Source: Pseudomonas putida (lineage in GTDB: Bacteria; Pseudomonadota; Gammaproteobacteria; Pseudomonadales; Pseudomonadaceae). Taken from it: DNA of 64,000 nucleotides. The position numbers and the translations under genes are program-made. Below, piece after piece: positions 1-64,000 of this stretch. The DNA lies in assembly GCA_029953615.1 (NCBI GenBank), contig CP124529.1, positions 3,224,501 to 3,288,500 on the forward strand, written 5' to 3'. The notes under the pieces are model-generated. The model was not told where the DNA came from, searched no databases, and was given only the letters and a program-made list of their open reading frames with translations. The first letter of the stretch is position 1, and each line of letters starts with the position of its first letter.

Positions 1-1
1 C

Positions 2-328
2 GAATGGCGTGGCAGCGTGCGCAAGCGCCCGTACTGGCTGACCCCGGGGGAGGGCGCGTCGCTGTACTTCGCTGCCGTGTGGGAGGCTTACCCGGTGCAG
101 GACCAGGTGTGGCTGAGTTGCGCGGTGGTGACCCAGGCGGCGATGAACCAGCGCCGGCCGCTGATACTGGACGAGGCCGGGCAGGCGGCCTGGCTTGACC
201 CGGACACGCCGCTGACCCGCTTGCACGAGCTGCTGGCCAGCCCGCCGGCGACGTTGCGTGAGCGGGCCCTGGCGAATTTCGTCAATGACCCGAAGCTGGA
301 TGCGCCAGAGTGCCTTACCCCGGCTTGA
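2..328 (+). CDS. SRAP (YedK/HMCES-like) family protein, C-terminal part
   Basis: The gene enters from the left edge and is open from base 2, so only about the last 108 residues are present. The readable part begins EWRGSVRKRPYW, which matches the family's Glu-Trp motif followed by a basic stretch, and continues with FAAVWE and AVVTQAAMNQRRPLIL. This is the C-terminal half of the SRAP fold, whose founding members crosslink to abasic sites in single-stranded DNA. In the family the second motif normally reads roughly HxRMP with a functional His; here the aligned segment is NQRRP, so the His position looks like Asn. The start and the catalytic Cys2 lie outside the window. A REP pair follows the stop. 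Confidence 0.75.
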   Translation, partial: EWRGSVRKRPYWLTPGEGASLYFAAVWEAYPVQDQVWLSCAVVTQAAMNQRRPLILDEAGQAAWLDPDTPLTRLHELLASPPATLRERALANFVNDPKLDAPECLTPA

Positions 329-335
329 GGGGTTG

Positions 336-445
336 CCTGTACCGGCCTCTTCGCGGGCGCGCCCGCTCCCACAGGTATTACACTGACCTCAGGCTGATGG
401 CATTCCCTGTGGGAGCGGGCATGCCCGCGAAAAGGCCGGTACAGG
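336..445. repeat. REP pair (inverted, class GCGGG/CCCGCTCCCACAGG)
   Basis: Two copies face each other: one at 336-375 and its inverse at 406-445. Each has a hairpin of the type GCGGGC...GCCCGC. This is the commonest REP class in the window. Confidence 0.9.
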
Positions 446-527
446 CGAAGAAAATCTTCCATGCGGCTATGGCGGCCCACCGGCGAGTCAGCCTAGGATA
501 CGGCGCATGTAGAAAGGGAGTGTTTTC

Positions 528-1343
528 ATGCGTAAGTCTTTTGTCGTCAGCCTGTTGAGTGCTGGCATCCTGCTAGCCGGCTGCCAGGCGGTGAATACCA
601 CCAGCGGCGGAGCTGTCGGCGTCGAGCGCAAGCAGTACATGTTCAGCATGCTCTCGACCGATGAGGTCAACCAGATGTACGCCCAGTCGTACCAGCAGAC
701 CCTGGGGGAGGCATCGAACAAAGGCGTGCTCGACAAGTCCAGCGCCGATGCCAAGCGTGTGCAGGTCATTGCCAACCGCCTGATCGCCCAGGCGCCAAAG
801 TTCCGCCCGGATGCCGCGCAGTGGAACTGGGAAGTCAACGTGATCAAGAGCGACGAGCTCAACGCCAACTGCGGCCCGGGCGGCAAGATCATCGTCTACA
901 CAGGGCTGATCGACCAGCTCAAGCTCACCGATGCGGAAATTGCTGCGGTGGTGGGCCACGAGATCGCCCATGCCCTGCGTGAGCACAGCCGCGAGGCAAT
1001 GTCCAAGGCGTATGGCGTGGAAATGGCCCGCCAGGGGGCCGGTGCCATCTTTGGCCTCGGCCAAGGTGGCATGGCCATGGCCGATACCGTGGTGAACTAT
1101 GCCATGACCTTGCCCAACAGCCGGGCCAACGAGAACGAAGCCGACCTGATCGGTCTGGAGCTCTCGGCGCGTGCCGGTTACGACCCGAATGCCGCGATTA
1201 CCCTGTGGAACAAGATGAGCCAGGCTTCCGAAGGTGCACCGCCTGAGTTCATGAGCACTCACCCGGCGTCGCAGAGCCGCATTGCTTCGCTGCAGGCGGC
1301 GATTCCGAAGGTGATGCCGTTGTATCAGGCGGCCAGGAAGTAA
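528..1343 (+). CDS. M48-family zinc metalloprotease, lipoprotein
   Basis: The 271-residue protein begins with a lipoprotein signal whose lipobox is LAGC (Cys19), so it is probably anchored in an envelope membrane. The zinc site HEIAH lies at residues 144-148 and the third ligand is in the following NENEADLIG segment. This is the M48 arrangement of LoiP/YggG and related periplasmic quality-control proteases. Length is normal for the family. A purine-rich Shine-Dalgarno sequence (AAAGGGAG) precedes the ATG. It stands alone between two REP pairs. Assignment to M48 is firm; which paralogue it corresponds to is not. Confidence 0.88.
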   Translation: MRKSFVVSLLSAGILLAGCQAVNTTSGGAVGVERKQYMFSMLSTDEVNQMYAQSYQQTLGEASNKGVLDKSSADAKRVQVIANRLIAQAPKFRPDAAQWNWEVNVIKSDELNANCGPGGKIIVYTGLIDQLKLTDAEIAAVVGHEIAHALREHSREAMSKAYGVEMARQGAGAIFGLGQGGMAMADTVVNYAMTLPNSRANENEADLIGLELSARAGYDPNAAITLWNKMSQASEGAPPEFMSTHPASQSRIASLQAAIPKVMPLYQAARK

Positions 1344-1370
1344 ACCCCGGCTTCCAGATGCTTACCCCTT

Positions 1371-1466
1371 GCAGGAGCAGCCTTGTGCTGCGAAAGGGCC
1401 GGTATGAGCACCACATGTCCTGGTGCCTGTACCGGCCTCTTCGCAGCGCAAGGCTGCTCCTACAGG
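1371..1466. repeat. REP pair (class GGAGCAGCCTTG)
   Basis: GCAGGAGCAGCCTTG...GCGAAAGGGCCGG is followed by the inverse ending GCTGCTCCTACAGG. This is a variant of the GTAGGAGCGGCC class. It sits between convergent genes. Confidence 0.8.
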
Positions 1467-1493
1467 TTCGGCATCAGCCTGTCGTCTTTCGGG

Positions 1494-2078
1494 TTACCCC
1501 ACCCAGCCACTGGCCTTCATCGCCGAATAAACGGCCACGATCGCCAGCACGAAGAACGCCGTGGCCGCCAGGCGACGGATCAGCGTCAACGGCAGTTTGT
1601 CCGCCGCGAAGTTACCCGCCAGTACCACCGGCACGTTGGCAATCAACATGCCCAGGGTGGTGCCGATAATGACCATGATCAGGTGCGGATATTGCGCAGC
1701 CAGCATCACCGTGGCGACCTGGGTCTTGTCACCGATTTCAGCCAGGAAGAATGCGATCAGCGTGGTCAGGAACGGCCCGAAGCGGCGTGCCGGGTTTTCG
1801 TCGTCATCCATCTTGTCCGGTACCAGGGTCCACAGCGCAGTGGCGGTGAAGCTCGCGGCCAGAATCCAGTGCAGTGCCGAGTCACTGAAGAAGCTGCCGA
1901 TCCACGCGCCCACGGCACCGGCCGCGGCATGGTTGGCCAGAGTGGCGGCGATGATACCGGCGATGATCGGCCAGGGCTTGCGGAAGCGGGCCGCGAGAAT
2001 GAGCGCGAGCAATTGCGTCTTGTCGCCGATTTCGGCGAGCGCAACGATGGCGGTGGGGACCAACAGAGATTCCAGCAT
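1494..2078 (-). CDS. GDT1/TMEM165 (UPF0016) family cation exporter, probably manganese
   Basis: The 194-residue protein consists of hydrophobic helices with two copies of the family signature EIGDKT, at about residues 16-21 and 114-119. These are the acidic ion-binding motifs of the GDT1 fold, and the internal duplication is typical. Bacterial members such as MneA export Mn2+. The manganese role is supported directly by the context: the 5' leader on this strand carries a yybP-ykoY riboswitch. A short Shine-Dalgarno sequence (AGGA) precedes the ATG. The substrate is inferred from family and riboswitch, not from residues unique to Mn transport. Confidence 0.9.
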   Translation of the reverse strand: MLESLLVPTAIVALAEIGDKTQLLALILAARFRKPWPIIAGIIAATLANHAAAGAVGAWIGSFFSDSALHWILAASFTATALWTLVPDKMDDDENPARRFGPFLTTLIAFFLAEIGDKTQVATVMLAAQYPHLIMVIIGTTLGMLIANVPVVLAGNFAADKLPLTLIRRLAATAFFVLAIVAVYSAMKASGWVG

Positions 2079-2300
2079 CAGGATTCCTACGGGGGCGGGT
2101 CGACACGGCTATGACACGTACAGCCTCCCCGCCCCGGGTAAGGTGTGCGTGTCATAGGTCTTGTCAAACCCTGGATCCGTCTATGCGGATCTCGCCATGC
2201 AGGCTGGCATGGTGGGTCGCACGCGCCATGGTCTGTGGACCAAGTATGTTGACGCGTACCGGGCGAGCTGGGCGCTCGCGGGAGACTACTCCCCTAGGAC
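2079..2300 (-). promoter_or_regulatory. yybP-ykoY manganese riboswitch leader
   Basis: Read on the minus strand, the leader carries the family's conserved blocks: GGGGAGTAG (plus 2286-2295), GCGTCAACATACTTGG (about 2241-2256) and GACAAGACCTATGAC (about 2151-2165). P1 can form between GTCCTAGG (2293-2300) and CCTATGAC (2151-2158) with one mismatch. The P1 3' strand is also the perfect partner of CGTGTCATAG just downstream (2109-2118), so P1 and a 10-bp downstream hairpin exclude each other. A GGGGCGGG/CCCGCCCC pairing close to the Shine-Dalgarno sequence could couple this to translation. The blocks are seen; the switching mechanism is inferred. Confidence 0.85.
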
Positions 2301-2319
2301 GGTGCGGATTCTGCCTAGG

Positions 2320-2345
2320 CAAAACGCTTTCGGCAAGCGCTGTTT
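2320..2345 (-). terminator. Probable terminator of rsmC
   Basis: On the minus strand, directly after the rsmC stop, CGCTT/AAGCG forms a short stem followed by TTTT. The plus strand also has a T run. The stem is only 5 bp. Confidence 0.5.
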
Positions 2346-3344
2346 TTAGCCGTGTGTTGCCCGGTAGATGCGGAAGCCATCGGCCTCGTCGCGTACCTGA
2401 CAGTTGCCCAGTGCCCCTTCGATCAGCGGCTGGTAGCGCAGGAAGCTGTTGGCAACCAGGCGCATTTCGCCACCTTTTTGCAGATGAACGGCCGATTTTT
2501 TCAGCAGGTTTTCCGATGCCTGGTAGTTGGTGTGCACCCCGGTATGGAACGGTGGGTTACTCAGGATCAGGCTCAACCCGGTCGGCGCCGCGTCGATGCC
2601 ATCGCCGCTGATCACTTCGCCTTCCAGACCATTGGCGGCCAAGGTCAGGCGGCTGGCGGCCACGGCGAAGGCATCCACGTCCAGCAAAGTCACCCGGCTT
2701 TGTGGATAACGGCGTTTGACCGTGGCGCCCAGCACCCCGGCGCCGCAGCCAAAGTCCAGCACATGGCCGCTCGGCAGGCCATCCAGGTGCTTGAGCAGCA
2801 GGGCGGTACCGCGATCGAGGCGGCCATGGCTGAACACACCGGGCAGGCTGACCACCTGCAACGGGCCGTCTTCCAGGCTGAGCTCGAAGCGTTCGGCCAG
2901 GCTTTCCAGGGGTTTGGCCTCTGGCGCGTGCTCGATGGTCACCTGCCACAGCTGGCAATGGCGGGCGCTGTCGAGCTTGCGCGGCTTGCCGAAGGCCTGC
3001 AGCTGCTTGGCCGCGCCTTCGATGCCACCGCGTTTTTCGCCGACCAGGTACAGCTCGCGGCCGGCCAGGCGCGAGGCCAGGGCGTTGAGCAGGTAGGCGG
3101 CCAGTTCACGGGACTTGGGCAGGAACAGCACGGCACTTTCAAAAGCCACTTCAGGGGGCTCGACCGCATAGTGGCTGCGGCCGGCGAAGCGGCTTTCGAG
3201 CACGGCCTGGTCGCCCGCATGCCAGGTCCAGGCCTGGGCCTGGGGCAACTGGGCGAGCGGGCCGTCGGCGGGGGCGCCGGCGAGCAGCAGCGGCCCCTGG
3301 AACAGCTCTGCCTGGCGGAGCAACACTTCACTGCGCGGGTCCAT
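2346..3344 (-). CDS. rsmC: 16S rRNA (guanine1207-N2)-methyltransferase RsmC
   Basis: The 332-residue protein resembles E. coli RsmC along its length. It opens with [10 protein letters not shown], has a degenerate N-terminal methyltransferase-like domain ([15 protein letters not shown]), then [11 protein letters not shown], and a catalytic class I methyltransferase domain with the SAM motif [11 protein letters not shown] (about residues 195-205) and the amino-methylase motif NPPF (about residue 262). The duplicated architecture is the RsmC/RlmG hallmark. RsmC methylates G1207 of 16S rRNA in the small subunit. RlmG is the nearest alternative, but the N-terminal and LPGVFS segments favour RsmC. 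Confidence 0.88.
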
Positions 3345-3398
3345 GGACGACGCCTCCTGGAAAAAAGTGGCGCAGTGTAGCAGAGGTAGACGCCGGGC

Positions 3399-4364
3399 TC
3401 AGCTGACCACGCGGCGTGGCTGCCCGGCGAAGAAGGCCTGGGCGTTCTCGCTGAGCTGGCCGACGATGCGCTGGCGCGATTCCACCGCACCCCAGGCGCT
3501 GTGCGGGGTAATGATCAGGCGCGGGATGCCGGGTTCCAGCAGCGGGTTGCCGTTGACCGGCGGCTCCACGCTCAGCACATCGGTGGCGGCGCCGCCCAGG
3601 TGGCCACTGCGCAGGGCGTCGGCCAGTGCTTGCTCGTCGATCAGGCCGCCACGGGCGGTGTTGACCACCAGTGCGTTGGGCTTTAGCAGGGCCAGTTCGC
3701 GGGCCCCGAGCATGTGTCGGGTGTGCTCGTTCAGCGGGCAGTGCAGGGTCAGGGCGTCGACTTGCGGCAGCAGTTCGTCCAGTGGCAAACGGTCGGCGCG
3801 TTCCGGGCGGCCGGGGATCTGCCCGCTGAGCACGCGCATGCCGAAGGCTTCGGCCAGCCGCGCCACCGCGCCGCCCAGTTCACCGTGGCCGAGCAGGCCA
3901 AGGGTCTTGCCCTCCAGTTCGACGATGGGGAAATCCAGCAGGCAGAACTGGCTGGCCTTGGCCCACTGGCCGTCGGCTACCGCCTGGTTGTAGTCGCACA
4001 GGCGGGTGGCCAGGGCCAGCAGCAGGGCGAGGGTGTGCTGGGCGACGGACGGCGTGCCGTAGCCCTGGCAGTTGCACACGGTGACGCCCTGGGCGCGCGC
4101 AGCCGCCAGGTCGACATTGTTGGTGCCGGTGGCGGCCACCAGGATCAGCTTCAGTTGCGGGTTGGCGGCCAGGGTGGCGGCGTCGAGCATGACCTTGTTG
4201 CTGATCACCGCCACCGCGCCCTGCAGGCGTTCGGCGACCTGCTCCGGACGGGTGGCGGCGAACAGCTCGAACGTGTCGAACTGCTGCTGCAGGGGCGAGA
4301 GGTCCAGATCGCCCAGGTCCAGGGACTGGTGATCGAGAAACACGGCGCGACGCGGGCTGGGCAT
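3399..4364 (-). CDS. D-isomer-specific 2-hydroxyacid dehydrogenase (hydroxypyruvate/glycerate type)
   Basis: The start is the ATG at 4364, giving 321 residues (MPSPRRAVFLDH). The frame stays open upstream, but there it runs through a REP. The NAD-binding motif LLGHGELGG lies near residue 150. The catalytic Arg is in NTARGGLIDE, the Glu in DVLSVEPP and the His in ITPHSAWG. These features define the D-2-hydroxyacid dehydrogenase family, which reduces 2-keto acids such as hydroxypyruvate, glyoxylate or pyruvate with NAD(P)H. The substrate cannot be fixed from sequence; pseudomonad relatives are usually called hydroxypyruvate or glycerate dehydrogenases. It is divergent from the acyl-CoA ligase. 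Confidence 0.85.
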   Translation of the reverse strand: MPSPRRAVFLDHQSLDLGDLDLSPLQQQFDTFELFAATRPEQVAERLQGAVAVISNKVMLDAATLAANPQLKLILVAATGTNNVDLAAARAQGVTVCNCQGYGTPSVAQHTLALLLALATRLCDYNQAVADGQWAKASQFCLLDFPIVELEGKTLGLLGHGELGGAVARLAEAFGMRVLSGQIPGRPERADRLPLDELLPQVDALTLHCPLNEHTRHMLGARELALLKPNALVVNTARGGLIDEQALADALRSGHLGGAATDVLSVEPPVNGNPLLEPGIPRLIITPHSAWGAVESRQRIVGQLSENAQAFFAGQPRRVVS

Positions 4365-4391
4365 GGAGTTCTCCGAGGCAGGGCGGGGTAA

Positions 4392-4432
4392 CTGTGGGAG
4401 CGGGCGTGCCCGCGAAAGGGCCTTTGGCTCCA
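4392..4432. repeat. Single REP (class GCGGG)
   Basis: One unpaired copy, CTGTGGGAGCGGGCGTGCCC followed by GCGAAAGGGCC, lies in the divergent promoter region. It argues against the upstream start of the dehydrogenase. Confidence 0.8.
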
Positions 4433-4603
4433 GCACAAATCCTGAAGCTTTCGGCGCAGTGTCTAGCCCGCGGTTACCGCCCGTCAACGCCCGCCACTCA
4501 TACCTTCGCCATGCAAATCATTCCTTCGGCTGATTTAGCCGTCACATTGACGAACTACAGTAGTTCCAGACTTGTCCGGCCCGCTTTTCAGAAAGGGATA
4601 CCC

Positions 4604-6286
4604 ATGTTGCAGACCCGCATCATCAAGCCCGCCGAGGGCGCCTACGCCTACCCCCTGCTGATCAAGCGCCTGCTGATGTCCGGCAGCCGCTATGAAAAGA
4701 CCCGCGAAATCGTCTACCGCGACCAGTTGCGGCTGACCTACCCACAGCTTAACGAACGCATCGCGCGCCTGGCCAACGTGCTGACCGAAGCCGGGGTAAA
4801 GGCCGGTGACACCGTGGCGGTGATGGACTGGGACAGCCACCGCTACCTGGAATGCATGTTCGCCATTCCGATGATCGGTGCGGTGGTGCACACCATCAAC
4901 GTGCGCCTGTCGCCCGAGCAGATTCTCTACACCATGAACCACGCCGAAGACCGCGTGGTGCTGGTCAACAGCGATTTCGTCGGCCTGTACCAGGCCATCG
5001 CCGGGCAGCTGACTACCGTCGACAAGACCCTGCTGCTGACCGACGGCCCGGACAAGACCGCCGAGCTGCCCAACCTGGTGGGCGAGTACGAGCAACTGCT
5101 GGCCGCTGCCAGCCCGGGCTACGACTTCCCCGACTTCGACGAGAACTCGGTGGCCACCACCTTCTACACCACCGGTACCACCGGCAACCCCAAGGGGGTG
5201 TATTTCACTCACCGGCAACTGGTGCTGCATACCCTGGCTGAAGCTTCAGTGACCGGCAGTATCGACAGCGTGCGCCTGCTGGGCAGCAACGACGTGTACA
5301 TGCCCATTACCCCGATGTTCCACGTGCACGCCTGGGGTATTCCCTACGCCGCCACCATGCTCGGCATGAAGCAGGTGTATCCGGGGCGCTACGAGCCTGA
5401 CATGCTGATCAAGCTGTGGCGTGAGGAAAAGGTCACTTTCTCTCATTGCGTACCGACCATCCTGCAGATGTTGCTCAACTGCCCGACTTCCCAAGGCCAG
5501 GATTTCGGCGGCTGGAAGATCATCATCGGCGGCAGCGCGCTCAACCGCTCGTTGTACCAGGCCGCCCTGGCGCGCGGTATCCAGCTGACCGCCGCGTATG
5601 GCATGTCCGAGACCTGTCCGCTGATTTCCGCCGCCCACCTGAACGACGAGCTGCAAGCCGGCAGCGAGGATGAGCGCGTCACCTACCGTATCAAGGCCGG
5701 CGTGCCGGTACCGCTGGTCGAGGCGGCTGTCGTCGACGGCGACGGCAACTTCCTGCCTGCCGACGGTGAAACCCAGGGTGAGCTGGTGCTGCGCGCGCCG
5801 TGGCTGACCATGGGCTACTTCAAGGAGCCGGAAAAAAGCGAGGAGCTGTGGCAGGGCGGCTGGCTGCACACCGGTGATGTCGCCACGCTGGACGGCATGG
5901 GCTACATCGACATCCGCGACCGCATCAAGGATGTGATCAAGACCGGTGGCGAGTGGATATCCTCGCTTGACCTCGAAGACCTGATCAGCCGCCACTCGGC
6001 CGTGCGCGAAGTGGCGGTGGTGGGGGTGGCCGACCCGCAGTGGGGCGAGCGCCCGTTTGCCCTGCTGGTGGTGCGCGAAGGCCAGGTCATCGACGCCAAG
6101 GCGTTGAAGGAACACCTCAAGCCGTTCGTCGAGCAAGGGCACATCAACAAGTGGGCCATTCCAGGCCAGATCGCCGTTGTTACTGAAATTCCCAAGACCA
6201 GTGTCGGCAAGCTCGACAAGAAACGCATCCGCCAGGACATCGTCCAGTGGCAGGCCAGCAACAGCGCGTTCCTGTCCACGCTGTAA
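4604..6286 (+). CDS. Medium-chain fatty-acid-CoA ligase (AlkK-like)
   Basis: The start is the ATG at 4604 behind GAAAGGG, giving 560 residues; the longer open frame upstream is not needed. It has the adenylate-forming motifs: the AMP-binding P-loop TTFYTTGTTGNPKG, YGMSETCP, GWLHTGDVATLDG, DRIKDVIKTGGEWIS, and the C-terminal catalytic Lys in KTSVGKLDKKR. The enzyme activates a carboxylate with ATP to acyl-AMP and then acyl-CoA. Its length and the motif wording fit the AlkK group acting on medium-chain acids. It lies directly upstream of the DUF1302/DUF1329 pair and a MalT-like regulator, which suggests one catabolic unit for a fatty acid, ester or alcohol. Substrate is inferred. Confidence 0.85.
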   Translation: MLQTRIIKPAEGAYAYPLLIKRLLMSGSRYEKTREIVYRDQLRLTYPQLNERIARLANVLTEAGVKAGDTVAVMDWDSHRYLECMFAIPMIGAVVHTINVRLSPEQILYTMNHAEDRVVLVNSDFVGLYQAIAGQLTTVDKTLLLTDGPDKTAELPNLVGEYEQLLAAASPGYDFPDFDENSVATTFYTTGTTGNPKGVYFTHRQLVLHTLAEASVTGSIDSVRLLGSNDVYMPITPMFHVHAWGIPYAATMLGMKQVYPGRYEPDMLIKLWREEKVTFSHCVPTILQMLLNCPTSQGQDFGGWKIIIGGSALNRSLYQAALARGIQLTAAYGMSETCPLISAAHLNDELQAGSEDERVTYRIKAGVPVPLVEAAVVDGDGNFLPADGETQGELVLRAPWLTMGYFKEPEKSEELWQGGWLHTGDVATLDGMGYIDIRDRIKDVIKTGGEWISSLDLEDLISRHSAVREVAVVGVADPQWGERPFALLVVREGQVIDAKALKEHLKPFVEQGHINKWAIPGQIAVVTEIPKTSVGKLDKKRIRQDIVQWQASNSAFLSTL

Positions 6287-6293
6287 CCGCCTT

Positions 6294-6323
6294 GCGGGTC
6301 GCGTACCACTGCGCGCGACCCGC
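6294..6323 (+). terminator. 10-bp GC-rich hairpin after the acyl-CoA ligase gene
   Basis: GCGGGTCGCG and CGCGACCCGC form a perfect 10-bp stem with a 10-nt loop, starting 8 bases after the stop. No T run follows, so it may be a weak terminator or an mRNA-stabilising hairpin. The rest of 6324-6618 holds no gene I can support; a TATAGT near 6472 is a possible -10 for the next gene. Confidence 0.45.
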
Positions 6324-6618
6324 ATGCTAGAGCGGCCTGGCCTTGCCAAACGGCAGAAATGCGCCATCCTTTAGCACTGCCAGCGCGCAACCGGGACAGC
6401 ATTACAGCGAGTTGGCAGCACGGAGCGCAAATCACACTTTAGAGGGATCAAGCGCCTGTGCCTTGCTGGCTATAGTCGGGGCCAGGGGATTTTCAGGAAT
6501 GGGGGAAGGCGACATGCGCAAGCAGTGTCGCCGCGGGCGCAAGCCTGCACACCGGTCGCTCGGGCCGTTCTTGAAAGGACTCACTGCCATAACAAAAAAA
6601 GTACATGGAGTAGCGTCG

Positions 6619-8538
6619 ATGAAATCTGCAAACCTGTTCTGGCGCCGGGCCAAGTTGCCCCTGGCCGTCAGCCTTGCTTCCACGCTCGCAAGTCCTGCTT
6701 TCGCTGTCAGTTTCAACATTGGTGAAATCGAAGGCCAGTTCGACTCGTCGCTCTCCATCGGCGCCAGCTGGTCGACGGCCAACCCCAACAAGAACCTGAT
6801 CGGGGTGAACAACGGCGGCAAGGGCCTGTCGCAGACATCCGACGATGGCCACCTGAACTTCAAGAAGGGCGAAACCTTCTCCAAGATCTTCAAGGGTATC
6901 CATGACCTGGAACTGAAGTACGGCGACACCGGTGTGTTCGTCCGTGGCAAGTACTGGTACGACTTCGAACTGAAGGACGAAGGCCGCGAGTTCAAGGACA
7001 TCAGCGACTCCAACCGCAAGGAAGGCGCCAAATCGTCCGGTGCCGAGCTACTCGACGCATTCGTCTACCACAACTACGCCATCGGCGATCAGCCTGGCTC
7101 GGTGCGCCTGGGCAAGCAGGTGGTGAGCTGGGGTGAAAGTACCTTCATCGGCGGCGGCATCAACTCGATCAACCCGATCGACGTGTCGGCGTTCCGCCGC
7201 CCCGGGGCCGAGATCAAGGAAGGCCTGATTCCGGTCAACATGTTCTATGTTTCGCAGAGCCTGACCGACAACCTGTCGGCCGAGGCCTTCTACCAGATCG
7301 AGTGGGACCAGACTGTCGTCGACAACTGCGGCACCTTCTTCTCCCAGCCTGATGTTATCGCCGACGGCTGCAACAACAATCTGGCCGTGCTGGCTACTCA
7401 GAACTCCTTGGCCAGCCAGCTTGGGCCGCTGTATGACCGTGTCGCGACCGCGATGGCGGCGCAAGGTGTGACTCATGGTTCCCCCGATGAGGGGGTAATC
7501 GTAAACCGCGGTCCAGATCGTGATGCACGCGACAGTGGTCAGTTCGGCGTTGCAATGCGCTACATGTTCGAACCGCTGAACACCGAGTTCGGTGGCTATT
7601 TCATGAACTACCACAGCCGCGCGCCAATTTTCAGTGGTCGTGGCGCTGATCTTCAACATTACAGCGCCACCGGCCTGGCAGGTGCGCTGGTACGCGCTGG
7701 TGTACCTGCTTCGGCGCTGGCCGGCCTGGTGCCAAGACTCTTGCCGCTGCAGGTGGCAGGCAACTCCAGCTATTACGTCGAGTACCCGGAAGACATTCGT
7801 CTATACGGGCTGAGCTTCTCTACGACACTTCCCACAGGCACTGCCTGGAGCGGTGAGATCAGTTACCGTCCGAACGCGCCCGTGCAACTGAATACCACCG
7901 ATATTCTCTTTTCCGGCCTGACCCCCCTCAACCCGGATGTATCGGTGTTGCAAGGTCGAGCTGGCACCGATCAGCCAGGTTACCGTCGCAAGGAAATCAC
8001 CCAGCTGCAAACCACCTTCACCCACTTCTTCGATCAGGTGATGGGGGCCGAACGGTTGACCATGGTAGGGGAAGTCGGTTGGACGCATGTTGGTGGGCTG
8101 GAAAGCACCTCCAAGCTGCGTTACGGGCGAGATCCGGTATTTGGCCCTGGGCCGCTGCCTAATGGCCAGTGTGAAACGCTCAATACCAACACTTTGGGCA
8201 CCAGCAATGCCAACAACGTGTCGCGCTACTGCGAAAACGATGGTTACACCACTTCCGATTCCTGGGGATACCGCGTCCGCGCAATCTGGGACTACAACAA
8301 CGTCTTTGCCGGGGTGAACCTGCGCCCCAGCGTAGCCTGGTCGCACGACGTCGATGGTTATTCGCCAGGCCCTGGCGCCAACTTCGAGGAAGGACGCAAG
8401 GCAATCAGCCTGGGCCTCGATGCCGAATATCAGCAAACCTACACGGCAAGCCTGTCGTACACCAACTTCTTCGATGGCAAGTACACCACCGTGGACGACC
8501 GCGACTTCGTCGCGCTCAGCTTCGGCGTGAACTTCTAA
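6619..8538 (+). CDS. DUF1302 family outer-membrane protein
   Basis: The ATG at 6619, preceded by GGAG, gives 639 residues with a Sec signal peptide ending near ASPAFA (about residue 28). The upstream in-frame extension lacks signal-peptide logic and is rejected. The mature part is rich in alternating aromatic/polar strands (VRGKYWYDFEL, LGKQVVSWGES) and ends in an aromatic-terminated strand (ALSFGVNF), as outer-membrane beta-barrels do. DUF1302 proteins almost always pair with DUF1329 proteins, as here. Their role is not established; a porin or export function for hydrophobic substrates is a reasonable inference. It probably forms an operon with the next gene, 25 bases downstream. Confidence 0.85.
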   Translation: MKSANLFWRRAKLPLAVSLASTLASPAFAVSFNIGEIEGQFDSSLSIGASWSTANPNKNLIGVNNGGKGLSQTSDDGHLNFKKGETFSKIFKGIHDLELKYGDTGVFVRGKYWYDFELKDEGREFKDISDSNRKEGAKSSGAELLDAFVYHNYAIGDQPGSVRLGKQVVSWGESTFIGGGINSINPIDVSAFRRPGAEIKEGLIPVNMFYVSQSLTDNLSAEAFYQIEWDQTVVDNCGTFFSQPDVIADGCNNNLAVLATQNSLASQLGPLYDRVATAMAAQGVTHGSPDEGVIVNRGPDRDARDSGQFGVAMRYMFEPLNTEFGGYFMNYHSRAPIFSGRGADLQHYSATGLAGALVRAGVPASALAGLVPRLLPLQVAGNSSYYVEYPEDIRLYGLSFSTTLPTGTAWSGEISYRPNAPVQLNTTDILFSGLTPLNPDVSVLQGRAGTDQPGYRRKEITQLQTTFTHFFDQVMGAERLTMVGEVGWTHVGGLESTSKLRYGRDPVFGPGPLPNGQCETLNTNTLGTSNANNVSRYCENDGYTTSDSWGYRVRAIWDYNNVFAGVNLRPSVAWSHDVDGYSPGPGANFEEGRKAISLGLDAEYQQTYTASLSYTNFFDGKYTTVDDRDFVALSFGVNF

Positions 8539-8563
8539 GCATTCAGATCCAGGACGACACGAC

Positions 8564-9928
8564 ATGAACAAGACCAGAAGTCTGCTGCAAGCCGGTGTAC
8601 TGGGCCTGTCCCTGCTGGCGACCAGCGTCATGGCTGCAGTATCCGCCGACGAGGCGGCCAAGCTGGGCAGTACCCTGACCCCGATGGGCGCCGAAAAAGC
8701 TGGTAACGCCGACGGCTCGATCGGCCCGTGGGAGCCGCTGTCGAAGACCGCAGGCAGTGTCGACGGCAAGGGCTTCCTGTCCGACCCGTATGGCAGTGAA
8801 AAGCCGCTGTTCACCATCACTGCGCAGAATGCAGACCAGTACAAGGACAAGCTCTCGCCGGGCCAGCTGGCCATGCTCAAGCGTTACCCGGACACCTTCA
8901 AGATCCCGGTATTCAAGACCCACCGCGGTTCCACGGTGCCGGCCGACGTGTTCGCCGCCATCAAGGAAAACGCCACCAAGACCACCCTGGTCGAAGGCGG
9001 CAACGGCTTGAACAACTTCCGCACGGCGGTGCCGTTCCCGATCCCCAAAAGCGGCCTGGAGGTGATCTGGAACCACATCACCCGCTATCGGGGCGGCAGC
9101 GTCAGCCGCCTGGTGACCCAGGCCACGCCGCAACAGAACGGCTCTTTCAACCCGGTGTTCTTCTCCGACCAGTTCGTTTTCCGTGAAAGGATGAAGGATT
9201 ACGACCCGAACAACCCGGGCAATATCCTGTTCTACTTCAAGCAGGAAGTGACCGCGCCCGCGCGCCTGGCCGGTACCGTGCTGCTGGTGCACGAAACCCT
9301 CGACCAGGTGAAGGAACCGCGCAAGGCATGGATCTACAACGCCGGCCAGCGCCGCGTGCGCCAGGCACCGCAAGTGTCGTACGACGGCCCAGGTACCGCG
9401 GCCGACGGTTTGCGCACCTCGGACAACCTGGACATGTTCAACGGTGCGCCAGACCGCTATGACTGGAAGCTGGAAGGCAAGAAGGAGCTGTACATTGCGT
9501 CCAACGCCTACAAGCTCGACGACCCCAAGCTCAAGTACACCGACATCATCAAGGCTGGGCACATCAACCAGGACCTGACCCGTTACGAGCTGCGCCGCGT
9601 GTGGCACGTGGTTGCGACCCTCAAGCCGGGCCAACGGCACATCTATGCCAAGCGTGACTTCTACATCGACGAGGACACCTGGCAGGCTGCGGTGATCGAC
9701 CAGTACGACGGCCGTGGCCAGCTGTGGCGCGTGTCCGAGGCGCATGCCCAGCCGTACTACAACGTCGAGGTGCCGTGGTACACCCTGGAGGCCATCTACG
9801 ACCTGCAGTCGGGGCGTTACCTGGCGTTGGGCATGAAGAACGAAGAAAAACGCGCCTACGACTTCGGCTTCAGCGCCAGCAAGGCTGACTTCCAGCCGGC
9901 GGCACTGCGCCAGTCGGGCATTCGCTAA
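8564..9928 (+). CDS. DUF1329 family exported protein
   Basis: The 454-residue protein has a Sec signal peptide (MNKTRSLLQAGVLGLSLLAT..VMA) with cleavage likely before AVSADEAAK. Conserved-looking DUF1329 segments include GSTLTPMGAEKAGNADGSI, FPIPKSGLEVIWNH and WRVSEAHAQPYYNVEVPWY. The fold belongs to the lipoprotein-carrier (LolA/LolB-like) superfamily, which suggests it binds a lipidic ligand in the periplasm and works with the DUF1302 barrel. The exact function is unknown. It is followed by a rho-independent terminator and a REP pair, which closes the operon. Confidence 0.85.
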   Translation: MNKTRSLLQAGVLGLSLLATSVMAAVSADEAAKLGSTLTPMGAEKAGNADGSIGPWEPLSKTAGSVDGKGFLSDPYGSEKPLFTITAQNADQYKDKLSPGQLAMLKRYPDTFKIPVFKTHRGSTVPADVFAAIKENATKTTLVEGGNGLNNFRTAVPFPIPKSGLEVIWNHITRYRGGSVSRLVTQATPQQNGSFNPVFFSDQFVFRERMKDYDPNNPGNILFYFKQEVTAPARLAGTVLLVHETLDQVKEPRKAWIYNAGQRRVRQAPQVSYDGPGTAADGLRTSDNLDMFNGAPDRYDWKLEGKKELYIASNAYKLDDPKLKYTDIIKAGHINQDLTRYELRRVWHVVATLKPGQRHIYAKRDFYIDEDTWQAAVIDQYDGRGQLWRVSEAHAQPYYNVEVPWYTLEAIYDLQSGRYLALGMKNEEKRAYDFGFSASKADFQPAALRQSGIR

Positions 9929-9947
9929 GTATCGCGCAACCTCTGAG

Positions 9948-9977
9948 CGCCCCGGCTTGTCCGGGGCGTTTCATTTT
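9948..9977 (+). terminator. Rho-independent terminator after the DUF1329 gene
   Basis: CGCCCCGG/CCGGGGCG gives an 8-bp stem with a CTTGT loop, followed by TTTCATTTT. Confidence 0.8.
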
Positions 9978-9985
9978 CCCGTTCT

Positions 9986-10086
9986 GGCCCTTTCGCGGGT
10001 TGAACCCGCTCCCACAGGGATCGCACAGGTTTCAAGTCCAGTGCAGTACCTGTGGGAGCGGGTTCACCCGCGAATGGGCCGGTACA
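9986..10086. repeat. REP pair (class GCGGG)
   Basis: GGCCCTTTCGCGGGTTGAAC begins one copy, and the inverse copy ends at GGGCCGGTACAG. Confidence 0.85.
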
Positions 10087-10267
10087 GCAATAAATCTGGT
10101 GAATACCTCGGCAAACCCCCGCCCCAGCCCCTGTCCATCAGCGCTGTTGCTTTTTGTCGTAGTCTTTTACAACCCAATTGCGCCCATCATCTTCAAATGC
10201 GCACCGTTACCCGCTAGTCTCGCAAGCATCCATACCGCCGTAGTCTTCCAACCAGAACGAGCCGGCC

Positions 10268-12979
10268 ATGACAGATCTGTCCCGTACGCATGGATTCACC
10301 AGCCAGGCCTTGGGCCTGCTGGACGGGCGTTTCTTCCGGCCACCCTTGCCGGACGGCCATGTGCCGCGCCTGCGCCTGTGCCAGCGGCTGCAAGCGGGCC
10401 TCGGCGGGCGGCTTTTGCTGGTCAATGCCCCCGCCGGGTTCGGCAAAAGCGCCCTGGCCATCGAATTTTGCGAAGCTCTGCCCGAACACTGGCGTAGCCT
10501 GTGGCTGGGGCTGAGCCAGCGTGATGCCGACCCTGGCCGCTTCCTCGAGCGCCTGCTCGAAGGCTTGCAGCAATACTGCCCGGCGCTGGGCGGCCAGGCC
10601 ATGGGCCTGCTGAAAATGCGCCAGCGTCACCAACCTTTCGCTTTCGAGGAATGGCTCGACGGCCTGCTTGACGAGCTGGCGCTGTACCTGCAAGCCGATA
10701 CGCCTTTGCTGCTGGTGCTGGACGACTATCACCTGGCTCAGGGGCCAGTGCTCGATCGTTGCCTGCAGTTCTTCCTCAATCACCTGCCCGCCGGGTTGGT
10801 GCTGCTGGTCACCAGCCGCCAGCGCCCGGACTGGCACCTGGCGCGCCTGCGCCTGTCGCGGCATCTGGTCGAACTCAACGAACAGGACTTGCGCCTGACC
10901 GACGAAGAGTCGCTGGCGGTGATCGGTCGCCAGCCCACCGGCCTGCGTGGCCAGGCCCTGGACAATCTGATCCAGCGCAGCGATGGTTGGGTGGCCGGGT
11001 TGCGTTTCTGGCAACTGGCGGCCAGCGAGTCTGCCGACGAACATTCCTTGCCCCAGGCCTTGCATGGCGGCGAAGGCCTGATCCGCGACTATCTGCTGGA
11101 AGAAGTCATCGACATGCTGCCCGCCGACGTACAGGCCTTCCTGTACGACACGGCATGCCAGGAACGGTTCTGCGCCCCGCTGTGCGATGCCATACGCGGC
11201 CGCCAAGACAGTGCCGCGATCCTGCGTTTCCTGCAGGCGCACCAGGTTTTCCTGGTGCCGCTGGACGAGCATGGCCACTGGTTCCGCTATCACCACCTGT
11301 TCTCCGACCTGCTGCGCAGCCGCCAGGCCAGCGAGCCGCTGGCCAGCCTGCAGCTGCGTGCCTGCCGCTGGTTCGAAAGCCAGGGCCTGCTTGACGAAGC
11401 GGTGGAGCAGGCACTGCGTGCCGGTCACCTCGATGTCGCCGCCGACCTCGTGCAGAGCCTGTCCGAGGAACAACTGCTGGCTGAACAGAACGTTGGCATG
11501 TTGCTGCGCTGGAAAATGGACCTGCCCGACAGCCTGCTCATCAGCACGCCACGGCTGATCGTGCTGTACAGCTGGGCATTGGGCCTGGCGTGTCAGCTGG
11601 ACGCGGCCGAGGAACTGGCGGGTTACCTCAGCCGCTTCCTGCCCGCACCTTCGGCGACCGCGCAAAAGTCCATGCTGGCCCAGTGGCTGGCGCTGAGTGG
11701 GGTGATCGCCCGTGGCCGGGGCGACCGCGAGCGTACCTTGGCCTATTGCGGCGAAGCGCTGCAGAGCCTGCCGAGCAAGCGCTATGGCCAACGCCTGGTG
11801 TGCCTGTCGACGCTGTCCAACCTGGCAATTGCCGATGGCGATTTCTGGCGGGCCCGGGGCTGGAACCGCGAGGCCCTGGAACTGGCCCAGCGTGTCGGCA
11901 ACCCACTGTTCGAGGCCCTGGCCCATTACGACCGGGCGCGGGTGCTGCATGCCCGTGGCGAAGTGTTGCGTGCGCTGGACGAAGTGCGCGAGGGGCTGCA
12001 GCGCCTGCAAGGGCTGTCGGCACAGCGCCTGTATGCCGTGCGCGCGCGGCTGACGCTTTACGAAGGCTACCTGCTGGTCTCGCGTCTGCAGCCGGCCCAG
12101 GGCCGTGCCCGCTTGCGTGCGGGGCTGGGCGAGGCGCGGGCCTGCCGCGATATCAGTGTGCTCATCGGCCACTGCGTGATCGCTACGCTCGATGGCAGGG
12201 AGGGGCACTTTGCCGAAGCCTTTGCCGAACTGGCCGAGGCCGAGCGGTTGATGCATATCTGGGATGTGCCGCCGGTCTACTACCTGGCCATGATCACCCT
12301 GGTCAAATGCGAGTTGTGGCTGGCCCAGGGGCGCATCGACCTGGCCGAGTCCTGGCTGCTGCGCCTGGGCCAGACCTACGGTGGCGAGCAACCGGCGGCG
12401 GCCCCCGAGTTCCACCCGTTGCTGCCATTGCACATCGCCTTGCAGCAGGCATTGCTCGAGCGTATCCAGTCGCGCAGCGACGACGCGGCGCAACGCCTGG
12501 CCGGCCTGGTCGAGCGCGGCCAGGCCAGTGGCGGCATGATGCTCTGCGTCAGTGCCCTGTGCCAGTGGCTTGGCTTGTTGCTGGGCGAAGGCCGGGAAGG
12601 GCAGGCCGCCCAGTTGTTGCCAAGGTTGCTGGAAGCAGCCCATGGCGGCGTGCTGCAGCCGTTCCAGCCGTTGCTGGAACAACACCCGCAGTGGCTTCTC
12701 GAACAGTTGCAGGCAGCTGGCGCTTGCCCGGTACAGGCCGAACTGCTCAAGCGCTTGCCGCAGATGCCAGGCGCCACCCCTGGCGAAGCCCTGAGTGGCC
12801 GCGAGAAGGCCGTGCTCGAGCTGATTGCCCAGGGTTGTTCGAACCAACAGATCAGCGAGCGGCTGTTCATTTCCCTGCATACGGTGAAAACCCACGCCAG
12901 CCATATCAACAGCAAGCTGGGGGTGGAGCGGCGTACCCAGGCAGTGGCCAAGGCCAAATCCCTGGGGTTGCTGGCATGA
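10268..12979 (+). CDS. LuxR-family ATP-dependent regulator, MalT/AlkS-like
   Basis: The 903-residue protein has a STAND-type NTPase at the N terminus with Walker A NAPAGFGKS (Lys60) and a Walker B LLLVLDDYH (about residues 150-157). A long helical repeat region follows (about 400-830), and then a LuxR helix-turn-helix containing LSGREKAVLELIAQGCSNQQISERL at the C terminus. This is the MalT architecture, in which ATP and an inducer control oligomerisation and activation. AlkS, activator of alkane and AlkK genes, has the same plan. Its position after the ligase/DUF1302/DUF1329 operon suggests it activates that operon. The inducer is unknown. Confidence 0.88.
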   Translation: MTDLSRTHGFTSQALGLLDGRFFRPPLPDGHVPRLRLCQRLQAGLGGRLLLVNAPAGFGKSALAIEFCEALPEHWRSLWLGLSQRDADPGRFLERLLEGLQQYCPALGGQAMGLLKMRQRHQPFAFEEWLDGLLDELALYLQADTPLLLVLDDYHLAQGPVLDRCLQFFLNHLPAGLVLLVTSRQRPDWHLARLRLSRHLVELNEQDLRLTDEESLAVIGRQPTGLRGQALDNLIQRSDGWVAGLRFWQLAASESADEHSLPQALHGGEGLIRDYLLEEVIDMLPADVQAFLYDTACQERFCAPLCDAIRGRQDSAAILRFLQAHQVFLVPLDEHGHWFRYHHLFSDLLRSRQASEPLASLQLRACRWFESQGLLDEAVEQALRAGHLDVAADLVQSLSEEQLLAEQNVGMLLRWKMDLPDSLLISTPRLIVLYSWALGLACQLDAAEELAGYLSRFLPAPSATAQKSMLAQWLALSGVIARGRGDRERTLAYCGEALQSLPSKRYGQRLVCLSTLSNLAIADGDFWRARGWNREALELAQRVGNPLFEALAHYDRARVLHARGEVLRALDEVREGLQRLQGLSAQRLYAVRARLTLYEGYLLVSRLQPAQGRARLRAGLGEARACRDISVLIGHCVIATLDGREGHFAEAFAELAEAERLMHIWDVPPVYYLAMITLVKCELWLAQGRIDLAESWLLRLGQTYGGEQPAAAPEFHPLLPLHIALQQALLERIQSRSDDAAQRLAGLVERGQASGGMMLCVSALCQWLGLLLGEGREGQAAQLLPRLLEAAHGGVLQPFQPLLEQHPQWLLEQLQAAGACPVQAELLKRLPQMPGATPGEALSGREKAVLELIAQGCSNQQISERLFISLHTVKTHASHINSKLGVERRTQAVAKAKSLGLLA

Positions 12980-13138
12980 CACTGGCCATGCGGGGCATTG
13001 CTCGCTAAAGTCATGGCTCAAGGCCATGGTCCGTGGCCGGCAACGCTCTACCCTCATCTTTACCGACCAGCTGCCGATACAGCGATCGGTGGCATCGCTT
13101 CGCGCGATTTTTCAATCATTCCAAGGCAGGTCGTGTTG

Positions 13139-14746
13139 ATGCTGCAGTACGGGCAAAAGAGCTTTCTGATCGTCGACGACTTTACCGACTTTCGCACGTC
13201 GACCCGTTCCATGCTGCGCGAGCTGGGCGTGCGTGACGTGGACACCGCCGACAGTGGCGAGCAGGCACTGCGCATGTGCGCCCAGAAGCGCTATGACGTC
13301 ATTCTGCAGGACTTCCACCTGGGTGACGGCAAGAAAAACGGCCAGCAGGTGCTCGAAGATCTGATCCTCGACAAGCACATCAGCCATGAATGCATATTCA
13401 TCATGGTCACGGCCGAGAGCAGCCAGGCCATTGTCCTGAGCGCCATCGAGCACGAGCCTGATGCTTACCTGACCAAGCCGTTCAACCGGGTTGGCCTGGC
13501 CCAGCGCGTTGAGAAGCTGTACCAGCGCAAGACCCTGCTCAAGCCGATCCTGCAGGCTCTGGACCGCAATCGCCCGGGCGAAGTGCTGGCGGCCTGCGCC
13601 GAGCTGTGCAAGCGTGACCCACGCCTGGCTCCGTTGTGCCTGCGCTACCGGGCCGATGCCTTGCGCAACCTCAACCGCTTCGAGGAGCTGGAAAAGTTCC
13701 TCAAGGCCATTCTGGCCAGCCGCCCGCAGCCGTGGGTGTACTCGGCGTTGGGCAGCCTGATGCACAAGCGTGGCCAGAACGCCCAGGCCCAAGGGGTGTA
13801 CGAGCAGGCGCTCAAAGCCTTCCCGATCATGCCGGGCCTGTATGATGGCATGGCCGAGGTACTGGTGGCCCAGGGTGAAACCAGGCGCGCGCAGAACATG
13901 CTCGAAGAAGCCGTGCGGCTGTCGCCGTTGTCGGTGCGCCGGCAGTCGACGTTGGGCAAGCTGGCATTGGAAAACGAAGACTTCGAGAGTGCCTCGAAGG
14001 CGTTCCGCCATGCGGTGAACCAGGGCCAGAGCTCACGCTACAAGGACCCCGAGAACAACCTGGGCCTGGTGCAGGCGCTGATGAGCAAGAACGCCGGCTT
14101 TGGCCTGGATGCGCGCACCCGGGTCGAGATCAACAGCACGCTCAGTGAAGTGGCCAAGGACAACCCCGAGGACCAGGGCCTGCAGGTGCGTGCCCGCATG
14201 ATGAAGGCCGCCAGCCTGCAGCAGGCCGGCGACCCTGAAACGGCTGCCAAGCTGACTGAACAGGCGATCCAGCGCCTGGACAAGATGAACCAGTTCTTCT
14301 CGGTCGATTCGGCCCTGACCGTCGCCGCGCAGTTGCAGGCCATGGGTCAGGAAGCCGCGGCAATAGGCGTGCTGAAAAGCTGTGTGGAAAGTTATGGCGA
14401 TGACCCCAAGGTCATGGGGAGGGTCGGCAAGCTGACGGACGACCCCAGCGTGCTCAATGCCATTACCGAAGCGGTCACGCTCAACCGCCAGGGGGTTCGC
14501 AGTTACCAGGGCGGGCAGCTCGGCGAGGCGTTGCAACTGTTCCGCAAGGCGCTGGGTATGCAGCCGAAGAACATCAGCATCGCCCTCAACACTGCCCAGG
14601 CGCTGCTGCGCATCGGCGGTGACAGCCCTCCGCCGGCGATCATGCAGGAATGTCGCGACGCCCTGAGCAGCGTGGCCGGCATCCCTGCCAGCGACAACCG
14701 CTACGACCGCTACCGCAAACTGCACATCCGAGTGTTCGGCGCATGA
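13139..14746 (+). CDS. Response regulator with C-terminal TPR region
   Basis: The ATG at 13139 (MLQYGQKSFLIVDDF) gives 535 residues and places the receiver at the N terminus. The acidic pair is DD13-14, the phosphoacceptor is Asp58 in VILQDFH, and the switch Lys is in YLTKPFN (about residue 115). After about residue 135 the protein consists of TPR-like helical repeats (PWVYSALGSLMHKRGQNAQA, EEAVRLSPLS, NLGLVQALM). There is no DNA-binding or enzymatic output domain, so it probably acts through protein contacts, as VieB-like proteins do. Its last bases overlap the next gene as ATGA, which couples it to a histidine kinase. Confidence 0.88.
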   Translation: MLQYGQKSFLIVDDFTDFRTSTRSMLRELGVRDVDTADSGEQALRMCAQKRYDVILQDFHLGDGKKNGQQVLEDLILDKHISHECIFIMVTAESSQAIVLSAIEHEPDAYLTKPFNRVGLAQRVEKLYQRKTLLKPILQALDRNRPGEVLAACAELCKRDPRLAPLCLRYRADALRNLNRFEELEKFLKAILASRPQPWVYSALGSLMHKRGQNAQAQGVYEQALKAFPIMPGLYDGMAEVLVAQGETRRAQNMLEEAVRLSPLSVRRQSTLGKLALENEDFESASKAFRHAVNQGQSSRYKDPENNLGLVQALMSKNAGFGLDARTRVEINSTLSEVAKDNPEDQGLQVRARMMKAASLQQAGDPETAAKLTEQAIQRLDKMNQFFSVDSALTVAAQLQAMGQEAAAIGVLKSCVESYGDDPKVMGRVGKLTDDPSVLNAITEAVTLNRQGVRSYQGGQLGEALQLFRKALGMQPKNISIALNTAQALLRIGGDSPPPAIMQECRDALSSVAGIPASDNRYDRYRKLHIRVFGA

Positions 14747-15435
14747 ATCAAGACAATCAGGGGCTGGATTTTTCCACGGTGATCGCCTCCACCGTGCACG
14801 ACCTGAAGAATACCCTGTCGGCGCTGATCCAGTCCCACAACCAGTGGGTGCAGCGCTTGCCCGAGGAACTGCGCGGTGGTGCCGAGCAAGGGGTGATGGA
14901 GCATGAGTTTCGCCACCTCAACGGCATGCTGGTGCAGTTGCTGGGGTTGTACAAACTGGGTGTGAACCAGCTACCGGTGTGCCCGGATTACCACGAACTG
15001 GACGACTTCATCGAAGCCCAGTTGGCCGCCCACGAGGAAGTGCTCAAGCACAAGGACATCCTTGCTACCTGGCGCATCGACACCGACAACCCGCTGGGTT
15101 TCTTCGACCGTGAACTGGTGGCCTCGGTGATCGCCAACGTCATCACCAATGCCACCCGCTTTGCCGCGCATGCCTTGCTGATCACCATCGAAGAGGCAGA
15201 CAACCAGCTGGTCATCTGTGTCAACGATGACGGCCCGGGTTATCCACAACGCATGCTCGAACGCCAGGAAGAATTCATCCAGGGTATCGACTCGACCAGC
15301 GGCAGTACCGGCCTGGGCCTGTACTTTGCGGCGCGGATCGCGGCACTGCATGAAAGCGGCGGGGTGCGCGGGCGGATCGAGATCTCCAATGGCGGGGCGC
15401 TTGGGGGGGGGTTGTTCAGGTTGTTCTTGCCTTGA
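14743..15435 (+). CDS. Small soluble histidine kinase
   Basis: This 230-residue protein starts at an ATG overlapping the stop of the receiver-TPR gene (ATGA). It has a dimerisation/phosphoacceptor segment STVHDLKNTLSAL (His19), an N box ANVITNATRFA, a D box NDDGPGYP, and a G box STGLGLYFA. No transmembrane segment or recognisable sensory domain is present, so input must come through a partner. Translational coupling suggests the receiver-TPR protein is that partner. The signal and final output are unknown. Confidence 0.88.
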   Translation: MNQDNQGLDFSTVIASTVHDLKNTLSALIQSHNQWVQRLPEELRGGAEQGVMEHEFRHLNGMLVQLLGLYKLGVNQLPVCPDYHELDDFIEAQLAAHEEVLKHKDILATWRIDTDNPLGFFDRELVASVIANVITNATRFAAHALLITIEEADNQLVICVNDDGPGYPQRMLERQEEFIQGIDSTSGSTGLGLYFAARIAALHESGGVRGRIEISNGGALGGGLFRLFLP

Positions 15436-15851
15436 GAGAGGCCCGCACAGCACGGCCCGTATTGACACATCAAGCAATGCTTCTTGCTGGTATAGCGGCG
15501 ACTCTTCGCCGTGAATTGTAGGAGCAGTCTGATCCCAACCAAACGGGCTTTTGAGCTCTTTTTCATGGGCGTTACGTCGGTAATTATTCGGCTTTCGATG
15601 ACTACCAGCGAAGCGGTTATGAAGAAATTTACCCAGAGGTTGATCCACTGCTTACCGACTGAAAGCCTGGGAGCGAATGAGCGTCGGAAGAGTGCGGGCT
15701 TCGGCGCAAACTGTCATGACCTTGCGTCGCTCCTCGGTCAGTGCGACTTCAATGCCGCGCAACCGAAAGACGTGCAGGTGTGGGAACGCATGCACCCGGT
15801 AGGTCGTGAGTTCTAAATGGGCAGTGGCTCCATTTTGAATGCGGGGTTTGC
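15436..15851. other. Lower-GC intergenic stretch with coding remnant
   Basis: There is no gene here that I can support. The stretch is visibly more AT-rich than the genes before it. It contains a REP-like fragment near 15500-15530 (TGTAGGAGCAGTCTGATCC). The open plus-strand frame 15511-15816 gives a composition unlike a real protein. Another frame at 15555-15662 reads like the end of a gene but has no start. Confidence 0.5.
15555..15662 (+). pseudogene. Possible C-terminal remnant of an unidentified gene
   Basis: This frame encodes 35 residues ending in a stop (HGRYVGNYSAFDDYQRSGYE, then EIYPEVDPLLTD). The residue mix, with many Tyr/Glu/Asp and few repeats, looks protein-like. There is no start codon in frame, and a stop lies just upstream. 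It may be the tail of a gene cut off by rearrangement. I do not recognise the family. Confidence 0.3.
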
Positions 15852-16382
15852 ATGAGAAGGCGAATCAGCAAACTCCGATACCAAATATTTCGATCCCAGG
15901 CCCGAGCCCTCACTCATGAATTGCTGTGTCGGCAACCAGAACTACTGAACGGAGATATCGAGCTGGACCAACTCCGGTTAGAGCCAATAACGCAAGAGGC
16001 TGTCAGTGCTAGCCTGGAGTGGCTGGCAGCTGAGTGCGTGTTTCCTTGGGAAGAAATTGTCGTTTGGAAGGATAGCGATCCCAAAGGGTTTGATCTTGCC
16101 ATCTGGTTTGGGAGTGAGCTCTGTGGTCTCTGCTATGCAAGCCCTAGAAAGAGTCGTTTATGTATCAAGGTCATCCTGCTTCAAGGTAATCCCAGCAGGT
16201 CGCATCCACTTCGGGGAGAAATCGCTGGTTTGGCGCTGACATCGATAGACTTCTATGCTCGCATGTTGGGTTGTCAAGAGATTGAAATACAAGACCCTAT
16301 TGAGGGCGCAAGGTCAGTTTATGAGGCGCTTGGCTTCACCTGGACCGCCGAGGGTCGGCTTGTGATCCAGGTTGATCCCTAA
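15852..16382 (+). CDS. GNAT-like protein of unknown substrate
   Basis: The 176-residue protein starts with a basic segment (MRRRISKLRYQIFRSQARAL) and ends with a segment typical of acetyltransferase motif B (IDFYARMLGCQEIEIQDPIE, then ARSVYEALGFTWT), where YEALGF is the usual helix-turn before the last strand. The central part (DLAIWFGSELCGLCYASPRK) fits the beta-strands that bind acetyl-CoA, but no clear P-loop RxxGxG/A is visible. GNAT assignment is therefore tentative. Codon use is more AT-rich than in neighbouring genes, which hints at acquisition. A tiny gene with a strong Shine-Dalgarno sequence follows 38 bases after the stop, and the two share a terminator. Confidence 0.6.
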   Translation: MRRRISKLRYQIFRSQARALTHELLCRQPELLNGDIELDQLRLEPITQEAVSASLEWLAAECVFPWEEIVVWKDSDPKGFDLAIWFGSELCGLCYASPRKSRLCIKVILLQGNPSRSHPLRGEIAGLALTSIDFYARMLGCQEIEIQDPIEGARSVYEALGFTWTAEGRLVIQVDP

Positions 16383-16420
16383 TAACATCGATTGCATCGA
16401 TCAAGCTTTTGGAGGTAACC

Positions 16421-16591
16421 ATGCGATCCAAAACGAGACGGGTAGAATTGCTTGCCATTGTAAAATTCGAGGCTGAAGCTAGACGTCTTGCTGGTCGAGT
16501 GTCCCGTAACCAGCTGCGGTTCCTTCAGGTCGCGAAGGCGAAGGGGGGCGAGCTTGAGCCCGCAGGCCCTCTGGCAGGAATTCCGTCCTGA
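16421..16591 (+). CDS. Small basic protein of unknown function
   Basis: This 56-residue protein (MRSKTRRVELLAIVKFEAEA...) follows a strong Shine-Dalgarno sequence, GGAGGTAACC, immediately before the ATG. It is basic at the N terminus with an amphipathic helix-like middle. I do not recognise a family. Its position between the GNAT-like gene and a good terminator, with a near-ideal ribosome binding site, supports real translation. A toxin-antitoxin or modifier/substrate pairing is possible but not shown. Confidence 0.55.
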   Translation: MRSKTRRVELLAIVKFEAEARRLAGRVSRNQLRFLQVAKAKGGELEPAGPLAGIPS

Positions 16592-16642
16592 ACGACAGCA
16601 CGTCAAGCGCTGATGCGCCTCGCTGCACACTCGTATTTGTCT

Positions 16643-16668
16643 GAAAACCGGCCTATTGGCCGGTTTTT
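16643..16668 (+). terminator. Rho-independent terminator
   Basis: ACCGGCC/GGCCGGT with a TATT loop is followed by TTTTT. It closes the GNAT-like/small-protein unit. Confidence 0.85.
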
Positions 16669-16757
16669 CGTTTGCCTCAGGAAGAGCTTGTAATCTTGGC
16701 GACCTGCCTGCGCTTGATTGAATAGACTCGACGCTTCTAGCGCGCTGCGCTTTCCTC

Positions 16758-17414
16758 ATGAGAACTGCAATGACCCAAGCCCTATCTGCGCTCATCCGCG
16801 AAACCTTCCCCGTAGGCCCTCTGCAATGCAACTGCACGCTGATCGGCGACCCACTGACCAAAAAGGCCATTGTCGTCGACCCGGGCGGTGACCCGGACAA
16901 GATCCTGGCCCGCCTGCTGGCCCACGGCCTGACGCTGGTGAGCATCATTCACACCCACGCGCACTTCGATCATTTCCTCGCTTCGGGCAAGCTCAAGGAG
17001 CTGACCGGCGCCACGCTGCACCTGCACAAGGACGACCAGGCGCTGTGGGACAACCTGGAAATGCAGTGCCAGATGTTCGGCGTGCCCTACACTCCGGTAC
17101 CTGCGCCAGACCGCTGGCTGGGGGATGACGAGGAGCTGGCCTGCGGTTGTGGCGTGGCCCTGCATACACCAGGCCATACGCCGGGCTCGATGAGTTTCTG
17201 GTTTGCCGACGCCAAGCTGCTGATCGCCGGCGATACCCTGTTCCGCCGGGGCATTGGCCGTACTGATTTGTGGGGCGGCGACCAGCGGGCCATCGTCCGG
17301 TCCATCAAGGAGCGGCTGTACCGGCTCGACGAGGAGGCCATCGTGGTGACCGGCCACGGGCCCGATACCCGCCTGGGCGACGAGATGCGCGAAAACCCCT
17401 TCGTGCGTGCGTGA
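16758..17414 (+). CDS. MBL-fold metallohydrolase (glyoxalase II-like)
   Basis: The 218-residue protein carries the metal-binding motif HTHAHFDH, then HTPGHTPGS (His), AGDTLF (Asp) and the C-terminal VTGHGPDT (His). This is the two-metal site of the metallo-beta-lactamase fold, in the small GloB/YcbL branch that hydrolyses thioesters such as S-lactoylglutathione. The start could also be the ATG at 16770 (MTQALSAL, 214 residues); neither has a strong Shine-Dalgarno sequence. The substrate is an inference from the family. Confidence 0.85.
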   Translation: MRTAMTQALSALIRETFPVGPLQCNCTLIGDPLTKKAIVVDPGGDPDKILARLLAHGLTLVSIIHTHAHFDHFLASGKLKELTGATLHLHKDDQALWDNLEMQCQMFGVPYTPVPAPDRWLGDDEELACGCGVALHTPGHTPGSMSFWFADAKLLIAGDTLFRRGIGRTDLWGGDQRAIVRSIKERLYRLDEEAIVVTGHGPDTRLGDEMRENPFVRA

Positions 17415-17522
17415 TGGCACATGAAGGCACTTTCATGGAATTTTTCGTTGCCGATGCAATCCAAGGCTGGCATAGATCCCGTTATGATCTGCAGCATTCA
17501 TGAATTCAGTAGGAGCTTGTCC

Positions 17523-18233
17523 ATGTTCACCATGCGTCGTCTGATTATCGTCGCAACCGCCGCTGCCCTGATGACCGGCTGTGCCGGCCAGAACCCTTAT
17601 GACAGCCAGGGGCAGGCGCAGGGCTCCACCGGGATGAGCAAAACCGCCAAGTACGGCGGCCTGGGCGCGCTGGCCGGTGCTATCGCCGGTGCTGCCATCG
17701 ATCACAACAACCGGGGCAAGGGTGCACTGATTGGCGCCGCCGCCGTGGGTGCCGCCGCAGCCGGTTACGGCTACTACGCTGACAAGCAGGAAGCCGAACT
17801 GCGCGCGCAGATGGCCAACACCGGTGTGGAAGTGCAGCGCCAGGGTGACCAGATCAAACTGATCATGCCGGGCAACATCACCTTCGCCACCGACTCGGCC
17901 AACATCGCGCCAAGCTTCTACTCGCCGCTGAACAACCTGGCCGGCTCGTTCAAACAGTTCAACCAGAACACCATCGAAGTGGTTGGCTTCACCGACAGCA
18001 CTGGCAGCCGCCAGCACAACATGGACCTGTCCCAGCGCCGTGCGCAGGCGGTCAGCACCTACCTGACTTCGCAGGGTGTGGATGCCTCGCGTATCTCGGT
18101 ACGTGGCATGGGCCCGGACCAGCCGATCGCCAGCAACGCCGACGCCAATGGCCGCGCGCAGAACCGTCGTGTGGAAGTGAACCTGAAGCCGATTCCGGGT
18201 CAGCAGTATGACCAGGGGCAGGTTCAGCAGTAA
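17523..18233 (+). CDS. OmpA-family lipoprotein (YiaD-like)
   Basis: The ATG at 17523, behind AGGAG, gives 236 residues; an upstream in-frame extension has no signal peptide. The lipobox is MTGC (Cys20). A glycine/alanine-rich segment (LGALAGAIAGAAIDH, AAAVGAAAAGYGYY) resembles glycine-zipper repeats. The C-terminal OmpA domain (about 115-225) has the peptidoglycan-binding pattern GFTDSTGS...LSQRRAQAV...NRRVEV. It should tether the outer membrane to peptidoglycan. It is close in plan to E. coli YiaD. Confidence 0.88.
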   Translation: MFTMRRLIIVATAAALMTGCAGQNPYDSQGQAQGSTGMSKTAKYGGLGALAGAIAGAAIDHNNRGKGALIGAAAVGAAAAGYGYYADKQEAELRAQMANTGVEVQRQGDQIKLIMPGNITFATDSANIAPSFYSPLNNLAGSFKQFNQNTIEVVGFTDSTGSRQHNMDLSQRRAQAVSTYLTSQGVDASRISVRGMGPDQPIASNADANGRAQNRRVEVNLKPIPGQQYDQGQVQQ

Positions 18234-18245
18234 GGTATCGATCCT

Positions 18246-18366
18246 GGGGCCGCTTTGCGGCCCATCGCCGGCAAGCCAGCTCCCACAGGTACCGCACAAG
18301 GCTCAAGGGCCATGCAGACCCTGTGGGAGCTGGCTTGCCGGCGATGGGCTGCAAGGCAGCCCCGGT
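18246..18366. repeat. REP pair (class GCCGGCAAGCCAGCTCCCACAGG)
   Basis: An inverted pair with stems GCGGCCCATCGCCGGC and its complement. It separates the convergent OmpA and pta genes. This is a sequence variant of the GCGGG class. Confidence 0.85.
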
Positions 18367-18368
18367 TT

Positions 18369-20456
18369 TTAGCGCACCACGCTTGCCTGTATCGCCGTCA
18401 GGGCAATGGTATGCACGATGTCGTCAACCTGCGCCCCGCGTGGCAAGTCGTTCACCGGCTTGCGCAAGCCTTGCAGCATCGGCCCCAGGCTGACCCCGTC
18501 GGCGCTGCGTTGCACCGCCTTGTGGGTCGTGTTGCCGGTATTCAGGTCAGGGAACACGAACACCGTTGCCCGCCCGGCTACCGGGCTTCCCGGCGCCAGG
18601 TCCCGTGCAATTGCCGGGTTGGCCGCTGCGTCATACTGCAATGGCCCGTCAATCAGCAGCTCCTGCGCCGCGCTCTGTGCCAGGCGGGTTGCTTCACGCA
18701 CTTTCTCGACTTCCTCGTCGCTGGCCGAATCGCTTGAATAACTGATCATCGCCACCCGTGGCGCGATGCCGAAGGCCTGCGCCGACTCCGCACTCTGCCG
18801 GGCAATTTCGGCCAGTTCGGCAGCGCTTGGGTGCGGGTTCATCACGCAGTCGCCGTACACCAGCACCTGCTCGGGGAACAGCATGAAGAACACCGACGAC
18901 ACCAGGCTCGAACCCGGTGCGGTCTTGATCAGCTGCAGGGCCGGGCGGATGGTGTTGGCAGTGGAGTGCACCAGGCCCGAGACCAGGCCGTCCACTTCGT
19001 CCAGGGCCAGCATCATGGTGGCGATCACCACCGGGTCTTCCAGTTGCTGCTCGGCCATTGGGGCGTTGAGGTTCTTGCTCTTGCGCAGCTCGACCATCGG
19101 CTCCACATAGCGCCCGCGAATCAACTCGGGGTCGAGAATCTCCAGGCCCGGCGGCAAGGTGATGCCCTGGGCACGGGCCACGGCGTCGACATCCTCGGGC
19201 TTGGCCAGTAGCACGCAACGGGCGATGCCGCGGGCCTGGCAGATGGCCGCAGCCTGCACCAGCAGCGGCTCGGCGCCTTCCGGCAGGACGATGCGTTTGT
19301 TGGCCTGCTGCGCCCGCTGGATCAGTTGGTAGCGGAACACTGCCGGCGACAGGCGCAGTTCGCGCGGGGTGCCGCAACGCTGGTGCAGCCAGGCGGCGTC
19401 GAGGTGGCTGGCGACGAAGTCGGTGATGAATTCGGCGCGCTCGCGGTCATCCACCGGGATTTCGCGGTTCAGCGAATTGAGCTGGTTGGCGGTGTCGTAC
19501 GAGCCAGTACTGACCGACAGGATCGGCAGGCCAGCCTGCAGGGCGCCGCGGCACAGACCCAGGATGCGCGCGTCAGGTTTGCTGTCGCTGGTCAGCAGCA
19601 GGCCGGCCAGCGGTACGCCGTTGATCGCCGCCAGGCTGACGGCGAGGATAATGTCGTCACGGTCGCCCGGGGTCACTACCAGCGTGCCCGAGGTCAGCAG
19701 CGGCACCGTGTTGGCCACGGTGCGCGCGCAGATGATGATCTTGCTCATGCGCCGCTGCTCGTAGTCGCCGGCATTGAGCACCTGGGCACCGAGCAGGTCG
19801 GCCACGTCGCGGGTGCGCGGGGCGTTCAGTTCGGGCTGGTAGGGGATGCAGCCGAGCAGGCGGAAGTCGTTGCCGCGCAGCAGTGGCGAGTGCTCGCGCA
19901 AGCGGGTGGAAAAGTCCGCCATGCTTTCGTCGGTGCGCACCTTGTTGAGGATGACCCCGAGCACTTTCGGGTCGCGCGGGCCGCCGAACAACTGGGCCTG
20001 CAGCTCGACCCGGCCGGACAGCTCGCTGAGCACTTCGTTTTCTGGCGCCGATACCAGGATCACCTCGGCATCCAGGCTCTTGGCCAGGTGCAGGTTGACC
20101 CGCGCCGCGTAGCTGGCGTGGCGCGTGGGTACCATGCCTTCGACCACCACCACGTCGTTGCCGATACAGGCCTGCTGGTACAGGCGGATGATTTCTTCGA
20201 GCAACTCGTCCAGCTGGCCATCGCCGAGCATGCGCTCGACGTGGGCCAGGCTCAGCGGCACGGGGGGCTTGATGCCGTGGGTGCGGGCGACCAGCTCGGT
20301 GGAACGCTCGGGGCCGGTGTCACCCGGGTGGGGCTGGGCGATCGGCTTGAAGAAGCCGACCTTCAGGCCGGCGCGCTCCAAAGTGCGCACCAGGCCCAGG
20401 CTGATGGAGGTCAGGCCGACACCGAAGTCGGTCGGCGCAATGAAAAATGTCTGCAT
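18369..20456 (-). CDS. pta: Phosphate acetyltransferase
   Basis: The ATG at 20456 (MQTFFIAPTDFGVGLTS) gives 695 residues, the normal size for the long Pta form. It has an N-terminal dethiobiotin synthetase-like P-loop domain, a central DRTGG-type domain (about 220-330), and the C-terminal catalytic phosphotransacetylase domain (IVLPEGAEPLLVQAA, GLVHSTANTIRPALQ, VFPDLNTGN). It interconverts acetyl-CoA and acetyl phosphate. The usual partner ackA is not adjacent here. An in-frame extension upstream to 20579 is not needed. Confidence 0.95.
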   Translation of the reverse strand: MQTFFIAPTDFGVGLTSISLGLVRTLERAGLKVGFFKPIAQPHPGDTGPERSTELVARTHGIKPPVPLSLAHVERMLGDGQLDELLEEIIRLYQQACIGNDVVVVEGMVPTRHASYAARVNLHLAKSLDAEVILVSAPENEVLSELSGRVELQAQLFGGPRDPKVLGVILNKVRTDESMADFSTRLREHSPLLRGNDFRLLGCIPYQPELNAPRTRDVADLLGAQVLNAGDYEQRRMSKIIICARTVANTVPLLTSGTLVVTPGDRDDIILAVSLAAINGVPLAGLLLTSDSKPDARILGLCRGALQAGLPILSVSTGSYDTANQLNSLNREIPVDDRERAEFITDFVASHLDAAWLHQRCGTPRELRLSPAVFRYQLIQRAQQANKRIVLPEGAEPLLVQAAAICQARGIARCVLLAKPEDVDAVARAQGITLPPGLEILDPELIRGRYVEPMVELRKSKNLNAPMAEQQLEDPVVIATMMLALDEVDGLVSGLVHSTANTIRPALQLIKTAPGSSLVSSVFFMLFPEQVLVYGDCVMNPHPSAAELAEIARQSAESAQAFGIAPRVAMISYSSDSASDEEVEKVREATRLAQSAAQELLIDGPLQYDAAANPAIARDLAPGSPVAGRATVFVFPDLNTGNTTHKAVQRSADGVSLGPMLQGLRKPVNDLPRGAQVDDIVHTIALTAIQASVVR

Positions 20457-20487
20457 GCGTGCTTCTCGAAATAAGCGGTGCAAGAAA

Positions 20488-20790
20488 TTAACGGCCAAGG
20501 GTAGCGCTATCGGCCCCTTGTGCGCACCAGCCGCAAGCGAAGGGCTGACCGATGCGCTGCGCGCGCTGGACCGGGTCAAGCACCCAGGGGCGCGCCTGCC
20601 ACGGCGGCTGGTGGCGCAAGTGCTGGGTGTGGCCGCAGGAAAGCTCGGCCACCCAGTGGCCTTCTTCGTCCTGGTGGAAGCCGGTGATCCGACTGATGGG
20701 CCGTTGCTCGTCCGCGGTGCGTTCGCAATCGGGCGATGGCTTGGTTACACTTGTCCGCTCTACATACTTTTGCAAAAGGTCTTGCCCCAT
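20488..20790 (-). CDS. DUF3565 protein
   Basis: The conserved part reads RITGFHQDEEGHWVAELSCG, then HTQHLRHQPPWQARPWVLD, and ends ACGWC; the Cys/His pattern suggests a small zinc-binding fold. Function is unknown. The start is uncertain: the ATG at 20790 shares its bases with the start codon of the FKBP gene on the other strand, and an internal TTG is the only evident shorter choice. Family members are usually about 80-90 residues, so the true start may lie near 20730-20775. It lies between pta and the FKBP gene. Confidence 0.65.
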   Translation of the reverse strand: MGQDLLQKYVERTSVTKPSPDCERTADEQRPISRITGFHQDEEGHWVAELSCGHTQHLRHQPPWQARPWVLDPVQRAQRIGQPFACGWCAQGADSATLGR

Positions 20791-21274
20791 GCTGATCGCC
20801 GCCAACAAGGCTGTCTCCATCGACTATACCCTGACCAACGACGCCGGGGAGACCATCGACAGCTCCGCCGGCGGTGCACCGCTGGTTTACCTGCACGGTG
20901 CCGGCAATATCATCCCGGGCCTGGAAAAAGCCCTGGAAGGCAAGCAGGCCGGTGACGAACTGAACGTTTCCATCGAGCCGGAAGAGGCCTACGGCGAATA
21001 CCTGGCCGAACTGGTCAGCACCCTGAACCGCAGCCTGTTCGAAGGCGTCGACGAGCTGGAAGTGGGCATGCAGTTCCACGCTTCGGCGCCGGATGGCCAA
21101 ATGCAGATCGTCACCATCCGTGACATCGACGGCGACGACGTGACCGTTGACGGCAACCACCCGCTGGCAGGTCAGCGCCTGACCTTCCAGGTCAAGGTAG
21201 TCAACGTGCGTGACGCCAGCGATGAAGAAATCGCTCACCGTCACATCCACGGTGAAGGTGGCCATCACCACTGA
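20789..21274 (+). CDS. FKBP-type peptidyl-prolyl cis-trans isomerase, SlyD-like
   Basis: The 161-residue protein has the SlyD plan: FKBP strand KAVSIDYTLTNDAGETIDSS, YLHGAGNIIPGLEKALEG, an insert-in-flap chaperone domain (about 65-125), the returning FKBP strand NHPLAGQRLTFQVKVVNVRD, and a histidine-ended tail (HRHIHGEGGHHH) that may bind nickel or other metals. It acts in the cytoplasm as a prolyl isomerase and chaperone. Confidence 0.92.
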   Translation: MLIAANKAVSIDYTLTNDAGETIDSSAGGAPLVYLHGAGNIIPGLEKALEGKQAGDELNVSIEPEEAYGEYLAELVSTLNRSLFEGVDELEVGMQFHASAPDGQMQIVTIRDIDGDDVTVDGNHPLAGQRLTFQVKVVNVRDASDEEIAHRHIHGEGGHHH

Positions 21275-21418
21275 TTTTCTGCGCTAAGCTCAGAAAGTCG
21301 CCAGGCGCTCGGGCAAGCCGATTTGCCTTCCTACGGGAGGTGGACGGTTTGGACGAGCGCCTTTTTAGTGGGCGGAATTTGCCCGCGCGGCAACCGGGAA
21401 CCTGAGAGGGGAGTCATC

Positions 21419-21901
21419 ATGAGTGCATTTCACGACCTGAAACTGGACGCGTTGAACGGCGGGGAGCTGCCCCTCGCACCGTTCAAGGGCCAAGTGGTGC
21501 TGGTGGTCAACGTTGCCTCCAAGTGTGGGCTCACGCCGCAATACAAGGCCCTGGAAAATCTCTACCAGGTTTACAAGGACAAGGGTTTCAACGTGCTTGG
21601 CCTGCCGTGCAACCAGTTTGCCGGCCAGGAGCCGGGCAGCGAAAAGGAAATCCAGGAGTTCTGCAGCCTCAACTATGGGGTGAGCTTCCCGCTGGGTGGC
21701 AAACTGGAGGTCAACGGGCCGCAGCGCCACTCGCTGTACCGCCTGCTGGCGGGTGAGGGGGCGGAGTTCCCGGGCGACATAACCTGGAATTTCGAGAAGT
21801 TTCTGGTGGGCAAGGACGGGCGGGTACTGGCGCGTTTTTCGCCGCGCACGGCACCGGATGATCCGGCGGTGGTACAGGCTATCGAGAAAGCCTTGGCCTG
21901 A
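21419..21901 (+). CDS. Glutathione peroxidase family protein
   Basis: The ATG at 21419, behind GAGGGGAGTC, gives 160 residues. The peroxidatic Cys is in NVASKCGLTPQY, followed by LGLPCNQFAGQEPGS and WNFEKFLVGKDG, the Gln and Trp of the catalytic tetrad. It uses Cys rather than selenocysteine, as bacterial members do; such enzymes often use thioredoxin rather than glutathione. Role: reduction of hydroperoxides in the cytoplasm. Confidence 0.93.
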   Translation: MSAFHDLKLDALNGGELPLAPFKGQVVLVVNVASKCGLTPQYKALENLYQVYKDKGFNVLGLPCNQFAGQEPGSEKEIQEFCSLNYGVSFPLGGKLEVNGPQRHSLYRLLAGEGAEFPGDITWNFEKFLVGKDGRVLARFSPRTAPDDPAVVQAIEKALA

Positions 21902-21922
21902 AGCGCCTGACGCGGGTCCCTC

Positions 21923-22038
21923 TGTAGGAGCGGCCTTGTGTCGCGATCGGGCCGCATAGCGGCCCCGGATATCAGCATTGTCGCAACAATCGAGGGGCTG
22001 CTCTGCAGCCCGATCGCGACACAAGGCCGCTCCTACAC
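21923..22038. repeat. REP pair (class GTAGGAGCGGCCTTGTGTCGCGA)
   Basis: Two inverted copies of the GTAGGAGCGGCC class. The distal copy's CTCCTACA overlaps the stop codon (22033-22035) of the glycosyltransferase reading frame. Confidence 0.9.
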
Positions 22039-23224
22039 AGATCGCGTAGCACCCAGCCTCGAAGCTGGTGAAGTCGCAGCCTGGTTCCGGGCTGCATGCA
22101 GATACCCCTCGAACTGCTCGACAATCCCTGGCCAGCCCTGGCGGCTGGCATGCTTTCGCGCATTCAGGCGCACCCGCCGTAACGTTTCTTCTTCTTCCAG
22201 CAACCAACAGGCTGCGTCGATGAACGCTGCCTGATCCCCCGGCATGGCCAGTGCACCGCTATGGCCATGGCGAATATGCTGCGCAGCGGCCGCCTCGTCA
22301 TACGCGACCACCGCCAGCCCTGAGGCCATGGCTTCGAGCACCACATTGCCAAAGGTTTCGGTCAGGCTCGGAAACAGAAACAGGTCACCGCTGGCATAGT
22401 GTTCGGCCAGCACCTCGCCACGCTGGGCACCGCAGAACACGGCTTCCGGTACCTGCTGTTCCAGGGCGGCACGCTGTGGGCCGTCACCCACCATGATCAG
22501 GCGCAGGCGTTTGTGTGGATAGGCTTTCTGCAGGGCCTCCAGGCTTGGGCGCAGCAAGCCCAGGTTCTTTTCTGCCGCCAGCCGCCCGACATGCAGTACG
22601 GCGATGTCATCCGGGCCAAGCCCCCAGCTTTCCCGTAATGCAGGGTTGCGTCGGGCCGGGTTGAACAGGCAGGCATCAACCCCTCGGGCCAGTAGCTCCA
22701 GGCGTTCGAAACCGCGGCGCTCAAGCTCCAGGCGCTGGCTGAGGCTGGGCACCAGGGTGATCGCCGTACGCCGATGGAACCAGCGCAGGTAATGGGTGAG
22801 CAGGCGCGTCAGCAGGCCCAGCCCGTACTGGCCGGAATACTGCGGGAAGTTGGTGTGGAAGCCGCTGACTACCGCCACCCCCAGGCGCCGCGCCGCGCGC
22901 AGTGCACTGAGCCCAAGCGGCCCCTCGGTGGCGATGTACAGCACATCCGGGCGCTGTCGGCGCCAGCGGCGCAACAGCTTGTGCATCGATACCTCGCCTC
23001 CACTGCAAGCCCGGGTAGCCCGGCAGTGGCCAGCCACGGCACAGCATCAGGTGCGGGTCGTTGTGCAGCGGTGCCTCACCGGCCTGGCGCGGGCGCACCA
23101 CTTCGATTTCATGGCCGCGTTGGCGCAACCCTTCGCTGAGGCGGCCAAGGGTATTGGCCACGCCGTTGATCTCGGGCGGGAAGGTTTCGCTGACCAGAGT
23201 AATGCGTAGGGCGGGTGTATTCAT
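22033..23224 (-). pseudogene. Glycosyltransferase family 4, broken by a +1 frameshift
   Basis: The N-terminal part (MNTPALRITLVSETFPPEIN.., from 23224) and the remainder (MHKLLRRWRRQRPDVLYIAT.., ending at 22033) lie in different frames. The join is near 22999, where the minus strand reads CAGTGGAGGCGAGG; removing the A restores GLQWGEVSMHKLLRRW. The restored protein would be about 397 residues, with an N-terminal GT-B domain and the GT4 donor-site segments HVGRLAAEKNLGLL, LFLFPSLTETFGNVVLEAMA and AMPGDQ. It would transfer a sugar to a lipid or glycan acceptor. Real pseudogene or sequence error cannot be told apart here. Confidence 0.8.
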
Positions 23225-23395
23225 GACAAAAGTGTCCGCCTGCTGAGTTGCGCCAATGTGACTGTAATGTGACGTACAGATGACGCCTGATTACCGACGC
23301 TTTCCGTTTGGTGAATTTTTCCTTGCAGGCCGCTCAAGAGGGGGCAGCGACAGCCGATGCAGATGCATTCGACGATGCGCTCCAGGAGAGCGGTG

Positions 23396-24712
23396 ATGTT
23401 CAACAACAAGCTCAAGCAAGAAATCCGGCAGCTGCGCGAAGACCTGATGTCCATCGAGCAGGTCAAGAGTAGCCTCGACAGCGAGATGCTGGTACTGCAA
23501 CTCGACCCTCAGGGGCGGATCGAGATGGTCAACGGCAACTTCGAGAGCGAGATGCTCTACCGTGCCGAACAATTGCTTGGGCGCAACATCGAGGACATCG
23601 TCCCTGCCCATGTGAAGACGCTGGACTTCTACCAGCGCATGAAGGGCGCGATCAGCCGTGGTGAACACCTGAACGGTGCATTCCGCCTGCTGCGCGGCGA
23701 TGGCCAGGAAGCCTGGTTGCGGTCGATTCTGCAGCCGGTCAAGAACAGCGAGGGGCGCATCAAGTATTTCACGCTGCACTCCAGCGACCTGACCCGCACC
23801 ATCGAGACTTCGCGCGAGCATGAGAGCCTGATCAAAGCGCTGATGCGCTCCACGGCGGTGATCGAATTTGACCTCGATGGCAACATCCTCACCGCCAACG
23901 AACGGTTCCTGGCCACCGTTGGCTACCGCCTGGAACAGATTCGTGGCAAGCATCACCGCATTTTCTGTGAGCCGGAGGAGGTCAACTCGGCCGGTTACCA
24001 GGCGTTCTGGGACAAGCTGCGCCGTGGCGAGTACGTTGCCGAGCGCTTCAAGCGTATCGATGCCCATGGCCGGGTGGTCTGGCTGGAGGCATCGTACAAC
24101 CCGATCTTCGATGCTCATGACGTATTGTACAAGGTGGTCAAGTTCGCCACCGTCATCACCGAGCAGGTCAACCAGGAGCAGGCGGTCGCAGAGGCGGCAG
24201 ATGTCGCCTACAACACCTCGCTGGGTACCGATGCCAGCGCCCGCAAGGCCACCGATGTGGTCACCCAGAGCGTCAGCGTGATGCGCGGGCTGGAAGCGTC
24301 CATGCAAGAGGCGGCAGAGGGCATCCAGGCGCTGGATACCCAGTCGCGGGTGATTGGCTCGATCATCAAGACCATCAGCGACATTGCCGGGCAGACCAAC
24401 CTGCTGGCGCTGAACGCGGCCATTGAAGCGGCCCGCGCCGGCGAGCAGGGGAGGGGCTTTGCCGTGGTTGCCGATGAAGTGCGCCAACTGGCCTCGCGTA
24501 CCAGCACCGCGACCGAGGAAATCGCCCGGGTGGTGCAGCAGAACGAGCAGCTGGCCCAGGCGGCGGTGGCGATCATCGACACCAGCAAGCGTCAGGCCGA
24601 GCAGGGGCTGGCGCTGGCGGACGAGACGGGGAGCGTTATTGTCGAAATCCAGGACGGGGCAAAGCGGGTGGTGGATGTGGTGGGGCAGTTTTCCAGCCGG
24701 TTGGGGCAGTAA
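23396..24712 (+). CDS. Soluble PAS-PAS methyl-accepting chemotaxis transducer (BdlA-like)
   Basis: The ATG at 23396, behind CCAGGAGAG, gives 438 residues. Two PAS domains (about 30-145 and 155-270, with [20 protein letters not shown] and [11 protein letters not shown]) precede an MCP signalling domain containing the hairpin tip [20 protein letters not shown] followed by [14 protein letters not shown]. There are no transmembrane segments, so it senses cytoplasmic or membrane-associated signals. The architecture matches P. aeruginosa BdlA, a biofilm dispersion regulator, and aerotaxis-type soluble receptors. Which function applies is not decided by sequence. Confidence 0.88.
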
Positions 24713-24739
24713 AACCAAGGCCAGACACAGTCTGCTTTT

Positions 24740-24857
24740 TGTAGGAGCGGCCTTGTGTCGCGAAAGGGCCGCAAAGCGGCCCCGGCAATTTGTGCATTAA
24801 TGCTGAAATCCTGGGGCCGCTTAGCGGCCCTTTCGCGACACAAGGCCGCTCCTACAG
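24740..24857. repeat. REP pair (class GTAGGAGCGGCCTTG)
   Basis: Inverted copies of the GTAGGAGCGGCC class lie between the convergent MCP and cysZ-like genes. Confidence 0.9.
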
Positions 24858-24886
24858 GAAGTCCTGCAAGTCATCGGGTCTGTGGA

Positions 24887-25615
24887 TCAGTTGCGCTCCC
24901 GCACCCAGAACAACGTAGCCCCCGCCACCGCCGCCGGCATCATCAGCACGTTGACCAGCGGAATCATTAGCGCCAGGTAGGTTATGCCGCCAAAGCCCAG
25001 CGACTGCCAGCGCTTGCTGCGCAGCCAGGCCAGCATGTCCTGCCAGCTCATCTTGTTGTTGTCTGCCGGGTAGTCGATGTACTGGATAGCCATCATCCAT
25101 ACGCCGAAGATCAGCCATAGCGGCGCAGCCACCACGTTGACCACCGGGATCAGCGACAGGATGAACAGGCCGATTGCCCGCGGCAGGAAGTAGCCCAGCT
25201 TGCGCATTTCACGGCCGAAGGTACGTGGCACCATGGCCACCAGTTCGCCCCAGCTGAACGCCGGGAAGTTGTCCTGGCCACGCACCACCACCTCGACCTT
25301 TTCCGCCAGAAAGCCATTGAACGGCGCGGCAATGATGTTGGCCACCAGAGTGAAGGTGAAGAACACCATCAGCACCACCAGGGCGACGAACAGCGGCCAG
25401 AGGATGTAGGTGAGGAAGCTCAGCCAGCTAGGCAGGCTCGGCATCAGGGCGTCCACCCACAGGCTGAACTGATGCCCGGCGAAGTAGATCAGGCCGCCGA
25501 ACAGCAGTAGATTGACCGCCAGTGGCAACAGCACGAACAACCGCAGGTTGGGGCTCAGCACCAGTTTCAGGCCTTCGCGCAGGTACTGGGGGCCAGAGAG
25601 TACAGGGGCTTGCAT
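24887..25615 (-). CDS. cysZ: CysZ/EI24-family membrane protein (sulfate transport)
   Basis: The ATG at 25615 ([20 protein letters not shown]) gives 242 residues; the longer open frame upstream adds a non-membrane, Arg-rich segment and is rejected. Hydrophobic helices include [40 protein letters not shown] and [20 protein letters not shown]. The wording and length fit CysZ, which mediates sulfate uptake for cysteine synthesis, and the wider EI24 family. It is divergent from trxB. Confidence 0.85.
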
Positions 25616-26906
<1,291 letters not shown>

Positions 26907-26939
26907 TTCGAGAACACCGGGGCGCAAAGCGCCCCCCCA

Positions 26940-26969
26940 AAAAAAACCGGCTCAATGGCCGGTTTTTTT
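26940..26969. terminator. Bidirectional terminator between trxB and nadC
   Basis: AAAAAAACCGGC/GCCGGTTTTTTT with loop TCAATG serves both convergent genes. A weaker GGGGCGC/GCGCCCC hairpin sits just before it. Confidence 0.9.
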
Positions 26970-26984
26970 GTGTCCGCAATCAGC

Positions 26985-27848
<864 letters not shown>

Positions 27849-28075
27849 CTAGATGCCGGCGATTATAGGGCAGGGGGCCGGTGTGTACAGTCGCCTTGGC
27901 GATGACCTTTGGTCGGCCTGTGTGAGCAGGCGGGGTAAATCAGGGTCATTAGCCAGCCGGTGAAACGGTGCTGGCAGCTGTGCGGATTTTTACCGATAAT
28001 GGTGACCGGTATTTGGCGTCATGACTTTGACGATCTTCAGCCCCTTCGGGCGAGACACCCTGCAAGGAGTCCAGG

Positions 28076-30223
28076 ATGCAGAATGAAGGCAAGGTGGTGC
28101 CCTTGGCGGCCGCCATCGACCGAGGCGTACGTGCGCCTCTGCCTTGCCTTCCGGTGTTGCTCCTGCAGGTGCGCGACAAGGCCGCCTTGCAGTTGCGCCA
28201 GGGCCTGCAGGACTTGTTCGACAACGCTGACGACACCCTCTTCGAAATGGCCGACAAGGCCGTCGATCGCCATGATCAGAACCTGTACTTCGAAGCCATG
28301 CGCGACCTGCGCCTGAAGCGCAAGAGCATCGAGCGTGGTTTTCTCGATACCTTCTATGATGCCTTCGCCCGTATCGGTCAGGTTGACCTGTGGGCGCACA
28401 TGGTCGAGCCGGGCAACCTGGGCAGCAAGGCCCAGGTGGAGCGTACCGCCGCGATCGAAGGCATGGTCGCGCGGGTGCTGTCGCGCGACGGCATTGCCCT
28501 GCAGCAACTGAGCCTGCGCTTGCAGGTACTGCTTGACCGCCCCCTGTACGAGCAGCACAACCCGTTGGGGCCGGCTGCGCTGTGTGGCTACTTCCTTGAT
28601 GCTGGCCGCAACCTGGGGGTCGGCCTGCGGGTCAAACTGGTCCTGCTCAAACTGTTCGAGCGCTATGTGCTGCGCGATGTCGACATGATTTATGGCGAAG
28701 CCAACCAGCTGCTGGCCGCCGCCGGTGTGCTGCCCGAGTTGCCGCCGGCACCGCGCCGGCGTGTAGAAGACCGGCGCGTGAGTACACGACGTGGGTCGGC
28801 GAACCTGGGACAAGAGGGGGGCGCGGACGCGGCAGGGCAGGCTTTCTTTGCCGCTTTGCAACCACTGCTGGCACCGGTGCGGGGGCAGTTCGCGCCTCGT
28901 TTGCAGGCGGTGGCTGCCGCACAGCCAATCAGCACCGCCGACTTGCTGCGCCTGCTTTCGCATTTGCAGCACTACGTGCCCGCTACCCACGAGGCCGACG
29001 AATTCGAGCTGGGTCAACAGCTTGAACAACTGCTGCTCAGGGTCAGCGTGCGCAGCGGCACACGCCGGCGCATCGACGTGGCTGACGAAGACATGATCAA
29101 CCTGGTTGGCCTGCTGTTCGCCTTCATCCAGAACGACGACAACTTGCCGGCCAGCCTGCGCGCGCTGATCGCGCGTCTGCATATTCCACTGCTGAAAGTG
29201 GCGCTGCTGGACAAGGGCCTGTTCAGTCGGGCCAGTCACCCGGCCCGGCGGCTGCTCAACGAGATCGCCGGCGCGGCCATCGGCTGGGAGTGCGGCGGCG
29301 ACGGCATGCGCGACAGCCTGCACCTGCGGGTGGAGCGTATCGTCCAGCGCCTGCTCAATGACTTTGCCGAAGATGCCAGCCTGTTCGCCGAACTGCTCGA
29401 AGACTTTCTTGCTTTCAACCAGGACGAGCGGCGGCGCAACGAGCTACTTGAACAGCGCACACGCGACGCCGAAGAGGGGCGCGCCCGGGCCCAGCAGGCC
29501 AGGCAGCAGGTGCAGCACGCACTTAACCAGCGTTTGCGCGGCCGGGTACTGCCGCAGGTGGTGGTACAGATGCTGGTGCAGGCCTGGAGCCAGGTGTTGC
29601 TGCTGGCTTGGCTCAAGCAGGGCGAGGCCTCCCAGGCCTGGCGGGATGCCTTGCAGACCATGGATACGCTACTGGCCAGCATCACCCCGCCGCATGAGCC
29701 GCAAGCCTTGCTGCAGCAGGTGCCGGGCCTGCTCAAGGCACTGCGCGATGGCTTGGCCGGCGTGGCCCTGGATTCAGCAGCGACTCGCGAATTCTTCCTG
29801 CAACTGGAGCAGTTGCATCTGCGCGCCTGCGCAGGTAACGAGGTGCAGCCTGGCAAAGCGGGCCAGCCCCTGAGTGACGTGCTGGTGGCTGATGATATCG
29901 TGCTGACCATTGCCGAAGAGCCCGCCTGCGCGCCATTGCAGTTTGCCGACGATCAGGCTGCGGCAGTGCGCCAGGTTGAGCGCCTGCGCGTCGGTACCTG
30001 GGTCGAGGTGCTGGATGAGGACGAACCGCTGCGCTGCAAACTGGTGGCGCGTATCGACAGCAGCGACCGGCTGGTTTTCGCCAACCGTACCGGTATGAAG
30101 GTGCGCGAATGGAACGCCGGTAGCCTGGCCCAGGCGCTGCACCGGGGCGACGTGCGGGTGCTGGATGACGGGCTGCTGTTCGAGCGGGCGCTGGAGGCGG
30201 TGCTCGAGGGCCTGCGGCGGTAG
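28076..30223 (+). CDS. DUF1631 family protein
   Basis: The ATG at 28076, preceded by AAGGAG, gives 715 residues. The first 200 residues are helical (LRQGLQDLFDNADDTLFEMA, ADKAVDRHDQNLYFEAMRDL). A central segment carries PASLRALIARLHIPLLKVAL followed by LDKGLFSRASHPARRLLNEI. The C terminus (WVEVLDEDEPLRCKLVARID, then RLVFANRTGMKV) resembles a PilZ-like beta-barrel, but I see no clear RxxxR c-di-GMP motif, so nucleotide binding is unproven. Function is unknown. It is divergent from nadC and upstream of ampDE, an order usual in pseudomonads. Confidence 0.8.
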   Translation: MQNEGKVVPLAAAIDRGVRAPLPCLPVLLLQVRDKAALQLRQGLQDLFDNADDTLFEMADKAVDRHDQNLYFEAMRDLRLKRKSIERGFLDTFYDAFARIGQVDLWAHMVEPGNLGSKAQVERTAAIEGMVARVLSRDGIALQQLSLRLQVLLDRPLYEQHNPLGPAALCGYFLDAGRNLGVGLRVKLVLLKLFERYVLRDVDMIYGEANQLLAAAGVLPELPPAPRRRVEDRRVSTRRGSANLGQEGGADAAGQAFFAALQPLLAPVRGQFAPRLQAVAAAQPISTADLLRLLSHLQHYVPATHEADEFELGQQLEQLLLRVSVRSGTRRRIDVADEDMINLVGLLFAFIQNDDNLPASLRALIARLHIPLLKVALLDKGLFSRASHPARRLLNEIAGAAIGWECGGDGMRDSLHLRVERIVQRLLNDFAEDASLFAELLEDFLAFNQDERRRNELLEQRTRDAEEGRARAQQARQQVQHALNQRLRGRVLPQVVVQMLVQAWSQVLLLAWLKQGEASQAWRDALQTMDTLLASITPPHEPQALLQQVPGLLKALRDGLAGVALDSAATREFFLQLEQLHLRACAGNEVQPGKAGQPLSDVLVADDIVLTIAEEPACAPLQFADDQAAAVRQVERLRVGTWVEVLDEDEPLRCKLVARIDSSDRLVFANRTGMKVREWNAGSLAQALHRGDVRVLDDGLLFERALEAVLEGLRR

Positions 30224-30247
30224 GCGCCAAGCTGGCACGATCTCTGA

Positions 30248-30273
30248 GGGGGCGGGCCCGCCCGCTCCCACAG
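30248..30273. repeat. Short single REP fragment
   Basis: GGGCGGGCCCGCCCGCTCCC followed by ACAG, between the DUF1631 gene and ampD. Confidence 0.65.
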
Positions 30274-30354
30274 CATTACAATCATTCACATGCAAACGGC
30301 AGTCGCCACAGGGCATACTGATGTTCTGTTCACGGCGTTTTCAGGATCTGCCCC

Positions 30355-30927
30355 ATGCAATTGGACCGTGCCACTGGCTGGTTCCACGGAATCGGAATCA
30401 CCCACTGCCCCTCGCCGAACTTCAATGCCCGCCCCGAAGGCGAATCGGTTTCCCTGCTGGTGATTCACAACATCAGCCTGCCGCCGGCCTGCTTCGGTAC
30501 CGGCAAGGTCCAGCAATTCTTCCAGAACCGCCTGGACCCCGACGAACACCCATACTTCGCCAGCATCAACCACCTGACCGTGTCGGCGCACCTGTTCGTC
30601 GAGCGTGATGGTGCGGTAACCCAGTTCGTGTCATTGCTCGACCGCGCCTGGCATGCTGGTGTGTCGTGCTTCGACGGGCGTGAAGGCTGTAACGATTTCT
30701 CCATCGGTATCGAGCTGGAAGGCACTGACGAGCTGCCTTATACCGATGCCCAGTATGCGGTGCTGGCGCAACTTACCCGGCAAATCCGCTGTGCCTGGCC
30801 GACCATCGACCTGGACCGCATTCAGGGCCATAGCGACATTGCCCCGCAGCGCAAGACCGACCCTGGCCCGGCGTTCGACTGGCCGCGCTACCGTCAGGCG
30901 CTGCAGCAAAACGAGGACAAGGCATGA
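30355..30927 (+). CDS. ampD: 1,6-anhydro-N-acetylmuramyl-L-alanine amidase AmpD
   Basis: The 190-residue protein is a cytoplasmic amidase_2-fold zinc enzyme. Zinc ligands are the His of LLVIHNISLPP, and the His and Asp of IQGHSDIAPQRKTDPGPAFD; DCHEFS-type and GIELEG segments lie between. AmpD removes the peptide from anhydromuropeptides in cell-wall recycling, and its loss derepresses ampC in species that have ampR-ampC. It overlaps ampE by ATGA. Confidence 0.96.
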   Translation: MQLDRATGWFHGIGITHCPSPNFNARPEGESVSLLVIHNISLPPACFGTGKVQQFFQNRLDPDEHPYFASINHLTVSAHLFVERDGAVTQFVSLLDRAWHAGVSCFDGREGCNDFSIGIELEGTDELPYTDAQYAVLAQLTRQIRCAWPTIDLDRIQGHSDIAPQRKTDPGPAFDWPRYRQALQQNEDKA

Positions 30928-31754
30928 GTTTTCTGGTGTTGTTGCTGGCGCTGTGGGTCGAGAAGTTCTCGGCCCTGCGCCATCAGGTGCAGCGCGACGG
31001 GTTCTTCCTTGGTGAGCTGGTGCGCCTGGAGCGCAGCGGCAAGGTGCACCCGTGGTGGACGCTGGCGATCCTGGTGTTGGCACCGGTAGCACTGCTGGCG
31101 TTGCTGCTGCATGTGCTGGAGCCGGTGGCGTATGGCTTGCTGGCGTTGCCGGTGCACCTGCTGGTGCTGGTTTACAGCCTGGGCCGCGGCGATGCCAAGG
31201 CATCGCTGGGGCCGTTCCGCGATGCCTGGCGGCGTGGTGATGACCAAGCCGCACTGCACGTGGCCGAGCGTGACCTGGGGTTGGCGGCCGACGAGCCGAA
31301 CAGCCTGTTGGTACGGGTGCAGGGCAACCTGCTGTGGCAGGTGTACCAGGGCTTTTTCGCGGTGATCTTCTGGTACTTCGTGCTGGGCCCGGGCGCAGCC
31401 CTGGCCTATCGGCTGCTGGCGTTGTGCGGCGAGCACAGCAGGCAACCTGCGTTGAAGGCCCGTGCCGAGCAACTGAGGCACATCATGGACTGGCTGCCGG
31501 TACGGGTGCTGGCGTTGAGTTTTGCCCTGGTCGGCAACTTCCTCGCGGTGACCCGGGTAATGCTGCACGAGGTGTTGAACTGGCACATCAGCGCCGGACA
31601 CCTGGTGGCCCGGGTCGGGCGCATTGCCGATGACATTCCCGAGGAAGAAGACAGCCAGCGCGGGCTGGGCCGGCTGGACAGCCTGTGGGAGCTGCTGCTG
31701 CGTTGCGCGGTGCTGTGGTATGCAGGGTTTGCGCTGTGGACGGTGCTGGTCTGA
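30924..31754 (+). CDS. ampE: AmpE inner-membrane protein
   Basis: The 276-residue protein begins MSFLVLLLALWVEKFSALRH and contains four or so hydrophobic segments (WWTLAILVLAPVALLALLLH, AYGLLALPVHLLVLVYSLGR, GFFAVIFWYFVLGPGAALAY, LRCAVLWYAGFALWTVLV). It is the usual partner of ampD and is translationally coupled to it. The family is related to cobalamin-biosynthesis CobD/CbiB proteins. Its role in beta-lactamase signalling is not settled. Confidence 0.92.
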   Translation: MSFLVLLLALWVEKFSALRHQVQRDGFFLGELVRLERSGKVHPWWTLAILVLAPVALLALLLHVLEPVAYGLLALPVHLLVLVYSLGRGDAKASLGPFRDAWRRGDDQAALHVAERDLGLAADEPNSLLVRVQGNLLWQVYQGFFAVIFWYFVLGPGAALAYRLLALCGEHSRQPALKARAEQLRHIMDWLPVRVLALSFALVGNFLAVTRVMLHEVLNWHISAGHLVARVGRIADDIPEEEDSQRGLGRLDSLWELLLRCAVLWYAGFALWTVLV

Positions 31755-31775
31755 GCTGAAGTCGGGCGCATACCC

Positions 31776-31893
31776 TGTAGGAGCGGCCTTGTGTCGCGAT
31801 GGGCTGCGCAGCGGCCCCCGGATTTTCAGCTTCGCCGCATAAATTGCCGGGGCCGCGTTGCGGCCCTTTCGCGACACAAGGCCGCTCCTACAG
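31776..31893. repeat. REP pair (class GTAGGAGCGGCCTTG)
   Basis: Inverted copies of the GTAGGAGCGGCC class lie between the convergent ampE and tatD-like genes. Confidence 0.9.
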
Positions 31894-31907
31894 CGACCGC
31901 GCCAGGT

Positions 31908-32685
31908 CTACCATCTGAACAACTCATAAGCATTGCGGCTGCTGGCTTCAGCCAGCTCCGCGACATCCACCCCCATCACCTGCGCCAGCGCCGCAGGCAA
32001 TCTCCGGCAAATGCTCCGGGCTGTTCCTCACCCCCGGGTACATCACCGGCGCCATGTCCGGCGCATCGGTCTCCAGCACTACGCTGTCCAGCGGCAACCG
32101 CGCCAGGGTCTTGCGCAGCCGCAAGGCCTGCGGCCAGGTAGCCGCACCGCCCAGCCCAAGCCGGAAGCCCAGCCTGATGTACTCACGAGCCTCTTCATAA
32201 CTGCCGGCAAACGCATGAATCACCCCCGCCCGCGCCGGCTTGTAGCGCTTGAGCGTGGCGATCACCTGGGCATGGCTGCGGCGCACGTGCAGCAAGGCGG
32301 GCAGGTCGAAGTCGCAGGCCATCTGCAATTGTGCTTCGAACAGCGCCTGCTGGCGGGCCTTGTCCAGGTCTTCCAGGTAATAGTCCAGGCCAAACTCGCC
32401 CACGGCACATAGCCGAGGGTCGCCGTGCAGGCGCGCCAGCCACTCGCGCAACTGCACCAGGTGCTCCGGGCGATGCTGGTCGAGGTAAATCGGGTGCAGG
32501 CCGAGCGCAGCGAACAGGCACTGGTCGGCGCAGGCCAGGTCCCATACCCGCTGGAAATTCGCCTGATACACCCCCAGCACCACCATCCGCTCCACCCCGC
32601 GCGCCTCCGCGTTGGCCAGCAGGCGCGGGCGGTCGGCTTCGAAGTCGGGGAAGTCCAGGTGGGTGTGGGTGTCGATCAGGCGCAT
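31908..32685 (-). pseudogene. TatD-family metal-dependent hydrolase, 3' frameshift
   Basis: From ATG 32685 the protein opens MRLIDTHTHLDFPDFEADRP (metal motif HxH) and continues with AVGEFGLDYY (Glu), LLHVR (His), IHAFAGS (His) and LETDAPDMAP (Asp), the TatD site. After SPEHLPEI the frame as written ends at 31948 with a low-complexity Gly/Ala tail (245 residues). One base less near 31992-31998 restores ALAQVMGVDVAELAEASSRN and AYELFRW to a stop at 31908, the usual family ending. All catalytic residues precede the shift, so the product may still fold. TatD enzymes are 3'-5' DNases; the exact substrate here is unknown. Confidence 0.8.
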
Positions 32686-32687
32686 GG

Positions 32688-33683
32688 TCAGGCCGCTGTA
32701 ATCCGTTGCTTGAACGTTCGACCGACGGCATGCACGCCAGGTTCGTAGCGTTTATCCTCGATCGCGGCCAGTGCCAGTTCCAGGGCGGTGGCGGCAATCA
32801 GGCCATGCTGCTGGGCCATGGCATTCACCGGCAGCGGCAGGAAGTCGAGCAACTGGTTGTCGCCAAAGGTGCCCAGTTGTAGTTGGCGCGAATCGGCAGG
32901 GCGCGCCTGCAGGGTGTCGAATACCCCTTGCAGCAGCACGTAGGAGGTGGTCACCAGGGCATCCGGCAAGCCGCCGAGCTCGTCGATCAGCTGCTGCATC
33001 AGGCGCTGGCCGCACTCACGGCTGAACGCTTCGCCCTGATAGCGGCGAACTTCGCCGGCATAGCCCTGCAGCGCTTCGTCGAAGCCGCCGGCACGGGCCT
33101 GGCTGACCGACAGCTCGGGGCGTGCACCGATCAGCGCGATGCTGCGCGGCGCGGCGTTCAGCAGGCTGGCCGCCAGTTGGCGGCTGGCATCGCGGTCGTC
33201 GCTGATCACCGAGCAGAAGTGCGCAGGGTCCAGGCGGCGGTCGATGGCGATCACCGGCAGGCCTTTGTCCTGCAGTTCGCGGTAGCTGTCGTCTTCCGGC
33301 GGCAGGCAACTGGCGACGAACAATGCGTCGCAACGGCGGGCGCGGAACAGCTGCTGCAACTGGCGCTCGCTGTCGGGCTGGTCGTCACTGCTGGCGATCA
33401 GCAACTGGTAGCCTCGGGCGCGGGCACCTTGTTCCAGTTGCTTGGCGATGCGGGCGTAGCTGGGGTTCTCCAGATCCGGGAGAATGAAGCCCAGGGTGCG
33501 GGTATGCCGGCTGCGCAGGCCAGCGGCCTGCGGGTTGGGGGTGAAGCCGTGGGCCTCGACCACCGCGCGTACCCGCTCGACAGTGCTGTTGCTGATGCGC
33601 TGCTGTTCGGCCTTGCCATTGATGACGTAGCTGGCAGTGGTCACGGACACACCGGCCAGACGGGCGATATCGCTGAGTTTCAC
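32688..33683 (-). CDS. fruR: LacI-family fructose repressor (Cra/FruR)
   Basis: A GTG at 33683, behind AAGGAA, starts a 331-residue protein with the LacI helix-turn-helix KLSDIARLAGVSVTTASYVI and hinge QRISNSTVERVRAV at once; the longer open frame upstream would bury it. The periplasmic-binding-protein-like effector domain follows (LGFILPDLENPSYARIAKQL, VIAIDRRLD, SIALIGARPE). In P. putida Cra represses the fructose operon and is relieved by fructose-1-phosphate. It is divergent from fruB with a matching operator between. The HTH reads TTASYVINGKAEQQRIS, as in known Cra/FruR proteins. Confidence 0.93.
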   Translation of the reverse strand: MKLSDIARLAGVSVTTASYVINGKAEQQRISNSTVERVRAVVEAHGFTPNPQAAGLRSRHTRTLGFILPDLENPSYARIAKQLEQGARARGYQLLIASSDDQPDSERQLQQLFRARRCDALFVASCLPPEDDSYRELQDKGLPVIAIDRRLDPAHFCSVISDDRDASRQLAASLLNAAPRSIALIGARPELSVSQARAGGFDEALQGYAGEVRRYQGEAFSRECGQRLMQQLIDELGGLPDALVTTSYVLLQGVFDTLQARPADSRQLQLGTFGDNQLLDFLPLPVNAMAQQHGLIAATALELALAAIEDKRYEPGVHAVGRTFKQRITAA

Positions 33684-33840
33684 CGAATTTTCCTTGTTAT
33701 TACCGGGGCTGGCTGTGAAGCCGGACCGGGTAGTTTGACCCGGCACGGGCGCCACGCGCAGACGACCATTGTCGCAATTGTCCGACAGGATGGGGCTTTT
33801 TCCTCGGCAGATTATCGAGTAACGTGGCCGCCTGGTCAGA

Positions 33841-33852
33841 TTAATCGTTTCA
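33841..33852. promoter_or_regulatory. Cra (FruR) operator
   Basis: TTAATCGTTTCA differs at one base from the P. putida Cra site TTAAACGTTTCA that I recall. It lies between the divergent fruR and fruB starts, 115 bases before the fruB ATG. No gene lies in 33684-33967. Confidence 0.75.
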
Positions 33853-33967
33853 GCTGCCGAATTTTCTGCCTCGGCTGCCATCCGTGCAAGGCTGTTGAAC
33901 TGGCCGTTCATGTGAATTTCACAACAATACTCCAGTACCCGACCGGGAACTGCAAAAGGAGAAGGTC

Positions 33968-36820
33968 ATGCTCGAGCTCGCCAAAGAGCAAATAGCCATG
34001 GGCCAGAAGGCCGCCGACAAGGCCGAGGCATTGCGCCTGCTGGCCGACCGGCTGCTCGCTGACGGCCTGGTCGCCGACGGATACCTGCAAGGGCTGCAGG
34101 CCCGCGAGGCACAAGGCTCAACCTTCCTTGGGCAGGGCATCGCCATCCCCCATGGCACGCCGCAGACCCGTGACCTGGTGTATGCCACCGGCGTACGCCT
34201 GTTGCAGTTTCCCGAGGGTGTGGACTGGGGCGATGGCCAGATGGTCTACCTGGCCATCGGCATTGCCGCCCGCTCCGACGAGCACCTGCGCCTGCTGCAA
34301 CTGCTTACCCGCGCCCTGGGCGAGACCGACCTGGCCGAAGCACTGCGCCGCGCCAGTTCCGCCGAGGCGTTGCTGAAACTGTTGCAGGGCGCGCCACAGG
34401 AACTGGCGCTGGATGCCCAACTGGTCGGCCTGAACGTGCCGGCCGAAGACTTCGATGAGCTGGCCTGGCGTGGCGCCCGCCTTTTGCAGCGTGCCGACTG
34501 CGTCGACAACGGTTTTGCCGCCCTGCTGCAGCAGGCCGAGCCGCTGCCGCTGGGTGAGGGCCTGTGGTGGCTGCACAGCGAGCGCCAGGTTCGCCAGCCG
34601 GGCCTGGCCTTCATCACCCCGCAGCAGCCGCTGCGTTACCGCGACCAGCCGCTCAACGGCCTGTTCTGCCTGGCCAGCCTCGGTGCGGCCCACCAGGCCT
34701 TGCTCGAGCGCCTGTGCGAAGTGCTGATCGAAGGCCGCGGGCAGATGCTCTACCAGGCGACCAGCAGCCGTGCGGTACTGGAAGTGCTGGGCGGTGAGGC
34801 GCCTGCGGACTGGCCCAGCGCGCGTGTCGTACTGGCCAACCCGCACGGTCTGCATGCCCGCCCGGCAAAGGTATTGGCGCAACTGGCCAAAGGTTTCGAG
34901 GGGGAAATCCGTGTACGCCTGGTCGACAGCGCTCAGCCGGCGGTGTCGGTAAAGAGCCTGAGCAAGCTGCTCAGCCTAGGCGCCCGACGTGGCCAGGCGC
35001 TGGAACTGGTAGCTGAGCCAGGCATCGCCGCCGATGCCTTGCCGGTGCTGCTGGCCGCCATCGAAGAGGGCCTCGGCGAAGAGGTGGAGCCACTGCCACA
35101 GAGCACGGCGGCCGTAGCCGGCGATGTGGTCGAAGTGCTGCAAGCGCCCGAAGCCGGTAGCCGCATCCAGGGTGTGGGTGCTGCGCCGGGTATTGCCAGT
35201 GGCCCGGCGCATGTGTGTGTGGAGCGTGAGTTCGACTACCCCCTGCGCGGCGAGTCCTGCACCCACGAGCGGCAGAAGCTGCGTGAAGCCGTGGCGGCCG
35301 TGAATGGCGAGCTGCAGGCCTTGGTCCAGCGTAGCGACAAGGCCATTGGCGAAATCTTCGTCACCCATCAGGAAATGCTCGCCGACCCGGCCCTGACCGA
35401 CGATGTCGAGCAGCGCCTGGGCCAGGGCGAAAGTGCCGCGGCAGCGTGGATGGCGGTGATCGAGGCGGCGGCGCGCCAGCAGGAATCGCTGCACGATGCC
35501 TTGCTCGCCGAGCGTGCGGCCGACCTGCGTGACATCGGCCGCCGCGTGCTGGCGCAGTTGTGTGGCGTGCCGGCCCAGGTTGAACCCGAGCAACCCTACG
35601 TGCTGGTGATGACCGAAGTGGGCCCGTCCGATGTCGCCCGGCTGGACCCGAGCCGTGTCGCCGGTATCGTCACCGCCCAGGGCGGCGCCACCGCCCACAG
35701 TGCCATCGTCGCCCGTGCCCTGGGCATTCCGGCGGTGGTCGGTGCGGGTGCGTCGATACTGCTGTTGGACAGTGGCACGCCGTTGCTGCTCGATGGCCAG
35801 CGTGGCGTGGTCAGCGTGGCGCCGCCGGCGGATGAATTGCAACGGGCCCTGGCCGAGCGCGACCTGCGCGAGCAACGCTTGCAGGCCGCCTGGGCCAACC
35901 GCTTCGAGCCGGCGGTCACCCGCGATGGCCACGCGGTCGAGGTGTTCGCCAACATTGGCGAGAGCAATGGCATCGCCAAGGTAGTGGAGCAGGGCGCCGA
36001 AGGCGTGGGCCTGCTGCGCACCGAGCTGATTTTCATGGCTCACCCCCAGGCGCCGGACGTGGCGACCCAGGAAGCCGAGTACCGCCGCGTGCTCGATGGC
36101 CTCGACGGGCGCCCGCTGGTGGTGCGCACCCTTGATGTCGGTGGTGACAAACCGCTGCCGTACTGGCCGATCGCTGCCGAGGAAAATCCGTTCCTCGGCG
36201 TGCGCGGCGTGCGCCTTACCCTGCAGCGTCCGCAGGTGATGGAAGACCAGTTGCGGGCCTTGCTGCGCGCTGCCGACCAGCGCCCGCTGCGCATCATGTT
36301 CCCGATGGTCGGGCAGGTGCACGAATGGCGCGAGGCGCGCGCCATGGTCGAGCGCCTGCGTGCCGAGATCCCGGTAGCCGACCTGCAACTGGGCATCATG
36401 GTCGAAGTGCCCTCGGCAGCGCTGCTGGCACCCCAACTGGCGCGCGAAGTGGACTTTTTCAGCATCGGCACCAACGACCTGACCCAGTACACCCTGGCCA
36501 TCGACCGTGGCCACCCCAGCCTCTCGGCCCAGGCCGACGGCCTGCACCCGGCGGTGCTCAGCCTGATCGACATGACCGTGCGCGCAGCGCATGCCCATGG
36601 CAAGTGGGTGGGTGTGTGCGGCGAGCTTGCGGCCGACCCGCAGGCAGTGGCCGTGCTGCTGGGCCTGGATGTGGACGAGCTCAGCGTTGCCGCGCGCAGC
36701 ATTGCCGAAGTCAAGGCCCTGGTTCGCCAGGCCGATTACCAGACGGCCCGCGCCCTGGCGCGCGAGGCTCTGCAACAGGACAGCGCCGCAGCGGTTCGCG
36801 CGCTGGTGGAGCGTTACTGA
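33968..36820 (+). CDS. fruB: Fructose PTS multiphosphoryl transfer protein (EIIA-HPr-EI)
   Basis: The 950-residue fusion has three phosphorylated modules in order: EIIA(Fru) with His62 in GIAIPHGTPQTR; an HPr domain with the active His in ANPHGLHARPAK and the SVKSLSKLLSLGARRG helix (about 285-365); and enzyme I from about 395, with GGATAHSAIVARALGIPAVV, FLGVRGVRLTL, VEVPSAALLAPQLAREVDFF and GVCGELAADP. It carries phosphate from PEP through EI and HPr to EIIA and on to FruA. This makes the fructose system independent of other sugar-PTS general components. It begins fruBKA under Cra control. Confidence 0.96.
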   Translation: MLELAKEQIAMGQKAADKAEALRLLADRLLADGLVADGYLQGLQAREAQGSTFLGQGIAIPHGTPQTRDLVYATGVRLLQFPEGVDWGDGQMVYLAIGIAARSDEHLRLLQLLTRALGETDLAEALRRASSAEALLKLLQGAPQELALDAQLVGLNVPAEDFDELAWRGARLLQRADCVDNGFAALLQQAEPLPLGEGLWWLHSERQVRQPGLAFITPQQPLRYRDQPLNGLFCLASLGAAHQALLERLCEVLIEGRGQMLYQATSSRAVLEVLGGEAPADWPSARVVLANPHGLHARPAKVLAQLAKGFEGEIRVRLVDSAQPAVSVKSLSKLLSLGARRGQALELVAEPGIAADALPVLLAAIEEGLGEEVEPLPQSTAAVAGDVVEVLQAPEAGSRIQGVGAAPGIASGPAHVCVEREFDYPLRGESCTHERQKLREAVAAVNGELQALVQRSDKAIGEIFVTHQEMLADPALTDDVEQRLGQGESAAAAWMAVIEAAARQQESLHDALLAERAADLRDIGRRVLAQLCGVPAQVEPEQPYVLVMTEVGPSDVARLDPSRVAGIVTAQGGATAHSAIVARALGIPAVVGAGASILLLDSGTPLLLDGQRGVVSVAPPADELQRALAERDLREQRLQAAWANRFEPAVTRDGHAVEVFANIGESNGIAKVVEQGAEGVGLLRTELIFMAHPQAPDVATQEAEYRRVLDGLDGRPLVVRTLDVGGDKPLPYWPIAAEENPFLGVRGVRLTLQRPQVMEDQLRALLRAADQRPLRIMFPMVGQVHEWREARAMVERLRAEIPVADLQLGIMVEVPSAALLAPQLAREVDFFSIGTNDLTQYTLAIDRGHPSLSAQADGLHPAVLSLIDMTVRAAHAHGKWVGVCGELAADPQAVAVLLGLDVDELSVAARSIAEVKALVRQADYQTARALAREALQQDSAAAVRALVERY

Positions 36821-37768
36821 ATGGCCAAGATCCTCACCCTCACCCTGAACCCGGCGCTGGACATCACCATCGGCCTGCATACCCTGCGCCCCGGGCAGGT
36901 CAACCGTAGCCAGGAGCAGCACAGCCACGCCGCGGGCAAGGGGCTGAACGTCGCCCAGGTGCTGGCTGACCTGGGGCACAGCGTCACGGTTGGCGGCTTC
37001 CTGGGGCGCGATAACCTGCAACCCTTCGAGGCGCTGATCGACTGGCGCGGTTTCGTCGACTGCTTTGTCCGCGTACCGGGGGAAACCCGCAGCAACATCA
37101 AGCTGGTCGAGGCCGATGGCCGTGTCACCGACATCAACGGCCAAGGTCCGGAAGTCGACGAAGCGGCACGCAGTGCATTGCTGCGCCGCCTGGCACAGAT
37201 TGCCCCGGGTCACGATGCGGTGGTGGTGGCTGGTAGCCTGCCGCGCGGGATCAGTGCCGACTGGTTCCGCCAGTTGCTCGAACAGCTCAAGTCGCTAGGC
37301 CTCAAGGTGGCCCTGGACAGCAGCGGCGAAGCCCTGCGTGTCGGCCTGCAGAGCTCGCCCTGGCTGGTCAAGCCCAATACCGAAGAGCTGGGCGAGGTGC
37401 TTGGCCTGGCTGTGGATAACCCGGCGCAGCAGCGCGCCGCTGCCGAGCGCCTGCTGGCCAGTGGCGTAGAACACGTGGTGGTGTCGGCGGGCGAACAGGG
37501 CGTCAGCTGGTTTACCCAAAACCGTGCCTTACATGCTTGCCCACCCAAGGTACAGGTTGCCAGCACGGTAGGCGCAGGTGATTCGCTGGTGGCCGGCATG
37601 GTCCACGGTTTGCTGTTGGGCGAGGCCCCGGCGCGGACCTTGACCCGCGCCACCGCGATCGCTGCACAGGCTGTTACCCAGGTTGGTTTCGGCATTCGTG
37701 ACCGCGAGCAACTGGCGCGTCTGGAAGCCGGTGTGCAACTGACAGAACAACAAGAGGGTTGCCGATGA
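36821..37768 (+). CDS. fruK: 1-phosphofructokinase
   Basis: The 315-residue PfkB-family kinase starts directly after the fruB stop. Motifs: LTLNPALDITIGL at the N terminus, HAAGKGLNVAQVLADLG (substrate site), the C-terminal catalytic segment VGAGDSLVAGMVHGLLLGEA, and NTEELGEVLG. It phosphorylates fructose-1-phosphate to fructose-1,6-bisphosphate with ATP. Its last bases overlap the fruA start (ATGA). Confidence 0.96.
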   Translation: MAKILTLTLNPALDITIGLHTLRPGQVNRSQEQHSHAAGKGLNVAQVLADLGHSVTVGGFLGRDNLQPFEALIDWRGFVDCFVRVPGETRSNIKLVEADGRVTDINGQGPEVDEAARSALLRRLAQIAPGHDAVVVAGSLPRGISADWFRQLLEQLKSLGLKVALDSSGEALRVGLQSSPWLVKPNTEELGEVLGLAVDNPAQQRAAAERLLASGVEHVVVSAGEQGVSWFTQNRALHACPPKVQVASTVGAGDSLVAGMVHGLLLGEAPARTLTRATAIAAQAVTQVGFGIRDREQLARLEAGVQLTEQQEGCR

Positions 37769-39505
37769 ACATTGCCATTGTCACTGCCTGCCCCAACGGC
37801 CAGGTGTCGAGCGTGCTGAGCGCGCGCTTGCTGTCCGCCGCAGCCCAGCGGCGGGGCTGGAGTACCAGCGTCGAAGTGCAGGTCGCCGGCCACCCCGAGC
37901 GGCAACTGAGCGCCACGCAGATCGCCGAGGCCGACTGGGTGCTGGTGGTCAGCACCGGCCCGGTGGATCTGGGGCGTTTCGTCGGCAAGCGCGTGGTACC
38001 AGAGCACGCCATCCCAGGCTTTGGCCGACCGCGAAGGATTCCTTGATGAAGCGGCTTCCAACGCCCGGCTGCTGGCCACAGTGCCAGGCAGCCCGGCCGA
38101 GGCTGGCGGCGCTGGCGCCCGCATCGTTGCTGTCACGGCTTGCCCGACGGGCGTTGCGCATACCTTCATGGCCGCGGAAGCCTTGCAGCAGGCAGCGCAG
38201 CAACTGGGCTACCAGCTCACCGTCGAAACCCAGGGATCGGTCGGTGCGCGCAATCCCTTGTCTGCCGAAGCCATCGCCGCAGCCGATGTAGTGCTACTGG
38301 CCGCCGACATCGAAGTGCCCACTGCGCGTTTCGCCGGCAAGCGCATCTACCGTTGTGGCACGGGTATCGCACTCAAGCAGGCTCGTGCCACCCTCGACAA
38401 GGCCCTGGCCGAAGGCAGGGTGGAAAACAACGGCGATGCCGCAGCGGCAACCACGCCGGCAAAGGGCGAGAAGGCCGGGGTATACAAGCACCTGCTCACC
38501 GGCGTGTCGTTCATGCTTCCGATGGTGGTGGCTGGCGGCCTGCTGATTGCCCTGTCGTTCGTGTTCGGTATCGAGGCCTATAAAGAGGCGGGCACGTTGC
38601 CGGCCGCGTTGATGCAGATCGGCGGCGAAGCTGCGTTCAAGTTGATGGTGCCGCTGCTGGCGGGCTATATCGCCTGGTCCATCGCTGACCGACCGGGGCT
38701 GGCGCCCGGCATGATCGGTGGTTTGCTGGCCAGCACCCTGGGTGCCGGTTTCATCGGTGGTATCGTCGCCGGCTTCCTCGCCGGTTACAGCGCCAAGGCC
38801 ATTGCCCGCTGGGCGCGCCTGCCCAGCAGCCTGGAGGCACTCAAGCCGATCTTGATCATCCCACTGCTGGCCAGCCTGTTCACCGGCCTGGTGATGATTT
38901 ACGTGGTCGGCCAGCCGGTGGCGGCGATGCTGGAAGGCCTCACCCACTTTCTCGACAGCATGGGCACCACCAACGCCATCCTGCTGGGCCTGTTGCTGGG
39001 CGGCATGATGTGTGTCGACCTGGGTGGGCCGATCAACAAGGCTGCCTATGCCTTCTCGGTGGGGCTGTTGGCTTCGTCGAGCTATGCGCCGATGGCGGCG
39101 ACCATGGCAGCCGGCATGGTGCCGCCGATCGGCCTGGGTATCGCCAGCATTCTGGCCCGACGCAAGTTTGCCCAGAGCGAGCGTGAAGCGGGCAAGGCGG
39201 CCCTGGCGCTGGGGCTGTGCTTCATCTCCGAAGGGGCAATCCCGTTTGCCGCCAAGGATCCGCTGCGGGTAATCCCGGCCAGCGTGGCCGGTGGGGCATT
39301 GACCGGGGCTTTGTCGATGTATTTCGGCTGCAAGCTGATGGCGCCGCATGGCGGGCTGTTCGTGTTGCTGATCCCCAATGCGATCAACCATGCGCTGCTG
39401 TACCTGTTGGCGATCGTGGCGGGCAGCTTGCTGACGGCGGTGGTGTATGCGGTGATCAAGAAGAGCGAGCGGGTGGAGTTGGCGGTGGCGCCGGTGAAGG
39501 GCTAG
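37765..39505 (+). pseudogene. fruA: Fructose PTS permease EIIB'BC (FruA), broken by a +1 frameshift
   Basis: The first frame (MNIAIVTACPNGQVSSVLSA...) ends early at 38046. The rest, a functional IIB domain with the phospho-Cys in ITVTACPTGVAHT-like sequence (VAVTACPTGVAHTFMAAEAL) and the IIC permease (LLTGVSFMLPMVVAGGLLIA, GPINKAAYAFSVGL, CFISEGAIPFAAKDPLRV), is in another frame ending at 39505. The join is near 37995: GCGTGGTACCAG has one G too many, and removing it gives RVYQSTPSQALADREG across the gap. The restored protein would be about 580 residues, normal for FruA. As written, the strain would lack fructose uptake by this route; sequence error is an equal possibility. Confidence 0.88.
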
Positions 39506-39525
39506 CGACTTCTGTAGGCATTACT

Positions 39526-39626
39526 GGCCTCTTCGCGGGCACGCCCGCTCCCACAGGGGCACTGCAAACCTCAGGATCATGCAGTACCTGTGGGAGCGGG
39601 CATGCCCGCGAAGAGGCCGGAACAGG
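39526..39626. repeat. REP pair (class GCGGG)
   Basis: Inverted copies with CTTCGCGGGCACGCCCGCTC and its complement follow fruA. Confidence 0.9.
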
Positions 39627-39851
39627 TCACCGCCGATGCTTCTGCCGCAACGGCACCAACAGATCGCCCAGCCCGTTGTGGTCGACCTCGTGCATCAGCG
39701 CCAGCAAGCCGCCCAATTCCCCCGCGGGGAAACCTTTGCGCGCAAACCAGGCCAGGTAATCCCCCGGCAGGTCGGCAATGATTCGTCCCTGATACTTGCC
39801 AAACGGCATGGTGCGGGTCACCAGCAGTTCGAGGGTTTCCGGCTTCATCAT
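39627..39851 (-). CDS. DUF3820 small protein
   Basis: The ATG at 39851 (MMKPETLELLVTRTMPFGKY) gives 74 residues; the second ATG at 39848 is equally possible. TMPFGKYQGR..IADLPGDYLAWFARKGFPAGE is the DUF3820 signature. The family is small and cytoplasmic, without an established activity; it is sometimes named a quorum-sensing-regulated virulence factor. An in-frame extension to 39944 has no support. Confidence 0.75.
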   Translation of the reverse strand: MMKPETLELLVTRTMPFGKYQGRIIADLPGDYLAWFARKGFPAGELGGLLALMHEVDHNGLGDLLVPLRQKHRR

Positions 39852-40051
39852 CGGCGCACCTGGCTGCGGAAAAGCGCCGACCATACTGCAATCTGCACGA
39901 AGGCCCAAGCGGCAATCATGCAGAACGCCGGGTTCCAGCGCCAACCTGATAACGGTATCTAGCTGATTCCAAAGAATTTTATTGATTGGCGCCGGTTGGC
40001 ACGAACGCTGCTCTCTTACAGGTGACTATCACCTGCCAAGGAGTTTGTGCC

Positions 40052-40528
40052 ATGAGCAATCCCAACAAAGACGTGATCGATGTGCTCAACGACCTGATCG
40101 AGTACAGCAAGGATGGCGAGAAAGGCTTCAAGGCCTCGGCCGATGATGTGAAGAACCCCGAACTGAAAGCGTTCTTCGTGCAACGTGCCGGTGAGTGTGC
40201 CAATGCTGCCGGTGAATTGCAGAGCGAGGTGCGCCGCCTGGGTGGCGACCCGGAAACTTCCACCAGCATCAGCGGTGACCTGCATCGGGGTTGGGTCAAC
40301 CTCAAGGCGATGGTAACCGGCAAGGATGAGGAAGCGGTGCTGAACGAGGTGGAGCGAGGCGAGGACCATGCCCTCAAGGCCTACAAGGAAGCCCGTGAGA
40401 AACTGGTGAAGCTGGGCCGCACTGCCAGCGACCAGACCTACAGCCTGGTGGAAAAACAGCTGCAAGGCGTGCAGCGCAACCATGACCAGGTAAGGGCCCT
40501 GCGCAACGCCGCCCGCGCTCACAGCTAG
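40052..40528 (+). CDS. PA2169-family four-helix-bundle protein (DUF2383)
   Basis: The ATG at 40052, behind AAGGAG, gives 158 residues of mainly helical sequence (NKDVIDVLNDLIEYSKDGEK, SGDLHRGWVNLKAMVTGKDE, ALNEVERGEDHALKAYKEAR-like). The regular spacing of Glu/His residues resembles ferritin-like bundles but a full diiron site is not evident. The family is found in pseudomonads and often stress-associated. Function is unknown. Confidence 0.8.
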   Translation: MSNPNKDVIDVLNDLIEYSKDGEKGFKASADDVKNPELKAFFVQRAGECANAAGELQSEVRRLGGDPETSTSISGDLHRGWVNLKAMVTGKDEEAVLNEVERGEDHALKAYKEAREKLVKLGRTASDQTYSLVEKQLQGVQRNHDQVRALRNAARAHS

Positions 40529-42015
40529 TCGGCAGGCCCCTCTACCCGGTTGCGGCCTTTGGCCTTGGCCCGGTAGAGCGCTTCATCTGCAGCACCCAGC
40601 ACCCTCGCCAGGTCGTGCTGGGTGCCCGACAGGCCGATGCCGATGCTCACCGTGACCGAATGGGCATCGTCGGCGAACGGGGCCAGCGCCTCGACGCTGG
40701 CGCGGATGCGCTCGGCCAGCAGCTGCGCACCGGCCAGGTCGGTTTCCGGCAGCACTACCTGAAATTCCTCACCCCCATAGCGTGCCGCCAGATCCGCGGG
40801 GCGACGGATGCATGCCTCGATGGCCTTGGCCACTTCGCGCAAGGCATGGTCGCCACCGGCGTGACCATGGCGCTGGTTGAACGCCTTGAAATGGTCCACA
40901 TCCACCATCAGCACCGCCAGCGGCTTGCGGTTGCGCTGGGAGCGGGCCCATTCCTGGCGCAGTACCTGGTCCAGGTGGCGGCGGTTGGCCAGGCCGGTCA
41001 GGCTGTCGGTAGCGGCCAGGCTCGCCAGGCACTGTTCAGCCTCGTGGCGGCGGCGCAACTCGCGCCCCAGCAACAGCGTCAGCCAGAGTATTCCTGCGCA
41101 CAGTACGCCGGTGGCGACGCTTACGACGGTCGCCGTGCGGCGCCAGGACTGGAACACCTCGTCGGCGGAGTGAGCCACCAGCACGATCAGTGGCAGCTGG
41201 GGGACGCGGGCAAAGGTATACATGCGCAGCTTGGCACTGCTGCCAGAGCGGGCGGTGAAACTACCGCTCTGGTCGTTGAGTATGCGCTTGAAATTGGCGC
41301 GATTGGCGTAGTTGGTTCCTATGAGCGGATCCTGTGGCCGTGATGGCTGGCGGGTAAGCAGCTGACCGTCGGTATTGAACAGGCTGATGCTGCTGTCATC
41401 ACCGATATCCAGGCGCCGGAACAGGTCGCTGAAGTAAGACAGGCGCAGCGCACCGGCGGCCAGACCATTGAACTCGCCATTGGGCCCGGAGATGCGCCTG
41501 CTGAAACTGATGCACCAGTCCAGGTCGCCGAGCCTGGCCTTGAACGGCGGGCCGACCAGTAAACCGAGGTTGGCATTGTGCACGTGCGCCTGGAATACCC
41601 CGGTATCGGCGAGGTTGGCTTTGCGTGGCACGCTGCTAGTGGAATCGCCCACGACGTTGCCGTGCTTGTCCAGCCACAGCACGTCACCGCGTTTGCGGTC
41701 GACGAAGGCTTCATTGAATAGCAAGCGTTGGCGCACCGGGCCGGGAATTTCCGGCAGTTCCTTGCGCCCGACCGCCCAGATCAGGCTCTGCAGCGACTGG
41801 TCGTAGAGTTCGACGTTGCGCAGGATGTCGCTTTCGATCAACTGGACGATATTGTTGGACGAGCGGAGCGCCGCGAGCTCGACGTTATCGCGCTCGTGCG
41901 CCAGCAGGTAGCTGACGATGGCCACGATGGCGAGCACGGCAAGGCAACTGCCCAGGTTGAGGATCAGCTCGGGGTGCGACCTGTAGAGTGCGAAACGCGG
42001 TGATCGGGGGGTCAT
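40525..42015 (-). CDS. Membrane-bound diguanylate cyclase
   Basis: The 496-residue protein has an N-terminal membrane segment (LNLGSCLAVLAIVAIVSYLL), a periplasmic double-CACHE-like region (about 50-285) and a second membrane segment (VVSVATGVLCAGILWLTLLL), then a GGDEF domain. The catalytic signature is GGEEF in ARYGGEEFQVVLPE. An RxxD inhibitory site (RPAD) sits exactly five residues before it, so product inhibition by c-di-GMP is expected. It should make c-di-GMP from GTP in response to a periplasmic small molecule. There is no EAL domain. It is convergent with and abuts the DUF2383 gene. Confidence 0.92.
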   Translation of the reverse strand: MTPRSPRFALYRSHPELILNLGSCLAVLAIVAIVSYLLAHERDNVELAALRSSNNIVQLIESDILRNVELYDQSLQSLIWAVGRKELPEIPGPVRQRLLFNEAFVDRKRGDVLWLDKHGNVVGDSTSSVPRKANLADTGVFQAHVHNANLGLLVGPPFKARLGDLDWCISFSRRISGPNGEFNGLAAGALRLSYFSDLFRRLDIGDDSSISLFNTDGQLLTRQPSRPQDPLIGTNYANRANFKRILNDQSGSFTARSGSSAKLRMYTFARVPQLPLIVLVAHSADEVFQSWRRTATVVSVATGVLCAGILWLTLLLGRELRRRHEAEQCLASLAATDSLTGLANRRHLDQVLRQEWARSQRNRKPLAVLMVDVDHFKAFNQRHGHAGGDHALREVAKAIEACIRRPADLAARYGGEEFQVVLPETDLAGAQLLAERIRASVEALAPFADDAHSVTVSIGIGLSGTQHDLARVLGAADEALYRAKAKGRNRVEGPAD

Positions 42016-42135
42016 GCTCGCTACTGCGTGGGCAGGGCCGTTCGCGGCGGCGACATTCTAGGGAAGCGGGGATTGTCGAACAAGATTTGTCCGACGGAAT
42101 CGCGGTATACCTCATTCTGGACTGACCGCGAACCT

Positions 42136-42222
42136 TGTGGGAGCGGGCATGCCCGCGAAGCAAGCGCCGCGGTGCATGGCACCGGCTTCGCCGGTGTTCG
42201 CGGGCACGCCCGCTCCCACAGG
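42136..42222. repeat. REP pair with composite spacer
   Basis: GCGGG-class copies surround the spacer GCGGTGCATGGCACCGGC..GCCGGTGTTCGCGGG. The same spacer type recurs at 52004 and 54270. Confidence 0.88.
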
Positions 42223-42248
42223 TTGGATCTCTAGCTTGCGGTCCGGGA

Positions 42249-43583
42249 TCAGAACACGTTCAACGGGTAATCCACGATCACGCGCAGTTCATCGTTGTCG
42301 CTGTTGCTGTCGATCGACGCGTAACCCTGGCTGCCACGGTGGGTGGCATAGCGCACCAGCACCGACAGGTCCTTCAGGTCGCCCTCCTGGAACACGTACT
42401 TCACGTCCAGGTCGCGTTCCCAGTGCATGGCGTTCTTGCCATCGGCACGGTAGTAGTCGTAGTGGGTGGTGTCCTGGCTGGCCTTGGTCAGGTCGGCTTC
42501 ACCGCGCGAGTACGACAGCGCCGTGGTCAGGCCAGGGATGCCCACACCGGCAAAGTCATAGTTGTACTGCAGCTTCCAAGAACGCTCGTTCGGCGCATTG
42601 AAGTCCGAGTACATGCGCGAGTTGTCCAGGTAGATGCTGTCGCCCAGGTTGATGTAGTCGAACGGCGTGTTGCCATTGACCCGCTGGTAGGCGGCGGTGA
42701 CGCTGTGGTACCCGGCGTTGACGGTGAAGTGCACGCTGTAGGTGTTGTTGTCGATCTTGCCCAGCAGTGCCTGGCCGGTGTCCTGGGTGTGATAGAAGTG
42801 CACGCCAGGGTTCAGGCTGACCAGGTCGTTGACCACGTAGGTGTAGTCGAAGTCGGCGTAATACTGGTTCCAGATGTCCTTCAGCTCGGCCGCATACAGG
42901 TTGGCGGTTATGTTCGGAGTCCCGCTCCATGACGCGCCGGCCCAGTTCAGGTGCTTGCTCTTGTCATGCTCGTCCAGCGAGCCGTAGTAAGTGTCGATGC
43001 GACGGTGGCCGCTCTGGTTGTACGGCTTGGTGAAGCTCACCTGGCCGCCTTCGAGCAGCAGGCCCTCGATGCTGGTATTGGTCAGGCTCACGCCACGGAA
43101 GGTCTGCGGCAGCATGCGGGATTCGCCGCCGGCGATCACCGGGTTGGTCAGGAACAGGTCACCGGCTTTCAGCTCGGTGTCGAACGCCTTGAGCTTGACT
43201 GCGGCACCTGCAGTGGAGAACGCGTGCGGGGCAGCGCCCAGCTCACCGTCGTCCTTGATGTGCTCGGGCAGGATGCTGGTGCCGGCATGGCCGCCACCGC
43301 CGTCGAGTTTCAGGCCCAGCATGGCGTGGGCGTCCAGGCCAAAGCCGACCACGCCCGGGGTGTAGCCCGATTCGAAGCGTGCAACCGCGCCCTGGCCCCA
43401 CTCGCGGGTGTCGCGCACGCCAGCGTTGTGGTTGTCGCGGTTGAAGTAGGCATTACGCAAATGCAGGTTGAAGGACGAGCCTTCGATGAAGCCATCAGCC
43501 TTGTCTTCATCTGCCTGGGCGGCGAAAGGGATCGTTGCAGTCAACGCAAGGAACAGCGGGGTAAAACGAAACGCGGAAGGCAC
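42249..43583 (-). CDS. OprD-family outer-membrane porin
   Basis: The 444-residue protein has a signal peptide ([23 protein letters not shown]) and the OprD opening [20 protein letters not shown]. Characteristic segments are [34 protein letters not shown] and the terminal strand [13 protein letters not shown]. OprD channels take up basic amino acids, peptides or aromatic acids; this one cannot be assigned a substrate. It is a single gene. Confidence 0.93.
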
Positions 43584-43684
43584 CGGTACTAGCTCCTCTG
43601 GTGTGGCGGTGGGGCAGTTGTTATTTTCGAATGTGCATCTTTTTTATAGGGAGACGTTACAGCTGGGCTGATAGTTAAAGCACA

Positions 43685-43717
43685 TAAAAAAAGCCGCTGA
43701 TCGGCAGCGGCTTTAAA
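43685..43717 (-). terminator. Terminator of the 74-residue secreted protein gene
   Basis: On the minus strand GCCGCTG/CAGCGGC with a CCGAT loop is followed by TTTTTTT. Confidence 0.85.
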
Positions 43718-43788
43718 AGGCTAACATATCGGCACCTGTGGTGCCCATGGCGTAGCCAAGGGAAAACGGGAGCAGCGACAGTGTTTGA

Positions 43789-44013
43789 TCAGCTGTCGGC
43801 ATTGGCATCGACAGAAACCTTGGAGGCTGTCTGGTTTGCATCTTTTGCGGTGTCGGCCTGGTGTGCGGCTACGGCTTCGCGGGCCTCCTGGTGGACCGCG
43901 GCGAACTCGGCATTACGGGTGACGAAAGCATTGGATTCTTCGGCCATGGCCAGGGGCGACAACAACAGGGAAGACAGGACGAAGACGCTGGCAATACCCA
44001 TACTGTTGGACAT
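43789..44013 (-). CDS. Small secreted protein of unknown function
   Basis: The 74-residue product has a signal peptide (MSNSMGIASVFVLSSLLLSP..AMA) and a mature part of about 50 residues that is Ala/Glu/Asp-rich and lacks Cys (EESNAFVTRNAEFAAVHQEA). A GAAGG ribosome binding site precedes the ATG and a strong terminator follows. I do not recognise a family. A small periplasmic helix is likely. Confidence 0.65.
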   Translation of the reverse strand: MSNSMGIASVFVLSSLLLSPLAMAEESNAFVTRNAEFAAVHQEAREAVAAHQADTAKDANQTASKVSVDANADS

Positions 44014-44183
44014 TTGAAACTACCTTCTTGCGGTGCAAGTGCTAATGAGGACAGGGGTAAAGTTAGTCCTTTCAATGCACTTGAAACAGAGCGAAGTGCG
44101 ATAAGCACTGTTGCGTAAAAGGTAATTATCGCTGGAAAAGCAATTGGACTTTCGCCGCAAACCCTTGTGCTAGACACGGTCCC
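44014..44183 (-). promoter_or_regulatory. Promoter region of the 74-residue secreted protein gene
   Basis: This AT-richer stretch precedes the secreted protein gene on the minus strand. No boxes or coding sequence are assigned with confidence. Confidence 0.35.
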
Positions 44184-44293
44184 TGTAGGAGCGGCCTTGT
44201 GTCGCGATGGGCTGCGCAGCAGCCCCGGCTATTGATGCTATTTCACAGAATTTAGGGCCGCTGCGCGCCCCATCGCGACACAAGGCCGCTCCT
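44184..44293. repeat. REP pair (class GTAGGAGCGGCCTTG), interrupted by the IS
   Basis: The distal copy runs ACACAAGGCCGCTCCT and is cut there. Its continuation, ACAAGGACCGCG, is found at 45563, on the far side of the IS110 element. Confidence 0.9.
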
Positions 44294-44500
44294 TGTATGT
44301 TGTGTCTGGCCTAGCGGGAGAGGTTATTCTCGTCGGGCTGAAGAAGCACTTCCGGGGAGGCCGATCGCTCCTGAAGGCAGGTATTGCCCCTGACCTTGTA
44401 TGTAGAGAGGCCCCCGCCTCATTGCCCACTGCGAAGAGTATCGAGAAGCCGACAAGTCGGACTTCGCATTACAAGGTTGCAGCAGCATGAAGTTCGAGGT
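44294..44500 (+). ncRNA. Putative bridge RNA of the IS110 element
   Basis: The leader holds two hairpin-centred loops. Loop 1: CGCTCCT (44366-44372) equals the left target half ending in the CT core (44287-44293). The hairpin GGCA/TGCC (44376-44388) follows, and then CCTTGTA (44394-44400), the complement of the right flank TACAAGG. Loop 2: AGAGTATC (44435-44442) equals the element's right end (45554-45561). The hairpin CCGA/TCGG (44449-44460) follows, and then TACAAGG (44470-44476), the complement of the left junction CCTTGTA (44291-44297). This is the target-loop and donor-loop order of IS621 bridge RNA. RNA ends are estimates. Confidence 0.75.
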
Positions 44501-44549
44501 CGGGGAACCGGAGGCCATTGTTACCTAACTCGCTTGGGAGAGGGAAGGA

Positions 44550-45545
44550 ATGAGTGTCTGGGTTGGCGTCGATATCGGCTCACGTACTTCGGTCGTTGGG
44601 GTGCGTAAAGATGGGCGTCCGGCCGGACAGTGGGATATCGCTCAAACCCCTGCAGGCCGTAAGGCTGCGGTGAAAAAGCTGCTGGCACTCAAACCCAAGT
44701 CGATCGTGATGGAGGCGACCGGAATCTATTACCTGGACTTGGCCCTTGAGCTACATGCGGCTGACCTCCCTGTATCCGTGATCAACCCCAAGAGCTTCCA
44801 CAATTTCGCCAAACTGATGCTGGTGAACAGCAAGACCGATGCAATAGATGCTCAACTGCTGTCCGAGTACGGCGAGCGTATGACACCGCGCTTGTGGACA
44901 CCTCCAAGCCTTGTGCAGCTTGAACTGAGGGCTCTGGGGCGACACATCAATCGTTTGGTGGGGCATCGTACAAGGGCGAAGAACGAACTGCATGCATTGC
45001 AGGCGACCGCTACAACCGTGTCGATGCTGATCGAGGATCAGGAGGAAGCGATTGCTTCACTGGATAATCGAATTGAGCGCTTTCGTAAGGCGGGCCGCGA
45101 GCTGGTCGCCCAGTGTCCGACGCTTACTCGGCAGTACAAGCAGCTGCTCGCAGGGCCTGGGATGGGAGAAGTCTCTGCACTTGCGGCATTGGCTGAACTG
45201 ACCATCCTTCCTCAAATGCTCAAGTCCTCGCAGGTAGCTCGCCACGCGGGTCTCGATGTTCGACAGACCCAATCGGGAACGAGCATTGATAAGCCCGGCA
45301 GACTCGGCAAAAGTGGGAATGCTTATCTACGGGCAGCCATGTACATGCCTGCCTTGACCGCAGTGCGCTGCGACCCTTATGCGAAGGCTTTTTACGAGTC
45401 GTTGGTCAACAGGGGCAAGAAGAAAATGCAGGCTATCGCTGCTGTCATGCGCAAGTACCTGACAGGCATCTGGGCATGTATGCGCGGGGATGAGCCATTT
45501 GATACGGCCAAGCTTTTCAGCTCTGAACACCTCAGAAAAGCTTGA
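44550..45545 (+). CDS. IS110-family transposase (DEDD recombinase)
   Basis: The 331-residue protein has the RuvC-like tetrad Asp8 (VGVDIGS), Glu55 (VMEATG), Asp97 and Asp100 (SKTDAIDAQ), a coiled linker (about 135-195), and the C-terminal Transposase_20 domain with GPGMGEVSALAALAEL and the conserved Ser242 in RQTQSGTSIDKPGR. These positions are close to those I recall for IS621. All catalytic residues are present and the frame is intact, so the element may be active. A strong Shine-Dalgarno sequence (GAGAGGGAAGG) precedes the ATG. Confidence 0.95.
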   Translation: MSVWVGVDIGSRTSVVGVRKDGRPAGQWDIAQTPAGRKAAVKKLLALKPKSIVMEATGIYYLDLALELHAADLPVSVINPKSFHNFAKLMLVNSKTDAIDAQLLSEYGERMTPRLWTPPSLVQLELRALGRHINRLVGHRTRAKNELHALQATATTVSMLIEDQEEAIASLDNRIERFRKAGRELVAQCPTLTRQYKQLLAGPGMGEVSALAALAELTILPQMLKSSQVARHAGLDVRQTQSGTSIDKPGRLGKSGNAYLRAAMYMPALTAVRCDPYAKAFYESLVNRGKKKMQAIAAVMRKYLTGIWACMRGDEPFDTAKLFSSEHLRKA

Positions 45546-45560
45546 CCGCCAACAGAGTAT

Positions 45561-46949
45561 CTACAAGGACCGCGTAGCCCTCAGGATCGGCAACTGGATG
45601 CCGAAAGTATTGAGCCCCGCTCCACTACGCACAAACACCTCCCCACCATGCATCAGCGCAATCGCCTTGACGATCGCCAACCCCAACCCATGGTTACCGC
45701 CCCCACTGTTGCTGCGTGCCGCATCCACCCGGTAGAAGCGTTCGAACAGCAACGGCAGGTGCGCATCGTCGATCGCCGGCCCCGGGTTGCTCACGGCGAT
45801 ACTGACCTGCTCCGGCCCGGCAGCGATCTGCACCTCGATCACCTGGTGCGGTGCAGTGTGCTGCACGGCGTTGTTCAGCAGGTTGATCAGCGCCCGGCGC
45901 AGTTGCGCCTTTTCGATGGGCGCCTGGGCATCGCCGTGCACGCTTACGCTGACCTGCGCGTCTTCCAGGATATAGTCCAGGTAGTCGAGGGTGGTTGCTA
46001 CTTCCTCGGCCAGCGAAGCCTGGGTCAGGGCGGTGGCTTTGCTGCCTTGGTCGGCGCTGGCCAGGAACAGCATGTCGTTGATGATACTGCGCAGGCGCTC
46101 CAGTTCCTCAAGGTTCGATTGCAGCACTTCGAAGTAGTGCTCGGCGCTGCGCCCGCGGGTCAGTGCCACCTGGGTCTGGCCGATCAGGTTGGTCAGTGGC
46201 GAGCGCAATTCGTGGGCGACGTCGGCGTTGAAGGCTTCGAGCCGTGTATAGGCCTGGCTGACCCGGTCCAGTGCGGCATTGAAGGCGCCAGCGAATTGGG
46301 CCAGCTCCGGTGCCAGGTCCTCAGTTTGCAGGCGCCCGTCCAGGCGTGGCGGGGCCAGCGCCTGGGCCTCGTTGGACAACGCCAGCAACGGGCGCAGGCC
46401 GATGCGTGCCACCCAGTAACCTAGCAGCGAGGCCAGCAGCACGCCGAGCACCGCCAGCCCGACAATCGCCACCAGCAGGCTGTGCTGGGCCTGCCAGAAG
46501 GTTTCGGTGTCGATGCCGATCAGAAAGCGCAGCGGCGGTCGCTCGCCCAGTGCCGGCAGCTCGCTGACCAGCACCTTGTAAGGGTAGAGGCGGTCGGGCA
46601 GGCGCAGGTCACGCATGCCCTGCGGGCCTTCGGCGAAGGCGCGGACCAGCTCGCTGGGGTGGCCGTATTCGTAGGCCGGGTCGCTGCTGACTACCCAGAA
46701 GCGGATGCGCTTGTCCTCCTCGCTGAGCAGGTTGAGCTTGTTGTTGATCTTGACCCAGTGCTCCGGGGTGCCGAAGCGGTTGAGGGTAGATTCGAGCACG
46801 CTGAAACGTGCATCCAGCTCGGCCTGCGGCAGCAAGTCGAGGCTGCGGTCGACCTGGCGGTACAGTGCCGAGCCGATCAGCAGGAACACGCCCAGCGCCA
46901 CCAGGATGAACAGTACCGACAGGCGCAGTGCGATGGAATTACCCCGCAC
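45561..46949 (-). CDS. Heavy-metal-type sensor histidine kinase (CopS/CusS-like)
   Basis: The GTG at 46949 (VRGNSIALRLSVLFILVALG) overlaps the response regulator by 11 bases and gives 462 residues. It has two membrane segments (about 8-30 and 155-180), a HAMP region, an H box with AHELRSPLTNLIGQTQVAL, an N box NLLNNAVQHT, and G boxes GNHGLGLAIVKAI. The length and periplasmic loop fit the CopS/CusS/IrlS group. The stop codon TAG uses bases of the REP and of the IS core; because the CT is repeated, the inserted IS leaves the protein unchanged. Confidence 0.9.
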   Translation of the reverse strand: MRGNSIALRLSVLFILVALGVFLLIGSALYRQVDRSLDLLPQAELDARFSVLESTLNRFGTPEHWVKINNKLNLLSEEDKRIRFWVVSSDPAYEYGHPSELVRAFAEGPQGMRDLRLPDRLYPYKVLVSELPALGERPPLRFLIGIDTETFWQAQHSLLVAIVGLAVLGVLLASLLGYWVARIGLRPLLALSNEAQALAPPRLDGRLQTEDLAPELAQFAGAFNAALDRVSQAYTRLEAFNADVAHELRSPLTNLIGQTQVALTRGRSAEHYFEVLQSNLEELERLRSIINDMLFLASADQGSKATALTQASLAEEVATTLDYLDYILEDAQVSVSVHGDAQAPIEKAQLRRALINLLNNAVQHTAPHQVIEVQIAAGPEQVSIAVSNPGPAIDDAHLPLLFERFYRVDAARSNSGGGNHGLGLAIVKAIALMHGGEVFVRSGAGLNTFGIQLPILRATRSL

Positions 46950-47613
46950 GGTTTTCCAGGACATAGCCCATGCCTCGGATGGTGTGCAGCAACTTGTTGT
47001 CGAATGGCCCATCGAGCTTGGCGCGCAGGCGCTTGATCGCCACTTCGACGACATTGGCATCGCTGTCGAAATTGATGTCCCAGACCAGCTCGGCAATCGC
47101 CGTTTTCGACAGGATTTCGCCCTGCCGTCGGGCCAGCACGCTGAGCAGCGAGAATTCTTTGGCCGTCAGCTCCAGGCGCTGGCCCGCGCGCGTTACCTTG
47201 CGCGCCATCAGGTCGATGTTCAGGTCCCCCACCTGCACCTGCAGCGGTTCATGGTTGCTGCTACGGCGGGTCAGGGCGTGCAGGCGGGCGACCAGTTCGA
47301 GGAAGGAGAACGGCTTGCCCAGGTAGTCATCGGCACCCTCGCGCAGGCCATGGATACGGTCTTCGACCCGTTCGCGGGCGGTCAGCATGATCACTGGCGT
47401 CTGCTTGCGCGTGCGCAGGGCGCGCAGCACGCCATAACCGTCCAGGCCCGGCAGCATCACATCCAGCACGATCACCGCGTAATCACCTTCCAGGGCCAGG
47501 TGCAGGCCATCGATGCCGTCCCGCGCCAGGTCGACGGTAAAGCCCTGCTCGCTGAGGCCGCGGTGCAGGTAGTCGGCGGTTTTTTCTTCGTCTTCGATGA
47601 TCAGCACACGCAT
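46939..47613 (-). CDS. OmpR/CopR-type response regulator
   Basis: The 224-residue protein has a receiver (MRVLIIEDEEKTADYLHRGL; phosphoacceptor Asp in VIVLDVMLPGLDG at 51; KPFSFLEL) and an OmpR winged helix (LELTAKEFSLLSVLARRQGE, DSDANVVEVAIKRLRAKLD). This is the heavy-metal (CopR/CusR/IrlR) subgroup. It lies after the RND transporter and before its kinase on one strand, so it probably regulates the pump operon. The inducing signal is unknown. Confidence 0.93.
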   Translation of the reverse strand: MRVLIIEDEEKTADYLHRGLSEQGFTVDLARDGIDGLHLALEGDYAVIVLDVMLPGLDGYGVLRALRTRKQTPVIMLTARERVEDRIHGLREGADDYLGKPFSFLELVARLHALTRRSSNHEPLQVQVGDLNIDLMARKVTRAGQRLELTAKEFSLLSVLARRQGEILSKTAIAELVWDINFDSDANVVEVAIKRLRAKLDGPFDNKLLHTIRGMGYVLENRAG

Positions 47614-47622
47614 GGTCTTGTC

Positions 47623-50600
47623 CTAACTGGCACTGGGCGCCGCCACACGGGCGGCCTGGCGGCGGTGGAACAGGCGCTCCAGGGCCAAGTATATGACCGG
47701 GGTGGTGAACAGCGTCAGCGCCTGGCTCACCAGCAGGCCGCCAACCACAGCGATGCCCAGTGGCTGGCGCAGTTCCGCACCGGTGCCGAAGCCGAACATC
47801 AGCGGCAGCGCGCCGAGCAAGGCGGCCAGGGTAGTCATGATGATCGGGCGGAAGCGCGTCAGGCAGGCCTGGTGGATCGCCTGCTGCGGGGTCAGGCCCT
47901 GGCGGCGTTGGGCTTCGAGGGCGAAGTCGATCAGCAGGATGCCGTTTTTCTTGACGATGCCGATCAGCAGCACCACGCCGATCAGCCCCATGATGCTGAA
48001 GTCCTGGCCCATGGCCCACAGCAGAATCAGCGCGCCAAGGCCGGCCGAGGGCAGGGTGGAGATGATCGTCAGCGGGTGGACGAAGCTTTCGTACAGCACG
48101 CCGAGAATGATGTACACCGCCACCAGCGCAGCCAGGATCAGCCACGGCTGGCTCGACAGCGAGCTCTGGAAGGCCTGGGCCGCGCCCTGGAAGTTGCCGC
48201 TGATGGAATCGGGCATGCCCAGCTCGCGCTGGGTGCGCTCGAGGATGGTCACTGCATCGCCCAAGGCCACGCCAGGGGCCAGGTTGAACGACAGGTTGGC
48301 CGCCGGGAACAGGCCGTCGTGGCTGATCGACAGCGGCCCGGTACTGGGCGGCGCCACATGGGCCACTGCCGACAGCGGCACCATCTCGTTGGTCAATGGC
48401 GAGCGCAGGTAGAACAAGTTGAGGCTTTCGGCCTTGCCGCGCTGGCGGGCATCCAATTCGAGGATCACCTTGTACTGGTTGGTCTCGGTCTGGAATTCAC
48501 TGATCTGCCGCTGGCCGAAGGCGTCGTACAACGCCTGGTCGACGTCGGTGGTGGTCAGGCCGAAACGTGCCGCGGCCTGGCGGTCGATATCGATGCGGGT
48601 GACGCTGGCGCCCAGTTGCAGGTCGTTGGACAGGTCGCGGAACGCCGGGTTTTCCCGCAGGCGCTCGGTCAGGCGTTGGGTCCACAGGTTCAGTGCCATG
48701 CCGTCGTTGCTCTTGAGTACGTACTGGTACTGGGTGCGCGACGGGCCGGAGCTGAGGTTGATGTCCTGGCCGGCACGCATGTACAGGACAATGCCCGGCA
48801 CCTGGGCCAGCTTGGGCCGCAGCCGGTCGATCAGTTCGCTGGCGGAGACATCGCGTTCGCCACGCGGTTTCAGGGCGATCCAGAAGCGGCCGTTGGCGAT
48901 GGTCTGGTTGCTGCCGGTGACGCCCACCGAGTGCGAGAACGCGCGCACTGCCGGGTCGGCACCGATGATTTTTGCCAACGCCTGGTGCTTCTCGATCATC
49001 GAGGGGTAGGACACATCCGCCGCTGCCTCGCTGGTGCCGAGAATGAAGCCAGTGTCCTGCAGCGGAAAAAAGCCCTTGGGAATGGCCATGTAACCGAGCA
49101 CCGCCAGTGCCAGCGTCACGCCAAAGACGCCGAGGGTCAAACGCTGGTGGGCGAGGGCGCGGTCCAGGCCCTTTTCGTACCACCTGACCAGCCGTTCGCC
49201 GAAGCCATCCTTGTGCTCACTGGGCGGGCGGCGCATGAACAATGCGCACAGGGTTGGCGCCAGGGTCAGCGAAACCACCACCGAAATCAGGATGGTGGAC
49301 GTGGCGGTAAGGGCGAACTCCTTGAACAGCCGGCCGACCACGCCGCCCATGAACAACAGCGGGATGAACGCGGCGATCAGCGAGAAGCTGATCGACACCA
49401 CGGTGAAGCCGATTTCCCCGGCGCCCTTGAGCGCTGCCGTGCGGCTGTCGTCGCCGGCCTCCAGGTGACGGTGGATGTTTTCCACCACGACGATGGCATC
49501 GTCGACCACGAAGCCCACCGAGATGACGATGGCCACCAGGGTCAGGTTGTTCAGGCTGAAGCCGAAAACGTACATCAGCGCGCAGCTGGCGATCAGCGAC
49601 ACGCCGAGTACGCTGGACACCACCAGGGTCGCCGACCACTGGCGCAGGAACAGCGCCATCACCCCGATCACCAGGGCCACGGCGATCATCAGGGTCAGCT
49701 CCACTTCATGCAGCGAAGCACGGATGGTCTGGGTGCGGTCCTGAAGCACCGACACTTCGACCGAAGCTGGCAGCATCTGCTGCAGCTTTGGCAGGGCGGC
49801 CATTACCCGGTCCACGGTATCGACGATGTTGGCGCCGGGCTGGCGGAAGATCACCAGGTTCAGCCCTGGCTGGTCGCCGGACCAGGCTTTGACGTAGGCG
49901 TTCTCGGCGCCGTCGATCACCTTGGCCACGTCCCTCAGGTGCACCGGCGCACCGTCACGGTAGGAGACGATCAGCTGGGCGTAGTCGTCGGGGTGAAACA
50001 ACTGGTCGTTGGCGGCGATGGTCGACACGCTGTGCTCGCCGTACAGCGCTCCCTTTGCCAGGTTCAGGCTGGTCTGCTGGATGGCCTGGCGCAGGTCGGC
50101 CAGGGTCAGGCCGATGGCTGCCAGCTTCTCGGGTTGCGCCTGCACGCGGATCGCCGGGCGCAGTTGCCCGGTGATGTTGATCAGGCCCACCCCTTCGATC
50201 TGGCTCAGCTGGCGCGCCAGCAGGGTTTCGGCGTAGTCGCTGAGGTCGTTGCCGGGCATCTGGCTGGAGCTGACGGTCATCACCAGCACTGGGCTGTCGG
50301 CCGGGTTGACCTTGCGCCAGGTCGGCGGGTTGGGCAGGTCTTGCGGCAGGCGCGCAGTGGCGGTGTTGATTGCCGCCTGCACCTCCTGGGCGGCAGTGTC
50401 GATGTTCTTGTCGAGCGTGAACTGCAGGATCAGGGTGGTCGAGCCCAGCGCGCTGCTGCTGGTCATCTGGGTCATGCCGGGGATGGCGCTGAACTTGCAC
50501 CTCCAGCGGCGTGGCTACCGACGAAGCCATGGTTTCCGGGCTGGCGCCGGGCAGCTGGGCGGTGACCTGGATGGTCGGGAAGTCGGCTTCCGGCAGAGGG

Positions 50601-50716
50601 GCCACCGGCAGGCGAGGGAAGGCGATGGCCCCCAGCAGCACCAGGGCGAAGGTCAGCAGCAAGGTCGCGATGGGGTGGTCGATGCACCAGGCCGAAACAC
50701 CGTTGCGCGTGTTCAT
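47623..50716 (-). pseudogene. RND efflux transporter, broken by a +1 frameshift
   Basis: The start at 50716 ([20 protein letters not shown]..) overlaps the adaptor's stop as ATGA. Its frame fails after [10 protein letters not shown]. The remainder resumes in another frame ([20 protein letters not shown]..) and runs to 47623. The minus strand reads GTGCAAGTTCAGC near 50494; one A less gives [13 protein letters not shown], the expected continuation. The restored protein is about 1,030 residues with the usual RND features (SVGFVVDDAIVVVENI with the proton-relay Asp pair, TTLAALLGALPLMFG-like TM segments). It is of the MdtB/C-like proton-driven efflux type. As written it could not be made in one piece; sequence error is possible. 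Confidence 0.88.
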
Positions 50717-51897
50717 GGCTGGCTCCGGCGGTCGGCCATTTCCGAAGGAGCGGGGGCGTCGGGGGCCACTTCGACCCGTGAACCCGGCTTGAGCCGCGAC
50801 TGGCCGTCGAGCACCAGGCGCTCGCCCGGCTTGACCCCGGCAATGATGGTTTGCCCGCTGTCCTGGTATAGCACCTTGACCGGTACACTGGTGACCTTGT
50901 CACCGTCCAGGCGGTAGACGAAGTGCCCGTCGACACCGCGCTGTACCACCGGCGGCGGCACCACCAGGGCGTTTTCTTCCACGGCAGTAAGCAGGCGGAT
51001 GGTGACCAGTTGGCCCGGCCACAGGCGGCCGTCCTTGTTGTCGAACTCGGCTTTTACCCGAACGGTGCCGGTGGTGGCGGAAATCTGGTTGTCGATCAGT
51101 GCCAGGTGGCCTTCGCCTAACAGGCTGCGTTCGCCGTCGGCGTCCATGTAGGCCTGCACCGGTGCCGGGGTGGGCGCCTTCAGCAGGCTCTGCAGGGTCG
51201 GCAGCATTTGCTGCGGCAGCGCGAATTCGACGGCGATCGGGTCGATCTGGGTAACGCTGAACAGGCTGCGGGTATCGCTGGTACGCACCAGGTTGCCGGT
51301 GTCGACATTGCGGATTCCCACCCGGCCGGTAACTGGCGAGCGGATTTGCGTGTACGAAAGCTGCACCTCGGCATTGGCGATGGCCGCCTGGTTGCCCTTT
51401 ACCGTGGCTTGCAGGCGGTTGACCAAGGCCTGCTGCTGGTCGAGGGTCTGCTTCGACACGCCGTTGTCGGTACTCAACAGGCGGTAGCGCTGCAGGTCGA
51501 CATTGGCGACCTGGATCTGCGCCTGGCTCTGGCCGAGTTCGGCACGAGTCTGATCGAGGCTGGCGCGGATGGCTCGGTCGTCGAGGGTGGCCAGCAGGTC
51601 CCCTTCCTTCACCCACTGGCCTTCCTTGACCAGCACCTGGGTCAGTACCCCCTCCACTTGCGGGCGCACCTCGACGCTGTGCAGCGACAGCACCGAACCG
51701 ATGGCGCTGGCATAGTGCGGCACGTTCTGCTGGACAACACTGACCACGCGCACCGGGACGGCGGTTTGCGCGCGGGCGGCAGGTGCTGGCTGGCGCTGGC
51801 CGAACCAGATGCCCGCTACCGCCAGGACCAGGAGTGCCAGGGCGGCGAGGATGACAGGGCGGGACGGACGTCGCATCGGTGCGGGCACCTTGGCCAT
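50713..51897 (-). CDS. RND periplasmic adaptor (membrane fusion protein)
   Basis: The 394-residue protein has an N-terminal membrane anchor ([20 protein letters not shown]), a lipoyl half-motif [20 protein letters not shown], a helical hairpin (about 110-175), the second lipoyl half ([20 protein letters not shown]) and beta-barrel domains ([20 protein letters not shown]). It links an inner-membrane RND pump to an outer-membrane channel. It is the first gene of adaptor-RND-regulator-kinase; no outer-membrane channel gene is in the operon. Confidence 0.93.
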
Positions 51898-52003
51898 TGG
51901 TGAGGAAAGAGGGCTGTAGTCAACTTTATAGTCCCCGAACCGGGTCGGCAGCGTGACCGCTGGCTGACAGCACTGTCAGTTTCGTGGCATGCGAACGGCG
52001 ACC

Positions 52004-52092
52004 CCTGTGGGAGCGGGCATGCCCGCGAAGAATACAACGCGGTGGATGGCACCGGCTGCGCCGGTGTTCGCGGGCACGCCCGCTCCCACAGG
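52004..52092. repeat. REP pair with composite spacer
   Basis: The same design as 42136: GCGGG-class copies around GCGGTGGATGGCACCGGC..GCCGGTGTTCGCGGG. Confidence 0.88.
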
Positions 52093-52145
52093 GGACGCGG
52101 CAGGCTTTGGTTCCTTAGCAAGGCAGTTGCCTTGCAAAGGCATAG

Positions 52146-52880
52146 CTAGAAGCTGATAAAGGCGTAATACACCGGGGGCTCGTTGGTGGTGCGCAATCCA
52201 TGTTCCTGCAAGCTCGTCACCAGCGCCTCATCCTCCACATGCAGGGTCCACTGCGCCCGGGCATTCTCCGGAACCTGCGCCAAAGCTGCAGCAAACGCCC
52301 CCATGTCCGGCAGATAGGCAGTAAACCCGTTGCCCTTGAGCGCACTGGTGGTCATCCCCAGCGCCTGGCACACCGCTACCTTGGCGGCGATGTCATCGCG
52401 GTCGGCCTGGCGCGAGGCCTGCACCAGCGCCTCTAGCCCGGCATCGACCAGTTGCGTGCCGTGAATCAGCTCCGGCCCCTGCTGCCAGGCTTGCGGCGGG
52501 CAGTCCTTGCTGTCTGGCCGCAGCGGGATATGCGGGTTGATTTCCACCGGGTAGATGCGACAGACCAGCGGCCGTTGGTCGTAGATGGTACACAGGTCGT
52601 TGTCGTCGAGGTTGCGGCAGCGCCCGGGGTTGAACGCGGCAAAAGTCACCGATACACGTGCCTCGCTGTCGCCGCAGGGCACGGGATGGGAACGACGCAG
52701 CACATGATCACGTTGTTCTACCGGCATGCCAGGCCCGTCTACCACGAAGGCTTCGATCAGCACCACCACCTGGCCGGCGTTGTCCGCCCAGCGACGCGCC
52801 TCGGCCAGGGTCAAGGGCACGTGGTGGCCGGTGCAGCACTTGCCGCAGCCGGTACAGGCGAAACGCAGGTTGTCGGTCAC
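52146..52880 (-). CDS. YkgJ-family cysteine-cluster protein
   Basis: The GTG at 52880 overlaps the upstream stop (GTGA) and gives 244 residues beginning VTDNLRFACTGCGKCCTGHH; the ATG at 52898 would add six residues. The family motif CxxCxxCC is CTGCGKCC; later Cys residues in CGDSEA, GRCRNL, LCTIY, LVCRIYP and KDCPP complete a probable Fe-S or zinc cluster. YkgJ proteins are of uncertain function. Translational coupling to the small secreted protein is suggested by the overlap. Confidence 0.78.
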   Translation of the reverse strand: MTDNLRFACTGCGKCCTGHHVPLTLAEARRWADNAGQVVVLIEAFVVDGPGMPVEQRDHVLRRSHPVPCGDSEARVSVTFAAFNPGRCRNLDDNDLCTIYDQRPLVCRIYPVEINPHIPLRPDSKDCPPQAWQQGPELIHGTQLVDAGLEALVQASRQADRDDIAAKVAVCQALGMTTSALKGNGFTAYLPDMGAFAAALAQVPENARAQWTLHVEDEALVTSLQEHGLRTTNEPPVYYAFISF

Positions 52881-53188
52881 TTGGCTTCCGGACTCCATTC
52901 GCTGACGAAGGCACGCTGGTGCTGGCGGTCGTACAGGCACAGTTCGGTACCGGTGCGATGCTGCATGTGTTTCTGTGGGTAGACGCCTTCGATCAGCAGG
53001 GCGCTCATGCCCACCTGGTCATCGAACTCGGCGGGCTTGCTGCGGGCGTGGGCGTCCTTGAACTGGCTGGCGGCCAGGCAAGCCTTGAGCATCTGCTGGC
53101 GCTGCTCGTTCCAGGCCTGGCTGCTGGAGGCCTGGGCGATACCGCTGACGAGGGCGCAAGTGAACAGGATAGAACTGAGAAACTTCAT
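52877..53188 (-). CDS. Small exported protein of unknown function
   Basis: The ATG at 53188 (MKFLSSILFTCALVSGIAQA) gives 103 residues with a signal peptide cleaved near SGIAQA. The mature part has two Cys (LKACLAAS and ELCLYD) that could pair. It overlaps the YkgJ-type gene by four bases (GTGA). Family not recognised. Confidence 0.72.
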   Translation of the reverse strand: MKFLSSILFTCALVSGIAQASSSQAWNEQRQQMLKACLAASQFKDAHARSKPAEFDDQVGMSALLIEGVYPQKHMQHRTGTELCLYDRQHQRAFVSEWSPEAK

Positions 53189-53276
53189 ACGCGATTCCGG
53201 CAAATTACTTGCGAGGGGCGCGAATTATGCCCGACTCGCCCCCGGCGGCAAGCCGGGGAGTTTGTCTCCGAATATA

Positions 53277-54176
53277 TCAGCGCTCGGCGAACGCCACGGC
53301 GCGCGCCGCCACCACCAGACAATCGGTCAGCTCCGGCGAGGAGAACTTGGTGAGGATGGCATTGGCTCCGGCCTGGGTCGCCTTTTCTCCGCTCATGGCG
53401 CTGTCCAGCGAGGTATGGAGCAGTATGTACAGGTGCTGGAAGTCGGGGGTTTCGCGCAGGGTGCGGGTGAAGGCGTAGCCGTCCATTTCGCTCATTTCGA
53501 TGTCGGAAACGACCACGTTGATTTCCTGCGCGGTGCCTTGCAGTTCCAGCAACACGTTGATGGCGTCCTTGGCGCTGCGCGCAGTGTGGCATTCGATGCC
53601 GAGGTTGCGCAGGGTGTGCACTGACTGCTGCAGGGCCACCAGGCTATCGTCCACCACCAGGATGTTGGCGGCGGCCAGCAGGCTGATGTCTTCGTCGTTC
53701 AGGGTGTGGTGAGACGGCTCGGGCACCGGGGGAGCGATGGCGTGGATGACTTTTTCGATGTCCAGTACTTGCACCAGGGTGTTGTCGACCCGGGTTACGC
53801 CGGTGATGAACGAGCGGTTGCCCGAGCCGTAGGGTGGTGGTTTGATGTCGGTGCTCAGGCAATGCACGATGCGGCTGACCGCCTGCACATGCAGGCCCTG
53901 GCGCGAGCGGCTGATCTCGGTGACGATCAGGCAGCCACCATCCGGATCGGCCAGCGGCCGTTCGCCGATGGCGCGGGACAGGTCGATGACTGACAGCGAG
54001 TTGCCGCGCAGGGTCGCCACGCCTTTCACGTGGGGGTGCGATTCGGGCAGTTTGGTCAGCGCTGGGCAGGGGATGATCTCGCTGACCTTGAGCAGGTTGA
54101 TTGCCATCAACTTGCCGCTGCGCAGGGTGAACAGCAGCAGGGACAGCGAGTCCGCGCGAGCATTTTGCGTGGCCAT
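53277..54176 (-). CDS. cheV: Chemotaxis protein CheV
   Basis: The 299-residue protein has a CheW-like domain (about 10-155; LLLFTLRSGKLMAINLLKVS, VKGVATLRGNSLSVIDLSRA) and a receiver domain (about 168-299) with the DD pair in ILVVDDSLVA, phosphoacceptor in VVVSDIEMSEMDGY and ILTKFSSPELTD. CheV couples chemoreceptors to CheA and adapts the signal by phosphorylation. It stands alone between a REP-bounded gene and the YkgJ operon. Pseudomonads carry several paralogues, so the number is not assigned. Confidence 0.9.
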   Translation of the reverse strand: MATQNARADSLSLLLFTLRSGKLMAINLLKVSEIIPCPALTKLPESHPHVKGVATLRGNSLSVIDLSRAIGERPLADPDGGCLIVTEISRSRQGLHVQAVSRIVHCLSTDIKPPPYGSGNRSFITGVTRVDNTLVQVLDIEKVIHAIAPPVPEPSHHTLNDEDISLLAAANILVVDDSLVALQQSVHTLRNLGIECHTARSAKDAINVLLELQGTAQEINVVVSDIEMSEMDGYAFTRTLRETPDFQHLYILLHTSLDSAMSGEKATQAGANAILTKFSSPELTDCLVVAARAVAFAER

Positions 54177-54269
54177 GGTGACCTTCGTGGGGAACAGGGG
54201 ATAACCGGTTATCGGCCTGTTTGGGTCGGGCTTTAGTCATTTTGCACAGTGCCAGGGAATGCGTGGGCC

Positions 54270-54360
54270 CCTGTGGGAGCGGGCGCGCCCGCGAAGGCTT
54301 CGACGCGCTGCATGGCACCGGCTCTGCCGGTGTTCGCGGGCGCGCCCGCTCCCACAGGGG
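54270..54360. repeat. REP pair with composite spacer
   Basis: The third copy of the composite design: CTGCATGGCACCGGCTCTGC then CGGTGTTCGCGGGC, with GCGGG-class arms. Confidence 0.88.
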
Positions 54361-54375
54361 CGCCGCCGTTTCAGC

Positions 54376-55929
54376 TCAGCGCAGGCCCAGCCGACGGGCG
54401 AGGCGGCTAAGGTTGGCGCGGTCCAGCCCCAGCTCCCGGGCAGCCGCTGCCCAGTTTTCTTCGTGCCGCTGCAGGCAGGCCTCGATAATCTGGCGCTGGT
54501 AGTCGTCGACGGCTTCGCGCAGCCCTCCTTCGCATAGCGGTGCCGCCGGCAAGGGCACGGCAGGGGAGGGCGGGGTGCCGGGCGTTGTCGTTGCGCGCAG
54601 GTCCAGGTCGACGGCCGCCAGGGTGAGGATGCGGGGCCGGTCGGCATGTTGGCCCAGTGCCTTGAGCGCCGAGCGACCGATCAGGTGCTCCAGTTCACGC
54701 ACGTTGCCCGGCCAGTCGTAGGCCAGCAGCGCGGCCTGGGCCTCGCTGCTCAGGCGCAGGCTGTTCAGCCCCAGGCGCGAACGGTTCTGTTCGAGGAAGT
54801 AGCCGGCCAACAGCAGCACATCTCGCCCACGCTCGCGCAACGGTGGCACATGCAGTGGGTACACGCTGAGGCGGTGATAGAAGTCGGCGCGGAAGTTGCC
54901 AGTGCGTACTTCTGCTGCCAGGTCGCGGTTGGTGGCGGCGATCAGGCGCACATCCACCCGGTGTTCACGGTCCGAGCCCAGGCGCTGCAACTGGCCGCTC
55001 TGCAGTACGCGCAAGAGCTTGGCCTGCACCGCCAACGGCAGTTCACCCACTTCGTCGAGGAACAGGGTGCCGCCATTGGCCAGCTCGAACTTGCCGCGGC
55101 GCTCGCCATGGGCGCCGGTGAAGGCGCCGCGCACATGGCCGAACAGTTCGCTTTCCACCAGGGTGTCAGGCAGGGCGGCACAGTTGAGGCTGACCAATGG
55201 TTTGTCGGCGCGGTTGCTGGCCTGGTGCAAGGCCTGGGCCACCAACTCCTTGCCGACGCCGGTCTCACCGGTGATCAGCACGGTCAGGTCGCTGCCACCG
55301 ACCAGGCGGATTTCCTCCACCAGGCGCTTGTGTGCAGGGCTCTGGCCAATCAGCTCCCTGTCCTGGCCGCTGGCCTGGCGGTAGATCTCCGCGCGGCGGT
55401 GTTCGTCTTCCGCGCGCAGGGCCAGGTGTTCGATGCGCTCGGCCACGGTGACCGTGGCAGCGGCCAGGCTGGCGAAGGCCTGCAGGGCGCCCAGCTCCAG
55501 GCTCTGGAACTGCCCCGGGGTGAGGGCGTCGAGGGTTACCAGGCCCCAAGGGCGCTCGTCGACCATCAACGGGCAGCCCATGCAATCATGGACTTCCAGG
55601 TTGGCATCAGGGGCGTTGACCAGGCCGTCGTAAGGGTCGGGCAGCCCGGAATCGCTGGCGAAGCGGGTGGGTTCCGGGCTGCTGAGCAGGATCTGGAAAC
55701 GTGGGTGCTCGCTGACCCGGAAGCGCCGGCCCAAGGTATCGGGGCTCAGGCCGTCCACTGCCAGCGGCACCAGCCACTCGCCGTCCAGGCGCAGCAGCGC
55801 GGCGGCATCGCAGGGCAGCAACCCACGCATGGCCTGCAGCAGGCGGCGATAGCGTTCCTGGTCGGGCAGGTCGCGTGACAGGTCGCTGACCAGCGGCAGC
55901 AGGGTGGTGAGCAGCGGTTTTGTGGTCAT
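54376..55929 (-). CDS. norR: NorR/FhpR-type sigma54 activator of nitric oxide detoxification
   Basis: The 517-residue protein has an N-terminal GAF domain (about 20-170) that in NorR binds non-haem iron and senses NO, a AAA+ domain with Walker A GETGVGKE, the sigma54 contact loop GAFTGA, Walker B GGTLFLDEVGEL, and a C-terminal Fis-type HTH (ENWAAAARELGLDRANLSRL). It is divergent from hmp, and GT-N7-AC sites lie between. In P. aeruginosa the equivalent FhpR activates fhp. Confidence 0.92.
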   Translation of the reverse strand: MTTKPLLTTLLPLVSDLSRDLPDQERYRRLLQAMRGLLPCDAAALLRLDGEWLVPLAVDGLSPDTLGRRFRVSEHPRFQILLSSPEPTRFASDSGLPDPYDGLVNAPDANLEVHDCMGCPLMVDERPWGLVTLDALTPGQFQSLELGALQAFASLAAATVTVAERIEHLALRAEDEHRRAEIYRQASGQDRELIGQSPAHKRLVEEIRLVGGSDLTVLITGETGVGKELVAQALHQASNRADKPLVSLNCAALPDTLVESELFGHVRGAFTGAHGERRGKFELANGGTLFLDEVGELPLAVQAKLLRVLQSGQLQRLGSDREHRVDVRLIAATNRDLAAEVRTGNFRADFYHRLSVYPLHVPPLRERGRDVLLLAGYFLEQNRSRLGLNSLRLSSEAQAALLAYDWPGNVRELEHLIGRSALKALGQHADRPRILTLAAVDLDLRATTTPGTPPSPAVPLPAAPLCEGGLREAVDDYQRQIIEACLQRHEENWAAAARELGLDRANLSRLARRLGLR

Positions 55930-55943
55930 ATGGACTCCCGTTA

Positions 55944-55954
55944 GTCGATTTGAC
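55944..55954. promoter_or_regulatory. NorR-type enhancer site 1
   Basis: GTCGATTTGAC fits GT-N7-AC, the NorR core. It sits within TAGTC..GACTA. Confidence 0.65.
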
Positions 55955-55969
55955 TATACGTCGAGGTGG

Positions 55970-55980
55970 GTCGTTTTGAC
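55970..55980. promoter_or_regulatory. NorR-type enhancer site 2
   Basis: GTCGTTTTGAC fits GT-N7-AC and differs from site 1 by one base. The centres are 26 bases apart. It merges with TTGACA/TGTCAA around 55977-55995. Confidence 0.65.
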
Positions 55981-56021
55981 ATGACCTGTGTCAAACCCCT
56001 GATTTTGCTGCTGATAAAAGT

Positions 56022-56037
56022 TGGCACGATTGCTGTA
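56022..56037 (+). promoter_or_regulatory. sigma54-like promoter of hmp
   Basis: TGGCACGATTGCTGTA keeps the -24 TGGCAC but ends CTGTA where TTGCA is usual, so the -12 GC is GT. Confidence 0.5.
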
Positions 56038-56083
56038 ACAGCCGTGGCAGTCATTTGAAGCCACAGGCTCAGGAGTTGTTGCA

Positions 56084-57262
56084 ATGCTCAATGCCGAACA
56101 ACGTGCAATCATCAAGGCCACCGTTCCCCTGCTGGAAAGCGGCGGTGAAGCGCTGACCACCCACTTCTACAAGATGATGCTCAGCGAGTACCCGCAAGTG
56201 CGCCCGCTGTTCAACCAGGCCCACCAGGCCAGCGGTGACCAGCCCCGTGCCCTGGCCAACGGCGTGCTGATGTATGCCCGCCACATCGACCAGCTGGAGC
56301 AGCTGGGCGGCCTGGTCGGCCAGATCATCAACAAGCACGTTGCCTTGCAGATTCTGCCGGAGCACTACCCGATCGTCGGCAGCTGCCTGCTGCGTGCCAT
56401 CGAAGAAGTGCTGGGCAAGGAAATCGCTACCCCCGCCGTGATCGACGCCTGGGGGGCAGCCTATGGTCAGTTGGCCGACATCCTGATCGGCGCGGAAGAG
56501 AACCTTTATAAACAGAAGGAAGAAGCCGAAGGCGGCTGGCGCGGTACCCGCGAGTTCCGCCTGGTACGCCGTGAACAGGAAAGCAGCGAAATCGTTTCGT
56601 TCTACTTTGCTCCAGTGGACGGCAAGCCGGTGCTCAAGGCCGAGCCTGGCCAGTACATCGGCCTGAAGCTGGACATCGACGGCGCCGAGCAGCGCCGCAA
56701 CTATTCCCTGTCGGCACTGTGCGACGGCAAGGAATACCGCATCAGCGTCAAGCGCGAGGCGGGTGGCAAGGTCTCCAACTACCTGCACGACGTACTGGCG
56801 CTGGGCGATACCCTGCAGCTGTTCCCGCCGGCTGGCGATTTCACCCTGGCGGCGAGCGACAAGCCGCTGGTGCTGATCAGCGGTGGCGTGGGCATCACCC
56901 CGACCCTGCCAATGCTGCAGGCGGCACTGCAAACCCAGCGTGAGGTGCATTTCATCCACTGCGCGCGCAACGGCGCCGTGCATGCCTTCCGCGACTGGAT
57001 CGACGAGCTGGCCGCGCGTCATCCGCAGCTCAAGCGCTTTTACTGCTACGCCGAACCGCAGGGGGGCGCCGCTGCCGATGCCGTCGGCCTGCTGAGCGAG
57101 GACCTGCTGGCCGAGTGGCTGCCGCAGGCGCGTGATGTGGATGCCTACTTCCTCGGGCCCAAGGGCTTCATGGCGGCGGTCAAGCGCCAGTTGAAGGGCC
57201 TGGGTGTGCCAGAGCAGCAGAGCCGCTACGAGTTCTTCGGGCCGGCGGCTGCGCTGGAGTGA
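56084..57262 (+). CDS. hmp: Flavohaemoglobin (nitric oxide dioxygenase)
   Basis: The 392-residue protein has a globin domain (1-140; proximal His in ALANGVLMYARHI), an FAD domain with the RxYS motif RRNYSLSALCDGKEYRISVK, and an NAD domain (ISGGVGITPTLPMLQAALQT, HCARNGAVHAF, YFLGPKGFM). It oxidises NO to nitrate with NAD(P)H and O2. It is divergent from the NorR-type activator, which probably induces it via the sigma54-like promoter. A CAGGAG ribosome binding site precedes the ATG. Confidence 0.95.
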   Translation: MLNAEQRAIIKATVPLLESGGEALTTHFYKMMLSEYPQVRPLFNQAHQASGDQPRALANGVLMYARHIDQLEQLGGLVGQIINKHVALQILPEHYPIVGSCLLRAIEEVLGKEIATPAVIDAWGAAYGQLADILIGAEENLYKQKEEAEGGWRGTREFRLVRREQESSEIVSFYFAPVDGKPVLKAEPGQYIGLKLDIDGAEQRRNYSLSALCDGKEYRISVKREAGGKVSNYLHDVLALGDTLQLFPPAGDFTLAASDKPLVLISGGVGITPTLPMLQAALQTQREVHFIHCARNGAVHAFRDWIDELAARHPQLKRFYCYAEPQGGAAADAVGLLSEDLLAEWLPQARDVDAYFLGPKGFMAAVKRQLKGLGVPEQQSRYEFFGPAAALE

Positions 57263-57272
57263 TGTAGCGCCC

Positions 57273-57380
57273 GTACCGTCCTCTTCGCGGGCTTGCCCGC
57301 TCCCACAGGGATTACACAAGCTTCAAACCTTGTGGGGTACTTGGTGGGAGCGGGCAGGCCCGCGAAGAGGCCGGTACAGG
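57273..57380. repeat. REP pair (class GCGGG)
   Basis: Inverted GCGGGCTTGCCCGCTCCCAC copies follow hmp. Confidence 0.88.
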
Positions 57381-57427
57381 TTTACAGAGCCTTCATCCCA
57401 GCCGCTGGGCGCACCACACCTTCCTGC

Positions 57428-57469
57428 CTATATATAAAGGAGAGATGAAAGCGACTGTGCAGCTTTCAT
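57428..57469 (-). CDS. Possible 13-residue leader peptide in a hairpin
   Basis: The frame MKAAQSLSSLLYI follows a near-perfect Shine-Dalgarno sequence (AAAGGAGGA) at a 7-base spacing. The start codon lies in a 9-bp stem (GATGAAAGC/GCTTTCATC), and the Shine-Dalgarno bases can pair with CTCCTTT, which would close the whole leader as one hairpin. A longer in-frame reading upstream to 57739 exists but overlaps the dsbB start. Expression is not shown. The structure may instead act as RNA or be fortuitous. Confidence 0.3.
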   Translation of the reverse strand: MKAAQSLSSLLYI

Positions 57470-57723
57470 CTTTAATCCTCCTTTAATCACGGTATCCTTC
57501 ACTCCCGGGTGTCGAGGGGCTTGCTCCTGCGCGGCACCCGGCAGCCGTTTTTTTGCCGCCCGGCGTTGAACCGACGTCGTTGCGGCCGGTCTCAGCCACA
57601 CCGGATAGCCCTGCGCAGCGCTATCACGCCGCTTCCTCGACACGCTCAAAGGCCCTGCCCAGCGTGTAGACTTGCGCCCAGGCAGGCGGACCACGCTGCC
57701 ACTATCCATCGAAGGAACCGGCA
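57470..57723. other. Intergenic DNA upstream of dsbB
   Basis: This stretch contains CGGGTG/CACCCG arms around a loop followed by GCAGCCGTTTTTTT near 57515-57556, a possible plus-strand terminator. No gene is otherwise supported. Confidence 0.4.
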
Positions 57724-58230
57724 ATGAACGAACAAACATCGCGCCTGAATCGGGAACGGCGCTTTCTGGTGCTGTTGGGCCTGATCTGCATTTCGCTGAT
57801 CGGCGGCGCCCTCTACATGCAGATCGTCCTGGGCGAGGCTCCCTGCCCGTTGTGCATCCTGCAGCGTTATGCGCTGCTGTTCATCGCCGTGTTCGCCTTC
57901 ATTGCCGCGGCGATGCCCGGGCGCCGCAGCCTGACCTTCTTCGAGGCACTGGTGGTGCTCAGCGCCATTGGCGGAATCGTTGCGGCCGGCAACCATGTGT
58001 ATATACTCGCCAACCCCATGGTCAGTTGCGGCATCGACACCCTGCAGCCGATCGTGGACGATCTCCCGCTGGCCAAGCTCTGGCCGCTGGTGTTCCGGGT
58101 CGACGGCTTCTGCAGCACGCCGTACCCACCGATCCTCGGGTTGTCGCTGGCTCAATGGGCGTTGGTGGCGTTTGTCCTGACGGCCGTGCTGGTTCCGCTC
58201 GGTATCTATCGCAACCGACGCAGGGCTTAG
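57724..58230 (+). CDS. dsbB: Disulfide bond formation protein DsbB
   Basis: The 168-residue protein has four membrane segments and the two periplasmic Cys pairs: CPLC in EAPCPLCILQRYAL and the pair in SCGIDTLQ and GFCSTPYPP. It reoxidises DsbA and passes electrons to quinone, a link to the downstream quinol oxidase only in a general sense. The quinone-site Arg of the QRYALL segment is present. Start follows GAAGGAACCGGCA. Confidence 0.92.
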   Translation: MNEQTSRLNRERRFLVLLGLICISLIGGALYMQIVLGEAPCPLCILQRYALLFIAVFAFIAAAMPGRRSLTFFEALVVLSAIGGIVAAGNHVYILANPMVSCGIDTLQPIVDDLPLAKLWPLVFRVDGFCSTPYPPILGLSLAQWALVAFVLTAVLVPLGIYRNRRRA

Positions 58231-58789
58231 ACAAAAGTCCCGAATTGCATGGGGTCTTTTGCACCGCATGAGAAGAGGGAAAATTTGCTCCCCGCTTGAT
58301 CCAGATCAACCCGGAGGCCTTGCAGAATGCGGCTTTGGGGCCTAGCAAGCGGGGTGCGACAAACTGTCGCGAAGTTGAATTTCCGAGCAGTATTGTTACG
58401 GATTCTGTAAAAGACTGTTGCTCAATAAGTCATAGTCAAGGGTTGGCGACCTATCTACAATCGCCCCCAATTTCCGTTCGGCACTGCTTGCAAGTCGCAG
58501 GATTGAAGGAAGCCCCAGCGCTCCTTTTTGCTGACTTCGTCAAGTTTCGCCCAACGGCGATACCGGGCGGACCCCCCTCCGCGTTTTCCCGCACCAAATG
58601 GACTTGGTCTGAAGTACAGGCCTGTTGCCTACGAAACCATAAGCACCGCTAACTCGCTTCACGCCTAGGTCCTGCAGTCGGACCCCGGGCAGGAGCGAGT
58701 ACGGGCGCGAAATGCCGCACTTGGCAGGACGAAGTGTTGGCTACCAAAACACAAATTGCATTGAAGCAAGCTGATCTAGAGGTCGTGAG
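58231..58789. promoter_or_regulatory. cyo promoter and long leader region
   Basis: This stretch is non-coding. TACAAT at 58456-58461 with TAGTCA 17 bases upstream is a possible -35/-10. A leader stem-loop at 58653-58699 pairs CTCGC with GCGAG and TCCTGC with GCAGGA; GGTCC/GGACC within it is a competing pairing. Near the ATG, AAAACACAAA resembles the A-rich sites bound by Hfq/Crc, which are known to act on cyo in P. putida, but the match is loose. Confidence 0.5.
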
Positions 58790-59734
58790 ATGAGTAAAAA
58801 GCGTTACCCCAGACTGTTTGGCATATTGCCCTTTTTAGGCATGCTTTTACTCAGTGGGTGCAACTGGACCCTGCTCGACCCGAAGGGCCAGGTCGGCATT
58901 GAGCAAAAGAACCTGATCCTGATCGCTACCGGCCTGATGCTGCTGGTGGTGATTCCGGTCATCATCATGACCGTGGTTTTCGCCTGGAAGTACCGTGCTT
59001 CCAACAAGGCCGCCACCTACACCCCAGACTGGTCGCACTCGACCAAGATCGAAGCCGCGGTGTGGATCATCCCGATCCTGATCATCATCGCCCTGGGCTA
59101 CTTCACCTACCACTCCACCCACAAGCTGGACCCGTACCGTCCGCTGGATTCCGACGTGAAGCCAGTGCAGATCGACGTGGTCGCACTGGACTGGAAGTGG
59201 CTGTTCATCTACCCGGAGCAGGGCATTGCCACGGTCAACAAGATCGTCTTCCCGGCTAACACTCCGGTCAACTTCCGCGTCACTTCCGACGCCGTGATGA
59301 ACTCGTTCTTCATCCCGGGCCTGGGCGGCCAGATCTACGCCATGGCCGGCATGACCACCAAGCTGCACCTGATCGCCAACGAAAACGGCGAGTTCGACGG
59401 TATCAGCGCCAACTACAGCGGTGCTGGCTTCACCGGCATGAAATTCAAGGCTACTGCCACCTCCCAGGAAGACTTCGACAAGTGGGTCGCCGAGGTCAAG
59501 CAGTCGCCGAAGAAGCTGGACAAGGCCGAATACGACGCCTTGGCCAAACCAAGCGAAAACAACCCGGTCGCGCTGTACAGCGAGGCTTCGCCTGACCAGT
59601 TCCAGCTGATCGTCGACAAGTACGAAGGCATGAACCGCGGTCGTCCGAGCCACGAAGAAGCAGGCAGCAAAGATCTGGCCACTACCAAGGGTGTGGAATC
59701 GAGTATGCAACCAGCTGCCGGTGCAGAGGAGTAA
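58790..59734 (+). CDS. cyoA: Cytochrome bo3 ubiquinol oxidase subunit II
   Basis: The 314-residue lipoprotein has the lipobox LLSGC (Cys24), two transmembrane helices ([20 protein letters not shown] and [20 protein letters not shown]) and the cupredoxin domain with [40 protein letters not shown] and FSANYSG-like sequence ([14 protein letters not shown]). It lacks CuA ligands, as quinol oxidases do. It starts the cyoABCDE operon. Confidence 0.96.
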
Positions 59735-59737
59735 GAG

Positions 59738-61756
59738 ATGTTCGGTAAACTAAGCCTGGAGGCGATACCCTATCACGAGCCGATAGTCATGGTGACACTT
59801 GCCATGATTGCGCTCGGTGGTATCGCTGTCGTCGGTGCTATCACCTACTTCCGCAAGTGGACCTACTTGTGGACCGAGTGGTTGACGACTGTCGACCACA
59901 AGAAAATCGGGGTGATGTACATCATCGTCGCGATGGTCATGCTGCTGCGCGGCTTTGCCGACGCCATCATGATGCGTACCCAGCTGGCTGCCGCTACCGG
60001 TGGCTCCGAAGGCTACCTGCCGCCTGAACACTATGACCAGATCTTCACCGCTCACGGTGTGATCATGATCATCTTCATGGCGATGCCGTTCTTCACCGGC
60101 CTGATGAACCTGGCGGTTCCTCTGCAGATCGGTGCACGTGACGTTGCCTTCCCGTTCCTGAACTCCCTGAGCTTCTACCTGTTGCTGGCAGGCGTGCTGC
60201 TGGTCAACATCTCGCTGGGCGTTGGTGAATTCGCCAAGACCGGCTGGGTTGCCTATCCGCCGCTCGCGGGCATTCAGTACAGCCCTGGGGTGGGTGTCGA
60301 CTACTACATCTGGGCGCTACAGCTATCCGGACTGGGTACGACGCTGACCGGCGTGAACTTCCTCGTCACCGTGATGAAGATGCGCGCACCTGGCATGAAG
60401 CTGATGGACATGCCGATCTTCACCTGGACCTGCACCTGGGCCAACGTGCTGATCGTGGCTTCGTTCCCGATCCTGACCGCTGCACTCGCACTGCTGACTG
60501 TTGACCGTTATCTGGACTTCCACATCTTCACCAACGAGCTTGGTGGGAACCCGATGATGTACGTCAACCTGTTCTGGGCGTGGGGTCACCCTGAGGTGTA
60601 CATCCTGATCCTGCCGGCCTTCGGTGTGTTCTCGGAAGTCACTTCTACCTTCTCCGGCAAGCGTCTGTTCGGCCACCACTCGATGATCTACGCATCGGGC
60701 GCCATCGCCGTGCTGGGCTTCGCTGTATGGCTGCACCACTTCTTCACCATGGGTGCCGGCGCCAGCGTCAACACCTTCTTCGGCCTGGCGACGATGCTGA
60801 TCTCCATTCCGACCGGTGTGAAGCTGTTCAACTGGCTGTTCACCATCTACCAGGGCCGTCTGCGCTTCACCGCGCCGATCATGTGGACCCTGGGCTTCAT
60901 GATCACCTTCTCCATCGGTGGCATGACTGGCGTTCTGCTGGCTGTACCAGGTGCTGACTTCGTACTGCACAACAGCCTGTTCGTAATTGCTCACTTCCAC
61001 AACGTGATCATCGGTGGTGCGGTATTCGGCTACATCGCCGGCTTCGCCTACTGGTTCCCGAAAGCCTTCGGTTTCACCCTGAACGAGAAGTGGGGCAAAG
61101 CTGCCTTCTGGTTCTGGATCTCGGGCTTCTACGTAGCGTTCATGCCGCTGTACGCCCTGGGCTTCATGGGCATGACCCGTCGTCTGAACCACTCCGACAA
61201 CCCACTGTGGGAACCCTACCTGTACGTAGCCGTTGTCGGCGCCGTGCTGATCCTGTTCGGTATCGCCTGCCAGCTGATCCAGCTGTACGTATCGGTTCGC
61301 GACCGCAACCAGAACCTGGACGTGACCGGCGACCCATGGGGCGGCCGTACCCTGGAATGGTCGACTTCGTCGCCACCTCCGTTCTACAACTTCGCCCACA
61401 TGCCTGAGAAGGTTGGCCTGGATGCCTGGCACGAAGCCAAGGAAGCCGGCGTTGCCTACAAGCCTGCGGCCAAGTACGAAGCGATCCACATGCCGAGCAA
61501 CACCTCTACCGGTTTGTTCATGGGCCTGTTCCTGACCGTCTTCGGCTTCGCCTTCATCTGGCACATCTGGTGGCTGGTTGGCGCGAGCCTGGTTGCAACC
61601 ATCGCTGTCTTCGTTCGCCACGCTGCGCGTGACGACCAGGGCTACATGGTTCCGGCCGAAGAAGTGGCGCGCATCGAAGGCGAGCGCATGAAAGCGCTGG
61701 CCAAAGCAGGTGCTCTGCCTGCCGGCGCACGTGTCGAATCGTTTGAGCGGGTGTAA
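59738..61756 (+). CDS. cyoB: Cytochrome bo3 ubiquinol oxidase subunit I
   Basis: The 672-residue haem-copper subunit carries the haem ligands in [13 protein letters not shown] and HFHNVIIGG, CuB ligands in [17 protein letters not shown] (with the cross-linked His-Tyr) and HHFFTMGAG, and the K-channel region. It reduces O2 to water and pumps protons. The gene begins three bases after cyoA. Confidence 0.98.
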
Positions 61757-61759
61757 TCA

Positions 61760-62383
61760 ATGTCCAGTCAAGTAATGCACGGTGCTGCTCATGGTCACGA
61801 CCATGGGCATGACGACCACCACCACGACTCGGGCCAGATGACCGTACTTGGTTTCTGGCTGTACCTGATGACCGACTGCATCCTGTTTGCGTCGCTCTTC
61901 GCCACCTACGCGGTGCTGTCCGGCAGTTTTGCCGGCGGCCCGTCGGGTCATGACATTTTCCAGCTCGATTTCGTAGCTGTTGAAACGCTGTTCCTGCTGC
62001 TGTCCTCGATCACCTTCGGCTTCGCCATGCTGAAGATGTTCGATGGCAAGAAAGCGGGCGTACTGGGCTGGTTGGCTGTGACCTTCCTGTTCGGTGCAGG
62101 CTTCATCGCGATGGAAATCTACGAATTCCATCACCTGATCGCCGAGGGCTTCGGCCCGCAGCGCAGTGGCTTCCTGTCGGGCTTCTTCGCCCTGGTAGGC
62201 ACCCACGGTCTGCACGTGACCGCCGGCCTGATCTGGATGGCAATCATGATGTACCAGATCAACAAGCACGGCATCACGCCGACCGCCAAGACCCGCATGA
62301 GCTGCCTGAGCCTGTTCTGGCACTTCCTGGACGTGGTCTGGATCTGCGTATTCACCGTCGTCTACCTGCTGGGAGTTCTGTAA
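61760..62383 (+). CDS. cyoC: Cytochrome bo3 ubiquinol oxidase subunit III
   Basis: The 207-residue membrane protein begins with a His-rich tail ([20 protein letters not shown]) that may bind metal, then five helices including [20 protein letters not shown] and the family's [14 protein letters not shown]. It stabilises the oxidase. Its stop shares a base with the cyoD start. Confidence 0.95.
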
Positions 62384-62715
62384 TGGCTAACGCACACGAC
62401 ACTCATCACGAAGGTAACCACGGCAGCGTCAAGTCGTACATGATCGGCTTCATCCTGTCGATCATCCTGACTGCGATCCCGTTCGGCCTGGCCATGTCGC
62501 CAAGCCTGCCGAAGAACCTGACCGTTCTGATCATTGTTGCCATGGCCGTGATCCAGGTAGTCGTACACCTCGTGTACTTCCTGCACATGGACCGCTCGAA
62601 AGAGCAACGCAACAACGTTTCGACGTTCCTGTTCACCACTCTGGTGATCGCTCTGCTTGTCGGCCTGTCGCTGTGGATCATGTTCAGCATCCACTTCGAA
62701 ATGTTGGCCAAGTGA
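62383..62715 (+). CDS. cyoD: Cytochrome bo3 ubiquinol oxidase subunit IV
   Basis: The 110-residue protein has three membrane helices (KSYMIGFILSIILTAIPFGL, LTVLIIVAMAVIQVVVHLVY, VSTFLFTTLVIALLVGLSLW) and the FLHMDRSKEQR segment. It assists assembly of the CuB site. It starts on the last base of the cyoC stop (TAATG). Confidence 0.95.
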   Translation: MANAHDTHHEGNHGSVKSYMIGFILSIILTAIPFGLAMSPSLPKNLTVLIIVAMAVIQVVVHLVYFLHMDRSKEQRNNVSTFLFTTLVIALLVGLSLWIMFSIHFEMLAK

Positions 62716-62726
62716 GGTAAGACTGC

Positions 62727-63614
62727 ATGTCCGTTAAGCACTTTATCCAAATCACCAAACCGGGGATCATTTTCGGTAACGTGCTTTCCGTGGCAGGCGG
62801 TTTCTTCCTTGCCTCGAAGGGCCATGTGGATTTCGCCCTGTTCCTGGCGGTGGTGATCGGTACTTCGCTGGTGGTAGCGTCCGGATGCGTGTTCAACAAC
62901 TGCATCGACCGTGACATCGACCACAAGATGGAGCGCACCAAGAACCGCGTCATGGTCCAGGGCGGCATGTCGCTGCCCCTCGCGCTGACCTACGCCACCC
63001 TGCTCGGGGTGGCGGGTTTCAGCCTGCTGTATGTCCAGGCCAACCCGCTGTCGGCGTTCTGTGCGCTGATCGGCTTCATCGTCTACGTCGGTTTCTACAG
63101 CCTGTGGCTGAAGCGTAAATCGGTGCACGGCACCTTGGTCGGCAGCCTGTCTGGTGCCATGCCTCCGGTGATCGGCTATTGCGCCGTCAGCAACAGCTTC
63201 GACCTGGCTGCGGTTACCCTGCTGGTGATGTTCAGCCTGTGGCAGATGCCGCACAGCTTCGCCATCGCCATCTTCCGCTTCAAGGATTACAGCGCTGCCA
63301 ACATTCCGGTCCTGCCGGTGGCACGTGGTGTCCTCGCGGCGAAGAAGCAGATCGTGCTGTACGTGCTGGCCTTCGTGCTCGCGACCCTTATGCTTACCCT
63401 CGGCGGTTACGCCGGCCTCGGCTACCTGGCCGTGGCAGCTGCCATGGGCCTGTACTGGCTGTACATGGCCTGGGGTGGCTACAAGGCCGAGGACGACAGC
63501 AAGTGGGCCCGCAAGGTGTTCGGCTTCTCCATCCTCACCGTCACTGCCCTGAGTGTGATGATGGGTGTGGACAGCCAGACTGCCGCGGACGTGCTGATGA
63601 CATACGCACGCTGA
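62727..63614 (+). CDS. cyoE: Protohaem IX farnesyltransferase
   Basis: The 295-residue UbiA-family prenyltransferase has the Asp-rich motif [20 protein letters not shown] and the second Asp-containing loop with [16 protein letters not shown]. It converts haem B to haem O, the cofactor of CyoB. A terminator follows, so cyoE closes the operon. Confidence 0.97.
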
Positions 63615-63633
63615 AATAGCTGCCTGTTTCACG

Positions 63634-63665
63634 AAAACCCCGGCCTCTGCGCCGGGGTTTTTTTA
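63634..63665 (+). terminator. Terminator of the cyo operon
   Basis: ACCCCGGC/GCCGGGGT with a CTCTGC loop, followed by TTTTTTTA. Confidence 0.92.
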
Positions 63666-63676
63666 TGGGTGTTTTT

Positions 63677-63787
63677 CCTGTGCCGGCCCTTTCGCGGGCT
63701 TGCCCGCTCCCACAGGTACGGCGCAAGTCTCAGGGGTTGTGGGTAACCCTGTGGGAGCGGGCAAGCCCGCGAAGAGGCCAGCGCAGG
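63677..63787. repeat. REP pair (class GCGGG)
   Basis: Inverted copies with GCGGGCTTGCCCGCTCCCAC. Confidence 0.88.
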
Positions 63788-63836
63788 AAAGCATAAATCC
63801 CAGGTTTTCAAAAAATACATCTGAAAAGATATAACA

Positions 63837-63870
63837 AAACAGGAAATTGTCCTTTACAGGTATCCTGTTT
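63837..63870. promoter_or_regulatory. Nested inverted repeats upstream of the alaC-like gene
   Basis: AAACAGGA and TCCTGTTT form an 8-bp perfect repeat spaced by 18 bases. Inside it, ACAGG-TAT-CCTGT (63856-63868) is a 13-base palindrome. It overlaps TATAAC (63830-63835), a possible -10, so it is placed like an operator. The regulator is unknown. Confidence 0.5.
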
Positions 63871-63952
63871 CGGCATTATCTTCTGATCCAGGCCGCCACA
63901 TCGGCCAGCGTCGCTCGGACGGTTCCGGGCGCTTACGTACTCAGAGGAAGCC

Positions 63953-64000
63953 ATGGCCAACCCAGGTTCGCCGCGCCGCTTTGCGCGCATCGATCGTCTC
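63953..64000 (+). CDS. AlaC-like aminotransferase, N-terminal 16 residues
   Basis: The gene runs off the right edge. MANPGSPRRFARIDRL resembles the N terminus of AlaC-type alanine aminotransferases (RRF.RIDRLPPYVFNI). AGAGGAAG precedes the ATG. With only 16 residues, the assignment is tentative. Confidence 0.55.
   Translation, partial: MANPGSPRRFARIDRL

Follow-up and report, generated by a model that had tools for sequence, protein, structure and literature searches.

The IS110-group element at 44294-45562 of the window (the whole stretch of 64,000 nucleotides of Pseudomonas putida DNA that was analysed; one CT core is counted in the element) is almost certainly an autonomous element of the IS621 type that carries a bridge RNA in its leader. 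The anatomy of this RNA, a covarying fold, the agreement of its guides with both target and donor, and the insertion sites of the element are established here. A sequence-only reading of this DNA had proposed an IS110/IS621-type bridge RNA, the targeting of REPs and agreement between guides and target, and these proposals are supported by the fold, the sites and a permutation of the left guides across relatives.

The recombinase comprises 331 aa and is encoded at 44550-45545 (this and all features of the element given below lie on the + strand). DEDD_Tnp_IS110 and Transposase_20 domains are present, and in an alignment with IS621 the catalytic DEDD residues, as well as the Tnp-domain serine, are kept, D8, E55, D97, D100 and S242 aligning with the catalytic residues named for IS621. 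The protein scores above the cut-off of NCBIfam NF033542, 'IS110 family RNA-guided transposase', IS621 and ISCro4 were its sole matches among PDB sequences at E <= 0.001, and the scoring of 7996 candidates gave at least 874 clusters of related proteins at E <= 1e-40. Between the left end and the start of tnp lies a leader of 256 nt, placing the bridge RNA upstream of tnp and not downstream as in IS1111. An Rfam scan of the window gave no gathering-score match for the leader; the sole such match was a manganese (yybP-ykoY) riboswitch at 2166-2306 on the - strand (50.4 bits). DNA searches with the element yielded no match in E. coli genomes and, among plasmids, a single matching record, a Vibrio plasmid.

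Eleven full-length matches to the element are present in its own genome (5.76 Mb, one contig). Four of these, including the copy in the window, are identical; a further copy differs by one substitution, and indels of one base, most of them located in the leader, are found in the other six. In copy L008, one base is inserted within tnp. In the window copy, one C of the target-loop basal stem is missing at 44409-44415 that is present in six sister copies.

Alignment of the junctions of all genomic copies, which the sequence-only reading had asked for, placed all 11 in REPs at GGCCGCTCCT|TACA and none at unrelated sites. That reading had also predicted discrimination between REP classes, and this discrimination is real. 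Genome-wide, the patterns CGCTCCTACA and CGCTCCCACA, for which the second core base is the sole difference, occur at 253 and 1384 sites, respectively, and all 11 insertions fall into the rarer class and none into the commoner one (p 1.8e-9 under random choice). The window has 20 occurrences of GCTCCCACA and nine of GCTCCTACA, and there the classes differ in upstream bases too, with 15 of the 20 C-class sequences reading GCCCGCTCCC and seven of the nine T-class sequences reading GGCCGCTCCT (counted by eye). The T of the core is therefore the simplest cause of the choice of REP class, though other causes are possible, and the upstream bases perhaps help. For IS621, the published structures show the protein recognising the core T (PMC11208158).

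The two loops of the bridge RNA, for target and donor, are covered by a match to covariance model R1 at 44350-44501, the model having been built from an alignment that itself includes the window sequence. Four guide strings had been named in the sequence-only reading, CGCTCCT, CCTTGTA, AGAGTATC and TACAAGG. All are present, once each, in the leader (44294-44549), starting at 44366, 44394, 44435 and 44470, and three were assigned correctly; CCTTGTA turned out to be mostly the 3' arm of an apical stem. When the leader was shuffled 5000 times with dinucleotides preserved, the single strings occurred in 1.6%, 1.2%, 0.5% and 0.8%, respectively, while CGCTCCT, AGAGTATC and TACAAG as an ordered trio were found in none (0/5000). 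The left target guide, rightly identified from CGCTCCT, is AUCGCUCCU at 44364-44372, in which CGCUCCU equals the CGCTC of the REP plus the CT core. It is followed by the target-loop apical stem, AAGGCAGG / CCUG-A-CCUU (44374-44397), and by the right target guide discussed below. In the donor loop the assignment of AGAGTATC, the right end plus core C, as left donor guide was likewise correct. This guide reads AGAGUAUC (44435-44442), that is, the right-end AGAGTAT with the C of the core, and the apical stem of the loop, GAAGCCGAC-AA-GUCGG-A-CUUC, follows at 44445-44465. The right donor guide, AU-U-ACAAG (44468-44475), would pair with CTTGTAT by flipping out one U, ATTACAAG being able to pair in the manner described for IS621. 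The earlier choice of TACAAGG for this guide was right, and its last G, G44476, fits the putative handshake position (44476-44477), as the complement of C44291 at target position 7; with this G assigned to the handshake, TACAAGG had been matched to the left junction rather than to the circle.

The two loops with central hairpins that had been proposed were recovered by RNAalifold on 14 aligned leaders, an analysis blind to the guides. The consensus comprises a basal stem in the target loop and one apical stem in each loop, that of the target loop within 44374-44397; both apical stems have a bulged A. Counting over 28 pairs, 99.5% of cells were paired and nine pairs showed double changes. None of 500 shuffles was as good, and slid versions of the fold reached at most 56% pairing. 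Seven of the nine doubly changed pairs are owed to the Vibrio plasmid element alone and two vary within Pseudomonas, one of them in six sequences and the other in G181. The counting covers the two internal-loop stem-loops, the 5' stem-loop lying outside the model. Against an exposure of the guides, which the sequence-only reading had expected of the fold, the unconstrained fold of the single sequence hides them, by 15 kcal/mol over the constrained fold, and the single-sequence leader fold is no more stable than shuffles (z -0.06).

Single-sequence folding also gave an alternative helix, CCUUGU/ACAAGG, that joins the two loops. Such a helix, together with the structured tnp 5'-UTR of ISPpu9 and the regulation of tnp by two sRNAs in that element (PMC8450116), could speak for a leader structure that mainly controls translation of the transposase, as for the ISPpu9 5'-UTR, and does not serve targeting. 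We consider this extremely improbable. The agreement of guides with target and donor would be left unexplained, and although 99.1% of cells pair in the alternative helix, no pair in it is doubly changed; the helix may arise since the left end and the right donor guide must match. Translation control and targeting are, moreover, able to coexist.

With the leader read as a bridge RNA, the right target guide had to be placed in another register than proposed. The sequence-only reading had taken CCTTGTA (44394-44400) as this guide, pairing over seven bases with TACAAGG or, by a U-G wobble, with TACAGGG. CCTTGTA is indeed present in the leader and is an exact match to the right flank of the window copy itself, and the three bases after TACA at the own sites are AGG in four cases and GGG in four more (TTG, TTC and CAG once each). 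It is, however, composed of the CCTT of the apical stem, the linker GU and one more base, with UGUAG next. In the apical stem the CCTT forms four pairs, two of them doubly changed, and CCTTGT is unchanged in 46 of the 62 tabulated copies, whose targets differ, as in G020, where left and right targets both do. TACAAGG is found at only 4 of 54 right flanks, and in the own genome it is not enriched at occupied sites, AGG following in 4/11 compared with 13 of 63 unoccupied GCCGCTCCTACA sites (Fisher p 0.26, no preference detectable; the free REPs are from the first 100 of 313 listed places, and the pattern also demanded a last base other than G). CCTTGTA also omits the core, which the right guide of IS621 includes in the published description. 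That CCTTGTA is the right target guide is thus very hard to maintain and we reject it; the wobble has no role.

By analogy with IS621, the right target guide is instead probably (U)GUAG at 44401-44405, which would pair with CTACA across the core. Among 54 right flanks, a U at guide position 12 meets A in 40/40 cases and a C meets G in 7/14, all seven failures coming from G644 (0/7). Position 13 agrees in 33/54, mostly C with G at a place where REPs are G-rich anyway, and agreement falls to 8/54 at position 14 and 7/54 at position 15. The T expected at position 13 from A44400 of the guide occurs at 2/11 own sites and 2/63 free REPs (Fisher p 0.10). The right flanks of group G213 read CTACAG in 4/4 copies and are absent from the right-flank table.

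The flanks described so far are conserved, REPs share sequence and related recombinases share targets, so that conserved flanks alone are no proof of guidance by RNA: the recombinase protein could read the REP by itself, the guide-like strings being relics or chance. This is very improbable in view of the ordered guide trio, found in none of the shuffles, and of the RNA guidance shown by experiment for IS621 (PMC11208160), and it is further opposed by guides and targets that change together between groups. For the latter comparison a table of relatives was compiled from covariance-model, protein and DNA searches, holding 62 copies in 21 groups, some without both flanks; the covariance model matched in 15 of the 398 genomes searched in the genus and in 7 of the 369 searched in the class, the own genome being counted in both. 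The left guide ATCACTCCT goes with target CTCACTCCT (four copies of G213 and one of PfAR1), ATCGGTCCC with GCCGGTCCT (three copies of G020), ATCGCTGCT with GTTGCTGCT (one copy, G387) and CTTGAGCCT with ACAGAGCCT (one copy, G646). In G644, whose recombinase is 58% identical, the guide TCCCGACCT goes with target GCCCGACCT or TCCCGACCT in 6/6 readable copies. The G644 repeat (GTCGGGCTGAAGCCCGACCTACA) is palindromic too, with another sequence and in a different bacterial family, and recurs in several of the fetched flanks.

Across 20 groups the left guides follow their targets. Over positions 3-7 the mean agreement is 4.61 of 5 compared with a permutation mean of 3.79, and none of 20000 permutations was as high (59 left flanks); as related groups are not independent, the permutation overstates the case and gives no clean probability. 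This count drops L071, which sits inside another copy, one copy of G131 at a contig end, and L137 of G644, the left end of which was not found; the positional counts over 60 flanks still include L071. Positions 8-9 of the guide are set by the search string and hence were not counted. For seven of eight guide classes the own targets are best or tied over positions 3-7; the exception is the Vibrio class, the target of which another guide fits better. Guide positions 1 and 2 do not follow the targets, agreeing in 5 and 19 of the 60 flanks. When they are added, still none of 20000 permutations is as good, although over positions 1-7 the targets of the commonest guide, ATCGCTCCT, agree better with CCCGCTCCT than with their own guide (5.69 vs 4.81, respectively) because positions 1 and 2 agree in so few flanks. 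The insertions of G213 went into ACTCCT in 4/4 cases and those of G020 into GGTCCT with the CT core in 3/3. Among the first 100 sites listed for each background, counted by eye, G213 has 56 ACTCCT, 7 GCTCCT, 7 ACTCCC and 30 GCTCCC, and G020 has 43 with the CT core, so that these insertions are consistent with the guides and are not discriminating by themselves.

Several of the relatives have composite structures. In all four fetched G213 copies (L063-L066), the first right-end-like AGAGTATC is followed by an additional 3' part of tnp, truncated to about residues 195-331, and by another right end; the composite seems to have moved as a unit. In L075 (G131), tnp is split between two frames, and some 100 bases of the 3' end are repeated, which leads to a second right end. 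In L071 and L113 of G020, the leader and first codons of one copy run straight into a full element, the junction lying at CGGTCT, and these nested copies have two bridge RNA leaders 286 bases apart.

At the left junction of the window copy, the REP left half GGCCGCTC ends at 44291 and is followed by the CT core (44292-44293) and by the left end TGTATGTT (44294-44301) with a -10-like TATGTT at 44296-44301. At the other side, a -35-like TTGACC lies over the stop codon (45542-45547), and the right end CAGAGTAT with the second CT core (45553-45562) precedes the ACAAGG of the REP. The CT core is found at both ends in 11/11 own copies; for the relatives it was built into the search string, and its presence there is not counted. 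The sequence of the circle junction is TTGACC-N17-TATGTT. The 17-bp spacer is kept in 10 of the 11 relatives tried, the remaining one scoring best at 18. When integrated, the 11 copies offer this -10 a -35 that matches at 3/6 positions at best.

We infer transcription, RNA binding and catalysis from these features as follows. Excision would join the right end, with its -35 TTGACC, to the left end, with its -10 TATGTT, at the CT core and 17 bp apart, and the promoter so reconstituted at the circle junction would drive transcription of the bridge RNA from the leader. The recombinase would bind this RNA, the target loop of which would read the REP through its left guide AUCGCUCCU, with about CGCUCCU matching, and its short right guide UGUAG, both across the CT core. 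The donor loop would read the RE-LE junction with AGAGUAUC and AU-U-ACAAG, its next G being suited to the handshake with the target strand that is exchanged. The copies insert into CGCTCC-T-ACA REPs and not into the five-fold commoner CGCTCC-C-ACA REPs.

With 11 copies in one genome, and with relatives in which guide and target are changed jointly at one base or several, the element provides a natural test set for the reading of bridge RNAs. Of two REP classes that have CGCTCC and ACA in common but not the core T, one has received all 11 copies and the other none. The corrected location of the right target guide matters for any design from the present element. It is conceivable, though rather unlikely, that this IS110 lineage follows the REP families of its hosts and is in turn followed by them, and that the commoner CC-core class (1384 sites) is immune through its core change. 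If so, the left guide of the copies in each host would be fitted to one of the host's own CT-core repeat classes (CGCTCCT, CACTCCT, CGGTCC, CCCGACCT), and REP classes may spread partly by escape from IS110 insertion.

One of the closest known systems is IS621 from E. coli (8wt6 and related structures), with a homologous recombinase. As published for IS621 (PMC11208160; PMC11208158), the present element has a leader RNA with target and donor loops, a flipped A in each apical stem, a GU linker followed by the right guide, a CT core, a REP target and a promoter at the circle junction. Compared with the IS621 RNA, known to us by its published description, the REP sequence and the left guide are different and the distance between left and right target guides is longer. 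The Vibrio alginolyticus plasmid pVb1796 carries an element (L076) with leader DNA 74.6% identical over 13% of the query and the same fold with compensatory changes; it differs in a recombinase just 43% identical and in a target that fits its own guide less well than others do. In this element (L076:2470-3700) the leader RNA is far better conserved (74.6% at the DNA level) than the recombinase (43% at the protein level). Like ISPpu9 and ISPpu10 of P. putida KT2440, which were reported at one REP position in 7/7 copies each (Tobes and Pareja, 2006; PMC1525189), the present IS110 family element uses a single position in REPs; for ISPpu9, an antisense sRNA and a downstream sRNA have been described (PMC8450116). 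ISPpu10 and ISPa11 are REP-targeting Pseudomonas elements (PMC1525189). RNA-guided insertion into REPs is also shared with ISPa11 of P. aeruginosa, treated along with the natural retargeting of ISEc11/ISXne4 by Siddiquee (2024; PMC11187229); ISPa11 is of the IS1111 type, with its RNA downstream of tnp and subterminal inverted repeats, whereas the RNA of the present element lies upstream. A search of open-licence papers by title and the start of the abstract returned none plainly on this element. The sequence-only reading had regarded a bridge RNA in a REP-targeting Pseudomonas element as new. This was anticipated by Durrant et al. (2024; PMC11208160), who established bridge RNAs and presented predicted guides aligned with target and donor for ISPpu10 and for ISPa11. 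REP-targeting IS110 elements of Pseudomonas with predicted bridge RNAs have hence been known since 2024, and what is new is another such element.
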